From assembly GCF_947492715.1 (NCBI RefSeq), contig NZ_CANLNS010000001.1:1240001-1304000 (forward strand): 64,000 nt of DNA, in the 5' to 3' direction. The position numbers were made by a program, and so were the translations under genes. Position 1 is the stretch's first letter. The number at the start of each line of letters is the position of its first letter. The notes under the pieces are model-generated. The model did no database searches, was not told the origin of the DNA, and worked only from the letters and a program-made list of their open reading frames with translations. The DNA is from an uncultured Psychroserpens sp. (lineage in GTDB: Bacteria; Bacteroidota; Bacteroidia; Flavobacteriales; Flavobacteriaceae). Positions 1-64,000 of this stretch are shown here, piece by piece.

Positions 1-1709
1 GCATAAATATTAAAGAAGGTAAAACCATAAATATCAAATATTCTTTCGATGTCTGCATTAAGTTGTAAAAATGGAAGTGCCCACTTGTTGTTTTGAACAG
101 ATGAGATATACGAATTATTTCCTACAGTAAACTCAACATCAGAATAGTTCAATCCGTAGGTGAATTTGTTTAAAATCTGCAATGTATTTCTGTTCAAGCG
201 ATTATTGATGGTATTAATCGTTTGCGGGTTTTCAAAGCTAAACGGATTAAATCCAATACCTTCATGGAGGTTATATGTTAAGTCTTCAGAAGAAAAGTCG
301 AGTTTAGAGATCACTTTAATTTCATTTTTGTGATCGTCACTTTCGTATTCAAAATCAAGTATGGCGTTGAATACATTCTTCTCAATAGTTTTGTCACTAG
401 AATACCCATCATCAAATCCAGCAGAATTAGTTACCAGCCCAAAATTTTGAGTATCTGTATTTTTGGTATAACTTAAACTGTTATGAATATTAATGGTTTC
501 AGATAGTTCTATTCCATTTTTAAGATAAGCGACAAAGAATTTGTTTTTTTCGGCGTTGCGATTGTTGTCTAATAACCAATTAGGATTATTGAAGTTTGCA
601 TTAAAACGACGTTGCGTATTATTAGTTAAAACAGGGTTTTGAGCATTGCTAAAACTGACTGGAGTTGCCCAAGCGTTTAATAGCGTGTTATTTAAAAATC
701 CATTTATATTAGGTTGATTGTCTCTGTTTTTACCATATTTTAGATAGGCTTCCCATAACAGTTTTTTAGAGTTACGGTAGCTTTGATTAAAAGAAATTTT
801 CATAAAATCGCTAACACTTCTTTCTCGATTGAAGACATCTTTAAACAGAGTATTTGAATAATTAAATTCAAGAATACTTCCATCTGTAGATGCGCTAAAA
901 GAAAGGGTGTTATCTGTTTTGTATGTTGTTTGTAAAACAGCATTGTCATAGGGGTTAGATACCGTCCCATTACCACTACCAAGAGCAACTAATTGTCCGT
1001 TAACATCATAATCATAGGTGCTACCATCAAATTCTAGATTGCTCAATTTTGGACCATAGGAAAATGGATTTCCTGTTTCGGCACCTAAAAAAGCAAGCTC
1101 ACCATTTAGAGAAGCACCTTGGACATAAACAGATTGTAACTTAGGCAAGTTCTCATCTTTAAAAAATTGAGTTCCGAACTTACTATTGAATTTAATTTCA
1201 AAATAGATATCGGAATCAAAATAGTTTAGATCTACTTTGTTTTCCTTGACTTTAATGTCTTTGATACGATTATATTGGTAATTATTTACTTTGTTGTAAG
1301 TTTTATTAGAAAGATCCAAACTAGGTACATTAAATGGAGTATTGCTAGTCGTTTTTATAGCATTCTTGTAGGCGTCATTTTCAATGGGTTTAATGGGAAT
1401 TTCATCAACGAAGAAATCGTTAGACTCCAATCCTAACATGCTTGATGTGACCTTTACCTCTTTGGTTGTCATAGCGATGTACTTAAATACTAAAGTTTCT
1501 CCAACTCTGCATTTAATACTGTAATCCCCATCAAAGTCGGTTTGAACACCTCTATTAGTGCCTTTTACTATAACACTAACACCAGGAAGAGGAAGACCAT
1601 CTATTTCAGAATTGATCGTACCACTCACAGTACCTTCTTGAGCAAAAAGGTTTGCCGAAACAAGTATGACTAGCCCTATGCATAGTTTTTTAAGTAATTG
1701 ATTTTTCAT
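1..1709 (-). CDS. SusC/RagA-like TonB-dependent receptor, N-terminal part (cut by window edge)
   Basis: The gene starts at the ATG at 1709 and stays open to base 1, so about 569 residues are present and the C-terminus lies outside the window. The protein opens with a signal peptide ending ...SANLFAQ (about residues 1-24). A CarboxypepD_reg-like beta-sandwich follows (about 25-90), with the usual LPGVSVIVKGT and TDFDGDYSI signatures of SusC-type receptors. The expected plug is hard to see: after about residue 165 there is only a short VYVQGASLNGELAFLGAE segment before barrel-like alternating strands rich in Asn, Tyr and Phe. Proteins of this class take up oligosaccharides or other large nutrients across the outer membrane, usually with a SusD lipoprotein. 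The substrate cannot be told from this fragment, and no partner is visible inside the window. Confidence 0.8.
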   Translation of the reverse strand, partial: MKNQLLKKLCIGLVILVSANLFAQEGTVSGTINSEIDGLPLPGVSVIVKGTNRGVQTDFDGDYSIKCRVGETLVFKYIAMTTKEVKVTSSMLGLESNDFFVDEIPIKPIENDAYKNAIKTTSNTPFNVPSLDLSNKTYNKVNNYQYNRIKDIKVKENKVDLNYFDSDIYFEIKFNSKFGTQFFKDENLPKLQSVYVQGASLNGELAFLGAETGNPFSYGPKLSNLEFDGSTYDYDVNGQLVALGSGNGTVSNPYDNAVLQTTYKTDNTLSFSASTDGSILEFNYSNTLFKDVFNRERSVSDFMKISFNQSYRNSKKLLWEAYLKYGKNRDNQPNINGFLNNTLLNAWATPVSFSNAQNPVLTNNTQRRFNANFNNPNWLLDNNRNAEKNKFFVAYLKNGIELSETINIHNSLSYTKNTDTQNFGLVTNSAGFDDGYSSDKTIEKNVFNAILDFEYESDDHKNEIKVISKLDFSSEDLTYNLHEGIGFNPFSFENPQTINTINNRLNRNTLQILNKFTYGLNYSDVEFTVGNNSYISSVQNNKWALPFLQLNADIERIFDIYGFTFFNIY

Positions 1710-1807
1710 AATATTGACGGTTTAATAGTTCAAATCTATTTCAGTATTAAAGATTTGGAAACTAGAAATGAGTGAAAGCTACGTTTCAATGAGTGAAGTA
1801 TTCCAAT

Positions 1808-1840
1808 AAAAAATCCTCTTCGGATAGAAGAGGATTTTTT
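1808..1840 (-). terminator. Intrinsic terminator after the AhpD-like gene
   Basis: A perfect 14-bp inverted repeat (1808-1821 with 1827-1840) surrounds a 5-nt loop. It has A-runs and T-runs on both sides, so it can act on either strand. It lies downstream of the leftward gene 1924-2526 and upstream of the receptor that starts at 1709. Confidence 0.85.
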
Positions 1841-1923
1841 ATTTTGATGTTAAAAATGGCTAGGGATAACTTAAATACCCTTTACATTTTTGAAGATTTT
1901 TGGACGTATTATATGATCTTTAT

Positions 1924-2526
1924 TTAATATTGAGAACCATTGTGTTTACCACTTTCCCAGCCGTGTTTACCTAGGTATTGATCTCCGCTTTCTACTGCGC
2001 CTTCTTCAATAGAGGTTCCCATAGAGTCATTCCATCTGTTGAGGTATCCAAATAGAGAAATCACACCAAGCATTTCAACGATTTCACCTTCATCCCAGTG
2101 CTCATACAAACGTTTTTTGATATCGGCATTTACGGCATTAGGTACAAGAGAAGCCGCTAAGCTAAAATCTAATGCAGCACGCTCAGCTTCCGAAAAAGCA
2201 GGATGCGTTCTATATTCCCAAATATTATCTAATTGTTCTTGCTCGGCACCATAACGCTCTGCAGCACGAATGGCATGAGCTTGGCAATAACGACAACCAG
2301 TAGAATTACTGCTTACCCAAGCAATCATACGTTTTAATGCAGAAGTCACACGACCTTCATTAGCCATGACTGCTTTATTTAAGTTAATAAAGGCCTTACT
2401 AATAGCTGGTCTACGTTGCATGGTTAATACAGAATTTGGGCAAAACCCAAGAGTTTCGTTAAAAAATTCTGCAAGTTGTTTTGTTTCTGGATCGTGTTCT
2501 GCTGATAAAGGTGTAACTAATGCCAT
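1924..2526 (-). CDS. AhpD-like carboxymuconolactone decarboxylase family protein (peroxidase-related)
   Basis: This 200-residue cytosolic protein belongs to the AhpD/CMD all-helical family. The diagnostic part is the thiol motif C78-x-x-C81 followed by H84 within STGCRYCQAHAIRAAE. In AhpD such a Cys pair and His reduce partner peroxiredoxins or act directly on hydroperoxides. Its length matches the 'uncharacterised peroxidase-related enzyme' subgroup. It is divergent from an OsmC-family gene at 2585 with only 58 bp between them. Since OsmC proteins also detoxify organic hydroperoxides, the pair suggests a small thiol-based redox module. The physiological substrate is unknown. Confidence 0.85.
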   Translation of the reverse strand: MALVTPLSAEHDPETKQLAEFFNETLGFCPNSVLTMQRRPAISKAFINLNKAVMANEGRVTSALKRMIAWVSSNSTGCRYCQAHAIRAAERYGAEQEQLDNIWEYRTHPAFSEAERAALDFSLAASLVPNAVNADIKKRLYEHWDEGEIVEMLGVISLFGYLNRWNDSMGTSIEEGAVESGDQYLGKHGWESGKHNGSQY

Positions 2527-2584
2527 ATTTTTGTTTTTTTTAGTAGTATTTTTGAGTTAACAATAAACGAAAAATTCTTTAGAT

Positions 2585-3007
2585 ATGTCTCATAAAGTTG
2601 TCACACATTGGAAAGGAAACTTACAATTTGAATCCGATAATCCAAACGGAAAGTTAGTTACTATGGATACAACTCCAGAACACGGAGGTCATAATTCTGG
2701 GTTAGGACCTAAAGCCATGATGTTATCGTCCTTAGCAGGTTGTTCTGGTTTAGACGTGGTCTCTATTCTTAAAAAGATGAAAGTGCCTTTTTCAGATTTT
2801 AGAATTGATACTTATGGAGAACTTACCGAAGAACACCCTAAATATTATCATACAGTAACTGTTGAATACCATTTGTATGGTGAAAACCTCGATGAAGCTA
2901 AGATTAAAAAAGCAGTAGACCTTTCTATCGAAAAATACTGCGGTGTTATGGAGATGTTTCGAAAATTCTCGGAAGTAAAAACGTCTATTCATTATCACAA
3001 CGTATAG
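2585..3007 (+). CDS. OsmC family protein
   Basis: This 140-residue protein has the OsmC fold pattern: an N-terminal beta-sheet, then a long helix carrying the peroxidatic cysteine C53 in SSLAGCSGLDVVSILKK, and the second cysteine C119 in IEKYCGVMEMF. In characterised OsmC/Ohr proteins these two cysteines reduce organic hydroperoxides in the cytoplasm. The sequence looks closer to the YhfA-like branch than to Ohr, so the exact substrate is open. It is divergent from the AhpD-like gene and 22 bp upstream of recJ, with which it may be co-transcribed. Confidence 0.88.
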   Translation: MSHKVVTHWKGNLQFESDNPNGKLVTMDTTPEHGGHNSGLGPKAMMLSSLAGCSGLDVVSILKKMKVPFSDFRIDTYGELTEEHPKYYHTVTVEYHLYGENLDEAKIKKAVDLSIEKYCGVMEMFRKFSEVKTSIHYHNV

Positions 3008-3029
3008 CGAAAATTTTCTATATTAGCAT

Positions 3030-4718
3030 ATGCGTTGGACTCTAAAACCAAAACAAGATCCGATTACTGTTGACACTTTGAAAAAAGCGTTGCAGGTTGA
3101 TGCGTCAATAGCTACGCTTTTAGTGCAGAGGGGTATAGAGACTTACGAAGAAGCCAGGACATTTTTTCGCCCAAGTTTAGATGATTTACACGATCCATTT
3201 CTTATGAAAGATATGGACAAAGCCGTTGCTCGTATTGAAGCTGCACTTCTTCAAGGCGAGAATATTTTGGTTTATGGCGATTATGATGTTGATGGAACAA
3301 CATCTGTGGCCTTACTATCATCCTATTTAGAAACGAAATCGGATCAAATTGCCACATACATACCAGATCGCTATGATGAAGGTTACGGCATCTCTTACAA
3401 AGGAATTGACTTTGCTCATGACAATGGGTTTTCGCTCATCGTTGCGCTAGATTGTGGTGTAAAAGCTATTGACAAAGTCGACTATGCTTCTGAAAAAGGA
3501 ATTGATTTCATTATATGCGACCATCATAGACCAGGTGAGGTATTGCCAAAAGCTGTGGCTATTTTAGACCCAAAGCGGAACGATTGTGAGTATCCTTTTA
3601 AGGAGTTATGTGGTTGCGGTGTTGGATTTAAATTAATACAGGCTTTAGCTTCAAAAGAGGGTAAAACTGTAGAGGAACTTTCGGAATACTTAGATTTAGT
3701 TGCTACTGCTATTGGCGCTGATATTGTTCCTATTGTTGGAGAAAACAGGGCCTTAGCTTATTTTGGATTACAAGTTATTAATTCGCAACCAAGACCGGGA
3801 ATTCAAGCCATTATTGAGCAGGTTCAAAAAGATAAACTTACAATTACAGATGTCGTATTTATTGTTGCGCCTCGTATTAATGCGGCAGGGCGAATGAAAC
3901 ATGGTAACTACGCCGTAACCTTATTAACTGAAACTGATGCAGTTCTTGCAAAAGCATACGCTCAAGAGATTAACGCTTTTAATCAAGATAGACGAGAAGC
4001 GGATAAGCGTATTACTGAAGAAGCGCTACATCAAATTACTGAACTAAATGAAGAAAACCGACTAACAACGGTTGTTTATGACGAATCATGGCATAAAGGG
4101 GTTATTGGTATTGTGGCGTCCAGACTCACCGAAACCTATTATAGACCAACATTAGTTTTTACTAAAAGCGGAGATAAACTTGCAGCTTCAGCAAGATCGG
4201 TTTCTGGTTTTGACGTTTATAATGCGTTACAGGCATGCAGTGAACATTTAGAACAATTTGGAGGTCATAAATATGCCGCAGGTTTAACACTTAAGGAGGA
4301 GAATTATGATGCCTTTAAACAAGCATTTGAAGATGAGGTTTCTAAAACAATTGACAGAAATTTACTCACACCAGAAATAAAGATAGACATGTGTCTTGAC
4401 CTGCGTCAGGTAGATCAAAAATTTTGGCGAATCATTAGTCAATTTGCACCATTTGGACCAGAAAATAGAACGCCTATTTTTATGACTGAAAACCTTAAAG
4501 ACACAGGATATGGAAGGTGTGTTGGAGGTGATGATAAGCACTTACGACTAACGGCAACGCAAGATGGTTATAACATTGTTGGTATTGGATTTAACTTAGG
4601 TGATAAAATAGACATCATTAAAAACCGAAAGCCATTTAACGCAGTATATTCTATTGACGAAAACCATTGGCAAGGTCAAGTAAGTTTACAATTAAAACTA
4701 CGAGACATTAAGTCATAA
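3030..4718 (+). CDS. recJ: Single-stranded-DNA-specific exonuclease RecJ
   Basis: RecJ degrades single-stranded DNA 5' to 3' in RecF-pathway recombination, mismatch repair and base-excision repair. The 562-residue length is normal for the family. DHH phosphoesterase motifs are in order: YGDYDVDGT (82-90), LDCGVKAID (about 140-148), the signature DHH (164-166) in ICDHHRPGE, and GCGVGFKLIQ (about 194-203). A DHHA1 domain follows, with GGHKYAAGLTL near residue 412. A C-terminal OB-like domain completes the protein. The ATG at 3030 leaves a 22-bp gap after the OsmC gene, and an OmpA-like gene follows 29 bp after the stop. Confidence 0.95.
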   Translation: MRWTLKPKQDPITVDTLKKALQVDASIATLLVQRGIETYEEARTFFRPSLDDLHDPFLMKDMDKAVARIEAALLQGENILVYGDYDVDGTTSVALLSSYLETKSDQIATYIPDRYDEGYGISYKGIDFAHDNGFSLIVALDCGVKAIDKVDYASEKGIDFIICDHHRPGEVLPKAVAILDPKRNDCEYPFKELCGCGVGFKLIQALASKEGKTVEELSEYLDLVATAIGADIVPIVGENRALAYFGLQVINSQPRPGIQAIIEQVQKDKLTITDVVFIVAPRINAAGRMKHGNYAVTLLTETDAVLAKAYAQEINAFNQDRREADKRITEEALHQITELNEENRLTTVVYDESWHKGVIGIVASRLTETYYRPTLVFTKSGDKLAASARSVSGFDVYNALQACSEHLEQFGGHKYAAGLTLKEENYDAFKQAFEDEVSKTIDRNLLTPEIKIDMCLDLRQVDQKFWRIISQFAPFGPENRTPIFMTENLKDTGYGRCVGGDDKHLRLTATQDGYNIVGIGFNLGDKIDIIKNRKPFNAVYSIDENHWQGQVSLQLKLRDIKS

Positions 4719-4747
4719 TATTTCTTTTTGGTTTTCGTTACTCCATT

Positions 4748-5842
4748 ATGAAACACATTACAACTATTATTTCCTGCTTAATTTGCAATATTATATTGGC
4801 GCAAAATTTAGTTGTTAACCCAAGTTTTGAGACGTATAAGTATTGTCCAGAATTTATAAGTAATTTCAATAAAAACGTGACCTCATGGTCAACACCTACT
4901 TTTGCCACTACTGACTATTTCAATACGTGTGCTGAACGCATGAATAGTATTAATCATGCAGGAAACCAGAAAGCCAAGACAGGAAATGGCTATGTTGGAA
5001 TATATACGTTTTCTGATAAAAATTATCGCGAATATATTCAAGGTGAATTACGCCAAAAACTGGAGGAAGGAATAACTTACAAGTTGTCTTTTTATGTGAG
5101 TTTAGCGGAGTATTCTACGCATGCTATAAGTCATATAGATGTTTTGTTTATGCCAATTCCATTACAAAATACAAATTCGAATCAAATCAATATAAAACGT
5201 TTATCTAAACAAGCTGTTGCATCAAATTTTTTAGAAATACCTCATGACGATTTCTATGCTGATACGGTGAATTGGATTAAGATAGATGTAGAGTATACGG
5301 CTTTAGGGTTTGAAAAATATTTTACCATTGGAAATTTTAGCTCTAATCGCAAAACGAAAAAACAGAATGTATTGTCTTCAACAGGTAAGCAATTTTCGTA
5401 TTATTATATTGATGATGTGAGCGTTAAACCGATTGCTAAAAACGAAACTCAATTATCTACTGAAAAAGAACAGGAGAGTTTTGAAAATGAAACAATTTAT
5501 ACCTTTAAGAATGTCCTTTTCGAATTTGATAAGGCCAAATTACTGGATACTTCTAAAATTGAACTGAATAGCTTATATACATACCTATTTACGAACCCTG
5601 ATTTGAATGTTGAAATTTATGGACATACTGATAATACAGGGACGGAAGTAAGAAATCTTGAATTGTCTCAACAAAGAGCTCAGGCGGTTTCTAAATATTT
5701 AATGTCATTAGGGCTTCCTAATGAAAGAATTCAATTTTTTGGTTATGCTAGTTCTAAACCAATTGCAACCAATACAACAGCAGAAGGACGTGAACTTAAT
5801 AGGCGTGTTGAATTTAAATTGATTAAGAAAATCAAAGATTAA
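4748..5842 (+). CDS. OmpA family outer-membrane protein with N-terminal CBM-like domain
   Basis: This 364-residue protein has a signal peptide (about residues 1-19, ...NIILA/QN). The N-terminal domain begins NLVVNPSFE, the usual opening of carbohydrate-binding-like jelly-roll domains in Bacteroidota, and spans about residues 20-225. The last 110 residues form an OmpA_C peptidoglycan-binding domain: VLFEFDKAKLL, VEIYGHTDNTG, LSQQRAQAVSKYL and GRELNRRVEFKL. The Asp and Arg residues that bind diaminopimelate are in place. The protein therefore probably sits at the periplasmic face of the outer membrane or is anchored to the wall there. The ligand of the N-terminal domain is unknown. It lies 29 bp after recJ. 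Confidence 0.85.
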   Translation: MKHITTIISCLICNIILAQNLVVNPSFETYKYCPEFISNFNKNVTSWSTPTFATTDYFNTCAERMNSINHAGNQKAKTGNGYVGIYTFSDKNYREYIQGELRQKLEEGITYKLSFYVSLAEYSTHAISHIDVLFMPIPLQNTNSNQINIKRLSKQAVASNFLEIPHDDFYADTVNWIKIDVEYTALGFEKYFTIGNFSSNRKTKKQNVLSSTGKQFSYYYIDDVSVKPIAKNETQLSTEKEQESFENETIYTFKNVLFEFDKAKLLDTSKIELNSLYTYLFTNPDLNVEIYGHTDNTGTEVRNLELSQQRAQAVSKYLMSLGLPNERIQFFGYASSKPIATNTTAEGRELNRRVEFKLIKKIKD

Positions 5843-5900
5843 TACTTTGCTTTCGTTTATTTTTGTGGTAAATATTAGACATAATCACAAATTTATCTAA

Positions 5901-7181
5901 TTGGCTAAAAACGATCCATACGCAGCATTACGGTTTAGAGAATTCAACATTTTTTTGATTCTTCGTTTTGCATTAGTTTTTGGTTGGTCTATGCAATTTG
6001 TAGTCATAGAATGGCAGGTCTATGCACTAACCGAAGACCCATTGTCATTGGGGATTATTGGTCTTTGCGAATTTTTACCAGCTTTTTTTCTTGCTCCTTT
6101 TGCAGGCCATATCGTCGATAAGAAAGAAAAACGAAATTTATTTGCACTTTGTATTTCATTGTTTTCTTTAATAAGTTTTGGATTGTTTTGGTTAACATCG
6201 AACACGGTTGAGTCTTCGTGGGAAACAAGTACTATTTTATATGGGATTTATGGGTTAGTTTTTTTTGGCGGTGTATTGAGGGCATTTTTTGGTCCTACGA
6301 TATTTTCGTTAATAGCATTACTCGTTCCAAAGAAAGCATATCCTAATGCAGCAACATGGAGTAGTAGTACATGGAAAGGTGCAAATGTATTTGGAGCTTT
6401 ATGCGGTGGGTTTTTAATAGCTTGGATAGGTGTAAATCAGACCTTAGGGATCGTATTTCTACTAGTAATGGTTGCCCTGGTATTGGTATTACAAATAGCT
6501 AAAAAACCAATTTTAAATAAAGGAAATAATGAATCAATAAAAGAAAGCTTAAAGGCCGGACTTAGCTTTGTGTTTAACGACAAGGTTATTTTAGGCGCTT
6601 TAACTTTAGATATGATGGCTGTCTTGTTTGGTGGCGCTGTGGCAATTTTTGCTGTATTTGCAAAAGATATTTTAGACGCTGGACCAAAAGGGTTCGGTAT
6701 TTTAAATGCAGCGCTTTCATCAGGTAGTATTATAACCATGTTAGCAACAACCTATATACCTATTACAAAAAATACAGGGAAGAAGTTACTCATTTCTGTA
6801 TTCGGATTTGGGTTTTGTATGATCATTTTTGGAGCATCTAAACTTATGTGGTTGAGTGTTTTAGCATTATTTTTCTCAGGTGTTTTTGATGGTATTTCTA
6901 TGGTTGTACGTCAAACCATACTTCAGCTTAAAACTCCAGATAATATGAGAGGTCGTGTTGGTGCGGTAAATTCTATGTTTGTAGGATCTTCTAATGAGCT
7001 GGGAGCTCTAGAGAGCGGTATTGCTGCCAGGATTTTTGGTGCGCCTTTAGCTGTTATGTTAGGCGGAACAGTAACCTTAATTGTTGTGGCGGTAATGGGA
7101 GTTAAAAATAAACCGTTACGTGATCTCGATTTAACAAAAGATATTGAAGCTCACGAGGCAGAGACCGATGAGACTACTTAA
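5901..7181 (+). CDS. MFS transporter
   Basis: This 426-residue inner-membrane protein has 10-12 hydrophobic segments and the cytoplasmic loop motif AGHIVDKKEKRNLF after the second segment, typical of the major facilitator superfamily. It resembles the enterobactin-exporter/TMEM-type MFS group, but no substrate can be assigned. The start is TTG at 5901. The first in-frame ATG is about 30 residues downstream, inside the first membrane segment, so TTG is preferred. The 3' end overlaps the convergent lpxH-like gene by 8 bp (7174-7181), leaving no room for a terminator hairpin between them. Confidence 0.85.
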   Translation: MAKNDPYAALRFREFNIFLILRFALVFGWSMQFVVIEWQVYALTEDPLSLGIIGLCEFLPAFFLAPFAGHIVDKKEKRNLFALCISLFSLISFGLFWLTSNTVESSWETSTILYGIYGLVFFGGVLRAFFGPTIFSLIALLVPKKAYPNAATWSSSTWKGANVFGALCGGFLIAWIGVNQTLGIVFLLVMVALVLVLQIAKKPILNKGNNESIKESLKAGLSFVFNDKVILGALTLDMMAVLFGGAVAIFAVFAKDILDAGPKGFGILNAALSSGSIITMLATTYIPITKNTGKKLLISVFGFGFCMIIFGASKLMWLSVLALFFSGVFDGISMVVRQTILQLKTPDNMRGRVGAVNSMFVGSSNELGALESGIAARIFGAPLAVMLGGTVTLIVVAVMGVKNKPLRDLDLTKDIEAHEAETDETT

Positions 7182-7950
7182 ATGTTTTCAATTCCATTTG
7201 ATTGCCATCAAAAACGCCATAGGTATAATAGGTTATCCAATCTCCTAGATTGATGTATTTTGATTGTTCATTGAGTTGAATATCTAAAGGCAAATGTCTG
7301 TGTCCGAATACAAAGAAGTCTCTATGTTCTGTTTCTAATTTTCGTTTACAATATTGCACTAGCCATTCTTTATCGTTCCCTAAAAATTTAGCATCGTCAT
7401 CTCCAGATATCATTTTGTTTTTAACAGACATATAATGCCCAATGCGCATACCAAAATCGGGATGTAATAGACGTCTAAATAGCCATTTACAAATTGGATT
7501 TGTAAATACTTTTTTCATGCGTTTATAACCCTTATCTCCTGGGCCTAATCCATCACCATGACCAATAAAAAAACGCATATCATTAAAAATGAATTCTTTG
7601 GGTTTATGAAATACAGGAATATTAAGTTCTTCTTCAAAATATCCATTCATCCATAAGTCGTGATTACCAACAAAGTAGTAAATAGGAATTCCGGAGTCAC
7701 TAATTTCAGCAAGTTTCCCTAAAGTTCTTGTAAATCCTTTTGGAATAACACGTCTGTACTCCATCCAAAAATCGAATAAATCACCAAGTAAAAAGATGGC
7801 TGCAGCGTCTTTTTTTATTTCATCAAGCCATGCTACAAATTTCTTTTCGCGAGGTAGGGAGGCTTCTTTTGTTGGTGCCCCCAAATGATTATCTGACGAA
7901 AAGTAAATTTTCTTGCCCTCTGGGATTTTTATGTGAGTTGGCTTAGTCAT
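7174..7950 (-). CDS. lpxH: UDP-2,3-diacylglucosamine diphosphatase (LpxH family)
   Basis: This calcineurin-type metallophosphoesterase probably hydrolyses UDP-2,3-diacylglucosamine to lipid X, a step in lipid A synthesis. Metal-binding motifs are all present: D20-x-H22 (SSDNHLG), GDLFDFW (56-62), GNHD (95-98), GHGDG and the C-terminal GHRHLP. The FDFW and GNHDLWM signatures are shared by LpxH proteins. At 258 residues its length is normal. It overlaps the 3' end of queD upstream by 8 bp (7943-7950), so the two are probably translated from one message. No close paralogue appears in the window. Confidence 0.85.
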   Translation of the reverse strand: MTKPTHIKIPEGKKIYFSSDNHLGAPTKEASLPREKKFVAWLDEIKKDAAAIFLLGDLFDFWMEYRRVIPKGFTRTLGKLAEISDSGIPIYYFVGNHDLWMNGYFEEELNIPVFHKPKEFIFNDMRFFIGHGDGLGPGDKGYKRMKKVFTNPICKWLFRRLLHPDFGMRIGHYMSVKNKMISGDDDAKFLGNDKEWLVQYCKRKLETEHRDFFVFGHRHLPLDIQLNEQSKYINLGDWITYYTYGVFDGNQMELKTFK

Positions 7951-8395
7951 TATCAGAAGCGAACCACTGTGCGTATGAGGTTGCCGTTTCTTGGAGTTTT
8001 AATGAGTGTAGTTTGATGGTATTAGGTAAACGTTGTTTTATCTTTTCAGCAAAATCAATAACCATCATTTCACTTGTAGGTTGGTAATTAACCAATAATA
8101 CATTATGGCCTCGATCTTCAAGTTCTTTGGCTAACTCAACATGTGGTGTATTCTTATTAAACACTGTCGCATGATCAAACACATCTACGATTTCTTCTTT
8201 AACAATCTTCTTGAGATCACTAAAATCAATAACCATCCCATATTTTACGTTGGTATTGTCTGAAATAGGCTTCCCAATAACCGTTACATCTAATCGATAG
8301 CTATGACCATGAACGTTTTTACACTTTCCGTCGTATCCATAAAGGGCATGACCAGTTTCAAAAGAAAATTGTTTTGTAATGCGAATGTTACTCAT
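7943..8395 (-). CDS. queD: 6-carboxytetrahydropterin synthase (QueD/PTPS family)
   Basis: This 150-residue enzyme belongs to the 6-pyruvoyl-tetrahydropterin synthase family. It most likely converts dihydroneopterin triphosphate to 6-carboxytetrahydropterin in 7-deazaguanine (queuosine) synthesis. The zinc ligands H16, H29 and H31 and the catalytic C25 are visible in FETGHALYGYDGKCKNVHGHSY. The C-terminal LQETATSYAQW carries the family Glu. Its start codon overlaps the stop of a small membrane-protein ORF (TAATG), and its end overlaps the lpxH-like gene. This points to a three-gene transcription unit. Confidence 0.9.
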   Translation of the reverse strand: MSNIRITKQFSFETGHALYGYDGKCKNVHGHSYRLDVTVIGKPISDNTNVKYGMVIDFSDLKKIVKEEIVDVFDHATVFNKNTPHVELAKELEDRGHNVLLVNYQPTSEMMVIDFAEKIKQRLPNTIKLHSLKLQETATSYAQWFASDND

Positions 8396-8493
8396 TATCG
8401 TTTTTTATTACGGTTGTAGAAATAAACAATAACTAAAACGATTCCTAAAATAAGAAATAAACCGTTTCCACTTATAAATGACATGATATCCAT
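8395..8493 (-). CDS. 32-residue single-pass membrane microprotein
   Basis: A small leftward ORF begins with ATG at 8493 (MDIMSFISGNG...) and ends with TAA at 8395-8397. The middle is one hydrophobic segment (LFLILGIVLVIVYFY), and the end is the basic tail NRNKKR, as expected for a single-pass protein with a cytoplasmic C-terminus. Its stop overlaps the queD start as TAATG, which suggests translational coupling. The coding case rests on composition and coupling only. No family is recognised. It could instead be a leader ORF that controls queD translation. Confidence 0.55.
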   Translation of the reverse strand: MDIMSFISGNGLFLILGIVLVIVYFYNRNKKR

Positions 8494-8537
8494 AGCGTTG
8501 TTTTTAGGCTTGCTTTAAAGCGTATTATTCGCCAAAG

Positions 8538-9872
8538 TTACGTCTTTTGTGAAAGTGATAAAAATAGTTGTCTGAATTTTATGATTAGCGGAATACCTCT
8601 TGCAATAATCCATAAGGTTAATGCAATAAAAACAGCGTATAACTTAAGGTCAAAGCTATCTAGTAAAAATAAAAGTGGAATAAAGACTAAACCAGTTGAC
8701 AAAAGGAGTAGGTTTCTAAGAAATTTCATTTTCCCCATGCCTTTAAATATCCCATCAAAAATAAAGGCTAATGCACAAAAAGGTTGCATTGCCAAAACAA
8801 TCCAATAGACGTTATAAAACTCATTGAGTACGGTTTGGTCTTTCGTGAAAATAGAACCAACAACATTATAAGTTATAAATCCAATGACGGCTAAAATAAT
8901 TCCAATACCAATGCCACATTTTATCAAAAACCGACTTAATTCCACCAATTTTTTATAGTCTTTTGCTCCTAATAATTTCCCAGACAGAATGTTTCCGGCA
9001 CTGGCATAACCATCAATAATGAAAGCTCCTAAAAACCAAAGATTTATAGCAATGGTATAGGCTGCAATGTATTGTGTTCCATATAATGTGGCGAAACTTG
9101 TTGCAAAATATAAGGTGGCATTTAAGGCTAGGGTTCTTACAAATAGATTCAAAACCATAACCGTAAATGTTTTAATTTCTTTATTAAACGGAAATGTAAC
9201 ACGCAACGAAATATCGGTCTTTTTTAGTAAAAAATAGGCTGAGCATAAGGCCATAATAATTTGAGCAATTACACTGGCGTATGCGGCTCCTTTGATATGC
9301 ATAGGGCTTATAAGTCCTTCTATACCATAAACAAAAGCAAAGTCCAATACAATATTAACGACGGTTCCAACAATAGCAATAATCATTGGAATGTAGGTGT
9401 TTTGAAGCCCTCTAAATGTGCCAAAAACAGCAATAGTAAAGAGTGTAAATGGAAAGCCAAAAACGCGAATATTGTAATACTCAACACTGTAATCTAATAT
9501 TTGACCAGAGGCATTATAGAAATTAAATATTTGAGAAGAGAATGGTAATGTGATGGCTATAATTATGAGGCTAATTGATGTGATAATAAAAATAGCCTGA
9601 GCAGGAAGATTTTTAACTGCATCTAACTGATTAGCGCCTAAATGTTGGGATACAATAGATGAAATAGCACTTCGTGTTTGACCAAATACCCAAATAAGCA
9701 TAGAGATAAAGGTCCCAACAATTCCAACAGCGGCTAAGGCTTCGGCAGCATTATGATCTACATTACCAATTATAGCAGTATCTGTAAGCGACAAGATAGG
9801 TTCGGCTACTCCAGATATTAATGCCGGAATGGCTAATTTATTGATGTTTTTTAATGTAATGTCTGTTTTCAA
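8538..9872 (-). CDS. MATE family efflux transporter
   Basis: This roughly 444-residue polytopic protein has about 12 membrane segments in two repeated halves. The opening INKLAIPALISGVAEPILSLTDTAIIGN is the MATE N-terminal signature of the DinF-like branch. Such proteins export cationic or other organic compounds using Na+ or H+ gradients. I place the start at the TTG at 9872, which overlaps the TGA stop of the upstream GNAT gene as TTGA. An in-frame TTG at 9890 would add six residues but would sit deeper in that gene. The substrate cannot be predicted. Confidence 0.85.
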   Translation of the reverse strand: MKTDITLKNINKLAIPALISGVAEPILSLTDTAIIGNVDHNAAEALAAVGIVGTFISMLIWVFGQTRSAISSIVSQHLGANQLDAVKNLPAQAIFIITSISLIIIAITLPFSSQIFNFYNASGQILDYSVEYYNIRVFGFPFTLFTIAVFGTFRGLQNTYIPMIIAIVGTVVNIVLDFAFVYGIEGLISPMHIKGAAYASVIAQIIMALCSAYFLLKKTDISLRVTFPFNKEIKTFTVMVLNLFVRTLALNATLYFATSFATLYGTQYIAAYTIAINLWFLGAFIIDGYASAGNILSGKLLGAKDYKKLVELSRFLIKCGIGIGIILAVIGFITYNVVGSIFTKDQTVLNEFYNVYWIVLAMQPFCALAFIFDGIFKGMGKMKFLRNLLLLSTGLVFIPLLFLLDSFDLKLYAVFIALTLWIIARGIPLIIKFRQLFLSLSQKT

Positions 9873-10369
9873 AAAATACGCTCGTAACAATAAAAAGGAA
9901 ACTCACTTTGCTTAGGAAAATAAATATTACCCAAGCGCTGATAGCCACGAAGTTCGTAAAATTTTTGGTTTCTTTTGTTCTCAGAGAAGGTGTCTAATCG
10001 AATAGAGGTATAGTTGTTTTCTATAGCGTGTGCTTCTGCAAAATTCATAAGTTGACGCGCATAACCTTGACCTTGATACTTTGGATGAATGGCTAACCGA
10101 TGAATGTAGATATTGTTTTCATTTGGAGTCAACCATGTCACAGGCATATACTCCTCGTCCATTAAGGTTGAGATTACTATACAGCCTTTAATACTGTTTT
10201 CAACATCTAGCACATATAATTCATCGCGCTCTACATCATTTTGAAAAGCAGATGGGTTTGGATAATGTTCGTTCCACTGAAATATTTGTTGATCGATCAT
10301 ATGTTTAGCACATGCCTTTGTGATGCTTATGATAGCATCTATATCCTTTAGAGTTGCTTTACGTATCAT
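9869..10369 (-). CDS. GNAT family N-acetyltransferase
   Basis: This 166-residue cytosolic protein has the GNAT fold. It shows IYIHRLAIHPKYQGQGYARQLMNFAEAHA, where the Q/R-x-x-G-x-G/A acetyl-CoA pyrophosphate loop (QGQGYA) follows strand beta4. The later segment LDTFSENKRNQKFYELRGYQ is the usual end of the domain. The acceptor is unknown. It is translationally coupled to the MATE exporter downstream, so the pair may modify and export the same class of compound, although this is only a guess from gene order. Confidence 0.85.
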   Translation of the reverse strand: MIRKATLKDIDAIISITKACAKHMIDQQIFQWNEHYPNPSAFQNDVERDELYVLDVENSIKGCIVISTLMDEEYMPVTWLTPNENNIYIHRLAIHPKYQGQGYARQLMNFAEAHAIENNYTSIRLDTFSENKRNQKFYELRGYQRLGNIYFPKQSEFPFYCYERIF

Positions 10370-10386
10370 ATTAATAGTTACCTTTG
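10354..10386 (+). promoter_or_regulatory. Probable sigma-A promoter for the universal stress gene
   Basis: TACCTTTG at 10379-10386 matches the Bacteroidota -7 consensus TAnnTTTG exactly. A TTG at 10354-10356 is 22 nt upstream, slightly longer than the usual 19. It would start transcription about 35 nt before the ATG at 10429. Confidence 0.5.
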
Positions 10387-10428
10387 CAAAAATTTATTTT
10401 AAACAAAGTTACTTTTAAATATTTGATT

Positions 10429-11223
10429 ATGAAGTCTATTCTTGTTCCTGTTGGTTCCTCTAAAAATGCTGAAAGCCATTTACAGTATGCTGTTGATTTT
10501 GCTAGAGCATTTGGTGCCAAATTATATGTTGTACAGATTTATAATGTTTATACAAAAGCAGGCACTATGATAAAGATTGATCACATATTGGAGCGCGAAA
10601 GTGTTACTTTTTTAAATAGTCATGTGTCTAAAATTGATACCAAAGGAGTAGACGTTGTTGTTAAAACATTTAAAGGAAAACTGGTAGATACGATAGAGTT
10701 GGCATGTGAAGCTCTAAATGTAGACCTCATTTTATTAGAGCCTCGAACGAACTCAATTAAAGATGAGGTATACTTAGGCAAAACTTCAGGGAAAATTGTT
10801 AAGCAAACGAATATTCCGGCATTAATTGTTCCAGAGGGTTATGTTTACAAACCGATTGTAAAGATTTTATTAGCCGTTAAATCTGCTATCATTAGAAAAG
10901 AAGATGCTTTAGATCCTTTAAAAGCAATAAAGAACCAGTTTAAAGCTGTAGTGAATTTACTTCTGGTAAAAACGCCATTTTTCAATGAAGGCGACTTAGA
11001 TGTTAATGATGATTTAGCGAGTTTAATTACAAATACTACAGTAAGTGAAAACGCCACAACACATCAAGGTGTTTTAGAACATTATACCAATAATAACCCT
11101 GATTTATTATGTGTTGTAAGACGTAAGCGTGGGTTTTTTGTGAAAAAATGGGAAAAGAGTACCATTTTAAAGAAAGACTTTAGTAGTGCTTTGCCTGTAT
11201 TGGTTTTAAGAGGTTTGAAATAA
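10429..11223 (+). CDS. Universal stress protein, tandem UspA domains
   Basis: This 264-residue cytosolic protein starts at the ATG at 10429 (MKSILVPVGSSKNAES). An upstream TTG at 10384 in the same frame overlaps the promoter and is not used here. The first UspA domain (about residues 1-140) has VPVGSSKNAESHLQYAVDFARAFGAKL, DLILLEPR and an ATP-loop-like GKTSGKIVKQTNIPALIVP. The second half (about 145-264) is a degenerate UspA domain ending ALPVLVLRG. Members of this family bind nucleotides and respond to starvation or stress. The specific role is unknown. Confidence 0.85.
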   Translation: MKSILVPVGSSKNAESHLQYAVDFARAFGAKLYVVQIYNVYTKAGTMIKIDHILERESVTFLNSHVSKIDTKGVDVVVKTFKGKLVDTIELACEALNVDLILLEPRTNSIKDEVYLGKTSGKIVKQTNIPALIVPEGYVYKPIVKILLAVKSAIIRKEDALDPLKAIKNQFKAVVNLLLVKTPFFNEGDLDVNDDLASLITNTTVSENATTHQGVLEHYTNNNPDLLCVVRRKRGFFVKKWEKSTILKKDFSSALPVLVLRGLK

Positions 11224-11228
11224 AAATT

Positions 11229-11302
11229 GGGGCATTAGCTCATTTGGCTAGAGCGCTACGCTGGCAGCGTAGAGGCGATCGGTTCGAATCCGATATGCTC
11301 CA
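11229..11302 (+). tRNA. tRNA-Ala (anticodon GGC)
   Basis: The full cloverleaf can be folded. A 7-bp acceptor stem (11229-11235 with 11295-11301) includes the G3:U70 wobble pair, the main identity element for alanyl-tRNA synthetase. The D-arm has AGCTC...GAGC. The anticodon stem CTACG/CGTAG encloses the loop CTGGCAG with anticodon GGC. The T-arm is ATCGG TTCGAAT CCGAT. The 3' CCA is not encoded: discriminator A is followed by CAC. It lies 5 bp after the universal stress gene and is followed by a terminator. Confidence 0.96.
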
Positions 11303-11316
11303 CACTGAATAACAGG

Positions 11317-11342
11317 GCTTCACAGTGATGTGAGGCTTTTTT
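11317..11342 (+). terminator. Intrinsic terminator after tRNA-Ala
   Basis: An 8-bp stem (11317-11324 with 11329-11336, one G-T pair) closes a GTGA loop and is followed by six T residues, 15 nt downstream of the tRNA. Confidence 0.85.
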
Positions 11343-11385
11343 ATATGATATGGAAATGTGTTTTAATATGGAAGCGCTTATTCAA

Positions 11386-13890
11386 TTAAAAATAGATACG
11401 TGCTACGGCATTTGTAGTAAGCCCTAAGGAAAACCTAGAGAATTTATTGACTTCAGTATTTACATTGACTCTATAATAGTTGTTAATGGCATTTTCTCTA
11501 TTTGATATATTCCAGATGGATGCACCTATTTCTGATCTAACAGAATTACTTAATTTGAACTTGTAAATGACTGAAGCATCAATTCTTAAATAGTCTGATA
11601 ATCGTTCATTATTTCCTTGATCAAAATTTACATTATCTTCAACTATTTCATTTCCGTTTAACGGTATAGACGTAGGTTTTCCTGTTCTGTAGTTTACTCC
11701 TGCTGAAATATTCCAAGATTTGTTACTAAAGGTTGTTCCTAGAGCAACCGAATGCGTTATATCAAAATTACTGGGGAATTCAATATCTTCAAGTGTTTCA
11801 AAAGTGTAAGTATTGTTCATGTATGAATAACTTAACCAAGTATTGAAATTGCTGAATTTCTTTCTGCATAAAAACTCAAAACCATAGACATCATAACTGC
11901 CTTTTTGCTTCGCGAATTCATATTTAGTAGTAAAACTTTGACTTTGGGAAGTTATGCCATCTACTATTTTATAATAAGCCTTAGCATCTAATAACCAACC
12001 ATTATTTTTGTATGTTATTCCAAATGAAACTTGCTTACTTTGAATGATTGGGATGCTATCGTTGTCAGTTAATTGCCAACGCCTTTTCTCAATACCTAAA
12101 AAGTCATTCTGAAAATTAACGATTTGTGATGTACTTTGATGTTTAAATTCGCCTTGTGCTTCAATTTCAATATGCTCTCCAATAGATTTTCTTAAGCTTA
12201 ATCTTGGTTCAAGAATTAACTCTTCAAATCGTGTTAAGTAATTTACTCTCAGTCCGCCTCTAACGGAAAAGTCTTTATTTGGGTTTTTGTACCAAACTTG
12301 ACCAAAAGCACTATGCTCTCTTAATATTTCTTCGTCTCGTCTCACAAATCGAGGTAAGTCAATATCATTTAAGTTTATGACCTCTGTTTCTGTAAATTGA
12401 TAACCAAGATTAAAGCGCCATTGATTTTGTTCATACAGGTTGTTTAACAAGACACTTGTTTCAGAAACAATATTCTCCTGTAGCTGTAGCTGATTGCTCA
12501 ATACATCAGCGTTAAGAGCTTCAAGTTTATATTCGCTATCATAAATATTGATTGTTGATGACAGCCTCTCACTCCATTGTCTTTTGTAGTTTAGCCCTAC
12601 TGCTAGACTGTTTTGCGTAATATTACTACCTCTGGTTCTTAATACGCCATCAATATCAGCCGTTTCATTGAAGCCTAAATCGTTATTAATTAGTATGAAA
12701 TTTAGTCTTATAAAATCTCTACTCGTAGGCTGATATAACCATCGTAGCGCTGTATCGTAAAAGTCGAATTCCTGATTAGAATTAGTAACATTTGCAATAT
12801 TATTTTCTGCTTCTGTGTCCTGAGTCACTCTATCGAAATAAACATCGTAAGTTGGTGTTCTTACAAAATCGTTCAAAGACTTTCTGGATGCAATCTGAAG
12901 TGACGACTTATTGCCTGTTGGAATATTCGAAAACAATTCTGCATTTAAAAAATTAAGACCAAAAACACCTTTGAATTTAGAATCAATTTGCTTATCTGTT
13001 TGCATTTGAATCGTACCAGAAACTCCATCTGTCAATGCTACATCTGAGCCATTATTAATAACGTTTGCAGTTTGAGTCATAAGCGGATTAAAACTCGAGA
13101 TGAGACCAAAAAAATGTCCCGTTTGATACATTTTGATATCATCCCAAAGCATCAAATTTTGGTCATTAGAACCACCTCGGATATTTATATTAGAAACAGT
13201 TTCATCAACACTCAAGATGCTTGGTAATGCCTGAACAGTTTGTAAGACATCTGATTCAATTAGACCAGGTAAAAGACTAAATCGTTTATAGTCTATTGAG
13301 GTTGTCCAATTGTGTCTTTTATCAATACCTTTAACGAGATACGCTTCAATGAGAACTGGGGAAATTAACTCTTGCTGAATAAGCATTACTATTATTCCAC
13401 AATCCTCTAAGTCAAAATATTTCACTTGACGCTCAATGGTTTTCAATCCAATATGTCTTATGATTACTAGTTCATTTTGGGATCTTATTTCAATTTCAAA
13501 ATAGCCATTTTCATCGGTTACTGAATGAGCAAATTTACCTGTAATAGTAGCGCCCATAAGAGGTTTTTTTAATTCTGAATCTTTGATATAACCACACAAT
13601 CGTATTGACTTAGAAATAGTATAAACTAAATCACTAACTCTCTCAAAAATTAGATTGGTTTGTTTTTCGAGATTTTTAAGTTTTGAATTTAAACTTAAAT
13701 CCTGTGATATAGGGGTTACAATGATGCTTTTTAAAAGATTACTTTCATAATTAAAGGTAATAGAATGCACTTTTGTAATTTGCTCAAGTACTTCAGATAC
13801 TGGAACTTTTTGCTCTGAATTTTGTCCGTGCGACTTAAATAATTGAAAAAAGCACAGAAATAGAAATATGTAAAACCTAGTTCTGTCCAT
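11386..13890 (-). CDS. TonB-dependent receptor with STN signalling domain (locus 1)
   Basis: This 834-residue outer-membrane receptor has, in order: a signal peptide (about 1-22), an STN/secretin-TonB short domain (about 24-95), a CarboxypepD_reg-like domain (about 97-175, IRLCGYIKDSELKKPLMGATITG), a plug (about 195-300, with VSNINIRGGSNDQNLMLWDDIKM) and a beta-barrel ending in Phe. The STN domain is the part that contacts FecR in FecA-type cell-surface signalling. The gene overlaps fecR by 14 bp and stands last in a sigma-fecR-receptor operon. It is paralogous to the receptor at 23530-25974, but that one lacks the CarboxypepD_reg domain. The ligand is unknown. Confidence 0.9.
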   Translation of the reverse strand: MDRTRFYIFLFLCFFQLFKSHGQNSEQKVPVSEVLEQITKVHSITFNYESNLLKSIIVTPISQDLSLNSKLKNLEKQTNLIFERVSDLVYTISKSIRLCGYIKDSELKKPLMGATITGKFAHSVTDENGYFEIEIRSQNELVIIRHIGLKTIERQVKYFDLEDCGIIVMLIQQELISPVLIEAYLVKGIDKRHNWTTSIDYKRFSLLPGLIESDVLQTVQALPSILSVDETVSNINIRGGSNDQNLMLWDDIKMYQTGHFFGLISSFNPLMTQTANVINNGSDVALTDGVSGTIQMQTDKQIDSKFKGVFGLNFLNAELFSNIPTGNKSSLQIASRKSLNDFVRTPTYDVYFDRVTQDTEAENNIANVTNSNQEFDFYDTALRWLYQPTSRDFIRLNFILINNDLGFNETADIDGVLRTRGSNITQNSLAVGLNYKRQWSERLSSTINIYDSEYKLEALNADVLSNQLQLQENIVSETSVLLNNLYEQNQWRFNLGYQFTETEVINLNDIDLPRFVRRDEEILREHSAFGQVWYKNPNKDFSVRGGLRVNYLTRFEELILEPRLSLRKSIGEHIEIEAQGEFKHQSTSQIVNFQNDFLGIEKRRWQLTDNDSIPIIQSKQVSFGITYKNNGWLLDAKAYYKIVDGITSQSQSFTTKYEFAKQKGSYDVYGFEFLCRKKFSNFNTWLSYSYMNNTYTFETLEDIEFPSNFDITHSVALGTTFSNKSWNISAGVNYRTGKPTSIPLNGNEIVEDNVNFDQGNNERLSDYLRIDASVIYKFKLSNSVRSEIGASIWNISNRENAINNYYRVNVNTEVNKFSRFSLGLTTNAVARIYF

Positions 13891-14779
13891 TCCTTATAAT
13901 GACCTCGTTAGTATTCTGAATTTCATAGGTCAAATTAAGGGGGTTCGTTATAGACTTTAAAGCATTTTCAAGATTGTCATGTTCAAAAGCACCTATGAAT
14001 TGAATACTCAAATCAGATGAATATTGTACCTTAATATTGTATTGCTTTTCTAGCTCGTCAATAACTTCCTCAAAAGAAGCGTTTTCAAATACACTCATAT
14101 TTTTAAGCCAGTAAGGCTCTGCTACGACAATATTCGATTTTATACTATGTCCTGATGATAGAACAAATTCAGTACCAGCAGGTAGCCTTATAATATCATT
14201 ATTATATGTGACTTGAACTAAGCCTTCATAACAAGAGACTTTAAAAATGCTATCCCTAGATAATACATTAAATTCTGTACCAAGAACACTGACTTTCCCA
14301 AATTTTGTATTTACATCAAAGCGTTTTCCTTTTTCAACATCAAAAAAGGCTTCTCCAAAAAGGTCTAATGACCTATTCTTATCCCAATTAGAATTAGAGT
14401 ATTCTAGACCAGATAATTGGTTAAGATTTACAATTGAATTATCAGGTAAAGTGATAGTTTGGTTTTGAGCTAAATTGGTCTTAAAAGAGCTTATTTGATC
14501 TTTGTTTAACAACGTAAACAATGCAAACCCAACAACAAGAGTAGCAGCAATACTAAAAGCAACTTTTAGCCAATTATTAGAAGTATTTTTTTGAGAAGCT
14601 AACTTTTTGTCTAACATATCAAAGGATTCGACTTTAGCATTTAAATAACCACTAAACTGTTGTGCGCTGTCAATAATTTCTTTATAGAACGTTGCATTTT
14701 CTAAAGCATTGAAAGACTCTGCCTCTAAAAGAGACAAATCATCATTCAACCATTTTTTTACTAAATACTCTTCGTTCAT
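13877..14779 (-). CDS. FecR family anti-sigma regulator (locus 1)
   Basis: This 300-residue inner-membrane protein has a cytosolic N-terminal helix region (about 1-70) that should bind the ECF sigma factor. One membrane span follows (about 71-91, VAFSIAATLVVGFALFTLL). The periplasmic FecR domain (about 97-195) has LPDNSIVNLNQLSGLEYS, LFGEAFFDVEKGKRFDVNTKFGKVSVLGTEFNV and CYEGLVQVTY. The C-terminal DUF4974/STN-like region (about 225-298) should contact the receptor. A locus-specific promoter lies directly upstream in the gap after the sigma gene, so fecR and the receptor are probably under control of this sigma factor. Confidence 0.92.
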   Translation of the reverse strand: MNEEYLVKKWLNDDLSLLEAESFNALENATFYKEIIDSAQQFSGYLNAKVESFDMLDKKLASQKNTSNNWLKVAFSIAATLVVGFALFTLLNKDQISSFKTNLAQNQTITLPDNSIVNLNQLSGLEYSNSNWDKNRSLDLFGEAFFDVEKGKRFDVNTKFGKVSVLGTEFNVLSRDSIFKVSCYEGLVQVTYNNDIIRLPAGTEFVLSSGHSIKSNIVVAEPYWLKNMSVFENASFEEVIDELEKQYNIKVQYSSDLSIQFIGAFEHDNLENALKSITNPLNLTYEIQNTNEVIIRNGQN

Positions 14780-14791
14780 AAAATAGGGTTA

Positions 14792-14825
14792 TATTCTTAA
14801 AACAATTTAAATTATAATTGTCCCA
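14792..14825 (-). promoter_or_regulatory. Putative ECF promoter (type 1) before fecR/receptor
   Basis: On the minus strand, TGGGACAATT (14825-14816), 10 nt, then TTGTTTTAAGAATA (14805-14792) lie in the sigma-fecR gap. The same two blocks with the same 10-nt spacing occur before the lipoprotein gene at 15506. The leader to the fecR ATG would be very short (about 12 nt or less). Confidence 0.6.
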
Positions 14826-14828
14826 GAA

Positions 14829-15353
14829 TTATTTTCGCTTGAGCTCTTCAAGCTCATTTTTTAATTTGTTAAAAGCCGCATAAATTCTGTGCTCAGCGAC
14901 TTTTTTGGTGATTCCTAAAATTTCTGCAACTTCTTTATGAGTTTTACCATCTACCTTGTTCAGTAAGAATGCAACTCTTTCTTCTTCCTTTAACTGTGAT
15001 AATACACGTTCAAATCGGGTTAGAAATTCTTTTTTGCGTAGAATAAATTCTGGAGATTCGTTTGTGTAATCCTTTGGTTTTACTTGTTGATGTTTTAAAA
15101 CAACCTTTTGGTGCTTGACCTCGTTGAGCATCATATTATTTGCTGTGGTGTATAAATATGATTTAGCAGTTTCTGGCTTGATTTTAGCACAATTTTTCCA
15201 GAGTTTAATAAATGCTTCTTGAACTTTGTCTGCTGGATTTAATAATTGACCATATTTATATAAAAGAATATTGCTCAATGATTGAGCATACTTCTCGTAA
15301 AGTTTTGAGAAGCGAGTCTTATCACATATATCTTGATGTAATGATTTTGACAA
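14829..15353 (-). CDS. ECF RNA polymerase sigma factor (locus 1)
   Basis: This 174-residue protein contains only sigma regions 2 and 4, as in FecI-type ECF factors of Bacteroidota. Region 2 is about residues 15-85 (LYEKYAQSLSNILLYKYGQ...DKVQEAFIKLWKN...KSYLYTTANNMMLNEVKHQ). Region 4 is about 110-165 (LSQLKEEERVAFLLNKVDGKTHKEVAEILGITKKVAEHRIYAAFNKLK) with a helix-turn-helix. It is first in an operon with fecR and a receptor. It shares the NEV-x-H-x-KVVLKHQ linker with the sigma factor at 22019, so the two loci probably arose by duplication. Confidence 0.93.
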   Translation of the reverse strand: MSKSLHQDICDKTRFSKLYEKYAQSLSNILLYKYGQLLNPADKVQEAFIKLWKNCAKIKPETAKSYLYTTANNMMLNEVKHQKVVLKHQQVKPKDYTNESPEFILRKKEFLTRFERVLSQLKEEERVAFLLNKVDGKTHKEVAEILGITKKVAEHRIYAAFNKLKNELEELKRK

Positions 15354-15410
15354 GGATTCAGTTTTTCAATTTCTATATAGAAAGATAAATAAAAAAAATT
15401 CATCTTTTCT

Positions 15411-15444
15411 TGGGACAATTTTTTAATGGGTTGTTTTAAGAATA
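15411..15444 (+). promoter_or_regulatory. Putative ECF promoter (type 1) before the Asp-rich lipoprotein
   Basis: TGGGACAATT (15411-15420), 10 nt, then TTGTTTTAAGAATA (15431-15444). Both blocks and the spacing are identical to the element before fecR at 14792-14825. The leader to the ATG at 15506 is about 55 nt. Confidence 0.6.
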
Positions 15445-15505
15445 AAGAGGTTATTTAAAAACTAATTGATTAACGAACTTAAGATTTAATAAAATCCATT
15501 CCATT

Positions 15506-17287
15506 ATGAAAACATTGAAACCAATTTTACTACTAGTTATAGGTTTTTTATTCACTATGACATCTTGTAGAACCGAAGACGATTTAGCAATCGACCCGCC
15601 TGTTGAAGACACTATTGAAGCGAATTCAACAATTGCTAACCTTATGAGTAACGTTGCATCCAATGATGGTTCTGACGATAACATTATAGATAATGCCAAT
15701 TGTTTAAGCGTGCAGTTACCCGTTACCGTAACAGTTAATGGTATCGAGATTACCATTAATGATGATGATGGTTATCAGGATATTGAAGATATTATCGACT
15801 TATTTGACGACGATGTAGATTCTGTTGTGATTTCATATCCAATAACAGTTATACTAACTGATTTTTCCACTGTTACAGTCAACTCAGATTCTGAATTAGC
15901 AATACTAGTAGCAGATTGCAATGGCGAAAACGAAGATGATGACGATATAGAATGTATAGACTTTCAGTATCCAATTACGGCATCTATATATGATGAAAAC
16001 AACGATTTAATCAATTCTATAACAATCAATAATGATAATGATATGTATGATTTTATTGATGATTTAGACGAATTTGCAGCGGTAACAATTAACTTCCCGA
16101 TTATAGTGATTTTTATAGATGGAACTACGCAGACTATAAATAACATACAAGAATTAGAGGGTGTCATTGAGATTGCAGATGATAGCTGTGATGAAGATGA
16201 TGATAATGATTTTGATGATGATGATTGTGATAACTGTACGACCAATGACCTAGAAACTGTTTTTGCGGATTGTTCTGAATGGACTGTTGATAAATTAGAA
16301 CGCAATGACGATGACCTTGAGGACAATTATGTAGGATATGTATTTGAATTTAATAGTGATGGAACAATTTTAGTTACTCAAGGAACTAACTCTTTTAATG
16401 GAACTTGGGAAGCTTCAGGTACAGGTAATAATATTTCCGTCGTTATAAATGTTACAGGATTGCCTGATTTTAATGATACATGGAATTTACATGAAATTGA
16501 ACAAGATGATGACGAAGTAGATGTAGACCTAAGATTAGGTGATGATAGATTACGCTTTGAAAGTGATTGTCAGTCTAATGGGTCAATCAATGACACGGCT
16601 TTAGTTAACGCCCTTATAAATGGAGATTGGTATATAACTTATTTCTTTGATGATACTGACGAAACATCAGATTTTTCAGATTACGTATTTAATTTTTCAT
16701 CTGATAATACTGCAACAGCGACAGATACAAGTGGATCTACTAATGGTTCATGGTCAACAACATCGGGAGATGATACCGAGCTTGGATTAAACCTAAACTT
16801 TGGAACTGGTATTCCCTTAGATGAATTAGCTGACGATTGGGATGTTCTTGAAGTAACTAATGATATAATTAGGCTAAAAGATGTTAGTGGTGGAGATGGT
16901 TCGGAAGATTTTTTAACCTTTGAAAGAAACCCATTCGACGGAGGCAATGGTAATGATGATTTGGAAGCAATACTAACAGACGGGTTATGGATAGTTGCAT
17001 CTTATACTGAAGATGCTGATGACCAAACCTCTAACTATTCAGGTTACGAATTAGATTTTAATATGGATGGTTCTGTATCAGCATCAAACGGTTCTAATAC
17101 AAATAATGGAACTTGGTCTGTATTTAGCTCAGGAAATCAAATGGCTTTAGATTTTGTAACAGATATACCTTTTGAAGAATTTAATGATGATGACTGGGAT
17201 GTTATTTCTGTTTCAAGTACTGAAGTGGTTATCCAAGATGTGAGCGGCGGCGGCGGAACAGATACTTTAACTCTTCAAAAACTATAG
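15506..17287 (+). CDS. Asp-rich repeat lipoprotein (surface protein of locus 1)
   Basis: This 593-residue protein has a lipoprotein signal peptide with lipobox ending at C21 (FTMTSC). It is built from two kinds of repeat. Two N-terminal modules (about 66-138 and 150-228) each hold paired beta-rich units with YPIT and INFP-like strands and a DIDDL/DIIDLF helix. Three C-terminal modules (about 250-355, 367-476 and 486-593) share W-x(10-15)-GY-x-F-F-x-DGT, GTW and DDWDV-x-E/S, a lipocalin-like pattern. An acidic Cys-containing linker (about 228-244) joins them. The very high Asp content suggests calcium binding, although this is inference. It is divergent from sigma factor 1 and shares its promoter motif. 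No function is known. Confidence 0.8.
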   Translation: MKTLKPILLLVIGFLFTMTSCRTEDDLAIDPPVEDTIEANSTIANLMSNVASNDGSDDNIIDNANCLSVQLPVTVTVNGIEITINDDDGYQDIEDIIDLFDDDVDSVVISYPITVILTDFSTVTVNSDSELAILVADCNGENEDDDDIECIDFQYPITASIYDENNDLINSITINNDNDMYDFIDDLDEFAAVTINFPIIVIFIDGTTQTINNIQELEGVIEIADDSCDEDDDNDFDDDDCDNCTTNDLETVFADCSEWTVDKLERNDDDLEDNYVGYVFEFNSDGTILVTQGTNSFNGTWEASGTGNNISVVINVTGLPDFNDTWNLHEIEQDDDEVDVDLRLGDDRLRFESDCQSNGSINDTALVNALINGDWYITYFFDDTDETSDFSDYVFNFSSDNTATATDTSGSTNGSWSTTSGDDTELGLNLNFGTGIPLDELADDWDVLEVTNDIIRLKDVSGGDGSEDFLTFERNPFDGGNGNDDLEAILTDGLWIVASYTEDADDQTSNYSGYELDFNMDGSVSASNGSNTNNGTWSVFSSGNQMALDFVTDIPFEEFNDDDWDVISVSSTEVVIQDVSGGGGTDTLTLQKL

Positions 17288-17321
17288 TTTATAAACGTGT
17301 TAAAAAGGTGAAATATGATAT

Positions 17322-17360
17322 AATTAAAAGCCCAAAACGAAAGTTTTGGGCTTAATTTTG
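17322..17360. terminator. Bidirectional intrinsic terminator
   Basis: An 11-bp stem (17328-17338 with 17343-17353) closes a GAAA tetraloop and is flanked by A-rich and T-rich tracts. It lies between two convergent genes (ends at 17287 and 17389) and can serve both. Confidence 0.85.
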
Positions 17361-17388
17361 AACTAAACCGCGTTTAGTTCTCCCTTAA

Positions 17389-18456
17389 TTAATTTTTAAT
17401 AAGCTTTTTAGTCAGTATGCCTTCAGTGTATTTAAGCTCTATTAAATATAGTCCTGAAGTACATTCGGAAATATCAAAACGTTGACCGTCTGTTATGTTT
17501 GTTTCTTCTTTTATCAACTTCCCTGAAATATCATAAATAGATACTTTTTCTATTTCGGAATTTCCTAAGTGTTTAATTCTAAATGTTCCATTAATTGTTG
17601 GATTAGGTATAAGAGACACATCACTTTCATTGCTGTCCAGATCACTAACAGATAAGGTATCACAAGACCCTGAAATACCATTAGCAGAAGTGACTCTGAA
17701 ATTACCTTCTACATTCATTAGTTGAAAACCATTTAAACTTCCGTTTAAACTATTTGAAGACTTGTCAGTAACCATAGCTATTGCAGTATTATCTGTATCT
17801 ACCATACCTTGGTTGAGATCAAAGTTTAAGATTAATCCAGTTTCACTTCCATTTAATTCGCAATTTCTCGAGTCTGCAATGTCGCTAGCACTTCTTGCAT
17901 AGTTCCATATACGAATATCATCCAGCATGCCTTGTAAAGGATATGGATCGCCACCTGCCGTGGTACCAGCACCAATTCTTAGAGGGCTACTATTAGGTGT
18001 TAAGTTTCCTGAAACGGCTTGAGTTCGAACGTTTATACCATCAATGTAAAAATTCACTTCGGTACTACTTAAGGTCACAGCTATATGGTACCATTGATCT
18101 GGAGCCACAGTATTCCATTGATAATCGGTGAAATTGGCACCAATCCCAGCATGATAAAAACGAAAAATCTTATTTGCTCCATCGGTTAACAACATAAGTC
18201 CGTATGACTCGGTGTATCTGGATTTAGCAAAGATGCATTCCCAGTCCCATCCGTTTGTTGTTCTATTTATTTGATCAAAATTCACCCAAGCCTCGAAAGT
18301 AAAACTTGTTGTGAAATCTAATAAATCATTATCGGGAAGTTCTATATAATCCCATGAAGCGACTTGCCCATCAAAGTCTAATCCTGTAGCAGTTTGGGCT
18401 GTTGAAGTTTGGTATAAAAATACCATTGCAAGTAAAAAAAGTAATTGTTTTTTCAT
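17389..18456 (-). CDS. LamG-domain secreted protein with T9SS sorting domain
   Basis: This 355-residue protein has a signal peptide (about 1-20, ...QTSTA/QT). A LamG/concanavalin-like jelly roll follows (about 25-195) with YIELPDNDLLDFTTSFTFEAWVNF, WYHIAVTLSSTEVNFYIDG and GMLDDIRIWNYARSASDI. The last 75 residues are a type A T9SS C-terminal domain: PNPTINGTFRI, IEKVSIYDISGKLIKE, SGLYLIEL and TKKLIKN. It should pass the outer membrane by the type IX system and be attached to or released from the surface. LamG domains usually bind glycans or mediate adhesion. Its promoter matches the type 2 ECF element of the sigma locus at 22 kb. Confidence 0.88.
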   Translation of the reverse strand: MKKQLLFLLAMVFLYQTSTAQTATGLDFDGQVASWDYIELPDNDLLDFTTSFTFEAWVNFDQINRTTNGWDWECIFAKSRYTESYGLMLLTDGANKIFRFYHAGIGANFTDYQWNTVAPDQWYHIAVTLSSTEVNFYIDGINVRTQAVSGNLTPNSSPLRIGAGTTAGGDPYPLQGMLDDIRIWNYARSASDIADSRNCELNGSETGLILNFDLNQGMVDTDNTAIAMVTDKSSNSLNGSLNGFQLMNVEGNFRVTSANGISGSCDTLSVSDLDSNESDVSLIPNPTINGTFRIKHLGNSEIEKVSIYDISGKLIKEETNITDGQRFDISECTSGLYLIELKYTEGILTKKLIKN

Positions 18457-18795
18457 AATTAAATAGGTTAAATAATGTTTGTTACTCTTATGACATGTAA
18501 TTCTGAGCTTACCCTATTTTTTTTATTAAAAAAATTGTAATTCATCATGAATAAATGATGTTTAATCGGGTTTTTTAAAATACTTAATCGGATATAAAAG
18601 AAGTATACAAGCGCATTGGGTATCTATTAGTTCATTATTTGGAATGTTTCATTTTATATTTTATAGGAGGTATATTAAGAGTAGTAGAACATGAGCCAGG
18701 GATACTAGTAAAGTAAATGGGATGATTACTCTATAAAATTTATAGTTTTTGTTATACATGGGCTTCATAAATATTTGGGATTCATATGGTCTTTT
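18457..18795. other. Gene-free stretch between the LamG gene and the DUF3570 gene
   Basis: About 340 bp of AT-rich sequence. The right-hand 270 bp hold no ORF, hairpin or repeat I can support. The left part holds the type 2 ECF promoter of the LamG gene (18492-18521). It may contain the 3' untranslated end of the DUF3570 operon, but no clear terminator was seen. Confidence 0.5.
18492..18521 (-). promoter_or_regulatory. Putative ECF promoter (type 2) before the LamG/T9SS gene
   Basis: On the minus strand, AAAAATAGGGT (18521-18511), 13 nt, then CATGTC (18497-18492). The same arrangement lies before the thioredoxin/ApbE operon and before fecR of locus 2. The leader to the ATG at 18456 is about 35 nt. 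Confidence 0.55.
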
Positions 18796-20256
18796 CTAAT
18801 CTAATACAAACTTAAATCCGCTAGAAATAATGCTAGAGTTAAGTCCGTCACTTCTATCATAAATGCTATACTTTATATCAAATGACTTAAGACCAAAATT
18901 GAAGATTTTAAACGTTGTAAAAATATCTGTATATCTAAACCCTAAGCCATATTGATTGCTATTAAAACCTGATAAATCGTAGTCTGATGTATAAAACTCT
19001 GAGGAGGACGTATGGGCTTCATAAGGTGCAAAATAGTCTGCCGCGGTTTGGTTATAAAACCTATAACTAGGATAGAAGGTAAATTTACCGTTACCCAATT
19101 TAATAGGAAGTTCAATACTTATTGTATGCGAGTTAATTCCCCAATCATCAAAATAATATCGATAATACGTTCTTAACGCCATATTTTCATTTATATAGTA
19201 GTTAAAGCGAGCTCCAATTGGAATTTTGAATCGTGTGTCAGGCAATCGTTCGATATCATCTGCTAGTTGAAAAACATCAGTATTTGTTGGTGATGTATAA
19301 TTAGGAATATTTGCTGCATTTCCTATATAATAGTTTGGTCTATCATTAAAATAAACGCGTTGCATGGGGTTCGCGAGCCATCCTTTTTGTTGGATAACAT
19401 CTAAAAACAAAGAGAATTGTGCATTTTTACTCACTATTTGAGAAAAACTAAGGGATAAGGAATAAGAATTTCTTGACTCATCTTGTATAAGTGTTGTATT
19501 GAATGGATTCCAAACTATGGCGCCATTTTTATCAATGGCCTGCCCTTGTTGATCTAGAATATCGATACCACTAAAAAAACCGTTATTAAGATCTCCACCA
19601 GCTTCATTATACGAGTCTATTTCTGTTGGGTATCTTGGGCTCCAAGTGTCTAGAAAAACTTGTGCTTTAATTCCTAATTCTGTGTTCTTTTCATTAAACA
19701 ATTTAGTGAATCCTCCACCAAAGCCGATTGAGGTATAGTCGTATTCAGTTGCAAATCCAGCATTAACACTCCATATATTATTTCTATCATCTGAACTATG
19801 ACTATAACTAACAGTAACTCCTCCCCAAACATCCTTTGCAGAGGCTCCCGATGATTCTACCCACGGACTACCTGTTGGAGATGCATTTGCATTGCCTTCG
19901 TTGTCATCGTCATCTCCTCCTCCAGCAGAAGCTCCAGAAGAATCAAAAGGATCTAAATTACTCGAAGACGCCGAGGTATATGCAGAAATTCCTGCATCTA
20001 TAGTTAATACATCATCTGCATTTAACGGTATGGCAACGACAATAGTTGGGGTTATATCTGTAAGATGCTCGTCGCCTATGCCTCCAGTTACTGAAGCATG
20101 AGTTCCATCTTGTTGGTAATAACTCATTAAAAAATCAACTTCTGTTGTTTCTAATACGCGTTTTTTATAACCTGAAGATATAGAATCTTTATTCTTATCT
20201 TGAGAATGCAAAAGCAAAGAGAAGAAACACAAAATCGATACGAATAGATATTTCAT
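18796..20256 (-). CDS. DUF3570 outer-membrane beta-barrel protein with two SGAS motifs
   Basis: Starting at the ATG at 20256, the protein has 486 residues: a signal peptide (about 1-18, ...LLLHS/QD) and then alternating amphipathic strands that fill the rest and end FKFVLD, as in an outer-membrane barrel. Two copies of SSGAS occur near the N-terminus, at residues 106-110 and 135-139, separated by an Asp/Gly/Asn-rich loop. The [ST]GA[ST] core resembles the site where ApbE attaches FMN to target proteins. The ApbE gene lies in the same operon. An upstream in-frame ATG at 20340 would run back through the DUF4266 gene and is rejected. Only one base separates this start from the DUF4266 stop. The function is unestablished. 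Confidence 0.8.
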   Translation of the reverse strand: MKYLFVSILCFFSLLLHSQDKNKDSISSGYKKRVLETTEVDFLMSYYQQDGTHASVTGGIGDEHLTDITPTIVVAIPLNADDVLTIDAGISAYTSASSSNLDPFDSSGASAGGGDDDDNEGNANASPTGSPWVESSGASAKDVWGGVTVSYSHSSDDRNNIWSVNAGFATEYDYTSIGFGGGFTKLFNEKNTELGIKAQVFLDTWSPRYPTEIDSYNEAGGDLNNGFFSGIDILDQQGQAIDKNGAIVWNPFNTTLIQDESRNSYSLSLSFSQIVSKNAQFSLFLDVIQQKGWLANPMQRVYFNDRPNYYIGNAANIPNYTSPTNTDVFQLADDIERLPDTRFKIPIGARFNYYINENMALRTYYRYYFDDWGINSHTISIELPIKLGNGKFTFYPSYRFYNQTAADYFAPYEAHTSSSEFYTSDYDLSGFNSNQYGLGFRYTDIFTTFKIFNFGLKSFDIKYSIYDRSDGLNSSIISSGFKFVLD

Positions 20257-20257
20257 A

Positions 20258-20473
20258 TTAGTTACAGCCACAGCCTCCGCCTGTTTTTCCTCCATTTGCT
20301 CCAGAAGCACCTTCTCTGTAGACATGAAAATTAGTTTCAAAACGATCTATTTTGTTTGCGGATAATGCCATATCTGGATCATTAATATTAACTTTATCAT
20401 ACTCTTTAACAGCCACGCATGAGCTTAGAGATAGCAGTATTACTGTAATAGAAATTCCTTTTTTTATCATCAT
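20258..20473 (-). CDS. DUF4266 small lipoprotein with Cys-containing tail
   Basis: This 71-residue protein starts MMIKKG and has a lipobox ending at C19 (LSLSSC), so it should be a lipid-anchored periplasmic or outer-membrane protein. A short middle region follows, and the end is Gly-rich with two cysteines, C68 and C70, in GGGCGCN at the extreme C-terminus. That tail is the hallmark I associate with DUF4266. The closely spaced cysteines could bind a metal or form a disulfide handled by the thioredoxin-like protein of the same operon. It lies 17 bp after apbE and 1 bp before the DUF3570 gene. Its function is unknown. Confidence 0.8.
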   Translation of the reverse strand: MMIKKGISITVILLSLSSCVAVKEYDKVNINDPDMALSANKIDRFETNFHVYREGASGANGGKTGGGCGCN

Positions 20474-20490
20474 TAATTTTTTTGATTGTT

Positions 20491-21468
20491 TTATTTTATA
20501 TTGATGTTTTTAGAGTAGAATACTTTTCCGGTATCATCAACAATAATGCACTCTATATTTTGTAATTGATTAATAAAGTCTAGTCCAACATCTATTCCCA
20601 TAACAAAGATTGATGTTGCTAAGGCATCGGCTAGTTCGGCGCTTACGGAAAACACACTTACACTTACAATACCGCTGCTAGGATAACCTGTTCGTGGATC
20701 AATAATATGAGAGAATCTCTTTTTGTTAAGCACAACGAACTTTTCATAATTACCTGAGGTAACCACAGCGCTCTCATAAATTGGGAGAAGTGCAAATACT
20801 TTATTTTTATTTAGGGGGTTCTTAATTCCTATTTGCCAATCTTTACCTGAACGTTGTTTTCCCCATGTATTCATGTCTCCAGAAGCATTAATAATTCCAC
20901 CCTCGACACCTATTTTTTTTAATAATTCTTTAGCCTTATCTGCGGCATATCCTTTGCCAATAGCTCCAAACCCAATTTTCATTCCTTTGTGTTTTAGGTA
21001 TATAGAGTAGTTGTCTTCATTTAATATTATGTTCTTATAGCCTACTTTTTCAACAGATTTTTTGATACGGTCTTCAGATGGCATTTCGGTCATGGATCCA
21101 TCAAATTTCCAAATGCGATCCATAGATGCATAACTTATATCAAAAGCACCTTCTGTTAGTTTAGATATTTGAATGGCTCTTTTAATCAAATCAAAGAGTT
21201 CTTTATCTACAGTTACAGGTTTGATGCCTGCATTTCTATTTATTTCTGAAGTTTGAGAGTTTTTGTCCCATGAAGAAATTAATTTTTCTATTCTTGATAT
21301 TTCAGATACTGCTGTATCTATGTATGTGTTGGCTTCAATAGAATTTGTAGCTATAACAGTAATATCAAAACGACTCCCCATTAGCTTTAAAACACGTTTG
21401 TAAGTGCCCTGAGCTAAGGCTGTATAGTTAACACAAAACAATAGACCCAAAATAATTAGCTTCTTCAT
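20491..21468 (-). CDS. apbE: FAD:protein FMN transferase (ApbE family)
   Basis: ApbE moves FMN from FAD onto a Ser or Thr of extracytoplasmic proteins. The 325-residue length and a signal peptide (about 1-19) fit a periplasmic enzyme. Family motifs are present in order: LMGSRFDITV, ISRIEKLISSWD, AFDISYASMDRIWKF, IGFGAIGKGYAADKAKELL, NASGDMNTWGK, ITSGNYEKF-like VTSGNYEKF, HIIDPRTGYPSSG and the metal-binding Asp in SAELADALATS. No separate FMN_bind domain gene is found in the window, so the target is probably in the same operon. The best candidate is DUF3570 with its SGAS tracts. It is 4 bp from the thioredoxin-like gene upstream. Confidence 0.93.
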   Translation of the reverse strand: MKKLIILGLLFCVNYTALAQGTYKRVLKLMGSRFDITVIATNSIEANTYIDTAVSEISRIEKLISSWDKNSQTSEINRNAGIKPVTVDKELFDLIKRAIQISKLTEGAFDISYASMDRIWKFDGSMTEMPSEDRIKKSVEKVGYKNIILNEDNYSIYLKHKGMKIGFGAIGKGYAADKAKELLKKIGVEGGIINASGDMNTWGKQRSGKDWQIGIKNPLNKNKVFALLPIYESAVVTSGNYEKFVVLNKKRFSHIIDPRTGYPSSGIVSVSVFSVSAELADALATSIFVMGIDVGLDFINQLQNIECIIVDDTGKVFYSKNINIK

Positions 21469-21472
21469 TTAT

Positions 21473-21904
21473 CTATTTTTTAAAAGATTCTAATAATTTT
21501 ATGTAGGCCTCAGGTGTTGTCTTTTTAAATCCTGTCTCTCCTAAGACATTACCTTTTCCATCGAGTACAACTACATGTGGAAAGTATCCATATTTGTTAT
21601 ACATCTCAGCTAACTTCTTATTGTGATTTTGCTGCTTTTCGCTTAGCGCATTTTTTTTTCGTCTAGGGAAGTCTGCTTTTAACATCACAAAATGAGACTT
21701 TGCATAAGACTTAAATGTTTCCGATTGAAAAATAGTTCTATCCAATTTCATACAAGGTGCGCACCAATCTGACCCTTGAAACACTAATATTATAGTTTGT
21801 TCATTCTCTTGAGCTATAGACTTGGCAGTTTCCAAGTTAGTATTCCAATCTTGTGAAAAAACACTAAATGAAATTAAAAATGGTAAATAAAGAAGTAGTT
21901 TCAT
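21473..21904 (-). CDS. Periplasmic thioredoxin-like protein
   Basis: This 143-residue protein has a signal peptide (about 1-17, ...FSVFS/QD) and one thioredoxin fold with the active site C48-A-P-C51 (FQGSDWCAPCMKL). The cis-Pro loop appears as YGYFPHVVVLDGKG. It resembles the thioredoxin_7/DsbD-gamma-like group that reduces disulfides outside the cytoplasm. As first gene of the ApbE/DUF4266/DUF3570 operon it may keep the Cys-tail of DUF4266 reduced, which is inference from gene order. The start at 21904 is preceded by a type 2 ECF promoter. Confidence 0.88.
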   Translation of the reverse strand: MKLLLYLPFLISFSVFSQDWNTNLETAKSIAQENEQTIILVFQGSDWCAPCMKLDRTIFQSETFKSYAKSHFVMLKADFPRRKKNALSEKQQNHNKKLAEMYNKYGYFPHVVVLDGKGNVLGETGFKKTTPEAYIKLLESFKK

Positions 21905-21937
21905 GGTAAAGAATTACGTATTGGTCTCTATAGTTAA

Positions 21938-21967
21938 TACACGAAAAAACAACTTCACCCTATTTTT
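21938..21967 (-). promoter_or_regulatory. Putative ECF promoter (type 2) before the thioredoxin/ApbE operon
   Basis: On the minus strand, AAAAATAGGGT (21967-21957), 13 nt, then CGTGTA (21943-21938). It faces away from the sigma gene at 22019 and leaves a leader of about 33 nt to the ATG at 21904. Confidence 0.55.
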
Positions 21968-22018
21968 GATGATATATTTTAGTGCTTTGAGTATTTTTGA
22001 ACTCTCATTAGTTAAAAG

Positions 22019-22540
22019 ATGTCAGAAAAAGAACCTTCTATTTGTGAAGAAAAAATTTATAACGAATTATTTCGGAAATACTACGAGCCAGTAACGAAAT
22101 ACATTTATTATAAATGTGGAAATTTACATCAAGCAGAGGATATTGTTCAGAATGTATTTATTAAAATTTGGAAGCTTTGTGCTACTATTATTTACTCAAA
22201 AGCAAAATCTTATATTTATTCTGCATGTAACCATTCATTTTTAAATGAAGTCGCGCATGAAAAAGTAGTTTTAAAGCATCAGAAAACAGTAGAAGAACAT
22301 ACAAATTATGAAAGTCCAGATTTTTTAATAGAAGTTGATGAGTTTCGAATAAAACTAAAGCAAGCTATTAACATGTTAAACCCTAAAGAAAGGGAGGTTT
22401 TTTTATTAAGTAGGGTTGAAGATAAAACATATAAAGAGATTGCAGAAATAACAGGTCTTACAGTTAAAGCAATAGAGCGTCGAATGAGTAAAGCCTTGAG
22501 GGAATTACGAGACCTGCTTGGAGCGCATATTAAAGTATAA
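22019..22540 (+). CDS. ECF RNA polymerase sigma factor (locus 2)
   Basis: This 173-residue FecI-type sigma factor has region 2 (about 15-85: LFRKYYEPVTKYIYYKCGN...AEDIVQNVFIKIWKL...SYIYSACNHSFLNEVAHE) and region 4 (about 115-165: LNPKEREVFLLSRVEDKTYKEIAEITGLTVKAIERRMSKALRELR). It heads an operon with fecR and a TonB receptor. It is divergent from the thioredoxin/ApbE/DUF operon, with 114 bp between. No copy of the type 2 motif was found before the sigma gene itself, so its own transcription probably uses another promoter. Confidence 0.93.
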   Translation: MSEKEPSICEEKIYNELFRKYYEPVTKYIYYKCGNLHQAEDIVQNVFIKIWKLCATIIYSKAKSYIYSACNHSFLNEVAHEKVVLKHQKTVEEHTNYESPDFLIEVDEFRIKLKQAINMLNPKEREVFLLSRVEDKTYKEIAEITGLTVKAIERRMSKALRELRDLLGAHIKV

Positions 22541-22568
22541 AAATAGGGTAGGGTTTAATTTAAATGTC
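22539..22568 (+). promoter_or_regulatory. Putative ECF promoter (type 2) before fecR/receptor
   Basis: AAAAATAGGGT (22539-22549), 13 nt, then AATGTC (22563-22568), beginning inside the sigma stop codon and ending 23 nt before the fecR start. This is the third copy of the element. Confidence 0.55.
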
Positions 22569-22591
22569 TTATAGTTAGAAGCTTATAATAT

Positions 22592-23491
22592 ATGATGAAA
22601 AATTACGATAATGATGATACTTTTTTAGGACGCTGGATTGCAGGAGAACTATCTGACGAGGAACTTATTGCCTTTAAAAAGACCGAGACATATAAACAGT
22701 TTAAACTCATTAATAGGGAGTCTCAATTATTAGATGGTCCCGATATTGATGTCGAAAAGGCACTGCATGATGTAAAGCAGAAACTAAAACAAAACAAACC
22801 TAAAACAATTCGTCTTTGGCAAACTATTACTGTCGCTGCCATGTTAATTATAGCGTTAGGTGTATTTTTCAATTCATCAAAAACCTATACAAATGCAATT
22901 GGTGAAACGCAAACAATCGTTCTAGAAGATGGTTCAAAGGTGCATTTAAACGCTAACTCCAGTCTTTCGTTAAAGCGCTTCTTTTGGTCAAATAATAAAA
23001 CGGTAAATTTAGATGGTGAAGCCTATTTCATAGTTACAAAAAACAATGATTTTAAAGTAAAGACTTCAAAGGGTATAGTTAAGGTATTAGGAACAAAGTT
23101 TAATATAAAAGACAGATCTTATTTTGAATTGAAATGTTACGAAGGAAAGGTTAAGTTTTCTCAGTTGAGCGATGCATCTTCTTCGAAAATTTTGACCCAA
23201 GGAATGCAAATAATAATTGATGATAATCTGGTTGAAGATGTACTTTTTAAAGAAGAATCACCTTTGTGGAGAAAAGGTGTTTCAAAATTTGACGAGCAAC
23301 CGTTACATCTAGTATTAGAGGAATTAACGCAGTATTTCGATATCACTTTTGATGCTCATAACATTAACAAAAACAGATTGTTTTCAGGAAGTTTTAATCA
23401 TAATGATTTGGATTTGGCGTTAAAGGCAACATTAATCCCAATGGGAATAAATTATAAAATCGAGAAGCAAACGATTATCCTGTCTGAATAA
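22592..23491 (+). CDS. FecR family anti-sigma regulator (locus 2)
   Basis: This 299-residue protein has a cytosolic sigma-binding N-terminus (about 1-74), one membrane span (about 75-94, WQTITVAAMLIIALGVFF), and a periplasmic FecR domain (about 100-190). That domain has LEDGSKVHLNANSSLSLKRF, VNLDGEAYFIVTKNNDFKVKTSKGIVKVLGTKFNI and CYEGKVKF. A C-terminal DUF4974 region (about 225-298) ends GINYKIEKQTIIL. It relays the state of the receptor at 23530 to the ECF sigma at 22019. Two ATGs stand in tandem at the start, and either could be used. Confidence 0.92.
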   Translation: MMKNYDNDDTFLGRWIAGELSDEELIAFKKTETYKQFKLINRESQLLDGPDIDVEKALHDVKQKLKQNKPKTIRLWQTITVAAMLIIALGVFFNSSKTYTNAIGETQTIVLEDGSKVHLNANSSLSLKRFFWSNNKTVNLDGEAYFIVTKNNDFKVKTSKGIVKVLGTKFNIKDRSYFELKCYEGKVKFSQLSDASSSKILTQGMQIIIDDNLVEDVLFKEESPLWRKGVSKFDEQPLHLVLEELTQYFDITFDAHNINKNRLFSGSFNHNDLDLALKATLIPMGINYKIEKQTIILSE

Positions 23492-23529
23492 AATACAAAA
23501 CCTAAATTTGGATTCCCAAATCAACAAAT

Positions 23530-25974
23530 ATGAAACATTATTTTTTTGTTTTAGTATTCTTTTTTTCTATGACGATTTTTGCGCAGCAAAAACAGAATTT
23601 CAAATACACTCAAACCCCTTTGTCTCAAGTATTAAAAGAGCTTCAAGAGAAAAATAATGTATCCATTTCGTTTGCGTCTGATGTTGTCGAAGGTATTCTT
23701 GTTAGTCTTGATTTAAAGCAAGTTACTTGGGTAGAGTTTTTGTCGGTTTTAGAAAGTGAAACGGGTTTGATTTTTAAAAAAATATCCGACAATCAGATTA
23801 TAGTCACGCCCAATATAGATCGCGATAAACTGCTGCCTATTGAAACATTAGATGATGTTATTATTCTGGGATATGTTACAAACGGGATAGATAAAAAGAA
23901 AGACGGTTCTATTGTTGTTGATACTGAAAGGTTAGGGATTTTACCTGGAATGGTAAATACTGATATCGCACAAAGTATCCAGCTAATTCCTGGGGTTTCA
24001 ACTTTAGATGAATCGGCTACAGGAATACAAGTTAGAGGTGGTTCCCCAGATCAAAATTTAGTGCTATACGACAATATTAAATTATTCAATACTGGATATT
24101 TCTATGGCATGTTTTCGTTATTTAATCCTTTTGCCACCCAAAAAGCTACCATTTATAGATCAGGAACAAGTGCTAAATATGGTGATCGTATTTCTGGGAT
24201 TATAGATATTTCTAGTGGCAATAAAATTTATGAAAACACTAAAGGAGGATTTGAAATAGATGGTTTATCTATAAATGGCTATGTTAAAACACCATTATCA
24301 AGTAAGATAGGGTTATATCTATTTGCAAGAAGGTCGTATTCGGACCTATTAAAAACGCCTACTTACAATAGTTATGTAGATAAAATTTTTACAAATTTTG
24401 GTGTTGCTAGAGATATTAATGGAAATATTTTGCAGTTAGAAACCGACGATGATTTTAGTCCAGAAACTAGCAATAATACATTTAATTTTGCCGATGTTAG
24501 TACTAAGTTGATTTTTAAACCAAATGAAAGAAATAACATCGAATTTAGCGCATTGTATACTAGAAATCGTTTAGATTTCGATTTTAAAGGTGGAGATGAA
24601 GTCCTTGTAGATTCGCTAATCACTCAAAATAAAGGACTAAGTTTTAACTGGAAACATAAAAGTAACGAAAAGCAAGAAGAGGAGATTACAGCTTACTTTT
24701 CTGAATACAATTCTTTTTATCAGAACGATGAAATCAAAGATGAAACAGGAGATGGTATTTTAGACCTGAGCGAAGTTAATATTAGAGAAAATAATATTAC
24801 AGATATTGGCGTCAACTTTATGTCCTTTAGACAAATTACTGCCACTCAGAAACTAACATTGGGTTATCAGTTGTCTTATACAGATCTAGATGTTACCATA
24901 AGTAAAGAAAAGCCTCTAGAACTTGAAAAAGAGGTCTTATTGCAAGACGATCATAATCTTAAGAATGCATTATTTGCAGAGTACAGTATAGGCTTAAAAA
25001 ATAAAGGCTTGATTAATGCTGGTTTGCGATTTTCACATTATGGTAGTTTAAATGAATTTTTAATTGAACCTCGTGTCAATTTTGAATACCCTTTAAGCAA
25101 ACGTCTCAGAACAAAAATCGCAATAGAAAGAAGAAATCAACCCATTTCACAGTTAATAGAGTTTAATCATACAGAATTACGTCTTGAAAATAATTTATGG
25201 CGATTATCAGATAATGATCAATATCCATTGCTCTCTAGTAATCAAATTTCAGGAGGATTATTGTATTACCATAAAAACTTAAACATTGACGTAGATTTTT
25301 ATTATAAAGAACTAAAAGGACTAACAACTTTTACTAACGGATTTAGTAATCCCTTGGAAAATTTAGAAAAAGGAGAAAGTACTATAAAAGGGATTGACGT
25401 TTTATTAAAATATAAGCGAAAAAACTATAAAATTTGGCTTGGTTATACATTTAATGATATTATTTTTCGGTTCCCAAACTTAGCCGATACACCATCTAAA
25501 TTTAATGGTAATAACGACATTACCCATCAATTTAGAATATCCAATTCGCTTAAATTAAACCAATGGCAGTTTGCAATAGGATGGCAAATAAGAACAGGTA
25601 AACCAATAACGCCTGTAAACAGTTATACTATAGAAGTTGATGCTGATGGTGAAAATGCGGGAGTTGTAAATTTTGGCGTAATAAATAGTGATAGATTGCC
25701 AAGCTTTCATAGATTAGATGCGTCGGTTTTATATGATTTTAAGATTAAAAAAACAGATGCACAATTTGGTATATCATTTTTAAATATTTACAATAGGATA
25801 AAACCAATAAACGTAATTTACAAAGCAGAACGAAAACCTCTAGATGATGGTGGGATTGCTATAGAAGGCACAACTGGCGAAACACCAGAAGAGCGAGAAA
25901 TTATATTAGAACAGGTAATTCAACGGTTTTCATTAGGGTTTACACCTAATATTTCTTTTAAGTTGTTTATTTAA
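23530..25974 (+). CDS. TonB-dependent receptor with STN signalling domain (locus 2)
   Basis: This 814-residue receptor has a signal peptide (about 1-18), an STN domain (about 22-95, FKYTQTPLSQVLKELQEKNNVSISF...), a plug (about 115-235 with TGIQVRGGSPDQNLVLYDNIKLF) and a beta-barrel ending ISFKLFI. Unlike the locus 1 receptor, it has no CarboxypepD_reg domain between STN and plug. It is last in the sigma-fecR-receptor operon. The linkage to an ApbE flavinylation operon raises the possibility that its ligand is a redox cofactor or a metal complex, but no sequence feature shows this. It converges on the alpha/beta hydrolase gene with 7 bp between stops. Confidence 0.9.
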   Translation: MKHYFFVLVFFFSMTIFAQQKQNFKYTQTPLSQVLKELQEKNNVSISFASDVVEGILVSLDLKQVTWVEFLSVLESETGLIFKKISDNQIIVTPNIDRDKLLPIETLDDVIILGYVTNGIDKKKDGSIVVDTERLGILPGMVNTDIAQSIQLIPGVSTLDESATGIQVRGGSPDQNLVLYDNIKLFNTGYFYGMFSLFNPFATQKATIYRSGTSAKYGDRISGIIDISSGNKIYENTKGGFEIDGLSINGYVKTPLSSKIGLYLFARRSYSDLLKTPTYNSYVDKIFTNFGVARDINGNILQLETDDDFSPETSNNTFNFADVSTKLIFKPNERNNIEFSALYTRNRLDFDFKGGDEVLVDSLITQNKGLSFNWKHKSNEKQEEEITAYFSEYNSFYQNDEIKDETGDGILDLSEVNIRENNITDIGVNFMSFRQITATQKLTLGYQLSYTDLDVTISKEKPLELEKEVLLQDDHNLKNALFAEYSIGLKNKGLINAGLRFSHYGSLNEFLIEPRVNFEYPLSKRLRTKIAIERRNQPISQLIEFNHTELRLENNLWRLSDNDQYPLLSSNQISGGLLYYHKNLNIDVDFYYKELKGLTTFTNGFSNPLENLEKGESTIKGIDVLLKYKRKNYKIWLGYTFNDIIFRFPNLADTPSKFNGNNDITHQFRISNSLKLNQWQFAIGWQIRTGKPITPVNSYTIEVDADGENAGVVNFGVINSDRLPSFHRLDASVLYDFKIKKTDAQFGISFLNIYNRIKPINVIYKAERKPLDDGGIAIEGTTGETPEEREIILEQVIQRFSLGFTPNISFKLFI

Positions 25975-25981
25975 TTAACTA

Positions 25982-26830
25982 TTAATTTCCTGAGGTTATA
26001 AAAGCAATCGTTTTAATAACTACAAGGTCTAATGGTTTTGGTAAATCATTTTTTTTCCAAGGATGACTTGCTCCAAATACGTGGTTAGAATTATCTATGG
26101 TAATTAATGTGTTTTTTGGGTTCCAAGAATGTAAGGCCAAAGCCTCATCAAATTTTACTGAAGGGTCGTCTTGGGCATGAATAATTAACACAGGTTTAGT
26201 GATTCGTTTTATGGCAGATTCAATATGTAATCGACTTTCATTAGCTTTAAAATCTTCATAAAACTGATAGTTATGAGGCATTTGTTGTTTAGTTCTTCCG
26301 TTTAATACATATTTAACTCCGTCTTTCCTCCATTGTTCTAAATCTCCAGTGGTAGATGTTCGTTTTCCAAAACTACTTACACTCGCCCAAGTAATGAGTT
26401 TCGTAATACTGTTGCTTTCAGACGTTTTTAATATTGAAATCCCTCCACCTCGAGAATGGCCTATTAAAGTAATATTATTAAGGTCTACCTCTTGCTTATA
26501 TTCAAACGACTTGGACCTAATGAACTCAATTAAATCGTCTAAATCGTCAAGTTCTTTTGAGTAGTTGTTTTCAGCAAAAGCATCTAAGTCTGGAAAATCG
26601 ATTGGGTCTTCAACGGTTCCGCCGTTATGTGAAAAATTAAATTTTATAAAAAACAGATTACTGTTTTTAAACTTTTGGGCCACTAAATCCCAACACCCCC
26701 AATCCTTAAATCCTTTATATCCATGGCAGAAAATGACTATGGGTTTTTTATTTCCATTTGCATTGAAAAAAGCGTCCCAAACAATTGGCTTTTTATTTGT
26801 TCTGTATAAAACTTGATTTTTACGTATCAT
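25982..26830 (-). CDS. Alpha/beta hydrolase family protein
   Basis: This 282-residue cytosolic protein has the alpha/beta-hydrolase pattern: FCHGYKGFKDWGCWD after strand beta3 (oxyanion loop), nucleophile Ser in LIGHSRGGG, the acid in HAQDDPSVKFDEA and the catalytic His in NSNHVFGASHPW. It looks like a small esterase or dienelactone-hydrolase-like enzyme. The substrate is unknown. Its start overlaps the stop of the AddB-like gene upstream by 4 bp (ATGA), so they are probably co-translated. Confidence 0.85.
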   Translation of the reverse strand: MIRKNQVLYRTNKKPIVWDAFFNANGNKKPIVIFCHGYKGFKDWGCWDLVAQKFKNSNLFFIKFNFSHNGGTVEDPIDFPDLDAFAENNYSKELDDLDDLIEFIRSKSFEYKQEVDLNNITLIGHSRGGGISILKTSESNSITKLITWASVSSFGKRTSTTGDLEQWRKDGVKYVLNGRTKQQMPHNYQFYEDFKANESRLHIESAIKRITKPVLIIHAQDDPSVKFDEALALHSWNPKNTLITIDNSNHVFGASHPWKKNDLPKPLDLVVIKTIAFITSGN

Positions 26831-29592
26831 GTTATTTCTTTTTCATTGAAATCTACATTCAAATCATAAATCTCAATAATTAACTTTTTGAGTTCAATTT
26901 CAAAAGCGTCTAAGGTGTCCTGTGTTATAGAATGATTCTTGGTTCTACTATTACTAGTTGGTTTAGTTGCAAATTTTAAGACACCAGAACTTAGGTTTTT
27001 AAATGAAATAATTCCTGCTTCTATTGGCAGGCTAATCATCGAAGACTTATACATCATATATGCATACATGAGTATTTGAAAACTCTTGCTATACTTATTG
27101 TAATCTGTTGAAATAGCTTCCCAATTAACTATTTCAACTTTTCCAGATTCTACACGTCCAGTTTTATAATCTATAATTCTTGTTGTGCCGTTATATTGAT
27201 CTACGCGGTCAACTTTTCCTGTAAGAAAAACTGTTTTATCGAGTTTTTCTATATATACAGGGACTTTGTTTTCGGTTTCAATAGCAACAATTTTAATGGT
27301 ATTACCTTTAGTAAGATCTTGAATTTCTAAATTCAAAAAATTTGATATATAACGTTGAGCAATCTCAAAAATAATAAGATTCTTACCAGTTGTAATATCT
27401 CCTTCTTTAAATTCCGCTTTAAAGTGATGATGTACGGTTTTAGTAATCTGAGATTTCATTTTTTTAATGAGGTCAACAGTGAGTAACTGATGTTCTAGCG
27501 GCTTATAAAAGTCTTCAAGCGTATTGTGAATGACAGTTCCTAGGGTATTAAAAGCTACACTTTCTTCAACCTCTTCATATTGTTTAATTCCTAAGACTTT
27601 GTTATAGTAGAAATCTATAGGGTTTCGTATATAATTAGTCAATGAGGAAGGCGAAAATCCTTTTTGAGCTACGCTATCTAAGATACTAAGTACATCTGGT
27701 GTTTTTTGAATTTGCCTTAGATTTTCATCTATTGAGGGCACATGAGCAGATATGACATAATTTTTTATTTGATGCTTTTTCTCTACTTCCAATTGGGTAA
27801 TAAACCTGCTTTTCTCACCTCCATTAAGAACATCAGGTTCTGTATTATAAAGAATATAGGCCGATTTTGCGCGTTGCAAAAGACGATAGAAGTGATAGGT
27901 ATAAACGGCATCCTTCTCTTTATAGGTAGGCAATTCATTTTCTATTTTGACATCAAAAGGAATGAAGGAGTTATAACTTTTTCCGGATGGCAAAATACCC
28001 TCGTTAACTGATGTTATAATAACGGTTTCAAAATCTAAAACACGAGATTCTAACATTCCCATAATTTGTAAGCCTTTGAGAGGCTCTCCCTTAAAGTCTA
28101 GTGTTTCACTTTTTATGAGCTCACGATATAAGCTCAATAAGGTTGCAATCGCATTAATATGCGAAAAGGAAGTGTTTAGAGTGTCTAGGGTATTAAACAC
28201 TTGATAGAAGCGGTATAGATATTCTAGAGCCAATAAGTTGTTTTCTTTGTCAAGACTTAGGGCGGTTTTTATGCTTGCAATAAGAGCGAGGCAATGACGT
28301 ATTGCAGTTTTTGGCTTATCATCCCAGGAACTAAACAATACGGTTAAGAGCTCGTGATGTTCGGGAGCTACATGCATTAAGTCCTCTAAAGTTAGAGATA
28401 CTTTATTGTTTACTTGAATATGATTTATAATATGCTGAGCCTTATTGATCCCATTAGTTTGAAATAGAGGTGTTATAAACTGATTTGACAATACCTCGAT
28501 AATGTTTTTGTAGTATAATGTTTTAGAGTTCGATTTGTGAATATTAAACAATGCTTCAAATAATGATGCCAATGGGATAACTTTTAGCGGCAGTCCCATT
28601 GTGATGTTTATAGTATTTATAGATTTAGGAATCGAATTTAGTAGTGGTAATAGCAGTGATTCATCGCCTAAAACAACGGCAGTGCTTTGTAAGTTTCCTT
28701 TTTCGGCATTAATACGTTGTAATAATTCGCCAACATATTTTACCTGACTGATGTTTTTTGGGGCGCCAATAATGTGAATGTCCTTTTCTTGAGAATAGGA
28801 CTCACCAACCCAGTTGAACTTGTGTTTATTAAAGTATTTCCAATGTTTTCTATGGGATCGCGTAAAAAGCCCTGCGTCGTGAATAGGATCGTCTATAAAG
28901 GCTTTGTCTATGTCCCAGTAGATTTGGGCCATATCTTGTTGCAAGAGTTCTTGGATGATAATTTCTTCGGCTTTGTTAAGTGCATTAAAACCTACAAAGA
29001 CGAATGATTTATTAGAATTTAGAGCAATATATTGTTCAATATTATTAACGGCTTCACGATATACCAGACCTTGATATGCCTTTTTCTTTTGTTTTAGCTG
29101 TTTCTGAAACTTTGAGTAGTATATTTTCAGACGATTCCAAAACAGGATATAATTTTTTATGTACTGGGTGGGTTCTTCATCTAAAGACCAATGATGATGT
29201 TCAATTTCCTTTATGGCCAATAAATAATCAAATACATGATTTGGTTTGATGAGGTAACGATCTATTTCGTTAAAATCTTGTAATAGCAGTTGAGCCCATT
29301 TAGAAAACTTATCAAAAGGCTCTATATTTTGTTTGGGTGTATTTTTAAGGTAGACATCATAAAACTCAAATAAAAGCTCCGCATTAGTCGCATATTGAAA
29401 ATCTGAAAGCGTTTCTACAAACTCCTCAATAGATATAATTTCGGGAGAAAATAGTGTTTTATTGACATGATTAGAGATGGCTTGTTTAAGAAAAGTACCT
29501 GCACGTTTACTAGGCAAGACAAAAGTAAGTTGAGAAATATTATGATTAGTTTCTATTAAATTTAAAATAACCTCGTCTATGAATGTTCTCAT
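26827..29592 (-). CDS. PD-(D/E)XK nuclease family protein, AddB-like
   Basis: This 921-residue protein resembles the AddB/RexB subunit of helicase-nucleases that process double-strand breaks. The N-terminal part is a helicase-like fold without a clear Walker A (LTFVLPSKRAGTFLKQAI). The C-terminal quarter is a RecB-type nuclease: FSPSSLTNYIRNPIDFYYNKVL, GTVIHNTLEDFY, and the catalytic GKVDRVDQ...IIDYKTGRVESGK. I see no cysteines at FSPSSLTNYIRNP where iron-sulfur AddB proteins carry them. The matching AddA-like gene is at 32362-35514, separated by ompA and kbl. Confidence 0.85.
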   Translation of the reverse strand: MRTFIDEVILNLIETNHNISQLTFVLPSKRAGTFLKQAISNHVNKTLFSPEIISIEEFVETLSDFQYATNAELLFEFYDVYLKNTPKQNIEPFDKFSKWAQLLLQDFNEIDRYLIKPNHVFDYLLAIKEIEHHHWSLDEEPTQYIKNYILFWNRLKIYYSKFQKQLKQKKKAYQGLVYREAVNNIEQYIALNSNKSFVFVGFNALNKAEEIIIQELLQQDMAQIYWDIDKAFIDDPIHDAGLFTRSHRKHWKYFNKHKFNWVGESYSQEKDIHIIGAPKNISQVKYVGELLQRINAEKGNLQSTAVVLGDESLLLPLLNSIPKSINTINITMGLPLKVIPLASLFEALFNIHKSNSKTLYYKNIIEVLSNQFITPLFQTNGINKAQHIINHIQVNNKVSLTLEDLMHVAPEHHELLTVLFSSWDDKPKTAIRHCLALIASIKTALSLDKENNLLALEYLYRFYQVFNTLDTLNTSFSHINAIATLLSLYRELIKSETLDFKGEPLKGLQIMGMLESRVLDFETVIITSVNEGILPSGKSYNSFIPFDVKIENELPTYKEKDAVYTYHFYRLLQRAKSAYILYNTEPDVLNGGEKSRFITQLEVEKKHQIKNYVISAHVPSIDENLRQIQKTPDVLSILDSVAQKGFSPSSLTNYIRNPIDFYYNKVLGIKQYEEVEESVAFNTLGTVIHNTLEDFYKPLEHQLLTVDLIKKMKSQITKTVHHHFKAEFKEGDITTGKNLIIFEIAQRYISNFLNLEIQDLTKGNTIKIVAIETENKVPVYIEKLDKTVFLTGKVDRVDQYNGTTRIIDYKTGRVESGKVEIVNWEAISTDYNKYSKSFQILMYAYMMYKSSMISLPIEAGIISFKNLSSGVLKFATKPTSNSRTKNHSITQDTLDAFEIELKKLIIEIYDLNVDFNEKEIT

Positions 29593-29603
29593 TCTATAAA
29601 AAT

Positions 29604-29635
29604 AAAAAACGCTCCGAATTTCGGAGCGTTTTTTT
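29604..29635 (-). terminator. Intrinsic terminator after the OmpA/TSP3 gene
   Basis: A GC-rich stem (ACGCTCCGAA with TTCGGAGCGT) is flanked by A- and T-runs, so it is potentially bidirectional. It lies 26 bp after the leftward OmpA gene and before the AddB-like gene. Confidence 0.88.
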
Positions 29636-29661
29636 ATTATTTATGTTTGGAGTGAAACTTA

Positions 29662-31020
29662 TTATTTAAGTTTTACTTCTACACGTCTGTTTTCTTTTCT
29701 ACCAGCTCTAGTTTTGTTAGTAGCTTTAGGATAGTCTTCACCAAAACCAGCAGCAGTTAATCTGTCTCCGCTAATTCCGTTAGCAATTAAGTAATTTCTA
29801 ACTGCGTTAGCTCTTCTTTCAGATAACGCTTGGTTTGTAGATTTAGAACCTACACTATCAGTATGACCTTCGATAGAGAAATCAGCTTTAGGATACTCTT
29901 TAAAGATTGCTACCATTGCTTGTAATACATTGTCAGTTTCTTTTTTGAAAGATGCTTTTCCTGTATCAAATAAAATATCTTCAGCGTAGCTATTTAAAGT
30001 TTTCATTACTTCTTCAGTAGGCTTAACTTCTGGGCAACCGTTGTTAGCAACAGTACCAGCTTCGTTAGGACATTGATCATCTTTATCTAAGATACCATCA
30101 CCATCTGTATCAGGCCAAGGACATCCTTTGTTAGCAGAAGGACCTTTTTCGTTTGGACAGTCATCAGCATTATCAGCAACACCATCAGAATCAGCATCTG
30201 GGCAACCGTTTAAAGCTTTTAAACCAGCAACTGTAGGACAGTCGTCATCTTTATCAGCAACACCATCAGAATCAGAATCTGGACATCCGTTAAACTCAGC
30301 TAAACCAGCTTCGTTTGGACAATCATCTTTAGAATCTTCGATACCATCGTTATCAGAATCTGGACATCCGTTGAATGCTTCTAAACCAGGAACGTCTGGA
30401 CAAGCATCATCTTTGTCGTAGATACCATCACCATCTGTGTCTTTTCCACCAAATCTGATAGAAATACCAGCAGAATGTTGCCAGTGCTTAGGTAAGTAAT
30501 CTTCGAAAGCGTGCTTATATGAAGTTTGAACGTTAAAACCTAAGTTATCGTTAAACCATACATTAAGACCTAAAGTACCATTTAAAGTACCAGCTCCGAT
30601 TTCATCAATCCAAGTGTAACCACCACCAACACCTAAGTAAGGGTCAACAGTATTAGACTTAATAAGGTCAGCAAAGCTGTAAGAAATAGTTCCATCAGCA
30701 GCATAGTAAGATAACTCATCAGCTCTAGAATCTCCTACTTTCTTAATTTGGTTAAGAGAACCAGCAACAGAAATACTAAACCCATCACTTAAATATCTCG
30801 ATACAGAAAATCTAGATAAAGAAGGTAAAAAGTTGTAGTGATCGTTTGCGTTAAAAAATTCGTCAAAGTATTCGCCTAATGGCGCATCTTCTCCAACTGG
30901 ATAAAGGTCAACAGCATTGACACCGATATCAAATTTCCACGGGTTGTTTTGGTCTTGTGCATTAGCACTGAAGCTTAATGATAATAACAAAACGAATAAT
31001 AATCTGCTAAGATTTTTCAT
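29662..31020 (-). CDS. OmpA family outer-membrane porin with thrombospondin type 3 repeats
   Basis: This 452-residue major outer-membrane protein has a signal peptide (about 1-21, ...SFSANA/QD) and an 8-strand-like N-terminal barrel (about 22-195). About five calcium-binding thrombospondin type 3 repeats follow (about 196-335, [16 protein letters not shown] and similar, each with paired Cys and Asp residues). The OmpA_C peptidoglycan-binding domain is about 340-452 ([50 protein letters not shown]). It has its own strong promoter and terminator and should be expressed alone at high level. It links the outer membrane to the wall. Confidence 0.93.
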
Positions 31021-31057
31021 ATTCTAAATAATTTTAATTTTAAGTGTTAATTAAAGG

Positions 31058-31087
31058 CAAAAGTAAGTTGTTAAATTTTATTAACAA
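31058..31087 (-). promoter_or_regulatory. Bacteroidota sigma-A promoter of the OmpA/TSP3 gene
   Basis: On the minus strand, TTG (31087-31085), 19 nt, then TACTTTTG (31065-31058) fits the consensus TTG-N19-TAnnTTTG exactly. The leader to the ATG at 31020 is about 30 nt. Confidence 0.7.
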
Positions 31088-31145
31088 AGACAAATATATA
31101 AAAATATTGATTATACGTACTAAAAATAAGGAGTTTGGACTGATT

Positions 31146-32339
31146 TTAAATAATTTCAAGTGTTTCGCCAACCTTAGTAAATGCCTCAATAGCCTTATCT
31201 AAATGTGCTTTTGTATGAGCTGCCGAAAGTTGTACGCGTATTCTTGCTTTTTCTCTTGGTACCACTGGGAAAAAGAAGCCAATAACATAAATGCCTTCGT
31301 CTAAAAGCATTTTAGCCATGGTTTGCGATAGCTTGGCATCATAGAGCATGACTGGTACAATAGCCGAATCTCCATCAATAATATCGAAACCAGCCGCTTT
31401 CATTCCTGCTTTGAAATAATTGGTATTGCTTTCTAAAGTATCTCTTAAAGTCGTATCATTGGCTAACATATCAAATACTTTTATAGAAGCACCCACAATG
31501 GCTGGGGCCAGAGAGTTAGAAAAAAGATATGGTCTAGAGCGTTGACGTAAAATTTCAATAACTTCTTTTTTTGCAGTAGTATAACCACCCATAGCACCTC
31601 CCATAGCTTTTCCGAGTGTTCCTGTAATAATGTCTATACGACCTAAAACACCTTTTTCTTCTAGAGTTCCTCGACCTGTTTCACCAATAAATCCAGTGGC
31701 ATGACACTCATCAATCATAACAAGCGCGTCATATTTGTCGGCTAAATCACATATTTCATCTAAAGGCGCTACCAATCCATCCATTGAAAACACACCGTCT
31801 GTAACTATAATTTTGAATCGAGCTCCATTGTCATTAGCCGCAATGAGTTGCTGTTCTAAATCTGCCATATTATTATTGGCATAGCGATATCGAGCTGCTT
31901 TACATAAACGTACACCATCAATAATAGAGGCGTGGTTTAAAGAATCTGAAATTATAGCATCTTCTTTTCCTAGCAATGGTTCAAATACACCGCCATTAGC
32001 ATCAAAAGCAGCGGCATATAATATAGTATCTTCGGTTCCATAGAAATCAGCAATTTTTTGCTCTAATGTTTTGTGTATGTCTTGGGTTCCACAGATAAAA
32101 CGCACAGATGACATCCCAAAACCGTGAGTATCCATTGCATCTTTTGCGGCTTGAATCACATCTGGATGTGATGATAGACCAAGGTAATTATTGGCACAAA
32201 AATTCAAAACGGTCTGTCCTGTATTTAATGTGATCTCAGCACCTTGAGGAGAGGTTATAATACGCTCTTCTTTAAAGAGACCATCATTTTTTATAGTTGA
32301 GATTTCGTTTTGTAAGTGTTCTTGTATTTTTCCGTACAT
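31146..32339 (-). CDS. kbl: Glycine C-acetyltransferase (2-amino-3-ketobutyrate CoA ligase)
   Basis: This 397-residue PLP enzyme splits 2-amino-3-ketobutyrate with CoA into glycine and acetyl-CoA, the second step of threonine breakdown. It is an alpha-oxoamine synthase: [14 protein letters not shown] at the N-terminus, the [15 protein letters not shown] stretch, [11 protein letters not shown], the PLP-contacting [18 protein letters not shown], and the Schiff-base Lys in [20 protein letters not shown]. Length and motifs agree with Kbl rather than with serine palmitoyltransferase. No tdh gene is adjacent. It lies between the OmpA and AddA-like genes. Confidence 0.92.
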
Positions 32340-32361
32340 GATTGATTGATTTTTTACAAAT

Positions 32362-35300
32362 TTAAAATTCTTTTATGGTAATATCATCATTAATATAAAT
32401 TAGTATTTTTTTTATCACTTCGAAGTTCATTTCTTCCAAAACATACTGATAATCGAAAAGCTGTTCTTTATGACTAGAATCTTGCAATCCTGTTTTATAG
32501 TCTATAATGATGGCTTGGTTTTGAGCGTTAACAACAACTCTATCTGGGCGCAATAGTTGTCCGTTTTTGGATATAATATCTCGTTCATTGTAAACCGTAT
32601 AATGGCTTTCAAAAAGTGACTTTAAGTCGTTATGGTTTATGAGTTTATTAATGATATTTTCTAGGAGTTTTGATTGTTTAGAATTAATAATTCCTGTGCT
32701 CAAAAAATGATCTAATGCGAAATTAACATCGGCCTTTGTTTTTATCAACGACATTAATTGATGAACCAGATTTCCCCGCTCTATGGCTTGTTCTTGAACC
32801 GTGTCCCATAAGCTACCTGAACTGGTAATAATGTTGAGGTTAAGATCTTCTTTTCGGGTTGAAATAAATTCTTGCTGCTCAACGGTTTGGAGTTGGTCTT
32901 CTTCAATGAAGGCAGGTGCTTCGCAAGCTCCAAAACTATAAGTCATTTGTTGGTCATTCCAGAGACCTATAGACTTCAAATAATTGATAAATAAACCAGA
33001 ATAGAGCGTTAGTTTTTCTTGCTTTGCTTTATCTACATCATATTCTGAAATAATATATAACTGAGACATTGCTCTTGTTAATACAACATAAAGCAAATTA
33101 AGGCTGTCTAGTTCTAATTGAGAACGATAATCATTATAAATTTTGGAGCCCAATTCGTTAAACGCCTCTAAATCTTTATTTAAGTTGATATATAAATGAG
33201 AGAAACCACTAAATTGATTTTCGTTTACAGGGAACCACACTTTCGGACTCATATCAAAGTAGATATCCTGATTTGCATATGGAAATATCACGACTGGAAA
33301 CTCTAAACCTTTAGATTTATGAATGGTCATAATTTGAATTGCATGCTCGCTTTCGGGAGATACAATACTTAATTTGTCTTTTTTGCGATCCCAATAATCT
33401 AAAAACCCAGAAAAACTGGCATTGTATTTTTGGGAGTAATCAAACACTTCGTCTAAATAAAACTGGATGTACGCATTGGATGTTTCATTCAAACAAAATC
33501 CTCTTATGACGCTTTCAATAGCTTCATATATGGGTAACTGCAAAAAGGTATTGTAATTAAACGTAAACCCATAAGTATTTAGAGTTTCAAATAAGGCACT
33601 TGGTTTCAGGTGAATTAAACGACTGAAAAACTCATGCTTGTTTGTAAGGTTTAATTTTTCTTCTGCAATAAAATCGAGAAGTTTGATTTTCACTTCATCG
33701 TTTTGTGTTTGCAGACTTAAGGTGATAAGTTGATTTATAAATTGTACTTCAGGAGCATTTTTGAGCAATAAAGTTTCGGAAGAGATAATATCAATATCTA
33801 AATCGCTTAAATACTCTGCTATAGCAATGCCTTCCTTGGTTTTTCTAACAATAATGCAAATGTCTTTTGGTTTAAAACCTTGACTTTTAGCTTTTTTTAT
33901 AGTACCTAAAACGGCTTCGCAATACAGGTCGTTTTTGTCATTGTCTTTGATATTTAAAAATGACATGTCGACGTAACCACCAGATTCAATAGAGATGTCT
34001 TGTTTGGCATTTTTATAAAGCTGTTGGTGATCTGGATTGGAGAACGCGAAATTTGCAATATGATCAAAAAAGGAATTGTTAAATTCTACTATAGTTTGAT
34101 GACTTCGAAAATTGAAATCTAAATCTTTCACCACCTGATTTAAAGCAAGAGGTTTGTCTTTTTTAGAATACAAGTCAATAAATTGCTCGGCACGACCTCC
34201 TCGCCAACGATAAATAGCTTGTTTAGCATCTCCAACTAACATGGCTGTTCCTGTTTCGCCTCTAAGGTTTTCTGCTGATATGGCATTGTTTACCAACGGG
34301 ATTAAATTTTGCCATTGTAAACCCGAAGTATCTTGAAACTCATCTATAAAATAATGCTTGAATTTTTCACCTATACGTTCATAGATAAAAGGCGCAGGTT
34401 GTTCCTTAATTTCACTATTGATGAGGTTGTTAAATTCGGAAATAAGCAAAATGTCATCCTCGTCTTTAATCTCTTTAAGCGTTTGACCGATAGCACTCAA
34501 AACCGATAAAGGCGTTATGTTTTTTAGAGCATTTTTTAAAAATTTAGAGGTGTAAACTAGTCGTTTGATGGCTAGATAATACGTTTCTATTTCTGGTAAT
34601 AAACTATCAATTAATGTCGCTTTTTGAGCCTCAATTGTTTTATTATAAATTGATGTATTGGAAGCTATGTTTTCTTGCAATTTATTACTGTAAAGCCCAT
34701 TAAAATTTAAGGTCTTAACTTTTTTAAAGTGATTGGGCAGAGTTTTACGCGTAAAATCCTCATCCTCCAAACCGTTATCTGTTATAAGGTGAAGCGCTGC
34801 TTCGGCTAAACTGATGATTTGTTGTTCTATGGAACTTTGTTGTTTTTGAAGCTCAATTTTAAGCGCTTTGAAATCTGCTAAAGTTTTGTCTTTTAATGCG
34901 TTTAAGTAATAGATTTCGTTTTCATTAACCAATAATTGAGCAATAGCATTAAAATCATAACTAATGTCCCAACTCCTGTCGTCATCGGTTTTTTCTATTG
35001 CAAAATCGACTAATACTTTGGTAAGCTGAGCGTCACTTCCTGCTTTGTCTATAAGTTTATCAACAGCCTTGCCTAGCATTGTTGCAGTGTCTAATTCTAC
35101 CTCAAAGTTTACAGGTAGTTTAAGATCATAGGCAAATGTTCTAATTAACTTGTGGTTAAACTTATCAATAGTAGAAATGTCAAAAGCGGCATAGTTATGT
35201 ACAATACGCTTTAATAATATTTTTGACTTGTCATGTAGTTCTTGCAAATCAATATCAAGCTCGTCTATTAAAACTTTAGACATACTGTTTGGAGCTTCTA

Positions 35301-35514
35301 AAATATGATCTTCAGAAAACGCCTTAAGCATGTCAATAACACGCTCCTTCATTTCACTAACGGCTTTATTGGTAAAGGTAAGTGCCAGAATATTTCTAAA
35401 GGCTAATTTGCTATTAGATTGAAACAAAATTTTAAGGTAATCTTTAACTAAGGTAAAGGTTTTTCCGCTCCCAGCTGAAGCATTATAAATCGTAAAATTT
35501 GTTTGATTTTTCAC
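32362..35514 (-). CDS. UvrD/RecB-type ATP-dependent helicase-nuclease, AddA-like
   Basis: This 1050-residue protein combines a superfamily 1 helicase with a RecB-family nuclease. It has Walker A SAGSGKT (13-19), [19 protein letters not shown] (motif Ia), [14 protein letters not shown] (motif II), [15 protein letters not shown] (motif III), DLDFNFRS (motif IV), [18 protein letters not shown] (motif V) and [17 protein letters not shown] (motif VI). The C-terminal nuclease has GNLVHQLMS and [21 protein letters not shown]. It should resect double-strand breaks together with the AddB-like protein at 26827-29592. The N-terminal start [19 protein letters not shown] is normal for the family. Confidence 0.9.
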
Positions 35515-35583
35515 GCTTAAAATTATAAAAACTATCTATGAGTTCATAGGTATTTAATATTTTTAATTGCGCTGTTTTATATG

Positions 35584-35591
35584 TAAATTTG
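35584..35591 (+). promoter_or_regulatory. Probable -7 box of the superoxide dismutase gene
   Basis: TAAATTTG matches TAnnTTTG, 36 nt before the ATG at 35628. The nearest TTG (35567-35569) is only 14 nt upstream, so the -33 element is not convincing. Confidence 0.4.
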
Positions 35592-35627
35592 AAGGAATTA
35601 AATATTAACAATAAAACCAATAATATT

Positions 35628-36236
35628 ATGGCTTTCGAATTACCGAAATTAAAATATGCATATGACGCATTAGAACCACATATTGATGCGCGTACTATGG
35701 AGATACATCATTCAAAACATCATAATGGATATACTACGAAATTAAATGCGGCCATCGCAGGTACAGATTTAGAAGGAAAATCCATTGAGGATATCTTAGA
35801 TAATCTAGACATGACTAATAAAGGTGTGAGAAATAATGGTGGTGGTTTTTATAACCATTCACTATTTTGGGAGGTAATGAACCCAGAAGATAGAGGCTAT
35901 CTTTCTGGAGATTTAAAAGATGCTATTGATGCTGCTTTTGGTTCTAAAGATGCTTTTATTGAAGCCTTTAGTAAGGCCGCGGCGACACAGTTTGGTTCTG
36001 GATGGGCATGGTTATGTGTTCACAAAGGAGGAAAGGTTGAAGTATGTTCTACACCAAATCAGGATAATCCTTTAATGCCAGGAGTAACATGTGGCGGAAC
36101 TCCAATTTTAGGATTGGATGTTTGGGAACATGCGTATTACTTAAACTACCAAAATAGAAGACCAGATTATATTGAAGCATTCTTTAAAGTTATTAACTGG
36201 AATGAAGTTGAGAGACGTTATGCTGAGGCAAAGTAA
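35628..36236 (+). CDS. sodB: Superoxide dismutase [Mn/Fe]
   Basis: This 202-residue cytosolic enzyme converts superoxide to oxygen and hydrogen peroxide. Metal ligands are H27 (EIHHSKHH), H77 ([11 protein letters not shown]), D164 and H168 ([12 protein letters not shown]). The [11 protein letters not shown] and GSGWAWLCV segments are typical of the Mn/Fe superfamily, and which metal is used cannot be decided from sequence. The start is the ATG at 35628 ([20 protein letters not shown]). An in-frame TTG at 35589 overlaps the promoter and is rejected. A terminator follows 25 bp after the stop. The symbol is used for the family and does not imply iron. Confidence 0.93.
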
Positions 36237-36260
36237 TTGACTTCTCAATAATAAATTAGA

Positions 36261-36290
36261 AAAGCAAACTCAATTGGGTTTGCTTTTTTT
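36261..36290 (+). terminator. Intrinsic terminator of sodB
   Basis: A 9-bp stem AAAGCAAAC/GTTTGCTTT (36261-36269 with 36278-36286) is followed by a T-tract. Confidence 0.85.
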
Positions 36291-36343
36291 TATGAGTCTG
36301 AAATAAAAACGAATATTATTAGGAAAGGAACGAGGTGAAAATG

Positions 36344-36416
36344 AAAAAAGGTGAACGAGAGTTCACCTTTTTTGCCCCAAATCTACCATAAACTTAACCT
36401 ACTTATGTTATGGTGA
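36344..36416 (-). ncRNA. Candidate small RNA, copy A
   Basis: Read on the minus strand this element has the layout of a complete small RNA gene. A perfect -7 box TATATTTG (36426-36419) lies just upstream. A 5' hairpin pairs ACCATAA with TTATGGT, and a single-stranded AGATTTGGGGC follows. A 3' hairpin (GGTGAAC/GTTCACC) with a run of T acts as intrinsic terminator. The predicted RNA is about 70 nt. A second copy lies 297 bp to the right. The Flavo-1 motif of Rfam is a possible identity, but I could not compare it. The function is unknown. Confidence 0.6.
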
Positions 36417-36640
36417 AACAAATATAACGGCACTTTTATTTAATATTTTAATTTTTTAGACCAACGACGAATAAATTGGCTTAAACGGAAAAATCACTGT
36501 TTCTGATAGTTTAAGAACCTTAAATGAACTTCAACTTTAGATAAGTATACAAATAGATTGATTAACAGCTGTTTATTAGATCTTTTAAAATTTGAAGGTT
36601 TTGAGGATTAACTTATTGAAATACTAATAGTTATGTAAAT

Positions 36641-36715
36641 AAAAAAAGGTGAACAGAAGTTCACCTTTTTTTGCCCCAAATCTACCATGAACTTAACCTA
36701 CTTATGTTATGGTGA
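36641..36715 (-). ncRNA. Candidate small RNA, copy B
   Basis: This is a second copy of the element at 36344-36416 in the same orientation. It is nearly identical through GCCCCAAATCTACCAT and the rest of the 5' hairpin. One change (ACCATGA against ACCATAA) keeps pairing through a G-U pair. The terminator loop differs (AGAA against GAGA) while the stem GGTGAAC/GTTCACC is kept. Its -7 box is weaker (TACATTGG, 36725-36718) but stands at the same distance. It lies 112 bp before the purF stop. Confidence 0.6.
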
Positions 36716-36827
36716 TACCAATGTATGTGTTTATTGGAAAAGGTTGATTAAATATTAGACGAAATGCATTTTTTTCTGGTAAAAAGCACTTTTTTTAGGA
36801 TAAAGTGTAAAAAATTCAACAATTTAT

Positions 36828-38726
36828 CTAATAGGCTCTTTCTTTAGTTCCTTCATAAAAATTAACAAAAGCTCTGTTAACCACTCGATTACCTCCAGCG
36901 GTAGGATAATTTCCTGTAAAATACCAATCTCCTAAATTTTTAGGACAAGCCTCATGTAGATTTTCTATAGGCTGAAAGATCGTTTTTACTTTAGCTTTCA
37001 CTGTATCATCAGAAATGAGTTCGGCAATCTTATCTGATATCTCATCTGATGTGAATTCGTCGTATAGATCTTTTACGAAATTTTTAACCTCCGTATCTTT
37101 TAAGTCTAATTGTGCTTTACACTTCTTATAAACTTCTTCAACCATATGATATTTATCGTTTTCTTTTAGCAGTTCGAGCATTGCTCTAAAGGCAATAAGG
37201 CTTTCTAAATTTGCCATATCTATACCATAACAATCTGGATATCTAATTTGAGGCGCAGAAGAAACTACAATAATTTGCTTAGGATGTAAACGATCCATCA
37301 TCTTAATAATACTCTTCTTAAGTGTAGTTCCTCTAACAATACTGTCGTCAATTATAACCAAGTTATCCGTTGGTTTAATAACACCGTATGTAACATCGTA
37401 AACATGGGCCACTAAATCATCACGGCTACTATCCTCAGTTATAAAGGTTCGAAGTTTTACATCTTTAATAGCAATTTTCTCAATGCGAGGTCTTTCAGAA
37501 AGGATGTCAATAACACTTGCTTTTGAAAGTTTTCCGTTGCCATCTAATATAGCCTTAGTTTTTCTTTCGTTGAGGTATTGCTCAACAGTTTCTATCATTC
37601 CAAAGAACGATGTTTCGGCTGTATTTGGAATATAAGAAAACACCGAGTTTTTTGTGTCATTATCAATAGCTTTAAGCACTTTAGGCATTAAAAGTTTTCC
37701 TAAGTTTTTACGTTCTTGATAGATTTCAGCGTCACTTCCTCGAGAAAAGTAGATACGTTCAAAAGAACAGGCTTTACGCTCGAGGGGTTTAATAATTTCC
37801 TGAATAGAAACCTCTCCAGATTTTTTGGTGATAATAGCATGACCAGGAGCTAATTCTTTGACGTCATCAAAATCTACATTGAACACGGTTTGGATTACTG
37901 GACGCTCTGAGGCTACAACAACAATCTCATCATCTTCAAAATAATAAGCAGGACGAATTCCTGCAGGATCTCTTAAAACAAAGGCATCTCCATGACCTAA
38001 AAGTCCAGCCATAGCATAGCCTCCATCCCAGTTTTTGGATGCTTTCTTTAAGATCTTAGCAACATTAAGGCGTTCGGCAATTAATGGAGAACATTCATTT
38101 TTATTATACCCTTCTTTTTTTAGTTTCTTATAAATTTTGGCAACAGCATCATCTAAGAAATGACCAATTTTTTCCATAATAGTTATGGTATCTGCCTTTT
38201 CTTTTGGGTGCTGACCTAACTTTACCAACCCATCAAATAATTGGTTAACGTTGGTCATATTAAAGTTTCCAGCAACTATAAGATTTCTGTGCATCCAGTT
38301 GTTTTGTCTTAAAAACGGATGAACACTTTCCACACTATTTTTACCAAAAGTACCATAGCGAACGTGACCTAAAAGTAATTCCCCTACATAAGGAATGTGT
38401 CTTTTTTGAAGCGCAACATCATTTTGATATTCTGGATGCTCCATTAATTCTTCATTAATACGCTCGTTAATTTGCGCAAAAATATCTTGGATAGGTTGTT
38501 GAGCGATAGAGCGCACACGACTAATGTATCGTTCTCCAGGTTTGGTATCTAGCTTAATGCTTGCAAATCCAGCTCCATCTTGTCCTCGATTATGCTGTTT
38601 TTCCATCATGAGGTACATTTTATTTACACCATAAAATGCACTTCCATATTTTTCTTTGTAATACTCTAATGGTTTTTTAAGTCTAATGAGTGCAATTCCG
38701 CACTCATGTTTTAAAGCATCGCTCAT
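36828..38726 (-). CDS. purF: Amidophosphoribosyltransferase
   Basis: PurF makes phosphoribosylamine from PRPP and glutamine, the first step of purine synthesis. The class II glutamine amidotransferase domain opens at C9 (KHECGIALI), with NRGQDGAGFAS and GHVRYGTFG. The phosphoribosyltransferase domain carries the PRPP loop VIIDDSIVRGTTLKKSI. At 632 residues it is longer than the roughly 500 of E. coli. The extra length lies in the glutaminase half (about residues 60-110) and in a C-terminal tail. The eight residues before C9 must be removed to expose the nucleophile. A second purine gene, purN, lies at 41833-42402. Confidence 0.94.
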   Translation of the reverse strand: MSDALKHECGIALIRLKKPLEYYKEKYGSAFYGVNKMYLMMEKQHNRGQDGAGFASIKLDTKPGERYISRVRSIAQQPIQDIFAQINERINEELMEHPEYQNDVALQKRHIPYVGELLLGHVRYGTFGKNSVESVHPFLRQNNWMHRNLIVAGNFNMTNVNQLFDGLVKLGQHPKEKADTITIMEKIGHFLDDAVAKIYKKLKKEGYNKNECSPLIAERLNVAKILKKASKNWDGGYAMAGLLGHGDAFVLRDPAGIRPAYYFEDDEIVVVASERPVIQTVFNVDFDDVKELAPGHAIITKKSGEVSIQEIIKPLERKACSFERIYFSRGSDAEIYQERKNLGKLLMPKVLKAIDNDTKNSVFSYIPNTAETSFFGMIETVEQYLNERKTKAILDGNGKLSKASVIDILSERPRIEKIAIKDVKLRTFITEDSSRDDLVAHVYDVTYGVIKPTDNLVIIDDSIVRGTTLKKSIIKMMDRLHPKQIIVVSSAPQIRYPDCYGIDMANLESLIAFRAMLELLKENDKYHMVEEVYKKCKAQLDLKDTEVKNFVKDLYDEFTSDEISDKIAELISDDTVKAKVKTIFQPIENLHEACPKNLGDWYFTGNYPTAGGNRVVNRAFVNFYEGTKERAY

Positions 38727-38784
38727 TGTTGTGTTGTTGTTTTTGAGTGAACCAAAATTAAAAATTTTGGATTTAGTTTTAAAT

Positions 38785-38810
38785 AAAAAACGCGCTCAAT
38801 TTTGAGCGCG
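38785..38810 (-). terminator. Intrinsic terminator after the PfkB kinase gene
   Basis: CGCGCTCAA paired with TTGAGCGCG (38791-38810) is followed on the minus strand by a T-run. It separates the PfkB gene from purF, so purF should have its own promoter. Confidence 0.88.
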
Positions 38811-38815
38811 TTGGT

Positions 38816-39742
38816 TTATGATAATTCAATATTAAATTGCGTGAGTTGTTTAAATTGTTGCATGCGTTTATGCACTTCGCTATTTTCTAAATTAACCATG
38901 CGTTCGGTTCCAAATTTCTCTACACAGAATGAGGCTAATGTTGATCCGTAAATCACCGCATTTTTCATGTTTTCAAAAGAGTAATCTTCAGTTTTTGCCA
39001 AATAACCAGCAAAACCACCTGCAAATGTGTCTCCTGCTCCAGTAGGATCGAAAACCTCTTCTAATGGTAAAGCAGGTGCATAAAACATATGATCATCGTG
39101 AAATAACAATGCACCATGTTCCCCTTTTTTAATAACCACATATTTTGGACCCATCTCATGAATTTTACGCGCTGCAACAACTAAAGAATACTCTCCTGTT
39201 AATTGTCGTGCTTCTTCATCGTTAATGGTTATGACATCAATTTTCTTTATGACGTTGTGTAAGTCTTCAAGAGCACAATCCATCCAAAAATTCATGGTAT
39301 CTAAAATAACCAATTTAGGTTTTGATGTCATTTGTTCTAAAACACTCATTTGTACCATTGGGTGCAAATTTCCTAACATTACAACTTCTGAATCTTTATA
39401 TGCATCTGGAACTACAGGATTGAAATCGGCTAGGACGTTAAGTTCTGTAGCCAAAGTATCTCGAGAATTCATATCGTTATGATAACGTCCACTCCAAAAG
39501 AATGTTTTTCCGTCTTTAACAATTTCAACACCATCTATATTGATGTTTTTGTTAGACAATAAATCTAAATAATCTTGAGGAAAGTCACCCCCAACTACAG
39601 ATACAGCTGCTGCATCAACGTTAAAGTGCGACGCGGCTAAACCAATAAAGGTCGCAGCACCACCAAGAATTTTATCTGTTTTACCGAAAGGTGTTTCAAT
39701 AGCATCAAAAGCTACTGTTCCAACTATAACTAATTTGCTCAT
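38816..39742 (-). CDS. PfkB family carbohydrate/nucleoside kinase
   Basis: This 308-residue cytosolic sugar or nucleoside kinase of the ribokinase family starts at the ATG at 39742 (MSKLVIVGTVAFDAIET). It has the N-terminal substrate motif GGAATFIGLAASHF, the ATP-site region NDEEARQLTG and VVIKKGEHGALLF, and the C-terminal PfkB signature DPTGAGDTFAGGFAGYL with the catalytic Asp. An in-frame TTG at 39793 gives an implausible extra 17 residues and is rejected. The substrate (for example ribose, adenosine or a phosphosugar) cannot be decided. Confidence 0.88.
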   Translation of the reverse strand: MSKLVIVGTVAFDAIETPFGKTDKILGGAATFIGLAASHFNVDAAAVSVVGGDFPQDYLDLLSNKNINIDGVEIVKDGKTFFWSGRYHNDMNSRDTLATELNVLADFNPVVPDAYKDSEVVMLGNLHPMVQMSVLEQMTSKPKLVILDTMNFWMDCALEDLHNVIKKIDVITINDEEARQLTGEYSLVVAARKIHEMGPKYVVIKKGEHGALLFHDDHMFYAPALPLEEVFDPTGAGDTFAGGFAGYLAKTEDYSFENMKNAVIYGSTLASFCVEKFGTERMVNLENSEVHKRMQQFKQLTQFNIELS

Positions 39743-39814
39743 AAAGCGTTTTAAAATTTGCTGCAAATATACAGCGATTAATTTCAAACTCAATTATTTT
39801 TATTAGTAATAGTT

Positions 39815-40411
39815 TTATTTACTATGCGTAGTTGTTTTATGTAAATCTTTAAAGGTTTTATATGGCCCTTTAATAAGTAAGCTGTTTACTACAAATGAAG
39901 GTAAACTTCCTTCTGGATTTAAAAATAACTGCTGCGTCACTTTAGTTTTTCCTTCAACTTCTTCTAGCAACCAATGTCCCATTAGTTTCTTTACACGAAT
40001 GGTTTTGTCTTTTTTTGGAAGTTCTTCAGGTAAACTTTCTAAAGTTAGTTTTATCGTTTTTGAATTAATTTTATTTACGGTAAGTAAAGTAATAATATCT
40101 CTATCTTTTATTGGCCAAGGTAAATCTTTGTGTGCATAAAATACGTGCTGATTTTCGTTGAGTTTTTTTACATAGTAACTCGTATTTGGTTCGCAGTTTT
40201 CATAATAGTCTGGAGCGGTTAAAAGCTCATCCAAAATATGTTTAGACCCTGTGTCTATTGTGGTGACTGCTTTGAATTCTTTTATATTTGAATTTGCGGC
40301 ATCACGCGTATATATTTTTATGTTATCATCATCTTTTTTTAATGTCCATTCATTTTGAGAAAACATCAAAGTGGGAAGACAGAAAAGAAAGGCTATTATG
40401 CTTTTTTTCAT
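39815..40411 (-). CDS. START domain-containing periplasmic protein
   Basis: This 198-residue protein starts at the ATG at 40411 and has a signal peptide (about 1-18, ...PTLMFS/QN). The rest is a START/SRPBCC lipid-binding fold, recognised by NEWTLKKDDDNIKIYTRDAANSNIKEFKA, HVFYAHKDLPWPIKDRDIITLLT and GHWLLEEVEGKTKVTQQLFLNPEGSLPSFVVN. Such folds enclose a hydrophobic ligand. Ligand and role are unknown. It stands 68 bp after the RNase HI gene and may share its transcript. Confidence 0.85.
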   Translation of the reverse strand: MKKSIIAFLFCLPTLMFSQNEWTLKKDDDNIKIYTRDAANSNIKEFKAVTTIDTGSKHILDELLTAPDYYENCEPNTSYYVKKLNENQHVFYAHKDLPWPIKDRDIITLLTVNKINSKTIKLTLESLPEELPKKDKTIRVKKLMGHWLLEEVEGKTKVTQQLFLNPEGSLPSFVVNSLLIKGPYKTFKDLHKTTTHSK

Positions 40412-40479
40412 GGCAATATCAATTTCAACCTTAGTAGTTAAAAAATGCATTGCATTACAGAAGTCTTTAAAATTTAAGG

Positions 40480-41121
40480 TTATTTTCTACCAAAATCTGC
40501 TGGAATTTCTCCCCATGCTTTAGTTTCCCATTTTACGATGGTAGTTGTATAGGTGTTCTCTTTTAACCAATTTACGGCACGATCAACAAGTTCAAATAGC
40601 GCTTTATTTTTTGCATTACGCTCTAGTTTTGTGTTACAAGTTTTTTTTCTAACCCAGCTCATTGCTGTTTTAGAATCGGTGTAAATAAGAAGATTGCTGT
40701 TTTTTTTCTTTAAAAGAGCTAGGCCATGAACAATAGCTAAAAACTCGCCAATATTATTAGTTCCTTGCTCAAAAGGACCTTGTATAAATAATTGCTTTTT
40801 TGTTTTAGTATCAACGCCTCGGTATTCCATTTTTCCTGGATTTCCAGAAGATGCTGCATCAACAGAGATAGATTTATAATTGGGTTTACCAATTTTTTTG
40901 AGTTGAGTTTCAGAAAGTTCACTAGTAAATTTTTTATGCTTTCCGATATAATCTTTATAATCACCTTTTAATGCTTTTTTAGCGGCATCAAACGTTTTAA
41001 ACGATTTATATTGTGCACCTTGAAAGTCTTTGATTTGAGCTTTGCAGTCGTCCCAAGATTCAAAAACACCAGTATGATGCCCTTTCCAAACGGTATAATA
41101 TTTTTTTTTCTTTTTTGACAT
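40480..41121 (-). CDS. rnhA: Ribonuclease HI with N-terminal hybrid-binding domain
   Basis: RNase HI cuts the RNA strand of RNA-DNA hybrids. The 213-residue protein starts with a basic viroplasmin-like hybrid-binding domain (about 6-50, KYYTVWKGHHTGVFESWDDCKAQIKDF). The catalytic RNase H domain (about 83-213) has acidic residues D88 (SISVDAAS), E126 (NNIGEFLA), D149 (LIYTDSKT) and D209 (PADFGRK). This two-domain form is common in Bacteroidota. It is 13 bp after the cyclase gene and in the same direction. Confidence 0.92.
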   Translation of the reverse strand: MSKKKKKYYTVWKGHHTGVFESWDDCKAQIKDFQGAQYKSFKTFDAAKKALKGDYKDYIGKHKKFTSELSETQLKKIGKPNYKSISVDAASSGNPGKMEYRGVDTKTKKQLFIQGPFEQGTNNIGEFLAIVHGLALLKKKNSNLLIYTDSKTAMSWVRKKTCNTKLERNAKNKALFELVDRAVNWLKENTYTTTIVKWETKAWGEIPADFGRK

Positions 41122-41134
41122 TTTAATTTAATAA

Positions 41135-41830
41135 CTAATTTTCAAAAACAGCAACAGCTCTAACGGGTGATCCCGTACCACCTCTAATTTTAAGCGGTAA
41201 GGCAATAAATCTAAATCTTGGCCTACCAATTAATTGATAAAGATTTATCATGTTTTCATAATGCGTGAACCCAAGTTCTCCGCAAATGTGATGAACCTCT
41301 TTATTAGAAACTCCCGAAACTCCAGGAGACATTGTTTCAACTCCAAACGCAGCAATGTTCTTTTGACCCAGCCATCTAGTAGCGCTAGTGCTTAGCCCTG
41401 GACCATTACTCCAATCTTTTGTACCATAGGTTTTTCTATAGTGATCTGTGTAAATTAAAACAGTATCATTTTCTAAAATGGTTAAATTTTCTTTTTTGCA
41501 GGCATTTTGAATGTCTTCAATTTCAATGAGTTCTCCCAAGTTTTTATAAGATAGGTCTATGCATATACCTTCAGTATAGAACATAGATAAAGGCATCTTG
41601 TCAATGGACTGTCCGGCATATTGTTTAGCCATATGATTTATAGCATCTACATGAGTACCTGTATGCTCACCAAGTTCTAACTTATGTACAGCGGGCGTCT
41701 TTGTAGAGGTGTTGTGCTCTCTATCCCACTCTTCATGTGTATTATGAATAGACATTTTTACTTGAGGTAAATCTTTATAAACAGGCATGCCTTCATAAAT
41801 CTCTTGGCTTAAATCTATAATTTCAGTCAT
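41135..41830 (-). CDS. Cyclase family protein (kynurenine formamidase-like)
   Basis: This 231-residue metal-dependent hydrolase belongs to the cyclase/KynB family. The metal site is GEHTGTHVDAINHM (H-x-G-T-H-x-D-x3-H), preceded by IIDLSQEIYEGMPVYKDLP, the family N-terminus. Conserved GVETMSPGVSG and RPRFRFIALPLKIRGGTGSPVRAVAV follow. Kynurenine formamidase is one possible activity, but no tryptophan-degradation genes are nearby. It is 2 bp after purN and 13 bp before the RNase HI gene. Confidence 0.85.
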   Translation of the reverse strand: MTEIIDLSQEIYEGMPVYKDLPQVKMSIHNTHEEWDREHNTSTKTPAVHKLELGEHTGTHVDAINHMAKQYAGQSIDKMPLSMFYTEGICIDLSYKNLGELIEIEDIQNACKKENLTILENDTVLIYTDHYRKTYGTKDWSNGPGLSTSATRWLGQKNIAAFGVETMSPGVSGVSNKEVHHICGELGFTHYENMINLYQLIGRPRFRFIALPLKIRGGTGSPVRAVAVFEN

Positions 41831-41832
41831 TA

Positions 41833-42402
41833 CTATTCTGGAATTAATAACTTTTCAACGACTTTTGGGAAGTGAATCATTTCTAATTCATGGATTTTTT
41901 TAGCCACATCGAGAGCAGAATCTGACGTATTAACGTCACATTTTGCTTGAAAAATGATAGCGCCTTCGTCATAATGCTCATTAACATAGTGAATAGTGAT
42001 GCCAGTTTCTTTTTCTTTATTGGCAACTACAGCTTCATGAACATGCATTCCGTACATTCCTTTTCCTCCATATTTTGGTAACAAAGCAGGATGAATATTA
42101 ATCACTTTATTGGGGAATTCTCGTAGTATATGCTCTGGGAATTTCCAAAGAAAACCAGCCAATATAATGAGATCTGGTTGAGAAGATTTCAATATATTAA
42201 GTACATCATTAGTTCTGGTTAAAGCGACTCTATTGAATGATAATGCACTTATTTTCAATTTTTTAGCACGATCCAAAACTTTGGCATGAGGATTGTTAGT
42301 GAGTACCTGAATGACAGAAGCATTTTCTCTGTTGTGAAAAAACTTAATTAAATTTTCAGCATTAGTGCCACCTCCGGACGCAAAGATTACAATACGTTTC
42401 AT
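41833..42402 (-). CDS. purN: Phosphoribosylglycinamide formyltransferase
   Basis: PurN transfers a formyl group from 10-formyltetrahydrofolate to GAR, the third step of purine synthesis. The 189-residue length is standard. Motifs: the phosphate-binding FASGGGTNAENL at the N-terminus, the catalytic NIHPALLPKYGGKGMYGMHVHEAV with Asn and His, and the folate-site YDEGAIIFQAKCDV with the catalytic Asp. It is divergent from acpP with 185 bp between, and heads a leftward run with the cyclase, RNase HI and START genes. Confidence 0.94.
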   Translation of the reverse strand: MKRIVIFASGGGTNAENLIKFFHNRENASVIQVLTNNPHAKVLDRAKKLKISALSFNRVALTRTNDVLNILKSSQPDLIILAGFLWKFPEHILREFPNKVINIHPALLPKYGGKGMYGMHVHEAVVANKEKETGITIHYVNEHYDEGAIIFQAKCDVNTSDSALDVAKKIHELEMIHFPKVVEKLLIPE

Positions 42403-42548
42403 TTACAGACAAACAGTTAGTGTTATTCAAAACAAAAAAAAGAATAATAATTAACAATTAGACCGTAAAAGATAAATTCTTCAAAGTAATTTTAGTAAAT
42501 TACAGACACATTTTTAATGTAAAGGTGTGTATTGAAATAAAGTTTTTT

Positions 42549-42556
42549 TATTTTTG
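42549..42556 (+). promoter_or_regulatory. Probable -7 box of acpP
   Basis: TATTTTTG matches TAnnTTTG exactly, 31 nt before the acpP ATG. The nearest TTG (42532-42534) is only 14 nt upstream, so the -33 element is uncertain. Confidence 0.45.
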
Positions 42557-42587
42557 CGACCTAATTAAAACTTAAAATTAAAAAATT

Positions 42588-42821
42588 ATGTCAGACATTG
42601 CATCAAGAGTAAAAGCGATTATCGTAGACAAATTAGGAGTTGATGAAAACGAAGTTGTAACTGAAGCAAGCTTCACTAACGATTTAGGAGCAGATTCATT
42701 AGACACTGTTGAGTTAATCATGGAGTTCGAAAAAGAATTCGATATCCAAATCCCAGACGATCAAGCTGAAAATATCGCAACAGTTGGTCAAGCTGTATCT
42801 TATATAGAAGAAGCAAAATAA
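42588..42821 (+). CDS. acpP: Acyl carrier protein
   Basis: This 77-residue acidic protein carries growing fatty-acid chains on a phosphopantetheine arm. The attachment Ser is S37 in [25 protein letters not shown], the invariant DSL motif. It begins the conserved run acpP-fabF-rnc and lies 12 bp before fabF. Confidence 0.97.
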
Positions 42822-42833
42822 GAACTTTATTTT

Positions 42834-44084
42834 ATGGAATTAAAGCGAGTAGTAGTTACCGGTTTAGGAGCACTTACACCAATAGGCAATACCAAAGATG
42901 AATATTGGAATGCCCTTGTTAGTGGAAAAAGTGGTGCCGCGCCTATAACACATTTTGATGCTGAAAAGTTCAAAACACAATTCGCTTGTGAAGTAAAAAA
43001 CTTTGAAGTTACTGACTTTATTGATAGAAAATTAGCAAAGCGAATGGATAAATTTTCGCAGTATGCAATGGTAGCTTCAGATGAAGCAATTGCAGACTCG
43101 AAACTAGATTTAGACGCGTTGAACAAACTAAGAGTAGGTGTAATTTGGGGAGCAGGTATTGGTGGTTTAGAAACATTTCAACAAGAAGTGTTAAACTATG
43201 CTGCTGGTGACGGTACTCCTCGTTTTAACCCATTCTTTATTCCAAAAATGATTGCTGATATTGCACCAGGAAACATATCTATAAAATATGGTTTTATGGG
43301 TCCTAATTACACAACGGTTTCTGCTTGTGCTTCTTCTGCGAATTCAATGATTGATGCTTTAAACAATATACGTTTAGGTCATTGTGATGTTGTAATTACT
43401 GGTGGAAGTGAAGCTGCAGTTACCATTGCTGGTATGGGAGGTTTTAATGCTATGCACGCTATGTCTACTCGAAATGATAATCCAGAATCGGCTTCTAGAC
43501 CATTTGACGCAAACCGAGATGGTTTTGTGTTAGGTGAAGGAGCAGGAGCTATTGTTTTAGAAGAGTATGACCATGCGAAAGCTAGAGGCGCTAAAATCTA
43601 TGCTGAAGTTGTAGGTGGCGGATTATCATCTGACGCTTACCATATGACAGCACCACATCCAGATGGTATAGGTGTTGTAGCGGTTATGAGAAATTGTTTA
43701 CAAAATGCTGGTTTAAATCCCGAAGATGTAGATCATATTAATACACACGGAACATCAACACCTTTAGGAGATGTTGCCGAATTAAAAGCTATATCTGAAG
43801 TATTTGGCGGCCACGCTAAGAATATTAATATAAATTCTACTAAATCTATGACAGGACATTTGTTGGGTGCTGCTGGTGCTATTGAAGCTATCGCTTCTAT
43901 AATGGCTATCGAGCATGGAATAATTCCTCCAACAATCAACCACGAAACGGTTGACGAAAACATAGATTCAGAATTAAACTTAACACTCAATAAAGCTCAG
44001 AAAAGAGATATTAAAGTTGCTATGAGTAATACCTTTGGATTTGGCGGTCACAACGCTTGTGTATTATTCAAAAAAATAGACTAA
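42834..44084 (+). CDS. fabF: 3-oxoacyl-[acyl-carrier-protein] synthase II
   Basis: FabF elongates acyl-ACP by condensing it with malonyl-ACP. The 416-residue protein has the catalytic Cys C165 (TVSACASSANSM) and the two catalytic histidines in NTHGTSTPLGD and FGFGGHNACV. The Lys of STKSMTGHLLGAAGAIEA is also present. It has the standard thiolase-fold length and starts MELKRVVVTGLGALTPIG. It follows acpP by 12 bp and precedes rnc by 7 bp, so all three should be one transcript. Confidence 0.97.
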   Translation: MELKRVVVTGLGALTPIGNTKDEYWNALVSGKSGAAPITHFDAEKFKTQFACEVKNFEVTDFIDRKLAKRMDKFSQYAMVASDEAIADSKLDLDALNKLRVGVIWGAGIGGLETFQQEVLNYAAGDGTPRFNPFFIPKMIADIAPGNISIKYGFMGPNYTTVSACASSANSMIDALNNIRLGHCDVVITGGSEAAVTIAGMGGFNAMHAMSTRNDNPESASRPFDANRDGFVLGEGAGAIVLEEYDHAKARGAKIYAEVVGGGLSSDAYHMTAPHPDGIGVVAVMRNCLQNAGLNPEDVDHINTHGTSTPLGDVAELKAISEVFGGHAKNININSTKSMTGHLLGAAGAIEAIASIMAIEHGIIPPTINHETVDENIDSELNLTLNKAQKRDIKVAMSNTFGFGGHNACVLFKKID

Positions 44085-44091
44085 ATCCCGA

Positions 44092-44835
44092 ATGAGCTTC
44101 ATTCGTAACATACTAAAAAATTCCCGTTTCCATAAGGACGGGAATTTTTTTTTACTACTTAACGCTATTCTAGGTTATAAAGTCAAGAAAAAATCCTTGT
44201 ATGTAAAAGCCTTCACACATCGTTCAATGAATATCAAGGACAATGATGGAAACGCAATTAATTATGAACGTTTAGAGTTTGTTGGAGATGCTATGCTTGG
44301 TGCTGTTATTGCATCGTATCTATTTGAAGAAGTACCTCATGGAGATGAAGGTTATTTAACTAAAATGCGCTCTAAAATTGTAAGTAGAGAGCATCTTAAT
44401 GAACTTGGAAAAGAACTCAATTTAATTGATTTGGTAGAAAGTAAAATTCCTAAATCAAATTTTGGCAACAATATTCATGGTAACCTTTTTGAAGCCCTGG
44501 TTGGCGCCATATATCTCGATAAAGGATATAAATATTGCGAAAAATTCATCTATAAGCGTGTGATCAAACCTCATGTTGATATTGAAACACTCGAAGGTCG
44601 TGTGATAAGTTATAAAAGTTTGCTCATCGAATGGTGTCAAAAGGAAAAGAAAACTTTCGATTATAATGTGTATGAGGATACTGGAAACGACGACCTAAAA
44701 CATTTTTCTGTTAAGCTATCTATAGATGAAAAAGTTATCGCTAAGGCACGAGCTACATCAAAAAAGAAGGCAGAAGAAAAGGCTTCCAAGCGTGCATTTT
44801 TCGCATTTCAAAAAGAAATAAGCCGAGCCTTTTAA
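44092..44835 (+). CDS. rnc: Ribonuclease III
   Basis: RNase III cuts double-stranded RNA and processes rRNA precursors. The 247-residue protein has the signature NYERLEFVGDAMLGAVI with catalytic acids, then NLFEALVGAIYLDKGY with the second Glu (about residues 140-155). A C-terminal double-stranded-RNA-binding domain (about 165-240) has DDLKHFSVKLSIDEKVIAKARATSKKKAEEKASKRAF. The N-terminus (MSFIRNILKNSRFHKDGNFF) is slightly extended, as usual in Bacteroidota. It lies 7 bp after fabF. Confidence 0.94.
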   Translation: MSFIRNILKNSRFHKDGNFFLLLNAILGYKVKKKSLYVKAFTHRSMNIKDNDGNAINYERLEFVGDAMLGAVIASYLFEEVPHGDEGYLTKMRSKIVSREHLNELGKELNLIDLVESKIPKSNFGNNIHGNLFEALVGAIYLDKGYKYCEKFIYKRVIKPHVDIETLEGRVISYKSLLIEWCQKEKKTFDYNVYEDTGNDDLKHFSVKLSIDEKVIAKARATSKKKAEEKASKRAFFAFQKEISRAF

Positions 44836-44967
44836 ATAAAAAATAGATTCAATTTTAAAACTTCCTAACTACAACGTTTTCGTTGTGATACCTGACGCAA
44901 GATTAACCAAAACTTCACATATGTATAGCTTTTATGTGTTATATTTACAACTTGTAGTTGATTAATT

Positions 44968-45450
44968 ATGGCATTTCACAAGTTACTCGTAGACGATTTT
45001 TATGATGCTTCTTTTTCGCTTCTAGCTATTCATTGTAGATTAGAAGATTATCGATTGGCTTACCTTCTTAATAAACACTTAGAGCTTAATTTAGAACGCA
45101 AGCCACAAGATTTGGACTACAATTATTTTGATGCAGCTTTTTCTATTTATGAATGGGAAAACAAAAAGTTTGATACGGTTTGGAATCTCGTTTCAAATAT
45201 TTGTAAAAAGGAAGAAGCAGCGCTTCAAAGTTCTGGTTCGTTGTTTGAAAATTCAACAACCGTAACAAGAACATTTAACCTTCTGCCAGAATTAAAAACG
45301 GTAGATTATCTTATTAAAGTTTCTAATGAACATAGACACTTTAATGAAAAACATATTCTGAATAAAATTCAAACGATACCACAAGTGATTACAGCATATA
45401 GTGTGGATGTCGACCAAATAAAATCTAAAGACCACTTAATTTTTGACTAA
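44968..45450 (+). CDS. IPExxxVDY family protein
   Basis: This 160-residue cytosolic protein belongs to a Bacteroidota family named after its motif, seen here as LPELKTVDY (about residues 109-117). The N-terminal half is acidic and aromatic (FHKLLVDDFYDASFSLLAIHCRLEDYRLAYLLNKHL). No catalytic residues are recognisable and the function is unknown. In many Bacteroidota it stands next to pyruvate kinase. Here its stop overlaps the pyk start by one base (TAATG), which suggests coupled translation and a role tied to glycolysis or to pyk expression. Confidence 0.85.
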   Translation: MAFHKLLVDDFYDASFSLLAIHCRLEDYRLAYLLNKHLELNLERKPQDLDYNYFDAAFSIYEWENKKFDTVWNLVSNICKKEEAALQSSGSLFENSTTVTRTFNLLPELKTVDYLIKVSNEHRHFNEKHILNKIQTIPQVITAYSVDVDQIKSKDHLIFD

Positions 45451-46892
45451 TGTTAAGAACAAAGAAAACCAAAATAGTAGCCACATTAGGTCCTGCCACA
45501 AGTACTAAGGATACACTTAAACAAATGCTTGAAGAAGGTGCTAATGTGTTCCGTATCAATTTTTCACATGCCGATTATAAAGATGTTGAGGAACGTGTAA
45601 AGATGATAAGAGACCTTAATGAAGAATTTGGTTTTAATGCCGCAATTTTGGCTGATCTTCAAGGACCAAAACTTAGAGTAGGTGTTATGAAAGGAGAGGT
45701 TATTGTTAATGAAGGAGACGAAATTATCTTTGCTACAGGAGAACGTTTTGAAGGGACTAAAGAACGGGTTTACATGACTTATGATAAGTTTCCACAAGAT
45801 GCCAAACCAGGAGAGCGCATTCTTTTAGATGATGGAAAGTTGATTTTTGAAGTCGTGTCAACCGATAAAAAATCTGAGGTCAAAGCAAAAGTAATTCAAG
45901 GTGGTCCATTACGTTCTAAAAAAGGAGTTAACCTTCCAAATACAAATATTTCACAACCAGCTTTAACCGAGAAAGATGTGAAAGATGCCATTTTTGCTTG
46001 CGGATTAAAAGTAGATTGGATGGCCTTATCTTTTGTGCGACATGCCGAAGATTTGATGCAACTAGAAGAGCTTATCAAAGCACATAGCGATCACAAAATT
46101 CCTATCATAGCAAAGATTGAAAAACCTGAAGCAGTAGAAAATATTGATAAAATTGTGGCCTATTGTGATGGGTTGATGGTAGCCAGAGGTGATTTAGGTG
46201 TAGAGATACCTGCAGAGGAAGTCCCACTTATTCAGAAAAAACTGGTGTTACGTGCTAAGCGCGCTAGAATTCCTGTAATTATTGCTACTCAGATGATGGA
46301 AACAATGATTACAAGCCTTACGCCAACGCGTGCTGAGGTTAATGATGTCGCTAATTCTGTTATGGATGGCGCAGATGCCGTAATGCTATCTGGAGAAACA
46401 TCGGTTGGAAATTACCCTGTACAAGTAATCAAGCAAATGGCTGGAATCATTAGAAGCGTGGAAGATTCCGATTTAATTCAGGTACCTCAATCACCACCGC
46501 ACATAAAAACAAAACGTTATATCACGAAGTCTATTTGTTATCATGCCGCACATATGGCCAATGAGATTAGTGCTAAAGCCATTTCTACGTTAACCAATAG
46601 TGGATATACAGCGTTTCAAATTTCAGCTTGGAGACCAAAAGCACATATTTTAGTATTTACTTCTAACAAACGTATCTTAACACAACTTAGCTTACTTTGG
46701 GGCGTGGAAGCATTCTTTTATGACAAATTTGTAAGTACAGATGAAACCATAGAAGACGTTAATGCTATTGCCTGTAAAAAAGGCTATCTTGAAGTGGGTG
46801 ACATGCTTATCAGTTTAGCGGCTATGCCAATTCAAGATAAAGGAATGGTAAATACATTGAGAGTAACCGAGATTGCAAGTTGTAGTTTTTAA
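45450..46892 (+). CDS. pyk: Pyruvate kinase
   Basis: Pyruvate kinase makes pyruvate and ATP from phosphoenolpyruvate. The 480-residue protein has KTKIVATLGPATSTKDTL, NFSHADYKDVEERV, the metal and substrate site IPIIAKIEKPEAVENIDKI, VARGDLGVEIPAEEVPLIQK, TQMMETMI and DGADAVMLSGETSVGNYP. The C-terminal allosteric domain runs from about residue 350 to the end. It is translationally coupled to the IPExxxVDY gene, and a palindromic element (46898-47024) starts 6 bp after the stop. Confidence 0.96.
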   Translation: MLRTKKTKIVATLGPATSTKDTLKQMLEEGANVFRINFSHADYKDVEERVKMIRDLNEEFGFNAAILADLQGPKLRVGVMKGEVIVNEGDEIIFATGERFEGTKERVYMTYDKFPQDAKPGERILLDDGKLIFEVVSTDKKSEVKAKVIQGGPLRSKKGVNLPNTNISQPALTEKDVKDAIFACGLKVDWMALSFVRHAEDLMQLEELIKAHSDHKIPIIAKIEKPEAVENIDKIVAYCDGLMVARGDLGVEIPAEEVPLIQKKLVLRAKRARIPVIIATQMMETMITSLTPTRAEVNDVANSVMDGADAVMLSGETSVGNYPVQVIKQMAGIIRSVEDSDLIQVPQSPPHIKTKRYITKSICYHAAHMANEISAKAISTLTNSGYTAFQISAWRPKAHILVFTSNKRILTQLSLLWGVEAFFYDKFVSTDETIEDVNAIACKKGYLEVGDMLISLAAMPIQDKGMVNTLRVTEIASCSF

Positions 46893-46897
46893 ATTTT

Positions 46898-47024
46898 GGG
46901 CGTTACCACAAGGGTCGCGCTTTTCACTATATCTTTTTACATCAGTTCTCAATACAATGCTTCCCCATTTTGGGTCGCATCATTCGAACTGATGTAAAAA
47001 GGATGCCGTTGCAATCGCTAACGC
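46898..47024. repeat. Palindromic intergenic element (GGGCGTTA...TAACGC)
   Basis: A 127-bp element after pyk is framed by GGGCGTTA (46898) and TAACGC (47019-47024). Inside, a perfect 16-bp inverted repeat CTTTTTACATCAGTTC / GAACTGATGTAAAAAG (46933-46948 with 46986-47001) encloses a 37-nt loop. GGGTCGC occurs twice (from about 46912 and in the loop). Elements with a similar frame and a variable inner hairpin are, from memory, common between genes in Flavobacteriaceae. I could not search for other copies. It may also serve as pyk terminator. Confidence 0.6.
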
Positions 47025-47042
47025 AACTAACGTTTTTATTCA

Positions 47043-47279
47043 ATGATTGTTTTCAAAGAGGAGTGGTCTTATACTTTAGAGCGAACAAACTCTAAGTCTT
47101 ATATATTGACCGTTGTTTGCGGAAGTATTGGTATTTATGACATTAAAATTTCACTTAATCCTGAGGAAATTCAAAACCTTATTAATCGAGGGAAACCTTA
47201 TATCCTTCAACTAGTTCGAAGCATACAAGAGTCTCCGTATAAATATACCCATCGACAAATAGATGATGTGTCTAAGTAG
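47043..47279 (+). CDS. Small conserved hypothetical protein
   Basis: This 78-residue soluble protein (MIVFKEEWSYTLERTNSKSYILTVVCGSIGIYDIKISLNPEE...) has no signal peptide or membrane span. It looks like a compact alpha/beta protein with the repeated pattern KISLNPEEIQNL-INRGKPYILQLVRSIQ-SPYKYTHRQI. I believe related short proteins exist in other Flavobacteriaceae, but no function is known. No neighbour shares its direction closely. It follows the palindromic element by 18 bp and converges with the PD40 lipoprotein gene. Confidence 0.65.
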   Translation: MIVFKEEWSYTLERTNSKSYILTVVCGSIGIYDIKISLNPEEIQNLINRGKPYILQLVRSIQESPYKYTHRQIDDVSK

Positions 47280-47297
47280 TGTTAATTTTATTTATTT

Positions 47298-48290
47298 TCA
47301 ATGTATATCGCTATAGCTAGCCTTATAAATTCTACTGGCACCATTATCGTATCTGTTGATTTGTTTTAAAAGTTCATCTGTATCTGTATATCCAGAATCC
47401 TTTTTTTCAACATGAGTTCTTCTACTTGTAAAATACAATGTTTCAGTTTCTAGGTTTACAAAAGGGCAATAGTCAGTTTGTTTAGAATTAATTGTTTCAC
47501 CAAGGTTCGTAGCCGTTTGCCATTCACCATTTACACGTTTACTTATATACAAATCTCCACTACCAATACCATCTGGTCTGCGCCAGCCACTAAATAAAAT
47601 AAAAGACTCATCTGGAGCAACAAAGGCATTAAATTCGGCGCCTTCAGTATTTACACCAGCACTTAGAGCAACTGGTGTTTCGTAGGTAGTGCCATTCCAT
47701 GTGCTCATAAAAATGTCGTCTTGCCCATTCATATTTTCTTTAATCGCAGTGAAATAGAGATTTTTATTCGAGGCAACAGATGGATAAAACTCATCAAAAG
47801 AGGAATTTACTGGAGTTCCTGCATTAATTGGTTGCGACCATTTGGCATCAACTTTATCACGCTCAACATACCAAATGTCAAAATCCTTAACATTAGTACT
47901 ATCTTTTGACACAGGTCTGTTAGAGGCAAAATAAAGTCTTAAGCCGTCGGGCGATAAAAAGGGTTCGAGATCGGTATATCTACCAGAAAAATCTGCTATT
48001 TTAGGACTACTCCAAATAGCATCTTCTTTCTGAATATACATAATAACCGAGAGTTCCCTAGCCGGACTTAACAAGGTGAAATAAGCCTCATCTTCTTCGG
48101 AATTAACTGTGAAATCACGTACGTTGATAAACTGAGAAAAAATCTCTGGAGCAAAGGGTGTCACAGCACCTTCTTTATATGCTATATCAAAGGCGTCTTC
48201 TTTTTCAGAGGAAATTACTTCAGGCTGTTCTGGTTTGGTATTGCAATTAAATAACAACACGCAAAGCGCTAATGTTAGTGTTGATTTCAT
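47298..48290 (-). CDS. PD40/TolB-like beta-propeller lipoprotein
   Basis: This 330-residue protein has a lipobox near residue 16 (LLFNC/NTKPEQ), so it is a lipoprotein. The rest is a beta-propeller built from PD40/WD40-like TolB repeats: FSGRYTDLEPFLSPDGLRLYFASNRP, SFDEFYPSVASNKNLYFTA, TEGAEFNAFVAPDESFILFSGWRR and SKQTDYCPFVNLETETLYFTSRR. Such propellers serve as protein-binding platforms at the outer membrane of Bacteroidota. The partner is unknown. Confidence 0.85.
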   Translation of the reverse strand: MKSTLTLALCVLLFNCNTKPEQPEVISSEKEDAFDIAYKEGAVTPFAPEIFSQFINVRDFTVNSEEDEAYFTLLSPARELSVIMYIQKEDAIWSSPKIADFSGRYTDLEPFLSPDGLRLYFASNRPVSKDSTNVKDFDIWYVERDKVDAKWSQPINAGTPVNSSFDEFYPSVASNKNLYFTAIKENMNGQDDIFMSTWNGTTYETPVALSAGVNTEGAEFNAFVAPDESFILFSGWRRPDGIGSGDLYISKRVNGEWQTATNLGETINSKQTDYCPFVNLETETLYFTSRRTHVEKKDSGYTDTDELLKQINRYDNGASRIYKASYSDIH

Positions 48291-48369
48291 GTGGATTGAT
48301 TTTACTTTACAATTTAAAAACTATCTTATCTAATACCCAGATATTAACACTATTTAGCATTTATAGGTA

Positions 48370-49482
48370 CTAAAAATCAAACTTTAATTGAACACTAACA
48401 GGCTTTTCTTTTACCTTAGACACTTTTGTTTTTGACGTTTCTGTATTTAAATTGGATAAAGAAATACCAAGTAATCTTACGGAGTTTTTCAATTTATCTT
48501 GATAGAGCAAATCTTTTGCGGTTTCCAAAATGATGCTTTTATCACTTATAAAATAAGGTAAAGTTTTGCTTCGAGTTTGAAGTGTAAAGTCGCTGTATTT
48601 TATTTTAAGGGTTACCGTTTTTCCAGCAACATTACTTTTGTCGAGACGTTTGGCTACTTCTTCTGCTATATGATTCAGTTTTTCGAGCATAAAAATTTCA
48701 GAAGATAAATTCTCATTAAAAGTACGCTCTGCTGCCAGCGATTTTCTAATACGATTTGGCTTTACTTCACTGTGATGAATCCCACGAACAACATAATAGT
48801 AGTACTGACCAGATTTTCCGAAATTTTCATTGAGGTATTCTAACGATTTCGATTTTAAATCCTTACCAGTAAAAATGCCTTTTTGATACATTTTCTCCGC
48901 CGTAACTTTACCAACACCATAAAATTTACGAATATCAAGATCTTCTAAAAACTGAAGCACTTCTTCGGGATTAACAGTTTTTTGACCGTTAGGTTTATTA
49001 TAATCGCTCGCTACTTTGGCTATAAATTTATTAATAGAAATACCTGCCGAAGCTGTTAATCCTACTTCATTATAAATACGTGTTCTAATCTCCTGTGCAA
49101 TTAATGAGGCACTGGGATTACCTTTTTTATTTTCAGTAACATCTAGATATGCTTCATCAAGAGATAAAGGTTCTACCAAATCTGTATAATCATAAAAAAC
49201 CTGACGCACTTTTTGAGAAATTTCGTTATAGCGAGCAAAATCGGTTCGAACAAAAATGAGTTCTGGACAAAGTTTAATTGCTAATCTACCAGACATGGCA
49301 CTTTTAACACCAAACTTACGTGCTTCATAACTTGCAGCACTAATTACACCTCTCTTACCGCCTCCTCCAACGGCAATGGGTTTACCTTTTAACTCAGGGT
49401 TGTCCATTTGAGCAACAGAAGCATAAAAGGCGTCCATATCAACATGAATAATCTTTCGTATTGGTAAATCGTTTGACATCAT
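48370..49482 (-). CDS. dinB: DNA polymerase IV (Y family)
   Basis: DinB bypasses DNA lesions with low fidelity. The 370-residue protein has the two metal-binding motifs: VDMDAFYASV (about 14-23) and SLDEAYLDVT (about 105-114, usual form SIDEAYLD). Other Y-family signatures are AVGGGGKRGVISAASYEARKFGVKSAM and GLTASAGISINKFIAKVASDYNKPNGQ. The thumb HhH region is YGVGKVTAEKMYQKGIFTGKDL. The C-terminus ends VQLKFDF, a form often seen in sliding-clamp-binding tails. The gene starts at one of two tandem ATGs. Confidence 0.94.
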   Translation of the reverse strand: MMSNDLPIRKIIHVDMDAFYASVAQMDNPELKGKPIAVGGGGKRGVISAASYEARKFGVKSAMSGRLAIKLCPELIFVRTDFARYNEISQKVRQVFYDYTDLVEPLSLDEAYLDVTENKKGNPSASLIAQEIRTRIYNEVGLTASAGISINKFIAKVASDYNKPNGQKTVNPEEVLQFLEDLDIRKFYGVGKVTAEKMYQKGIFTGKDLKSKSLEYLNENFGKSGQYYYYVVRGIHHSEVKPNRIRKSLAAERTFNENLSSEIFMLEKLNHIAEEVAKRLDKSNVAGKTVTLKIKYSDFTLQTRSKTLPYFISDKSIILETAKDLLYQDKLKNSVRLLGISLSNLNTETSKTKVSKVKEKPVSVQLKFDF

Positions 49483-49511
49483 GTAAATTTAGACATTAAA
49501 TGTCTTTTTTC

Positions 49512-49985
49512 ATGATAGAGATAGAACGTAAATTTTTAGTAAGCTCAGACGTCTTTAAAAATCAAGCAGATAAACAAACTCATATTGTTCAGGGGTTTTT
49601 AAATACGCATCCAGAGCGTACGGTTAGGGTTAGGCTTAAAGATGACAAAGGGGTTTTAACGGTAAAGGGTAAGTCTAGTAGTGACGGCTTATCACGTTTT
49701 GAATGGGAAAAAGATATTTCTAGAACCGATGCTGAAGCACTATTAAAACTTTGTGAACACAGCGTAATTAGTAAGATAAGATTCGAAATTATTGTAGGTA
49801 AGCATGTTTTTGAAGTTGATGAATTTCATGGCGATAATGAGGGGCTGATCGTTGCAGAGGTTGAGTTAAACAACAAGGAAGAAGCATTTGAAAAGCCTGA
49901 ATGGCTGGGAAAAGAAGTCACTGGAGACCCGCGTTATTATAACTCTCAATTAAGTAAAAAACCATTTAAAAATTGGGCATCATAA
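49512..49985 (+). CDS. CYTH domain-containing protein
   Basis: This 157-residue protein begins MIEIERKFLVSSD, which carries the E-x-E-x-K signature of CYTH tunnel-fold enzymes such as triphosphatases and class IV adenylate cyclases. Further basic and acidic residues lining the tunnel are seen in TVRVRLKDDKGVLTVKGKS, EWEKDI, KIRFEI, FEVDEFHG and VAEVEL. It most resembles short bacterial inorganic triphosphatases. An ATG at 49500 would add four residues (MSFF) but would leave the E-x-E-x-K motif further from the N-terminus than is usual. Confidence 0.85.
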   Translation: MIEIERKFLVSSDVFKNQADKQTHIVQGFLNTHPERTVRVRLKDDKGVLTVKGKSSSDGLSRFEWEKDISRTDAEALLKLCEHSVISKIRFEIIVGKHVFEVDEFHGDNEGLIVAEVELNNKEEAFEKPEWLGKEVTGDPRYYNSQLSKKPFKNWAS

Positions 49986-49996
49986 ATTAGAATATT

Positions 49997-50503
49997 ATGA
50001 ATACAAGAATTTTATTTTTTGCTGTTGCATTAATGTTAATGTCTTGCAATGACAAAACAGTACAGGCTGAAGTAGATACTGAGAACATTACAGAAGACGT
50101 CGTAAGTAAAAAGAAATCTATCAAAACTCTCAAAGAAGAACTACAAGCTAAAGGATATCAAACCTTTGATTATATAGATGAAAAAACAAAAGATACTATT
50201 GTCATGCAACAATATTTTATCGCCTTCTTAAAACGTGGTAAAAATAGATCGCAATCTAAAGGAGAAACGGATAGCCTACAAAAATTACACTTAGCACATT
50301 TGGGCAAAATGTATGATATGGGTTATGCTGATATTTCTGGTCCGTTTGGAGATAATGGAGATATAAGAGGGATTACTATTTATAATGTACCAACTCAAAC
50401 TATGGCAGATAGTTTGGCAAATGCAGATCCTATGGTAAAAGCGGGTCGTTTAGAGATAGAAATTCATCCTTGGTGGGCGGCAAAAGGTTTCCCTTTACGA
50501 TAA
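49997..50503 (+). CDS. YciI-like domain lipoprotein
   Basis: This 168-residue protein has a lipobox near residue 16 (ALMLMSC/NDK). The second half is a YCII-related domain: YFIAFLKRGKNRSQSKGETDSLQKLHLAHLGKMYDMGYADISGPFGDNGDIRGITIYNV, with the conserved His in HLAHL and Asp in GPFGDNG, then ADPMVKAGRLEIEIHPWW. YciI domains form a dimeric ferredoxin-like fold. A lipoprotein form is uncommon but known in Flavobacteriaceae. No enzyme activity is established. It lies 11 bp after the CYTH gene and ends at a bidirectional terminator. Confidence 0.82.
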   Translation: MNTRILFFAVALMLMSCNDKTVQAEVDTENITEDVVSKKKSIKTLKEELQAKGYQTFDYIDEKTKDTIVMQQYFIAFLKRGKNRSQSKGETDSLQKLHLAHLGKMYDMGYADISGPFGDNGDIRGITIYNVPTQTMADSLANADPMVKAGRLEIEIHPWWAAKGFPLR

Positions 50504-50504
50504 C

Positions 50505-50533
50505 AAAAAACCCACTCTATTGAGTGGGTTTTT
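50505..50533. terminator. Bidirectional intrinsic terminator
   Basis: ACCCACTC / GAGTGGGT is flanked by A-run and T-run, between convergent genes ending at 50503 and 50553. Confidence 0.88.
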
Positions 50534-50552
50534 AAGTATGTTATAAGTTTAA

Positions 50553-51065
50553 TTATGCTTTCTTTTCTGCACAACATCCTTTTTTGCAGTCATCTGCACA
50601 TGCCATTTTTTCTTTAGCACTTTTATTAGCACAAGCGGCTTTTTCTGCTGCAGTACATTCGTGCTTTTTTTCAGAAGAGAACGTATCAACAGTTTTCATG
50701 TCTTTTACTTTATAAGTTCCTCCTGCTCTGGCAACAGCTTCTTCTAAAGTATTAGGAGTTACCATAGCTTCGTCATATTCAACCATAGCCAATTTTTTGT
50801 CAAAATCTACTTTCGCAGATTTAACACCATCCATCTTTGCTATTTTCTTTTCAATCGTTTTTGCGCAACCCATAGCACAAGTCATTCCTTCAATACCGAA
50901 TTCTGCCTTAGCATATGTTGCGTTTGGATCTAACTTCTTTGCCGCATTCGTATTAATCTCTGTTTTAGATTCTACCGTTTTTACTTCTGGAGTCGTTTCA
51001 CTCTTACAAGCAATCATTGATGCCGAAATGAATGCGATAGCTAAAATATTTCTTAATGTTTTCAT
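50553..51065 (-). CDS. Heavy-metal-associated domain lipoprotein with Cys-rich tail
   Basis: From the ATG at 51065 the protein has 170 residues. A lipobox (ASMIAC, C20) indicates a lipoprotein. An HMA domain (about 52-120) has GIEGMTCAMGCAKTIEKKIAKMDGVKSAKVDFDKKLAMVEYDE. Its metal site is C63-x3-C67, with three residues between the cysteines instead of the usual two. The C-terminal 35 residues hold six cysteines (C137, C145, C156, C160, C164, C165) among charged residues. The protein probably binds copper or zinc in the periplasm. An upstream TTG at 51092 in frame gives nine implausible residues and is rejected. Confidence 0.87.
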   Translation of the reverse strand: MKTLRNILAIAFISASMIACKSETTPEVKTVESKTEINTNAAKKLDPNATYAKAEFGIEGMTCAMGCAKTIEKKIAKMDGVKSAKVDFDKKLAMVEYDEAMVTPNTLEEAVARAGGTYKVKDMKTVDTFSSEKKHECTAAEKAACANKSAKEKMACADDCKKGCCAEKKA

Positions 51066-51158
51066 AGTTAAATTTAATAGTATTTCGAACAAACTTAATA
51101 AATATTGATGTTCCTTGCATGAAAATTAACGAATTTTGTGAATTAGTTAAGAAAACCT

Positions 51159-52037
51159 ATGCAAAACACTAACATTAAATGGCTGTATCTACTGATTTTA
51201 TCGTTAATATGGGGAAGTTCATTTATTTTAATTAAAAAATCTCTCTTAGGATTAACACCTTTTCAATTAGGTGCTTTGCGCACAATTATTACTGGTGTCT
51301 TTTTGTTTGCTGTAGGGCTGAAAAGTATTAAGTCTATTAAAAAATCTGAATGGAAATGGGTTGTGATCTCAGGACTTTTAGGTTCATTTATTCCAGCGTT
51401 TTTATTTGCTATTGCTGAAACCGAAATAGATAGTGCTATAACATCTGTTTTAAATTCCTTGGTGCCTTTAAATGCCATTTTATTGGGCTTTGCAATCTTT
51501 AAGATAGGGTTTACAAAGCGGCAATTGCTAGGCGTGATTATTGGTTTTATAGGTACCAGCATTTTGATTTTAAAAGGAGCAGACTTAAACCCCAATCAAA
51601 ATTATTTGTATGCAGGGTTTGTAATTGCCTCAACTGTGATGTACGCCCTTAATGTGAATATTATTAAAAAATATTTACAAAACGTAAAACCATTGAGTAT
51701 TGCCACTGGTAATTATGTGGCTATCATTATACCAGCTATTATTATTTTACTCTTTACAGATTTCTTTTCGGAAGAGACTTATAGTAATGTGCATTTTAAA
51801 TCGGCAATGATATATGTCGTGATTTTATCTCTCTTTGGAACGGCTTTGGCAAAAGTATTGTTTAATACATTGGTTCAGATTTCCACACCTGTTTTCGCCT
51901 CTTCGGTAACCTATTTGATGCCAGTTGTTGCTTTGATTTGGGGATTATTAGATGGTGAATCGTTTGGTATAATGCAAATTATTGCAAGTACTATTATCTT
52001 ACTTGGTGTTTATTTGGCAAATAAAAAAAAGGCATAA
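51159..52037 (+). CDS. DMT superfamily transporter (EamA)
   Basis: This 292-residue inner-membrane protein has ten hydrophobic helices in two EamA repeats. The first repeat is about 5-135 (LILSLIWGSSFILIKKSLLGLTPFQLGALR) and the second about 150-290 (GFVIASTVMYALNVNIIKKYL, LMPVVALIWGLLDGESFG). Members export metabolites such as amino acids or their derivatives. The substrate is unknown. It is divergent from the heavy-metal-binding lipoprotein and ends at a shared bidirectional terminator. Confidence 0.88.
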   Translation: MQNTNIKWLYLLILSLIWGSSFILIKKSLLGLTPFQLGALRTIITGVFLFAVGLKSIKSIKKSEWKWVVISGLLGSFIPAFLFAIAETEIDSAITSVLNSLVPLNAILLGFAIFKIGFTKRQLLGVIIGFIGTSILILKGADLNPNQNYLYAGFVIASTVMYALNVNIIKKYLQNVKPLSIATGNYVAIIIPAIIILLFTDFFSEETYSNVHFKSAMIYVVILSLFGTALAKVLFNTLVQISTPVFASSVTYLMPVVALIWGLLDGESFGIMQIIASTIILLGVYLANKKKA

Positions 52038-52039
52038 AA

Positions 52040-52071
52040 AAACCCGAAGCCTATGGGACTTCGAGTTTTTT
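52040..52071. terminator. Bidirectional intrinsic terminator
   Basis: AACCCGAAG / CTTCGAGTT with one mismatch, flanked by A- and T-runs, between the convergent EamA and M16 genes. Confidence 0.75.
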
Positions 52072-52088
52072 CAATTAGTATCTAAGAT

Positions 52089-54164
52089 TTAATCTTCAAA
52101 ATCTGCATCTGTAACTCCTGTATTTAGAATTGCTTCAACGAGAGTAGACTCAACTACTTGTGGACCTAAAGCTCCACGTTTTGTGTGAGGGAATTTGATA
52201 CCTTCAACTTCTTTGTAGTTTGAAAATTCAGCTTCTTGATTTTGTGTTTGTCCTTGGAAATTGATGACAGAAACCTCTTTAACTTTCAGTCCAGATTCTA
52301 CATCATAAAACGATGTGATTGAAACAGAACTTCCAGGGATTTCTACTTTATAAGCATCTTTTCCATTTACTTTTTCAATACCAGAAAGTTTTGCTTTTCC
52401 TGAAGCCATAAATCCTAGCTCAGGGAATACACCTATAGATGGCTTTAAATCATCTAACATGGCTTGAGGCATTGGTATTTTTTGTCCGCCTTGCTTCATG
52501 TACATTTCAGTGTCTTTTGCAACTACAGACATCATAGGAGCTCCATTCATAGACGTTACTGTCGCAAATTTATCGGCAGTTCTTTTTTCTTCAACTAAAA
52601 CAGTTGCTCCCATTGCAGTTGCTTCATATTTTAAGACTACAGATGTGATTCTACCAACCTTTTCTTTACCACCAATAGCTTCAATGTAATTAGCTAAAAC
52701 AGTATTAGCATTCATGCCTTCAGGCATCTCAACATCGTAGTTTGGTTTATCAACGGCATTGGCATAAGCGTCATAATATTTAATAGGAATTCCTGTTTTT
52801 TCAAGGTTTTCTAAAACTTCACTTCCTTTTCCAACAACGATAAAACGAGCATTTTCAGTTTTAAAATATTTGTTAGCTACACGGTTTACATCATCTGCAG
52901 TAACAGCGTTTATTTTTTGCAAGTATGTTGTATAGAAATCTTCAGGAAGATCATTCAATTTAATGTTTAAAGCATAACGTGCAATGGTTTGTGGATTTTC
53001 TAGAGCCAATACAAAGTCACCAACATATTTAGCCTTTGCGTTTTTAAGAGCATCTTGAGCTACAGGTTCGGTTTTTATACGATTAATCTCTTTTAAAGTT
53101 TGTACAACAGCACTATCTGTTACCATATTTCTAACTGCAGCACCTGCTGTAAAACGAGATGCGTACTCGTCCACACCAACACTAGAACGTGCACCATAAG
53201 TATAACCATGTTCTTCACGAAGATTCATGTTGAGGTAACTGTTAAATCCACCACCTAAAATTTTATTTGCGATTAGTGTTGAATGATAATCGTCATCCTT
53301 CATTTCTAAATCAACATTGTTTGTTAATGAAATATTAGATTGTACAGCGTTTGGCATATCAACAAAGTTGATTTGTGTGTATTGGGCATTAGGCGCTTCT
53401 TCAGGAACATTATAAGCAATGTCTACTGATTTTTTCCACTTTCCGAAGTGCTCAGTAATTTGTTTTTTTACAGTGTCGTAATCAACATCACCAACAACAA
53501 CTAGATAGGCGTTATTTGGATTAAAGTACTGTTCATAGAATGACGCAACATCACCAAAAGTAACATTACCCGCTGTTTCTTTTGTAGTAAACTCTCCATA
53601 AGGGTGTTTTTTACCATAAGAAAGTGCACCACCAACACGATTTGCAACGGCATCAACACTTTTTTCACTAGTTTTTAATCCTTCGATAAGTTTTTCCTTC
53701 TCTTTTTCGAACTCTTCTTCGGTTAATAATGGATTGATAGCTGCATCTGCCATTAATTCTAAAATTCGATCAGAATACTTAGATAATGACCTTGCAAAAG
53801 CACCACTAAAACCAAAATTAATACTTGCTCCTAAGAAATCAACTTCTTCGTTAAATTCATCTTTAGAGATGTTAGTTGTCCCATTCCCCATCATGGCGCC
53901 AATTAAACTTTCAACACCTGCTTTATCTCCAACAGTCATTGGTTTATTATCTATGGTTAAAGAATAAGAAACTCGAGGTAATTTATGGTTTTCAACAACT
54001 AAAACTGTTAGTCCATTTTTTAATTTGAATTCTTCAGGTTTGTCCAAAGAAATTTTTGGAGCAGGTCCTGGCTCTGGCATTTTAGATCTGTCAACTTGTG
54101 CAAATACACCAACAGACATTAAAAATGCGACTATAAATATTGATATTTTAAATTTCATTTTCAT
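52089..54164 (-). CDS. M16 family peptidase, non-catalytic subunit with extra C-terminal domain
   Basis: This 691-residue periplasmic protein has a signal peptide (about 1-22, ...GVFA/QV). The first 450 residues are two M16 half-domains (LKNGLTVLVVENHKLPRVSYSLTIDN ... YFNPNNAYLVVVGDVDYDTVKKQITEHFGKWK). The H-x-x-E-H zinc motif expected after the N-terminal strand is absent (AGVESLIGAMMGNGT). It should therefore be the non-catalytic partner of the adjacent M16 protein, as in two-subunit M16 peptidases. The last 200 residues (about 480-691) form an extra domain resembling LolA/outer-membrane lipoprotein-sorting folds (VLANYIEAIGGKEKVGRITSV). Only 8 bp separate it from its partner. Confidence 0.88.
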   Translation of the reverse strand: MKMKFKISIFIVAFLMSVGVFAQVDRSKMPEPGPAPKISLDKPEEFKLKNGLTVLVVENHKLPRVSYSLTIDNKPMTVGDKAGVESLIGAMMGNGTTNISKDEFNEEVDFLGASINFGFSGAFARSLSKYSDRILELMADAAINPLLTEEEFEKEKEKLIEGLKTSEKSVDAVANRVGGALSYGKKHPYGEFTTKETAGNVTFGDVASFYEQYFNPNNAYLVVVGDVDYDTVKKQITEHFGKWKKSVDIAYNVPEEAPNAQYTQINFVDMPNAVQSNISLTNNVDLEMKDDDYHSTLIANKILGGGFNSYLNMNLREEHGYTYGARSSVGVDEYASRFTAGAAVRNMVTDSAVVQTLKEINRIKTEPVAQDALKNAKAKYVGDFVLALENPQTIARYALNIKLNDLPEDFYTTYLQKINAVTADDVNRVANKYFKTENARFIVVGKGSEVLENLEKTGIPIKYYDAYANAVDKPNYDVEMPEGMNANTVLANYIEAIGGKEKVGRITSVVLKYEATAMGATVLVEEKRTADKFATVTSMNGAPMMSVVAKDTEMYMKQGGQKIPMPQAMLDDLKPSIGVFPELGFMASGKAKLSGIEKVNGKDAYKVEIPGSSVSITSFYDVESGLKVKEVSVINFQGQTQNQEAEFSNYKEVEGIKFPHTKRGALGPQVVESTLVEAILNTGVTDADFED

Positions 54165-54172
54165 CTTATTTT

Positions 54173-55507
54173 TTAGTTGTCAGTTTTCTCTTTTGGTAAG
54201 TATTCTAACTCAACACGTTGGTTAGGGTTCAAGTATTTTTTTACAACATCTTGAATTTCTTGTCTCGTAATTGATCTATAAATATCAATTTGGTTGTTGA
54301 TAAGATTGATGTCGTCATATAGCATGTAATATCTTACTAGAGAATTGGCAATACCTTGAATACTAGAATTAGAATTTACAAATCTGTTTTCAAATTTATT
54401 CTGAAGTTTTTGGAAGTCTTTTTCAGAAATCAATTCGTTTTGCATTTTTGCTATTTCCTCGTCTATTTCAGTAAGTAAAGTGTCTAGAGATGTGTCTCCA
54501 AGTGGAAGTCCATATACAGCATAGATGCTGTAATCCATTTGGTCAATGTTGATAGCACCAACTTGAAGCGCCATTTTTTTCTCGTCTACTATTTTCTTAT
54601 ATAATTTTGAGGTTTTTCCATCACTCAAATATGCAGAAACCATGCTCAATACATAAGCATCTCTGCTTTTAAAACCAGGTGTTCTGTAAGCTGCGATGAT
54701 ACCAGGAATTTGAATATTTGGGTCATAGAACTTTGCTTCAATTGTTTCTGTAATTGGTTCTTCTTTAGGGAATGCTCTAACTGGGTCTGTTCCTCTTGGA
54801 ATATCTTTGAAGTATTTTTTGATTAATTTTTTAGCTTCGTCAGAATCTATATCACCAGCAACAACTAATGCTGCATTATTAGGCCCATACCATTTTTTGA
54901 AATAGTTTTGAAACTCCTCTAAGGTAGAAGCGTCCAAATCGGCCATTTCACCAATGTTCTTGTTTTTATATGGGTGTACTTTAAATAGGTTTTCGCTAAC
55001 AGCAAATAAAAACTGTCCATAAGGAGAGTTATCATAACGTAAACGTTTTTCCTCTTTTACAACTTCATTTTGCGTATCTACACCAACTTGGTCAATTACA
55101 GGATGTAACATACGTTCTGATTCCATCCAAAGTCCTAATTCTAAATTGTTTGAAGGGAATACTTCATAATAATATGTTCTATCAAGTGAGGTGTTTGCAT
55201 TATTGCTTCCTCCATTAGAAGAAACGATTGTAAACCATTCTCCTCTGTCGATATTTTTTGTTCCTTCAAATAGTAGGTGTTCAAAAAAGTGAGCAAATCC
55301 TGTACGAGGTGCTTCAGGCTTTCCTCCTAAATCTTTTCCTCCAACATCATACATTACACCAATCGTAACCACAGGAGCAGTATTGTCTTGATGTAAGATA
55401 ACGTGAAGTCCATTATCTAAGTCAAATTCTTCAAATTCAACTTTTTGAGCGTTGGCAGAAAAGCCAACAAGCATCAAAGAAGCTAAAAATAATAGGCATT
55501 TTTTCAT
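54173..55507 (-). CDS. M16 family metallopeptidase, catalytic subunit
   Basis: This 444-residue periplasmic protease has a signal peptide (about 1-20, ...GFSANA/QK). The inverted zinc motif H73-x-x-E76-H77 is in RTGFAHFFEHLLFEGTKNI, followed by the second Glu in the ...QNEVVKEEKRLRYDNSPYGQ stretch. The later YGPNNAALVVAGDIDSDEAKKLIKKYF is the second half-domain start. M16 peptidases degrade small unfolded polypeptides. It pairs with the non-catalytic protein encoded 8 bp downstream, giving a heterodimer. The upstream region up to 55723 shows no clear promoter. Confidence 0.92.
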   Translation of the reverse strand: MKKCLLFLASLMLVGFSANAQKVEFEEFDLDNGLHVILHQDNTAPVVTIGVMYDVGGKDLGGKPEAPRTGFAHFFEHLLFEGTKNIDRGEWFTIVSSNGGSNNANTSLDRTYYYEVFPSNNLELGLWMESERMLHPVIDQVGVDTQNEVVKEEKRLRYDNSPYGQFLFAVSENLFKVHPYKNKNIGEMADLDASTLEEFQNYFKKWYGPNNAALVVAGDIDSDEAKKLIKKYFKDIPRGTDPVRAFPKEEPITETIEAKFYDPNIQIPGIIAAYRTPGFKSRDAYVLSMVSAYLSDGKTSKLYKKIVDEKKMALQVGAINIDQMDYSIYAVYGLPLGDTSLDTLLTEIDEEIAKMQNELISEKDFQKLQNKFENRFVNSNSSIQGIANSLVRYYMLYDDINLINNQIDIYRSITRQEIQDVVKKYLNPNQRVELEYLPKEKTDN

Positions 55508-55723
55508 TGTGAGTTCGTTTTAAATTAATTGTGAGTTTGTTTTAAATTTTTCAACATGTGTCATAAGTGTACCATTTTTATAAAATGTTACATATTTCTC
55601 ACAAAAATAGCGAATAGCATCGCTTTTTTCGAGGTTTTAGGACTAAAAAAATCTTAAAAATGGCAATTTTGATCAAATTTTTCACGAACTTTAGTAATCT
55701 TTCGATTTAAAAACCAGACAGTT

Positions 55724-56179
55724 ATGAATACTTCATTTTCGGTTGCATTAAAATACGGACTGTTTATTACCATAAGTTTAATCGCTTATTTTCTAATATT
55801 AAAATTGTTTGACTTGCATGAAAACCCTTGGTTACGTCTACTCAATGGAGTAGTTATGTGTGCGGGAATTTATTTTGCAATAAAAAACTACAAGCTGAGG
55901 TCTGGCGGTAATTTCTCTTATATCAATGGCATAAAAACAGCCTTAATAACAGGATTTATGGCCACGTTTTTATTTACAGCTTTTATGTCTGTTTATATGT
56001 TTCATCTCGACCCAGCATTTACCGAAAAAATATTAGGTGAGTGGTTTACAAGCTATGGAACAGGAGCAGGAATCCTTGTTTTTATTATTCTTATTGAAGG
56101 TTTAGCTTCTACGGTTGTTTTATCTCTTGCGTTTATGCAAGTCTTCAAAAAAAGTTATAATATCCCTCAAAATCCTTAA
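55724..56179 (+). CDS. DUF4199 domain-containing membrane protein
   Basis: This 151-residue inner-membrane protein has four hydrophobic segments (about 10-28, 38-54, 70-95 and 112-137). The sequence from NPWLRLLNGVVMCAGIYFAIKNYK to FSYINGIKTALITGFMATFLFTAFM matches the DUF4199 pattern common in Bacteroidota. No function is known. It stands 77 bp before rplU, but the rplU promoter lies in that gap, so the two need not be co-transcribed. Confidence 0.8.
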   Translation: MNTSFSVALKYGLFITISLIAYFLILKLFDLHENPWLRLLNGVVMCAGIYFAIKNYKLRSGGNFSYINGIKTALITGFMATFLFTAFMSVYMFHLDPAFTEKILGEWFTSYGTGAGILVFIILIEGLASTVVLSLAFMQVFKKSYNIPQNP

Positions 56180-56184
56180 AACGT

Positions 56185-56214
56185 TTGTAGATTAATAATT
56201 TAGGCGTATATTTG
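56185..56214 (+). promoter_or_regulatory. Bacteroidota sigma-A promoter of rplU-rpmA
   Basis: TTG (56185-56187), 19 nt, then TATATTTG (56207-56214) fits the consensus TTG-N19-TAnnTTTG exactly. The leader to the rplU ATG is about 35 nt. Confidence 0.72.
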
Positions 56215-56256
56215 CACTCATTTTTTGAACAAATTAATTAATAAAAACGTTACGCT

Positions 56257-56931
56257 ATGTACGCAATTGTAGAGATAGCAGGGCATCAATTTAAAGTTGA
56301 AAAAGACCAAAAAGTTTTTGTTAACCGTTTAGCAACAGAAGAAGGTAAGAAAGTTTCTTTCGATAACGTTCTTTTAATTGGAGATGGTAACAATGTAACT
56401 TTAGGCGCCCCAGCTATAGACGGAGCACAAGTAAGTGCTAAAGTCTTAAAGCACCTTAAAGGTGATAAAGTGATAGTTTTCAAAAAGAAAAGAAGAAAAG
56501 GTTACCGTGTAAAAAATGGACACAGACAATCTTTATCTGAAATCGTAATCGAATCTATCGTTTCTTCAGGAGCTAAGCCAGCTAAGAAAGCTGCTCCGAA
56601 GAAAGAAACTAAAGAAGCCGAACCAAAAAAGGCTACTGCTCCAAAGGCAGAAGCTAAAAAAGCTGCTCCTAAAAAAGCAACTGGAAAGGCAGACGATTTA
56701 AAGAAAATCGAAGGTATTGGACCAAAGATTGCATCAACTTTAGTTGAAGCAGGAATTGTAACTTTTGCTGATTTAGCAAAAGCAAAACCAGCAAAAATTT
56801 CTGAAATCATTGCAGATGTTCGTGGAAACCACGTGACAGATACTTGGCCAGAGCAAGCTAAATTAGCTGCTGATGGGAAGTGGGATGAATTGAAGAAATG
56901 GCAAGATGAATTAGATGGTGGTAAAGCCTAA
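56257..56931 (+). CDS. rplU: Ribosomal protein bL21 fused to a helix-hairpin-helix extension
   Basis: Residues 1-103 are ribosomal protein L21 (MYAIVEIAGHQFKVEKDQK..., VIVFKKKRRKGYRVKNGHRQ), which binds 23S rRNA. A Lys/Ala/Pro-rich linker (about 104-145) follows. The final 75 residues are a helix-hairpin-helix domain (KIEGIGPKIASTLVEAGIVTFADLAKA) that is not part of standard L21. The HhH motif usually binds nucleic acid. The total of 224 residues is about double the standard length. To my knowledge related fusions occur in other Bacteroidota, and the role of the extension is unknown. rpmA (L27) follows 40 bp downstream as in most bacteria. Confidence 0.93.
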   Translation: MYAIVEIAGHQFKVEKDQKVFVNRLATEEGKKVSFDNVLLIGDGNNVTLGAPAIDGAQVSAKVLKHLKGDKVIVFKKKRRKGYRVKNGHRQSLSEIVIESIVSSGAKPAKKAAPKKETKEAEPKKATAPKAEAKKAAPKKATGKADDLKKIEGIGPKIASTLVEAGIVTFADLAKAKPAKISEIIADVRGNHVTDTWPEQAKLAADGKWDELKKWQDELDGGKA

Positions 56932-56971
56932 GGCATTCCACTTAAGTATAACAATATAAAACCTTAAGACA

Positions 56972-57232
56972 ATGGCTCATAAAAAAGGAGTAGGTAGTTC
57001 TAAAAACGGTAGAGAATCAGAATCGAAACGCTTAGGTGTTAAGATATTTGGTGGACAAGCTGCAATTGCAGGAAACATTATCGTAAGACAAAGAGGTAAT
57101 ACACATCACCCAGGTGAAAATGTGTATGGAGGAAAAGACCACACTTTACATGCTAAAGTTGATGGTGTTGTAAAATTCACAAAGAAGAAAGATGGTAAAT
57201 CTTTTGTTTCTATTGAGCCGTTTGAAGCTTAA
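56972..57232 (+). CDS. rpmA: Ribosomal protein bL27
   Basis: This 86-residue protein is a standard L27: [70 protein letters not shown]. The N-terminal tail reaches the peptidyl-transferase centre. It has no N-terminal leader peptide of the type cleaved in Firmicutes. It is co-transcribed with rplU and ends at a terminator. Confidence 0.97.
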
Positions 57233-57254
57233 ACTGAATTTTACCCAATAATAT

Positions 57255-57285
57255 AAAACCCATTCTCATTGAGAATGGGTTTTTT
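57255..57285. terminator. Bidirectional intrinsic terminator after rpmA
   Basis: AACCCATTCTC / GAGAATGGGTT with a short ATT loop and T-run, between convergent rpmA and the MutS-like gene. Confidence 0.88.
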
Positions 57286-57335
57286 GTTTATAAGGTTTGT
57301 TGTAGTAAGTACTAATTTCTAAGGTCTAGTAAAAA

Positions 57336-59108
57336 TTAATCTACAATTTCCATTTTCTTTAAAAGAAAGCTAGCATTCATATTTTGACAAACACCTGTTT
57401 TTAGTTTGTAATCAAAATAGAGTTCATCATTGACGATTTCGGCATCAAAATAATAGTTTTTAACTTCGTTGAGTTCTTCTGAAATGTCACAAAGACTCAA
57501 ATCGTGTGTTGCAATAATACCTGTTGCACTGCCTGCCACTAATTTCTCCACAAATTTTCGCGAACCTATAGCTTTGTCTGTACTATTAGTGCCTTTTAAA
57601 ATTTCGTCAAGAATAATAAAGTGAGGTTCTTTTTCAATTTCATCAACAATAAATTTTAAACGTGTTAATTCTGAAAAGAAATAACTACTATCATCTGTTA
57701 AAGAATCACTGGTACGCATACTTGTAATGAGCTTTACTGGTGCGTAGGTACTAGAAGTTGCACAAACAGGTAAGCCTGTATTAGCCATAACAATGTGTAA
57801 GGAGATGGTTCTTAAAAAGGTGCTTTTGCCAGCCATATTTGCCCCAGTAACTATAAAAAACTCTTGATTTTTAATAGCAACATTACTCGTAACACGTTTT
57901 GTTTTATCTAATAACGGATGGCCTAAATTTTCTGCCTGAATTACAGAATGATCTATTGAGATTTCAGGATAGGTATAGTCTTGATGGTTAAAGGCATAAA
58001 TGCCTAAGCTGTTATAAGCATCAAAAAACGAAACTACTTCAAACCAATCTTCAACCTTATGTGCATAATTAGAAATCCATTGTTCAACTTTAAATGCATT
58101 TTTAATATCAGATAAAAGATAACCATTTCCGAAGAGGGCAGAAATGAGATTATTTCTATTGTCTAATGCGTCTAAATGTTTTGAGAATTCAGAAAAAATG
58201 GTTGATGCTTTCTTGCCTTCAGATTGAATTTTCTTTTGTTTTTCCTGAAGAAATGTTGAACTAAAATTTTCATTTTCAATTTGATTTAAAAGCGATGCGT
58301 ATTGCTTAAACGTATCCTTTGTTTTATCTGAATTAGAAGCTAATGTATTGATGCTTTTTAAATAGATACCTGTTAGCCCTAAACCTGCGAAAATCCAGTA
58401 ACCGAAAACACCTATATTAAGAATCTCGAAAATGGCTAAAACCAACAATGTTATAGAAACTATGGCGAAAGCCCAAGGCACCCATTTCATATGTTTTGGA
58501 ATATAACTCTTGTGATTTTTTAACCATTTGATAATGGTTGGTGCTGGTGTTTCGGTTGTTATTAAACTTGCTGTCGCAGCATAAAGTTGAGTCCATTCGG
58601 TTTTATGAGATAATTCTTTAATAGCTTCTTGGCGTTGTTTGATAGCATTGGTATTGTTGGCCTTTAATGCATTGGCCAATTGGGTTTTCCCTTCAGTTGA
58701 AATGGTTCTATTTATATATTGAAAAAAAGAACCTTTCCCAAAGAGGTCAATATCTAAACTGTAATAGTGTTTTGGATCTTGAAATTGTACACCTGGATCT
58801 CTATGGTAATACGCTCCCGAAGCAATTTTTAATTCTTCTTCATTAATATGTACAAGTGCCTTATGAAGTTTGCGTTTTGCTTTTGTATCGGTATACCTCG
58901 AAAGGAAGACGATAAAAACTGTTAATCCAATAACTCCAAAAGCTGTGGCCATTTGCCAGTTTGGAAATGCGATATAAATGGCGCTTGCTGTAAGAAGAAA
59001 GGTAATAAGACGTAAAGTACTAAGTAATAGTATACGTTTCTGTAAAGACGTTACTTCATTTTGGTTCTTTGATAACTCAGATTTATAGAATGATATGGGA
59101 TTGCTCAT
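57336..59108 (-). CDS. Membrane-anchored MutS-like ATPase
   Basis: This 590-residue protein has four hydrophobic segments (about 27-48, 52-70, 210-229 and 233-250). It then has a MutS-type clamp/lever region and ATPase: Walker A TGANMAGKST (421-430), LITSMRTSDSLTDDSSYFFSELTRLK, Walker B HFIILDEILKGTNSTDKAIGS and the His of IIATHDLSL. The mismatch-recognition N-terminal domain is absent, so it is not the mismatch-repair MutS. Proteins of this form are annotated as 'MutS family' in Bacteroidota, and their role is unknown. A membrane location for a DNA-remodelling ATPase is notable. Confidence 0.88.
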   Translation of the reverse strand: MSNPISFYKSELSKNQNEVTSLQKRILLLSTLRLITFLLTASAIYIAFPNWQMATAFGVIGLTVFIVFLSRYTDTKAKRKLHKALVHINEEELKIASGAYYHRDPGVQFQDPKHYYSLDIDLFGKGSFFQYINRTISTEGKTQLANALKANNTNAIKQRQEAIKELSHKTEWTQLYAATASLITTETPAPTIIKWLKNHKSYIPKHMKWVPWAFAIVSITLLVLAIFEILNIGVFGYWIFAGLGLTGIYLKSINTLASNSDKTKDTFKQYASLLNQIENENFSSTFLQEKQKKIQSEGKKASTIFSEFSKHLDALDNRNNLISALFGNGYLLSDIKNAFKVEQWISNYAHKVEDWFEVVSFFDAYNSLGIYAFNHQDYTYPEISIDHSVIQAENLGHPLLDKTKRVTSNVAIKNQEFFIVTGANMAGKSTFLRTISLHIVMANTGLPVCATSSTYAPVKLITSMRTSDSLTDDSSYFFSELTRLKFIVDEIEKEPHFIILDEILKGTNSTDKAIGSRKFVEKLVAGSATGIIATHDLSLCDISEELNEVKNYYFDAEIVNDELYFDYKLKTGVCQNMNASFLLKKMEIVD

Positions 59109-59181
59109 ATTTTAATTTGAGGTATAAAGAAACAAAAAAACCCATGATTATACTTGAGTTTTTGAACGAATAATTAGGCTT

Positions 59182-60876
59182 TTATAGGTTTAAAAGGTTT
59201 TTATTATGTTGGTTATTTTTTAATAGAGGGATTTTAGCATTACGCACAGGTAAATAAGCGAATGCTATTTCGTTTCCGTTTCTTACAACAGTAAATTCGG
59301 CTTCGTGCTCAATAGAATCAAGGTAATAGCTTCTGCTAATTATTCGGTCTCCAGCGCGCAATCCAACCTTATATGCTGCAGAATTTTCGTCTATTGAAAC
59401 AATACTTTTCTTGTCTTCAGAAAAGATAAAACCTAGATCAAAGACTTCTGACGTTGGAGTATATTCAAAACCAAAACTCTTGAATATGTGTTCTAAATTA
59501 TAGAGTTGTCCGTTTTCAATATGTGCGTCAAAAAAAGGTTTAAAATCGTCGTTGACATAGTTGTTTACGGTTTGAATGAAATAGGCGTGTGTGATTTTCT
59601 GTTTGTTTTTAAGGGCATCATTTTTAAAATCTAATAAAACGTTATCTAAACAATATTTACCTTTACTGTCTTGCTTTATTTTTTGATCTAAATAAAAGGC
59701 TAGAATAGCGCCGCGACGATAGGGTAACTTTTGCATTCCTTCTTTACCACTCCAGAAATTTTCGTAAGTCATTTCACTATTTGGAACGTCTTTAACAGGA
59801 GACGTATAAAGTGATTTAATAAAGTTGTTAAACTCATTTATGAAATAGCTTTCGTCTAGATTAAATATGTTCCCTTTTGCAATATTTTTAATAGTGTAAT
59901 AATCTGTAAACCCTTCACTAAACCAGTATTGTTCTTCTTCATTATCATTTTTAATAATATGTCCTGTCCAGTTATGTTGTAATTCGTGATTAAATAAATA
60001 GACTAGGCCTTGCGTTTCTAGGTACTCATTGTTAGATGCATTAGTGGCAAATGAATTGGTTAGTCCGGAGCCTTGAAAACTACTTCCTCTTTCTTGAATT
60101 GTTGGGATTAAGGTAACAGCAAAATAGTCTTGGGTATGATCTTGCCAGAAATCACGCTGTTTAACAATCGTTTTTTTCAAAATATTTACCATTGTTGAGT
60201 CTTGAAAAACCTTCCAATCTCCTCTAATAGCAAAAGCGACATTATTACCTTTTATATTTATATCATAGATTCGAAAGTCACCTCCAGTGAAAATTGCGGT
60301 ATGGAATTTTTCTTCTGAAATATGTTCTATGTGTTGAACACGTTCATTACTTCCAAAGCTATTTACAATGGCATAATCTTCTGGAAAATTTTCCCATTTA
60401 ATAACAACATTAAAGTTGTTGTTTGAGGCGTCTATGATGGCTTTAGGAAGCATTAGGAAATTGTGGGAAAACAGGTGGAAATAGTCAGATTGAATGATTG
60501 GTCTATACGTATCCCATGTGGTTAATTCACCTTCGCTATCTTGCTTTATAGTGTATTCTAGCTCAACGTGTTTTATGTCTTTAGGATGGGTTATTTGATA
60601 CCATCCACTATCTCTATTTGAATGGATACTACTTTGTTCTGAAAGGACTTTAATATCTCTTATAACATTATGTAAACTGTCTTGTCCCCAAGCTGTATCT
60701 TGAAAAAGCAAAGTTGATGTTTCGTTACTTTTAACCTTAAAGGCCATTTTAACTTTTAGAAGTTCCTCACCATTTTTAGTTATTGGCGATATGGTATAGT
60801 CAATAGTATTATCAGAATCTTTTGAACAAGAATAGAAGAATATTGCGATAACAAATAAGATGATTAGTCGTTTCAT
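59182..60876 (-). CDS. M61-like metallopeptidase lipoprotein with PDZ domain
   Basis: This 564-residue protein has a lipobox (FFYSC, C17) and an N-terminal beta-rich region. The zinc site is H297-E-L-Q-H301 in LFNHELQHNWTGH, with the third ligand E321 in FSEGFTDYY, as in M1/M61 gluzincins. A C-terminal PDZ domain (about 470-550) has GFIFSEDKKSIVSIDENSAAYKVGLRAGDRIISRS. The order peptidase then PDZ matches M61 glycyl aminopeptidase-like proteins. The substrate is unknown. It should act in the periplasm or at the surface. Confidence 0.87.
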   Translation of the reverse strand: MKRLIILFVIAIFFYSCSKDSDNTIDYTISPITKNGEELLKVKMAFKVKSNETSTLLFQDTAWGQDSLHNVIRDIKVLSEQSSIHSNRDSGWYQITHPKDIKHVELEYTIKQDSEGELTTWDTYRPIIQSDYFHLFSHNFLMLPKAIIDASNNNFNVVIKWENFPEDYAIVNSFGSNERVQHIEHISEEKFHTAIFTGGDFRIYDINIKGNNVAFAIRGDWKVFQDSTMVNILKKTIVKQRDFWQDHTQDYFAVTLIPTIQERGSSFQGSGLTNSFATNASNNEYLETQGLVYLFNHELQHNWTGHIIKNDNEEEQYWFSEGFTDYYTIKNIAKGNIFNLDESYFINEFNNFIKSLYTSPVKDVPNSEMTYENFWSGKEGMQKLPYRRGAILAFYLDQKIKQDSKGKYCLDNVLLDFKNDALKNKQKITHAYFIQTVNNYVNDDFKPFFDAHIENGQLYNLEHIFKSFGFEYTPTSEVFDLGFIFSEDKKSIVSIDENSAAYKVGLRAGDRIISRSYYLDSIEHEAEFTVVRNGNEIAFAYLPVRNAKIPLLKNNQHNKNLLNL

Positions 60877-60939
60877 TTTTTGATGGATGCTGGTTTAGTT
60901 CTGTATAAAAGACGATTGAAATCGACGTGCGTTACAAAA

Positions 60940-60969
60940 CAAAAAACCCAAGTCATTACAACTTGGGTT
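60940..60969 (-). terminator. Intrinsic terminator of the sdh operon
   Basis: AACCCAAGT / ACTTGGGTT (on the minus strand), then a T-run, 30 bp after the sdhB stop. Confidence 0.85.
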
Positions 60970-60998
60970 AAAATATATTTAGAATATGGTTGGTTAGT

Positions 60999-61745
60999 TT
61001 ATCCTTTAAGTGAGGCCTTTAAATATTCTTGGTTCATACGAGCGATGTTTTCTAAAGAAATCCCTTTAGGACATTCTACTTCACATGCGCCAGTATTTGT
61101 ACAATTTCCAAAGCCTTCTTCATCCATTTGTTTCACCATGTTCAAGACACGATCTGTGGCTTCTACTTGTCCTTGAGGTAGCAATGCGAATTGCGATACT
61201 TTAGCTCCAACAAATAACATTGCGCTAGAGTTTTTGCACGAAGCCACACAAGCGCCACAACCAATACAAGTTGCTGCACTAAAGGCATCGTCTGCATCAT
61301 GTTTATTAATTGGAATAGCATTAGCATCTATTGTATTTCCTGAAGTATTTACAGAGATAAACCCTCCTGCATGCTGAATACGATCAAAAGCACTTCTATC
61401 TACGATTAAATCTTTAATTACAGGGAAAGCGGCTGCTCTAAATGGCTCTATATAAATAGTGTCACCATCTTTAAACATACGCATATGTAACTGACAGGTT
61501 GTTATGCCACGATCTGGACCATGAGCTTCTCCATTGATATATAAAGAACACATACCGCAAATACCTTCACGACAGTCATGATCAAAGGCAATAGGTTCTT
61601 CATCTTTATTTATTAATTGTTCATTTAAAACATCTAACATTTCAAGGAAAGACATATCAGGAGAAATATCATTGACCTTATAGTCTACCATTTTTCCTTT
61701 ATCGTTAGCGTTTTTTTGACGCCATATTTTAAGTGTAAGATTCAT
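60999..61745 (-). CDS. sdhB: Succinate dehydrogenase/fumarate reductase iron-sulfur subunit
   Basis: This 248-residue subunit passes electrons between the flavoprotein and quinone. It has the [2Fe-2S] ligands C58, C63, C66 and C84 ([17 protein letters not shown]...TTCQL). The [4Fe-4S] and [3Fe-4S] ligands are C160, C163, C166, C170 ([16 protein letters not shown]) and C215, C221, C225 ([15 protein letters not shown]). The form is the one common in Bacteroidota with the SdhC/FrdC-type anchor. It is last in the operon, 19 bp after the small membrane gene. Confidence 0.95.
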
Positions 61746-61764
61746 ATGATAATGAATTTATTTT

Positions 61765-62118
61765 CTAATTTTTTTCGTTTAAAAAGTCTTGCCCTATTTG
61801 ACCAACATCCAATCCATTTTTTTCGAAGTCCATTGGTAAACCTCCAGTTTTCTTTAGAATGAAATTTAAAACTAATGCAGCTACTAACGTTACAATAAAT
61901 ATAATAATGCCATAAAAAATTAAACCAAATACAATAGCAAAAAGACCACCACCTAACATGGCAAAGCCTCCTGCTAAATCTTGAGACGCGCCAACTGCTG
62001 AACCAATTAACATTATAGGGACAATTAGTATTAGCATAATTGCTAGATAGGTTAATGTTGCAATAATCGCATATTTAACTGGATCAACCTTCTTTAATTT
62101 AAGTGTTAAAGTATTCAT
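61765..62118 (-). CDS. Small membrane protein inserted in the sdh operon
   Basis: This 117-residue protein has two long hydrophobic regions (about 17-43 and 50-86: YAIIATLTYLAIMLILIVPIMLIGSAVGA and GGFAMLGGGLFAIVFGLIFYGIIIFIVTLVAALVLNFIL). These fit two or three membrane spans, with an N-terminal LKLKKVDPVKYA and a polar C-terminal tail. No family is recognised beyond a general resemblance to small DUF3566-like proteins. It stands between sdhA (18 bp) and sdhB (19 bp) in the same direction, so it is co-transcribed with them. It has no haem-ligand histidine pattern of the SdhC/D anchors. A role in complex II assembly is a guess. Confidence 0.7.
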   Translation of the reverse strand: MNTLTLKLKKVDPVKYAIIATLTYLAIMLILIVPIMLIGSAVGASQDLAGGFAMLGGGLFAIVFGLIFYGIIIFIVTLVAALVLNFILKKTGGLPMDFEKNGLDVGQIGQDFLNEKN

Positions 62119-62136
62119 AGTTAGTTGGTACTTTTT

Positions 62137-64000
62137 TTATTTATAACTTCTTTGCTTTAGTTCAATATCTTTAAATTCTAATTCTTCCTTATGTAAAACG
62201 GCATCGCTAGGTTCTCCCTTATATTCCCATGCTGCTACATATGCAAAGTTATCGTCATCACGTTTTGCTTCACCTTTTTGTTCTCCATCCAGTTCTACTG
62301 AATCTTCTCTAAAGTGTCCTCCACAAGATTCTTCCCTGTTAAGTGCGTCTTTAGCGAATAATTCTCCTAGTTCTAAGAAATCTGCAACACGACCAGCTTT
62401 AGCTAGTTCTTCATTATACTCATCATTTGTTCCGGGCACTTTAACTTCTTTCCAGAATTGCTCACGTAATTCTTTTATTTCCGAAATCGCTTCAGTTAAA
62501 CCTTTCACATTACGAGACATACCAACTTTATTCCACATGATTTTACCTAATTTCTTATGGAAATAATCTACAGAATGTTGTCCTTCGTTCGTGACAAAGA
62601 AATTTAGTTTGTCTTTAACTTCTTTTTCGGCATCTTCAAATTCTTTCGTATCTGTTGAAATAGGACCAGTACGAATATCATCAGATAAATAATCTCCTAT
62701 AGTATATGGTAACACAAAATAGCCATCTGCTAAACCTTGCATTAAGGCAGAAGCGCCTAAGCGGTTAGCTCCATGATCAGAAAAGTTCGCTTCTCCAATA
62801 CAATAGAGTCCAGGAACTGTAGTCATTAAATTATAGTCTACCCAAACGCCTCCCATAGTATAGTGAACTGCAGGATAAATCATCATTGGTGTATTGTATG
62901 GATCTTGATCTACGATCTTCTCATACATTTGAAATAGGTTTCCGTATTTGTTTTTAACAACTTCTTGCCCTAAAGACTTTACTAGAGCCGCATCATTCTC
63001 GTCTAAACCTTTAACGTGAGCTTGTTCTTTCCCGTAACGTTCAATTGCAGAAGCGAAATCTAAAAATACGGCTTCACCGGTTGCATTTACACCATAACCA
63101 GCATCACAACGTTCTTTAGCCGCACGAGAGGCTACATCACGAGGCACTAAATTACCAAAAGCAGGATAACGACGTTCTAAGTAGTAATCACGATCGTCTT
63201 CAGCTAGATCCTTTGGTTTTAATGTTCCGGCTTTAATAGCTTCAACATCTTCTTTTTTCTTAGGAACCCAAATACGTCCATCATTTCTTAAAGACTCAGA
63301 CATCAAGGTTAGTTTAGATTGATGATCTCCAGAAACAGGAATACATGTTGGGTGAATTTGAGTATAACAAGGATTTGCAAAGTAAGCACCACGTTTGTGG
63401 GCTTTCCAAGCAGCTGTTACATTGCTTCCCATAGCATTTGTTGATAGGAAAAATACATTACCATAACCACCAGTTCCTAAAACAACTGCATGCGCCGAAT
63501 GTCTTTCAATTTCACCTGTAATTAAGTTACGCGTTATAATACCACGAGCTTTTCCATCTACAACAACAACATCAAGCATTTCGTGACGGTTATACATTTT
63601 GATTTTACCACGACCAATTTGGCGATTCATTGCTGAATAGGCACCAAGTAACAATTGCTGTCCTGTTTGTCCAGCAGCGTAAAATGTTCTTGAGACTAAT
63701 ACTCCACCAAATGAACGATTATCTAATAAACCACCATATTCGCGTGCAAAAGGAACGCCTTGAGCAACACATTGGTCAATAATATTTGCCGAAACTTCTG
63801 CTAAACGATAAACGTTAGCTTCTCTTGATCTATAATCACCTCCTTTAACAGTATCGTAAAACAACCTGTAAGTGGAGTCTCCATCACCTTGGTAATTTTT
63901 TGCGGCATTAATACCACCTTGAGCGGCAATCGAGTGCGCGCGTCTCGGAGAATCTTGAAAGCAAAATGCTTTTACATTATAACCAAGTTCTGCTAAAGTT
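62137..64000 (-). CDS. sdhA: Succinate dehydrogenase/fumarate reductase flavoprotein subunit (cut by window edge)
   Basis: The reading frame is open from the TAA at 62137 to base 64000 and continues beyond it, so the N-terminus with the FAD-binding GxGxxG lies outside the window. Visible parts include the FAD-attachment His in [15 protein letters not shown], the catalytic region [54 protein letters not shown], and the C-terminal helical domain ending [12 protein letters not shown]. It oxidises succinate to fumarate (or the reverse). The TTG at 63864 is internal and not a start. Confidence 0.95.

Follow-up and report, generated by a model that had tools for sequence, protein, structure and literature searches.

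Results and Discussion

The window (the whole 64,000-nucleotide stretch that was analysed) carries a gene for a FecI-like ECF sigma factor, followed on the same strand by a fecR-like and a TonB-dependent receptor gene. On the opposite strand lie a flavinylation operon for a thioredoxin-like protein (trx), ApbE, DUF4266 and DUF3570, and a gene for a LamG surface protein with a T9SS sorting tail (Table 1). The gene names given in a preliminary description of this DNA are borne out by family matches (Laminin_G_3 with the T9SS tail, DUF3570, DUF4266, ApbE, Thioredoxin_7, sigma-70 regions 2 and 4, FecR, TonB plug). The ApbE, DUF3570, DUF4266 and thioredoxin-like genes lie together and all exceed the Pfam cut-offs. 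Pfam matches place regions 2 and 4 of ECF sigmas in the sigma factor, which reaches 115.3 bits against TIGR02985, under the cut-off of 126.4. In the receptor the plug match exceeds its cut-off, the STN match (20.2 bits) stays below 28.4, and the FecR_C model matches residues 24–92. The C-terminal sorting domain of the LamG protein is matched by two models, TIGR04183 (cut-off 23) and PF18962 (47.5 bits, cut-off 27).

Table 1. Genes and motif copies of the locus. Positions are those of the window.
Feature	Position	Strand	Match or sequence	Remark
LamG (concanavalin-like) surface protein, T9SS type A sorting tail	17389..18456	-	PF13385 102.1 bits, TIGR04183 55.9 bits	
Promoter copy 3 (putative)	18493..18521	-	AAAAATAGGGT-N13-CATGT(C)	before LamG gene; also at the LamG ortholog of ALC-1 (L006)
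DUF3570, predicted outer-membrane beta-barrel	18796..20256	-	PF12094 138.5 bits	
DUF4266 small protein	20258..20473	-	PF14086 72.2 bits	ends GCGCN
ApbE, FAD:protein FMN transferase	20491..21468	-	PF02424 287.8 bits	
Thioredoxin-like protein	21473..21904	-	PF13899 53.2 bits	CAPC seen in translation; signal-peptide-like start by eye
Promoter copy 2 (putative)	21939..21967	-	AAAAATAGGGT-N13-CGTGT(A)	before trx; kept in 13/13
ECF sigma factor, FecI-like	22019..22540	+	PF08281 64.6 bits, PF04542 33.7 bits	proposed regulator
Promoter copy 1 (putative)	22539..22567	+	AAAAATAGGGT-N13-AATGT(C)	at sigma stop codon, before fecR; kept in 13/13
FecR-like anti-sigma/signal transducer	22592..23491	+	PF04773 64 bits, PF16344 32.6 bits	
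TonB-dependent receptor, putative N-terminal STN-like domain	23530..25974	+	PF07715 36.8 bits	proposed sensor

Motif copies in the window and its genome

Three equally spaced copies of one motif had been reported before fecR and the receptor gene, before trx-apbE-DUF4266-DUF3570 and before the LamG/T9SS gene. Scanning the window with AAAAATAGGGT-N13-(C/A)(A/G)TGT confirmed these three copies, which are its only matches with zero mismatches. In each of them 15 bases separate AATAGGGT from TGT, and a purine stands after GGGT. As had been claimed, every copy points at its gene; the distance to the start codon, given as 23–35 nt, was measured from the end of TGT as 24 nt (fecR), 34 nt (trx) and 36 nt (LamG). 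After TGT the fecR and LamG copies continue with C, the trx copy with A, and no copy points at the sigma gene itself. Relaxed counts in the window were dropped as evidence, being at or near the chance level (10 matches with up to three mismatches vs 8.6 expected; likewise AATAGGGT with one mismatch).

In the whole 4.2-Mb genome AATAGGGT-N15-TGT occurs five times, the three copies included (reversed control, two). With the purine, as AATAGGGT-R-N14-TGT, three matches remain, all at this locus, and the reversed control gives none; the motif is not scattered through the genome. Of the two further matches, one lies some 100 bp before an mrp-like gene and one inside a gspE-like coding frame; neither has a purine after GGGT, and both were excluded from the members.

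Conservation and co-occurrence with the sigma factor

Orthologs of the sigma factor, called at 62% identity or more (E <=3.9e-71; next matches <=54%; eight best candidates per genome scored), were found in 9 of 397 genomes of the family, the window's included. An order-wide search returned no further carrier (1/376, the window's own genome), and the two other sampled species of the window's genus lack an ortholog. For L006, L016, L017 and L029 the search covered the locus only, and L024, L030 and L033 were taken as G195, G328 and G392, each counted once.

AATAGGGT-N15-TGT is present both before fecR and before trx in all 13 genomes with the orthologous sigma, the window's included, and a FecR homolog adjoins the sigma gene in 13/13 loci. 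Among the best 80 of 565 relatives, sampled as ApbE loci, the motif occurs in 7/7 sigma-bearing operons and in none of 71 sigma-less operons over the roughly 300 bp before trx (71 of 73 were usable). One sigma-less locus, L073, holds a single AATAGGGT-N15-TGT elsewhere, at position 3530. The nine whole genomes with the sigma contain 34 TGTC copies, two to seven each (reversed control, one), and 64 of the 388 genomes without it hold any such copy. Conservation at orthologous loci, together with a number of motifs that tracks the presence of the sigma genome-wide, gives good comparative support to the single ECF regulon that had been suggested from the window. The 13 genomes do not amount to as many independent proofs, since the set is patchy, belongs to one family among those searched and fits a single origin in the DUF3570 tree.

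The arrangement of the conserved positions bears on whether the motif arose by chance or was simply inherited by close relatives as part of their non-coding sequence. In keeping with inheritance, all carriers belong to one family, the tree (52 proteins, the window's and 51 of 75 listed, covering 8 of the 13 sigma-bearing genomes) is compatible with one origin plus losses, and the T-rich part of the spacer and, in the fecR set, the surroundings of the -10 box are conserved too. Against it, both boxes are invariant at the 13 fecR and 13 trx sites, with mostly no more than 1.2 bits in the first spacer half; fecR and trx sites have the boxes in common and not the remaining sequence; and the surface genes with the motif belong to several unrelated domain types. 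We regard this explanation as exceedingly improbable. The spacer measures exactly 15 bases at 34 sites vs 19 sites spread over ten other lengths. In several genomes the initial A's of the fecR copy belong to the sigma stop codon, in the window and in ALC-1 the trx copy reads TGTA instead of TGTC, and in two genomes a decayed operon copy, judged by eye, still has the motif.

Surface-protein genes

The motif also precedes surface-protein genes in 10 of the 13 sigma-bearing genomes. The class consists of LamG, HYR or Sortilin-like proteins and of fibres with YadA-head repeats and C1q or S74 tips; the fibre genes of the relatives gave YadA_head, C1q, TNF and S74 matches. The labels "secreted" and "surface" reflect domain matches and signal-like starts judged by eye. 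The preliminary description had proposed co-control of a secreted glycan-binding LamG protein. The LamG copy itself holds; LamG is, however, only one of several kinds, and glycan binding is deduced from the fold.

Outside fecR and trx, the nine whole genomes hold 17 TGTC sites, and 13 of these precede surface-protein genes. The 44 sites of the genome scan divide into 18 at fecR or trx, 13 at surface-type genes, two at decayed operons (by eye) and 11 others. Three of these others were left out of the regulon as unproven, all lacking TGTC: one lies 6 nt before a 686-residue frame (G195, contig C8), one 58 nt before a lipoprotein-like frame (G195, C27) and one precedes by 60 nt a frame of 726 residues whose start is signal-like (G328, C6). 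The 18 surface-gene sites were chosen after inspection of the downstream genes, so that the invariance of the boxes in this class is by selection.

Conceivably the surface-protein copies are a by-product of the neighbourhood, and the regulon comprises fecR and the flavin operon only. The type of protein does vary, three of the 13 genomes have no motif-bearing surface gene, and one G195 copy sits behind a fibre gene. Many sites, however, lie at a distance from the sigma gene. Of the G363 copies, one sits on C1 at 60 kb from it and four are on C7; G195 (C21) and G328 (C10) hold one further distant copy each, and all of these precede surface-type genes. The by-product explanation is considered very unlikely.

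The class is neither universal nor tidy, as four genomes illustrate. In G148 and G392 a large surface-type gene near the operon lacks the motif; a near match was found there as one stretch with three mismatches in G148 and not at all in G392. For comparison, 2000 random 300-base stretches were taken from G195 loci, and in 72 of them the best match had three mismatches. No motif-bearing surface target occurs in G384. In G195 the site on C2 lies 20 bp behind an S74-type fibre gene, which has no near match upstream, and the stretch listed behind the site holds no forward frame of at least 40 residues. When this site was examined as a candidate small RNA by folding and scanning, it gave a PyrR-element match below the gathering score.

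Paralogous sigma factors and a possible promoter code

Paralogous sigmas have a sister promoter, GTAGGGT, before their own fecR; in 14 of 21 loci it is followed, again after 15 bases, by TGTT. One letter in each box, A/G in the -35 and C/T in the -10, tells the ortholog type from the paralog type. TGTC and TGTT are both compatible with ECF -10 boxes. At positions 53, 152 and 154 of the sigma, 13 orthologs share one residue and 17 paralogs another; four of the 21 paralogs (L102, L110, L113, L114) had been left out beforehand.

These data also concern the question whether several related ECF sigmas use these promoters, the adjacent one being just one of them. The paralog promoters share the spacing and differ at few positions, and among the best 80 of 565 relatives GTAGGGT-N15-TGT stands before trx in 5 of 71 sigma-less operons, so that the operon is seemingly served there by the other sigma type. 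The two diagnostic letters nevertheless separate the types, copies of the AATAGGGT type follow the ortholog, and the three residues differ between the groups. Shared use is in our view unlikely.

Another explanation treats the motif as an operator, or as the two half-sites of one, for a separate DNA-binding regulator. Dimeric regulators typically have bipartite sites as well, and two genes, C14 and C15, each present in three loci, resemble other regulators by reading. Several features speak for a sigma promoter instead. The motif is direct, non-palindromic and oriented toward the gene; both boxes shift along with the sigma between orthologs and paralogs; and, with fecR, trx and surface-gene sites taken together, 39 of 44 have the first start codon 17–53 nt past TGT (7, 71, 137, 186 and 188 nt at the others, the true start being sometimes uncertain). 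In addition, TGTT is reported near -10 at ECF-linked promoters of B. thetaiotaomicron (PMC12596196). An operator is given little credence. The conserved neighbours C14 and C15 showed no match within three mismatches in the five places tested.

Taken by sequence type, the promoters suggest that FecI-like sigmas in Bacteroidota may follow a promoter code, with AATAGGGT-N15-TGTC in this clade, GTAGGGT-N15-TGTT in the sister clade and TGGGAC-N14-TTGTTTTA at the neighbouring locus 1. If true, exchanging AATAGGGT for AGTAGGGT and TGTC for TGTT would move promoters from this sigma to a paralog. A search of titles and abstract beginnings yielded no published description of the code or the regulon, predicted motifs of the ECF classification being outside its scope; TAGGGT appeared in two candidate papers in primers only. 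The B. thetaiotaomicron TGTT (PMC12596196) agrees with the paralog type. No GGGT-type -35 box and no flavin or adhesin regulon were seen in the portions available of that report and of the motif paper (PMC7366714).

Proposed regulon

We conclude, with a probability of about 0.86, that the motif is the promoter of the ECF sigma at 22019, which would drive the fecR-receptor genes, the flavinylation operon and surface proteins upon a receptor signal. The motif, its conservation, its co-occurrence with the sigma and the gene families are established by sequence; from them we infer recognition of the motif by this sigma, the direction of signalling and the electron path. Binding of a ligand at the receptor would be passed on to FecR and free the sigma. 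The freed sigma would read -35 and -10 elements of the form AATAGGGT-R-N14-TGTC, A-rich immediately upstream, and would transcribe fecR-receptor, trx-apbE-DUF4266-DUF3570 and at least one surface protein, here LamG/T9SS and in relatives often long fibres.

DUF3570 contains two SGAS flavinylation motifs, at residues 107 and 136. Its predicted model (pLDDT 84.8, pTM 0.78) gave porin-like matches. By exact pattern, two [S/T]GA[S/T] motifs occur in 17 and one in 58 of 75 DUF3570 relatives, and the CxC end of DUF4266 is found in 68/68 relatives scored. The DUF3570 of Chlorobium luteolum is reported to carry covalent FMN at two [S/T]GA[S/T] sites (PMC8238504). In the window, ApbE would attach FMN at both SGAS sites of the barrel, and electrons would be supplied or withdrawn by the thioredoxin and the CxC protein.

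The shared promoter, which recurs in twelve related bacteria with the same sigma factor, suggests one surface-sensing switch for outer-membrane flavin electron transfer and large sticky surface proteins. Its purpose can be guessed at as redox chemistry, perhaps ferric-iron reduction while surface-attached; the iron-reduction reading draws solely on the likeness to FecIRA and on a reported VIT1 association (PMC8238504). Tentatively, and with considerable doubt, a contact-redox programme of Flavobacteriaceae may be envisaged, in which a receptor-gated sigma makes a flavin conduit together with fibres or lectins by which the cell stays attached to its redox target. The barrel would then probably bear its two FMN sites on one long loop, facing outward or into the lumen. 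As part of the same tentative picture, each FecI-like sigma would have its own promoter in the stretch that separates its gene from fecR, and the regulons of many Bacteroidota ECF sigmas could then be read from sequence.

Comparison with known systems

The locus is best described as a predicted cell-surface-signalling regulon of the FecI/FecR/receptor kind with an unusual output. Shared with FecI/FecR/FecA are the gene order sigma-fecR-receptor and a probable sigma-type promoter before fecR-receptor, and the receptor has a candidate STN-like domain whose match stays below the cut-off; the output here, in contrast, would reach past the receptor, with surface proteins and an extracytosolic flavinylation operon as further targets. 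The promoter, AATAGGGT-N15-TGTC, also differs from that of E. coli fecA.

The ECF control of T9SS in Flavobacterium and Porphyromonas (PMC9723704, PMC4800418) likewise ties an ECF sigma to surface protein secretion in Bacteroidota. As far as these reports were available, the secretion machine is regulated there, whereas here it would be surface cargo and a redox system. For Flavobacterium psychrophilum, a CGT -10 motif is described in this control (PMC9723704).

The available text on Bdellovibrio MAT fibres (PMC10769870) connects them with neither a sigma factor nor a flavin system. These fibres share a weakly similar N-terminal region, fibre-type repeats and S74 subfamily and other tips with the proteins described here. 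Three fibre-type proteins of nine scanned matched Bdello_MAT_N with 34.0, 30.8 and 34.2 bits against a cut-off of 60 and are not members.

According to Meheust et al. 2021 (PMC8238504), the DUF3570 system is common (316 clusters without DsbD, 227 DsbD clusters with DUF3570), and its function is termed uncertain there. Its clusters have the same four genes, with CxC in DUF4266. In the main text "sigma factor" occurs zero times, and "outer membrane" and "TonB" once each, for another system. Beyond the clusters described there, the present locus would add a regulator and its promoter as well as surface proteins under the same control. By linking the DUF3570 system to a surface receptor and adhesive-looking proteins, the proposed regulon would make its purpose testable.

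The proposed promoter and its distribution

According to a preliminary description, one promoter motif with equal spacing precedes fecR and the receptor gene of the sigma locus called locus 2, the flavin operon starting with trx, and a LamG/T9SS gene, uniting them in one ECF regulon. The positions of the motif were borne out within one base, and all three copies are exact, each consisting of AATAGGGT, 15 bases and TGT, with an A-rich stretch immediately 5′. They lead into the genes for FecR and then a TonB-dependent receptor, for thioredoxin-like protein, ApbE, DUF4266 and DUF3570, and for a LamG protein that ends in a T9SS sorting tail, respectively. A loose motif search within the window gave no excess over chance level, and the case therefore rests on the exact copies and on other genomes. 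Scanning the 4.2 Mb genome for AATAGGGT-N15-TGT gave five matches, three of them in the window (reversed control: two); with a purine after GGGT these three alone are found (reversed control: 0), in keeping with the description.

Features carrying or preceded by the promoter motifs. Coordinates are window positions; G numbers denote compared whole Flavobacteriaceae genomes.
Feature	Position or genome	Strand	Remarks
Motif copy before fecR-receptor	22539-22567	+	exact; TGT end to start codon 24 nt
Motif copy before trx operon	21939-21967	-	exact; TGT end to start codon 34 nt
Motif copy before LamG/T9SS gene	18493-18521	-	exact; TGT end to start codon 36 nt
Locus 1 TGGGACA-N13-TTGTTTTAAGAAT sites	14779-14829 and 15412-15445	- and +	window
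LamG proteins	window, ALC-1		motif upstream
Eight fibre genes, FNYQ-type N-domain	Kordia (two), Bizionia, Lacinutrix, G195, G277, G363 (two)		motif upstream
1630-residue LamG protein and 1148-residue Ig-like protein	G277		motif upstream
Sortilin-like protein	G363		motif upstream
Two short proteins, 343 and 346 residues	G363, G195		motif upstream; no family hits
2019-residue HYR protein	G156		motif upstream; frame runs off end of stretch
1022-residue protein with T9SS tail	G328		motif upstream

Among the best 80 of 565 relatives in an ApbE protein scan, an orthologous sigma-fecR-receptor set lies divergent from the flavin operon in seven loci and is missing in 73. AATAGGGT-N15-TGT is present upstream of trx in all seven, and within about 300 bp upstream of trx in none of the 71 sigma-less operons (out of 73) with sufficient upstream sequence. 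Nine of 397 family genomes, the window's included, encode a sigma with 62% identity or more, clearly set apart from the next matches. Combined with the ApbE loci these amount to 13 distinct sigma-bearing genomes, and the expected conservation upstream of orthologous loci holds before both fecR and trx in 13 of 13. Together with this co-occurrence of sigma and motif, it makes one regulon of the three gene groups, as proposed, well supported on sequence grounds.

In the 13 genomes the fecR copy sits at or directly 3′ of the sigma stop codon, to which its first A's belong in several cases. The base 3′ of TGT is C in all 13 fecR copies and in 11 of 13 trx copies, those of the window and ALC-1 having A. 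The first half of the spacer is variable and a T-rich stretch 5′ of the −10 box partly conserved, as are the last spacer bases in the fecR set. AATAGGGT-R-N14-TGTC occurs in 2-7 copies per sigma-bearing genome, 34 in total in the nine (reversed control: 1). Of the 388 sigma-less family genomes, 64 have one copy or more, the nine having been subtracted from 73 genomes with any match. Dropping the final C gives 44 sites versus 4 in the reversed control. With gaps of 10 to 20 allowed, 34 sites have exactly 15 versus 19 over the ten other lengths, one G363 site, first given as a shorter overlapping match, being entered under 15. Two genomes hold a second, fragmentary trx-to-DUF3570 operon, seemingly decayed as judged by eye, with the motif intact (genomes G328 and G392; positions L151 6065 and L154 2953). 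In G277, a large surface-type gene between sigma and trx and trx itself each have a separate copy.

Paralogous sigma factors

As a specificity control, the sigma-fecR gap was read in 21 loci with paralogous sigmas (47-53% identity). GTAGGGT was found in 19 and AATAGGGT in none; among the 19, the −10 region was read in 17, with TGTT at 15-base spacing in 14 and a difference in three. The paralog encoded in the window genome also has GTAGGGT, with GGT replacing TGT. Ortholog and typical paralog promoters are thus one or two letters apart in each box. Between 13 orthologous and 17 paralogous sigmas, L53/N, I152/V and R154/K are fixed differently and T56/K and T148/S almost so; such residues may read the changed promoter letters. 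Five of the 71 sigma-less flavin operons carry the paralog-type GTAGGGT-N15-TGT before trx (L048, L064, L065, L070, L080; TGTT in three), and a sixth, L043, GTAGGGT-N15-CGT; it looks as though operons with the paralog-type promoter had passed under the control of another ECF sigma.

G363 has 15 copies of GTAGGGTA-N14-TGTTT (reversed control: 2), each of the other eight genomes 0-3; a paralogous ECF sigma probably governs a large regulon in G363. The neighbouring locus 1 is built to the same plan, TGGGACA-N13-TTGTTTTAAGAAT standing before fecR1 and before a divergent META/lipocalin-like gene (15506); its counterpart in Maribacter ulvicola has TGGGATA-N13-TTGTTTTA at both corresponding places.

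Neither the regulon nor its promoter was found in print by literature searches on Bacteroidota ECF promoters, FecR systems and flavinylation, which covered titles and abstract starts, the ECF classification (10.1093/nar/gkaa1229) being outside their scope. The literature searched contained one paper on DUF3570 or DUF4266. ECF-linked promoters of Bacteroides have TGTT near −10 according to PMC12596196, which ties it to the non-canonical motif of PMC7366714, in agreement with the paralog-type promoter. For T9SS genes of Flavobacterium, PMC9723704 reports a CGT motif of ECF-like type. The main text of PMC11334425 mentions neither DUF4266 nor sigma factors, and in PMC10951265 and PMC3646045 TAGGGT occurs in primers only.

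Surface proteins as probable targets

The 44 sites comprise 18 at fecR or trx, 13 before surface-type genes, two at the decayed operons and 11 elsewhere. Requiring TGTC leaves 34 (17, 13, two and two), the last two lying 3′ of a G195 fibre gene and inside a G384 coding frame. A surface-type gene with the motif is present in 10 of 13 genomes (nine whole genomes and four loci from named genomes). Five of the eight fibre proteins were scanned, and these show YadA-head repeats or ends of the C1q, TNF or S74 type, one YadA-head and one TNF match scoring under the cut-off. The three fibre-type proteins among nine compared with NCBIfam resemble Bdellovibrio MAT fibres but are not members by the N-domain cut-off (31-34 bits versus 60). 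A crude pattern for the fibre N-domain matches 4 of 7 sigma-bearing loci versus 0 of 73 others, which differ in length. Against universality of this class, large surface-type genes near the operon lack the motif in G148 and G392, G384 has no surface-type gene with it, and a further G195 fibre gene has it on its 3′ side only.

At L158 3089-3330 (G195) the motif lies 20 bp 3′ of an S74-type fibre gene, followed by stem-loops and a T run; a forward frame was looked for after it and none found, and a PyrR-element match is weak. This stretch may encode a small RNA or hold the promoter left over from a lost gene. Several surface-type proteins (L145, L148, L153, L155, L160) share a C-terminal region with an LPEN or LPEG.. 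end and DxNxDG repeats; two short ones with this region gave no Pfam or NCBIfam family.

Flavin operon, proposed mechanism and descent

PMC8238504 demonstrates that DUF3570 is an ApbE substrate with two [S/T]GA[S/T] sites and notes the CxC end of DUF4266. SGAS stands at residues 107 and 136 of the window DUF3570. Its model (alignment of 52 sequences; pLDDT 84.8, pTM 0.78) contains many long strands, and porins and channels of the outer membrane are the solved structures that match it best (OmpG, FadL, OprD-type; 50 matches listed, E 2e-11 to 1.5e-9, TM-scores 0.24-0.62), for which reason we call the predicted fold an outer-membrane beta-barrel and nothing more specific. Strands 3 and 4 are joined by a low-confidence loop, residues 99-141, which holds both SGAS sites; from strand order we infer that it faces the outside or the lumen.

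This is a known kind of system, ECF-sigma surface signalling, with an unexpected output. A ligand bound by the receptor would signal via FecR and free the sigma, which would then transcribe fecR-receptor, the flavin operon and the surface protein. Since none of the motif copies is directed at the sigma gene, the regulatory loop would involve the receptor and the anti-sigma but leave out the sigma. The electron path and the purpose of the redox system are matters of inference or guesswork; a redox reaction at a surface that the cell holds on to, perhaps one that releases iron by reduction, would fit the parts.

The eight sigma-linked proteins in the DUF3570 tree all belong to one supported group of ten (100/99), in which the remaining two members are sigma-less; a single gain with two losses would be compatible with this. 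Since the two other sampled species of the window's genus have no ortholog sigma, the module is patchy. Two bins labelled Chlorobiota (L007, L046) have flavin operons that group among Flavobacteriaceae in the tree, owing to either mislabelling or transfer.
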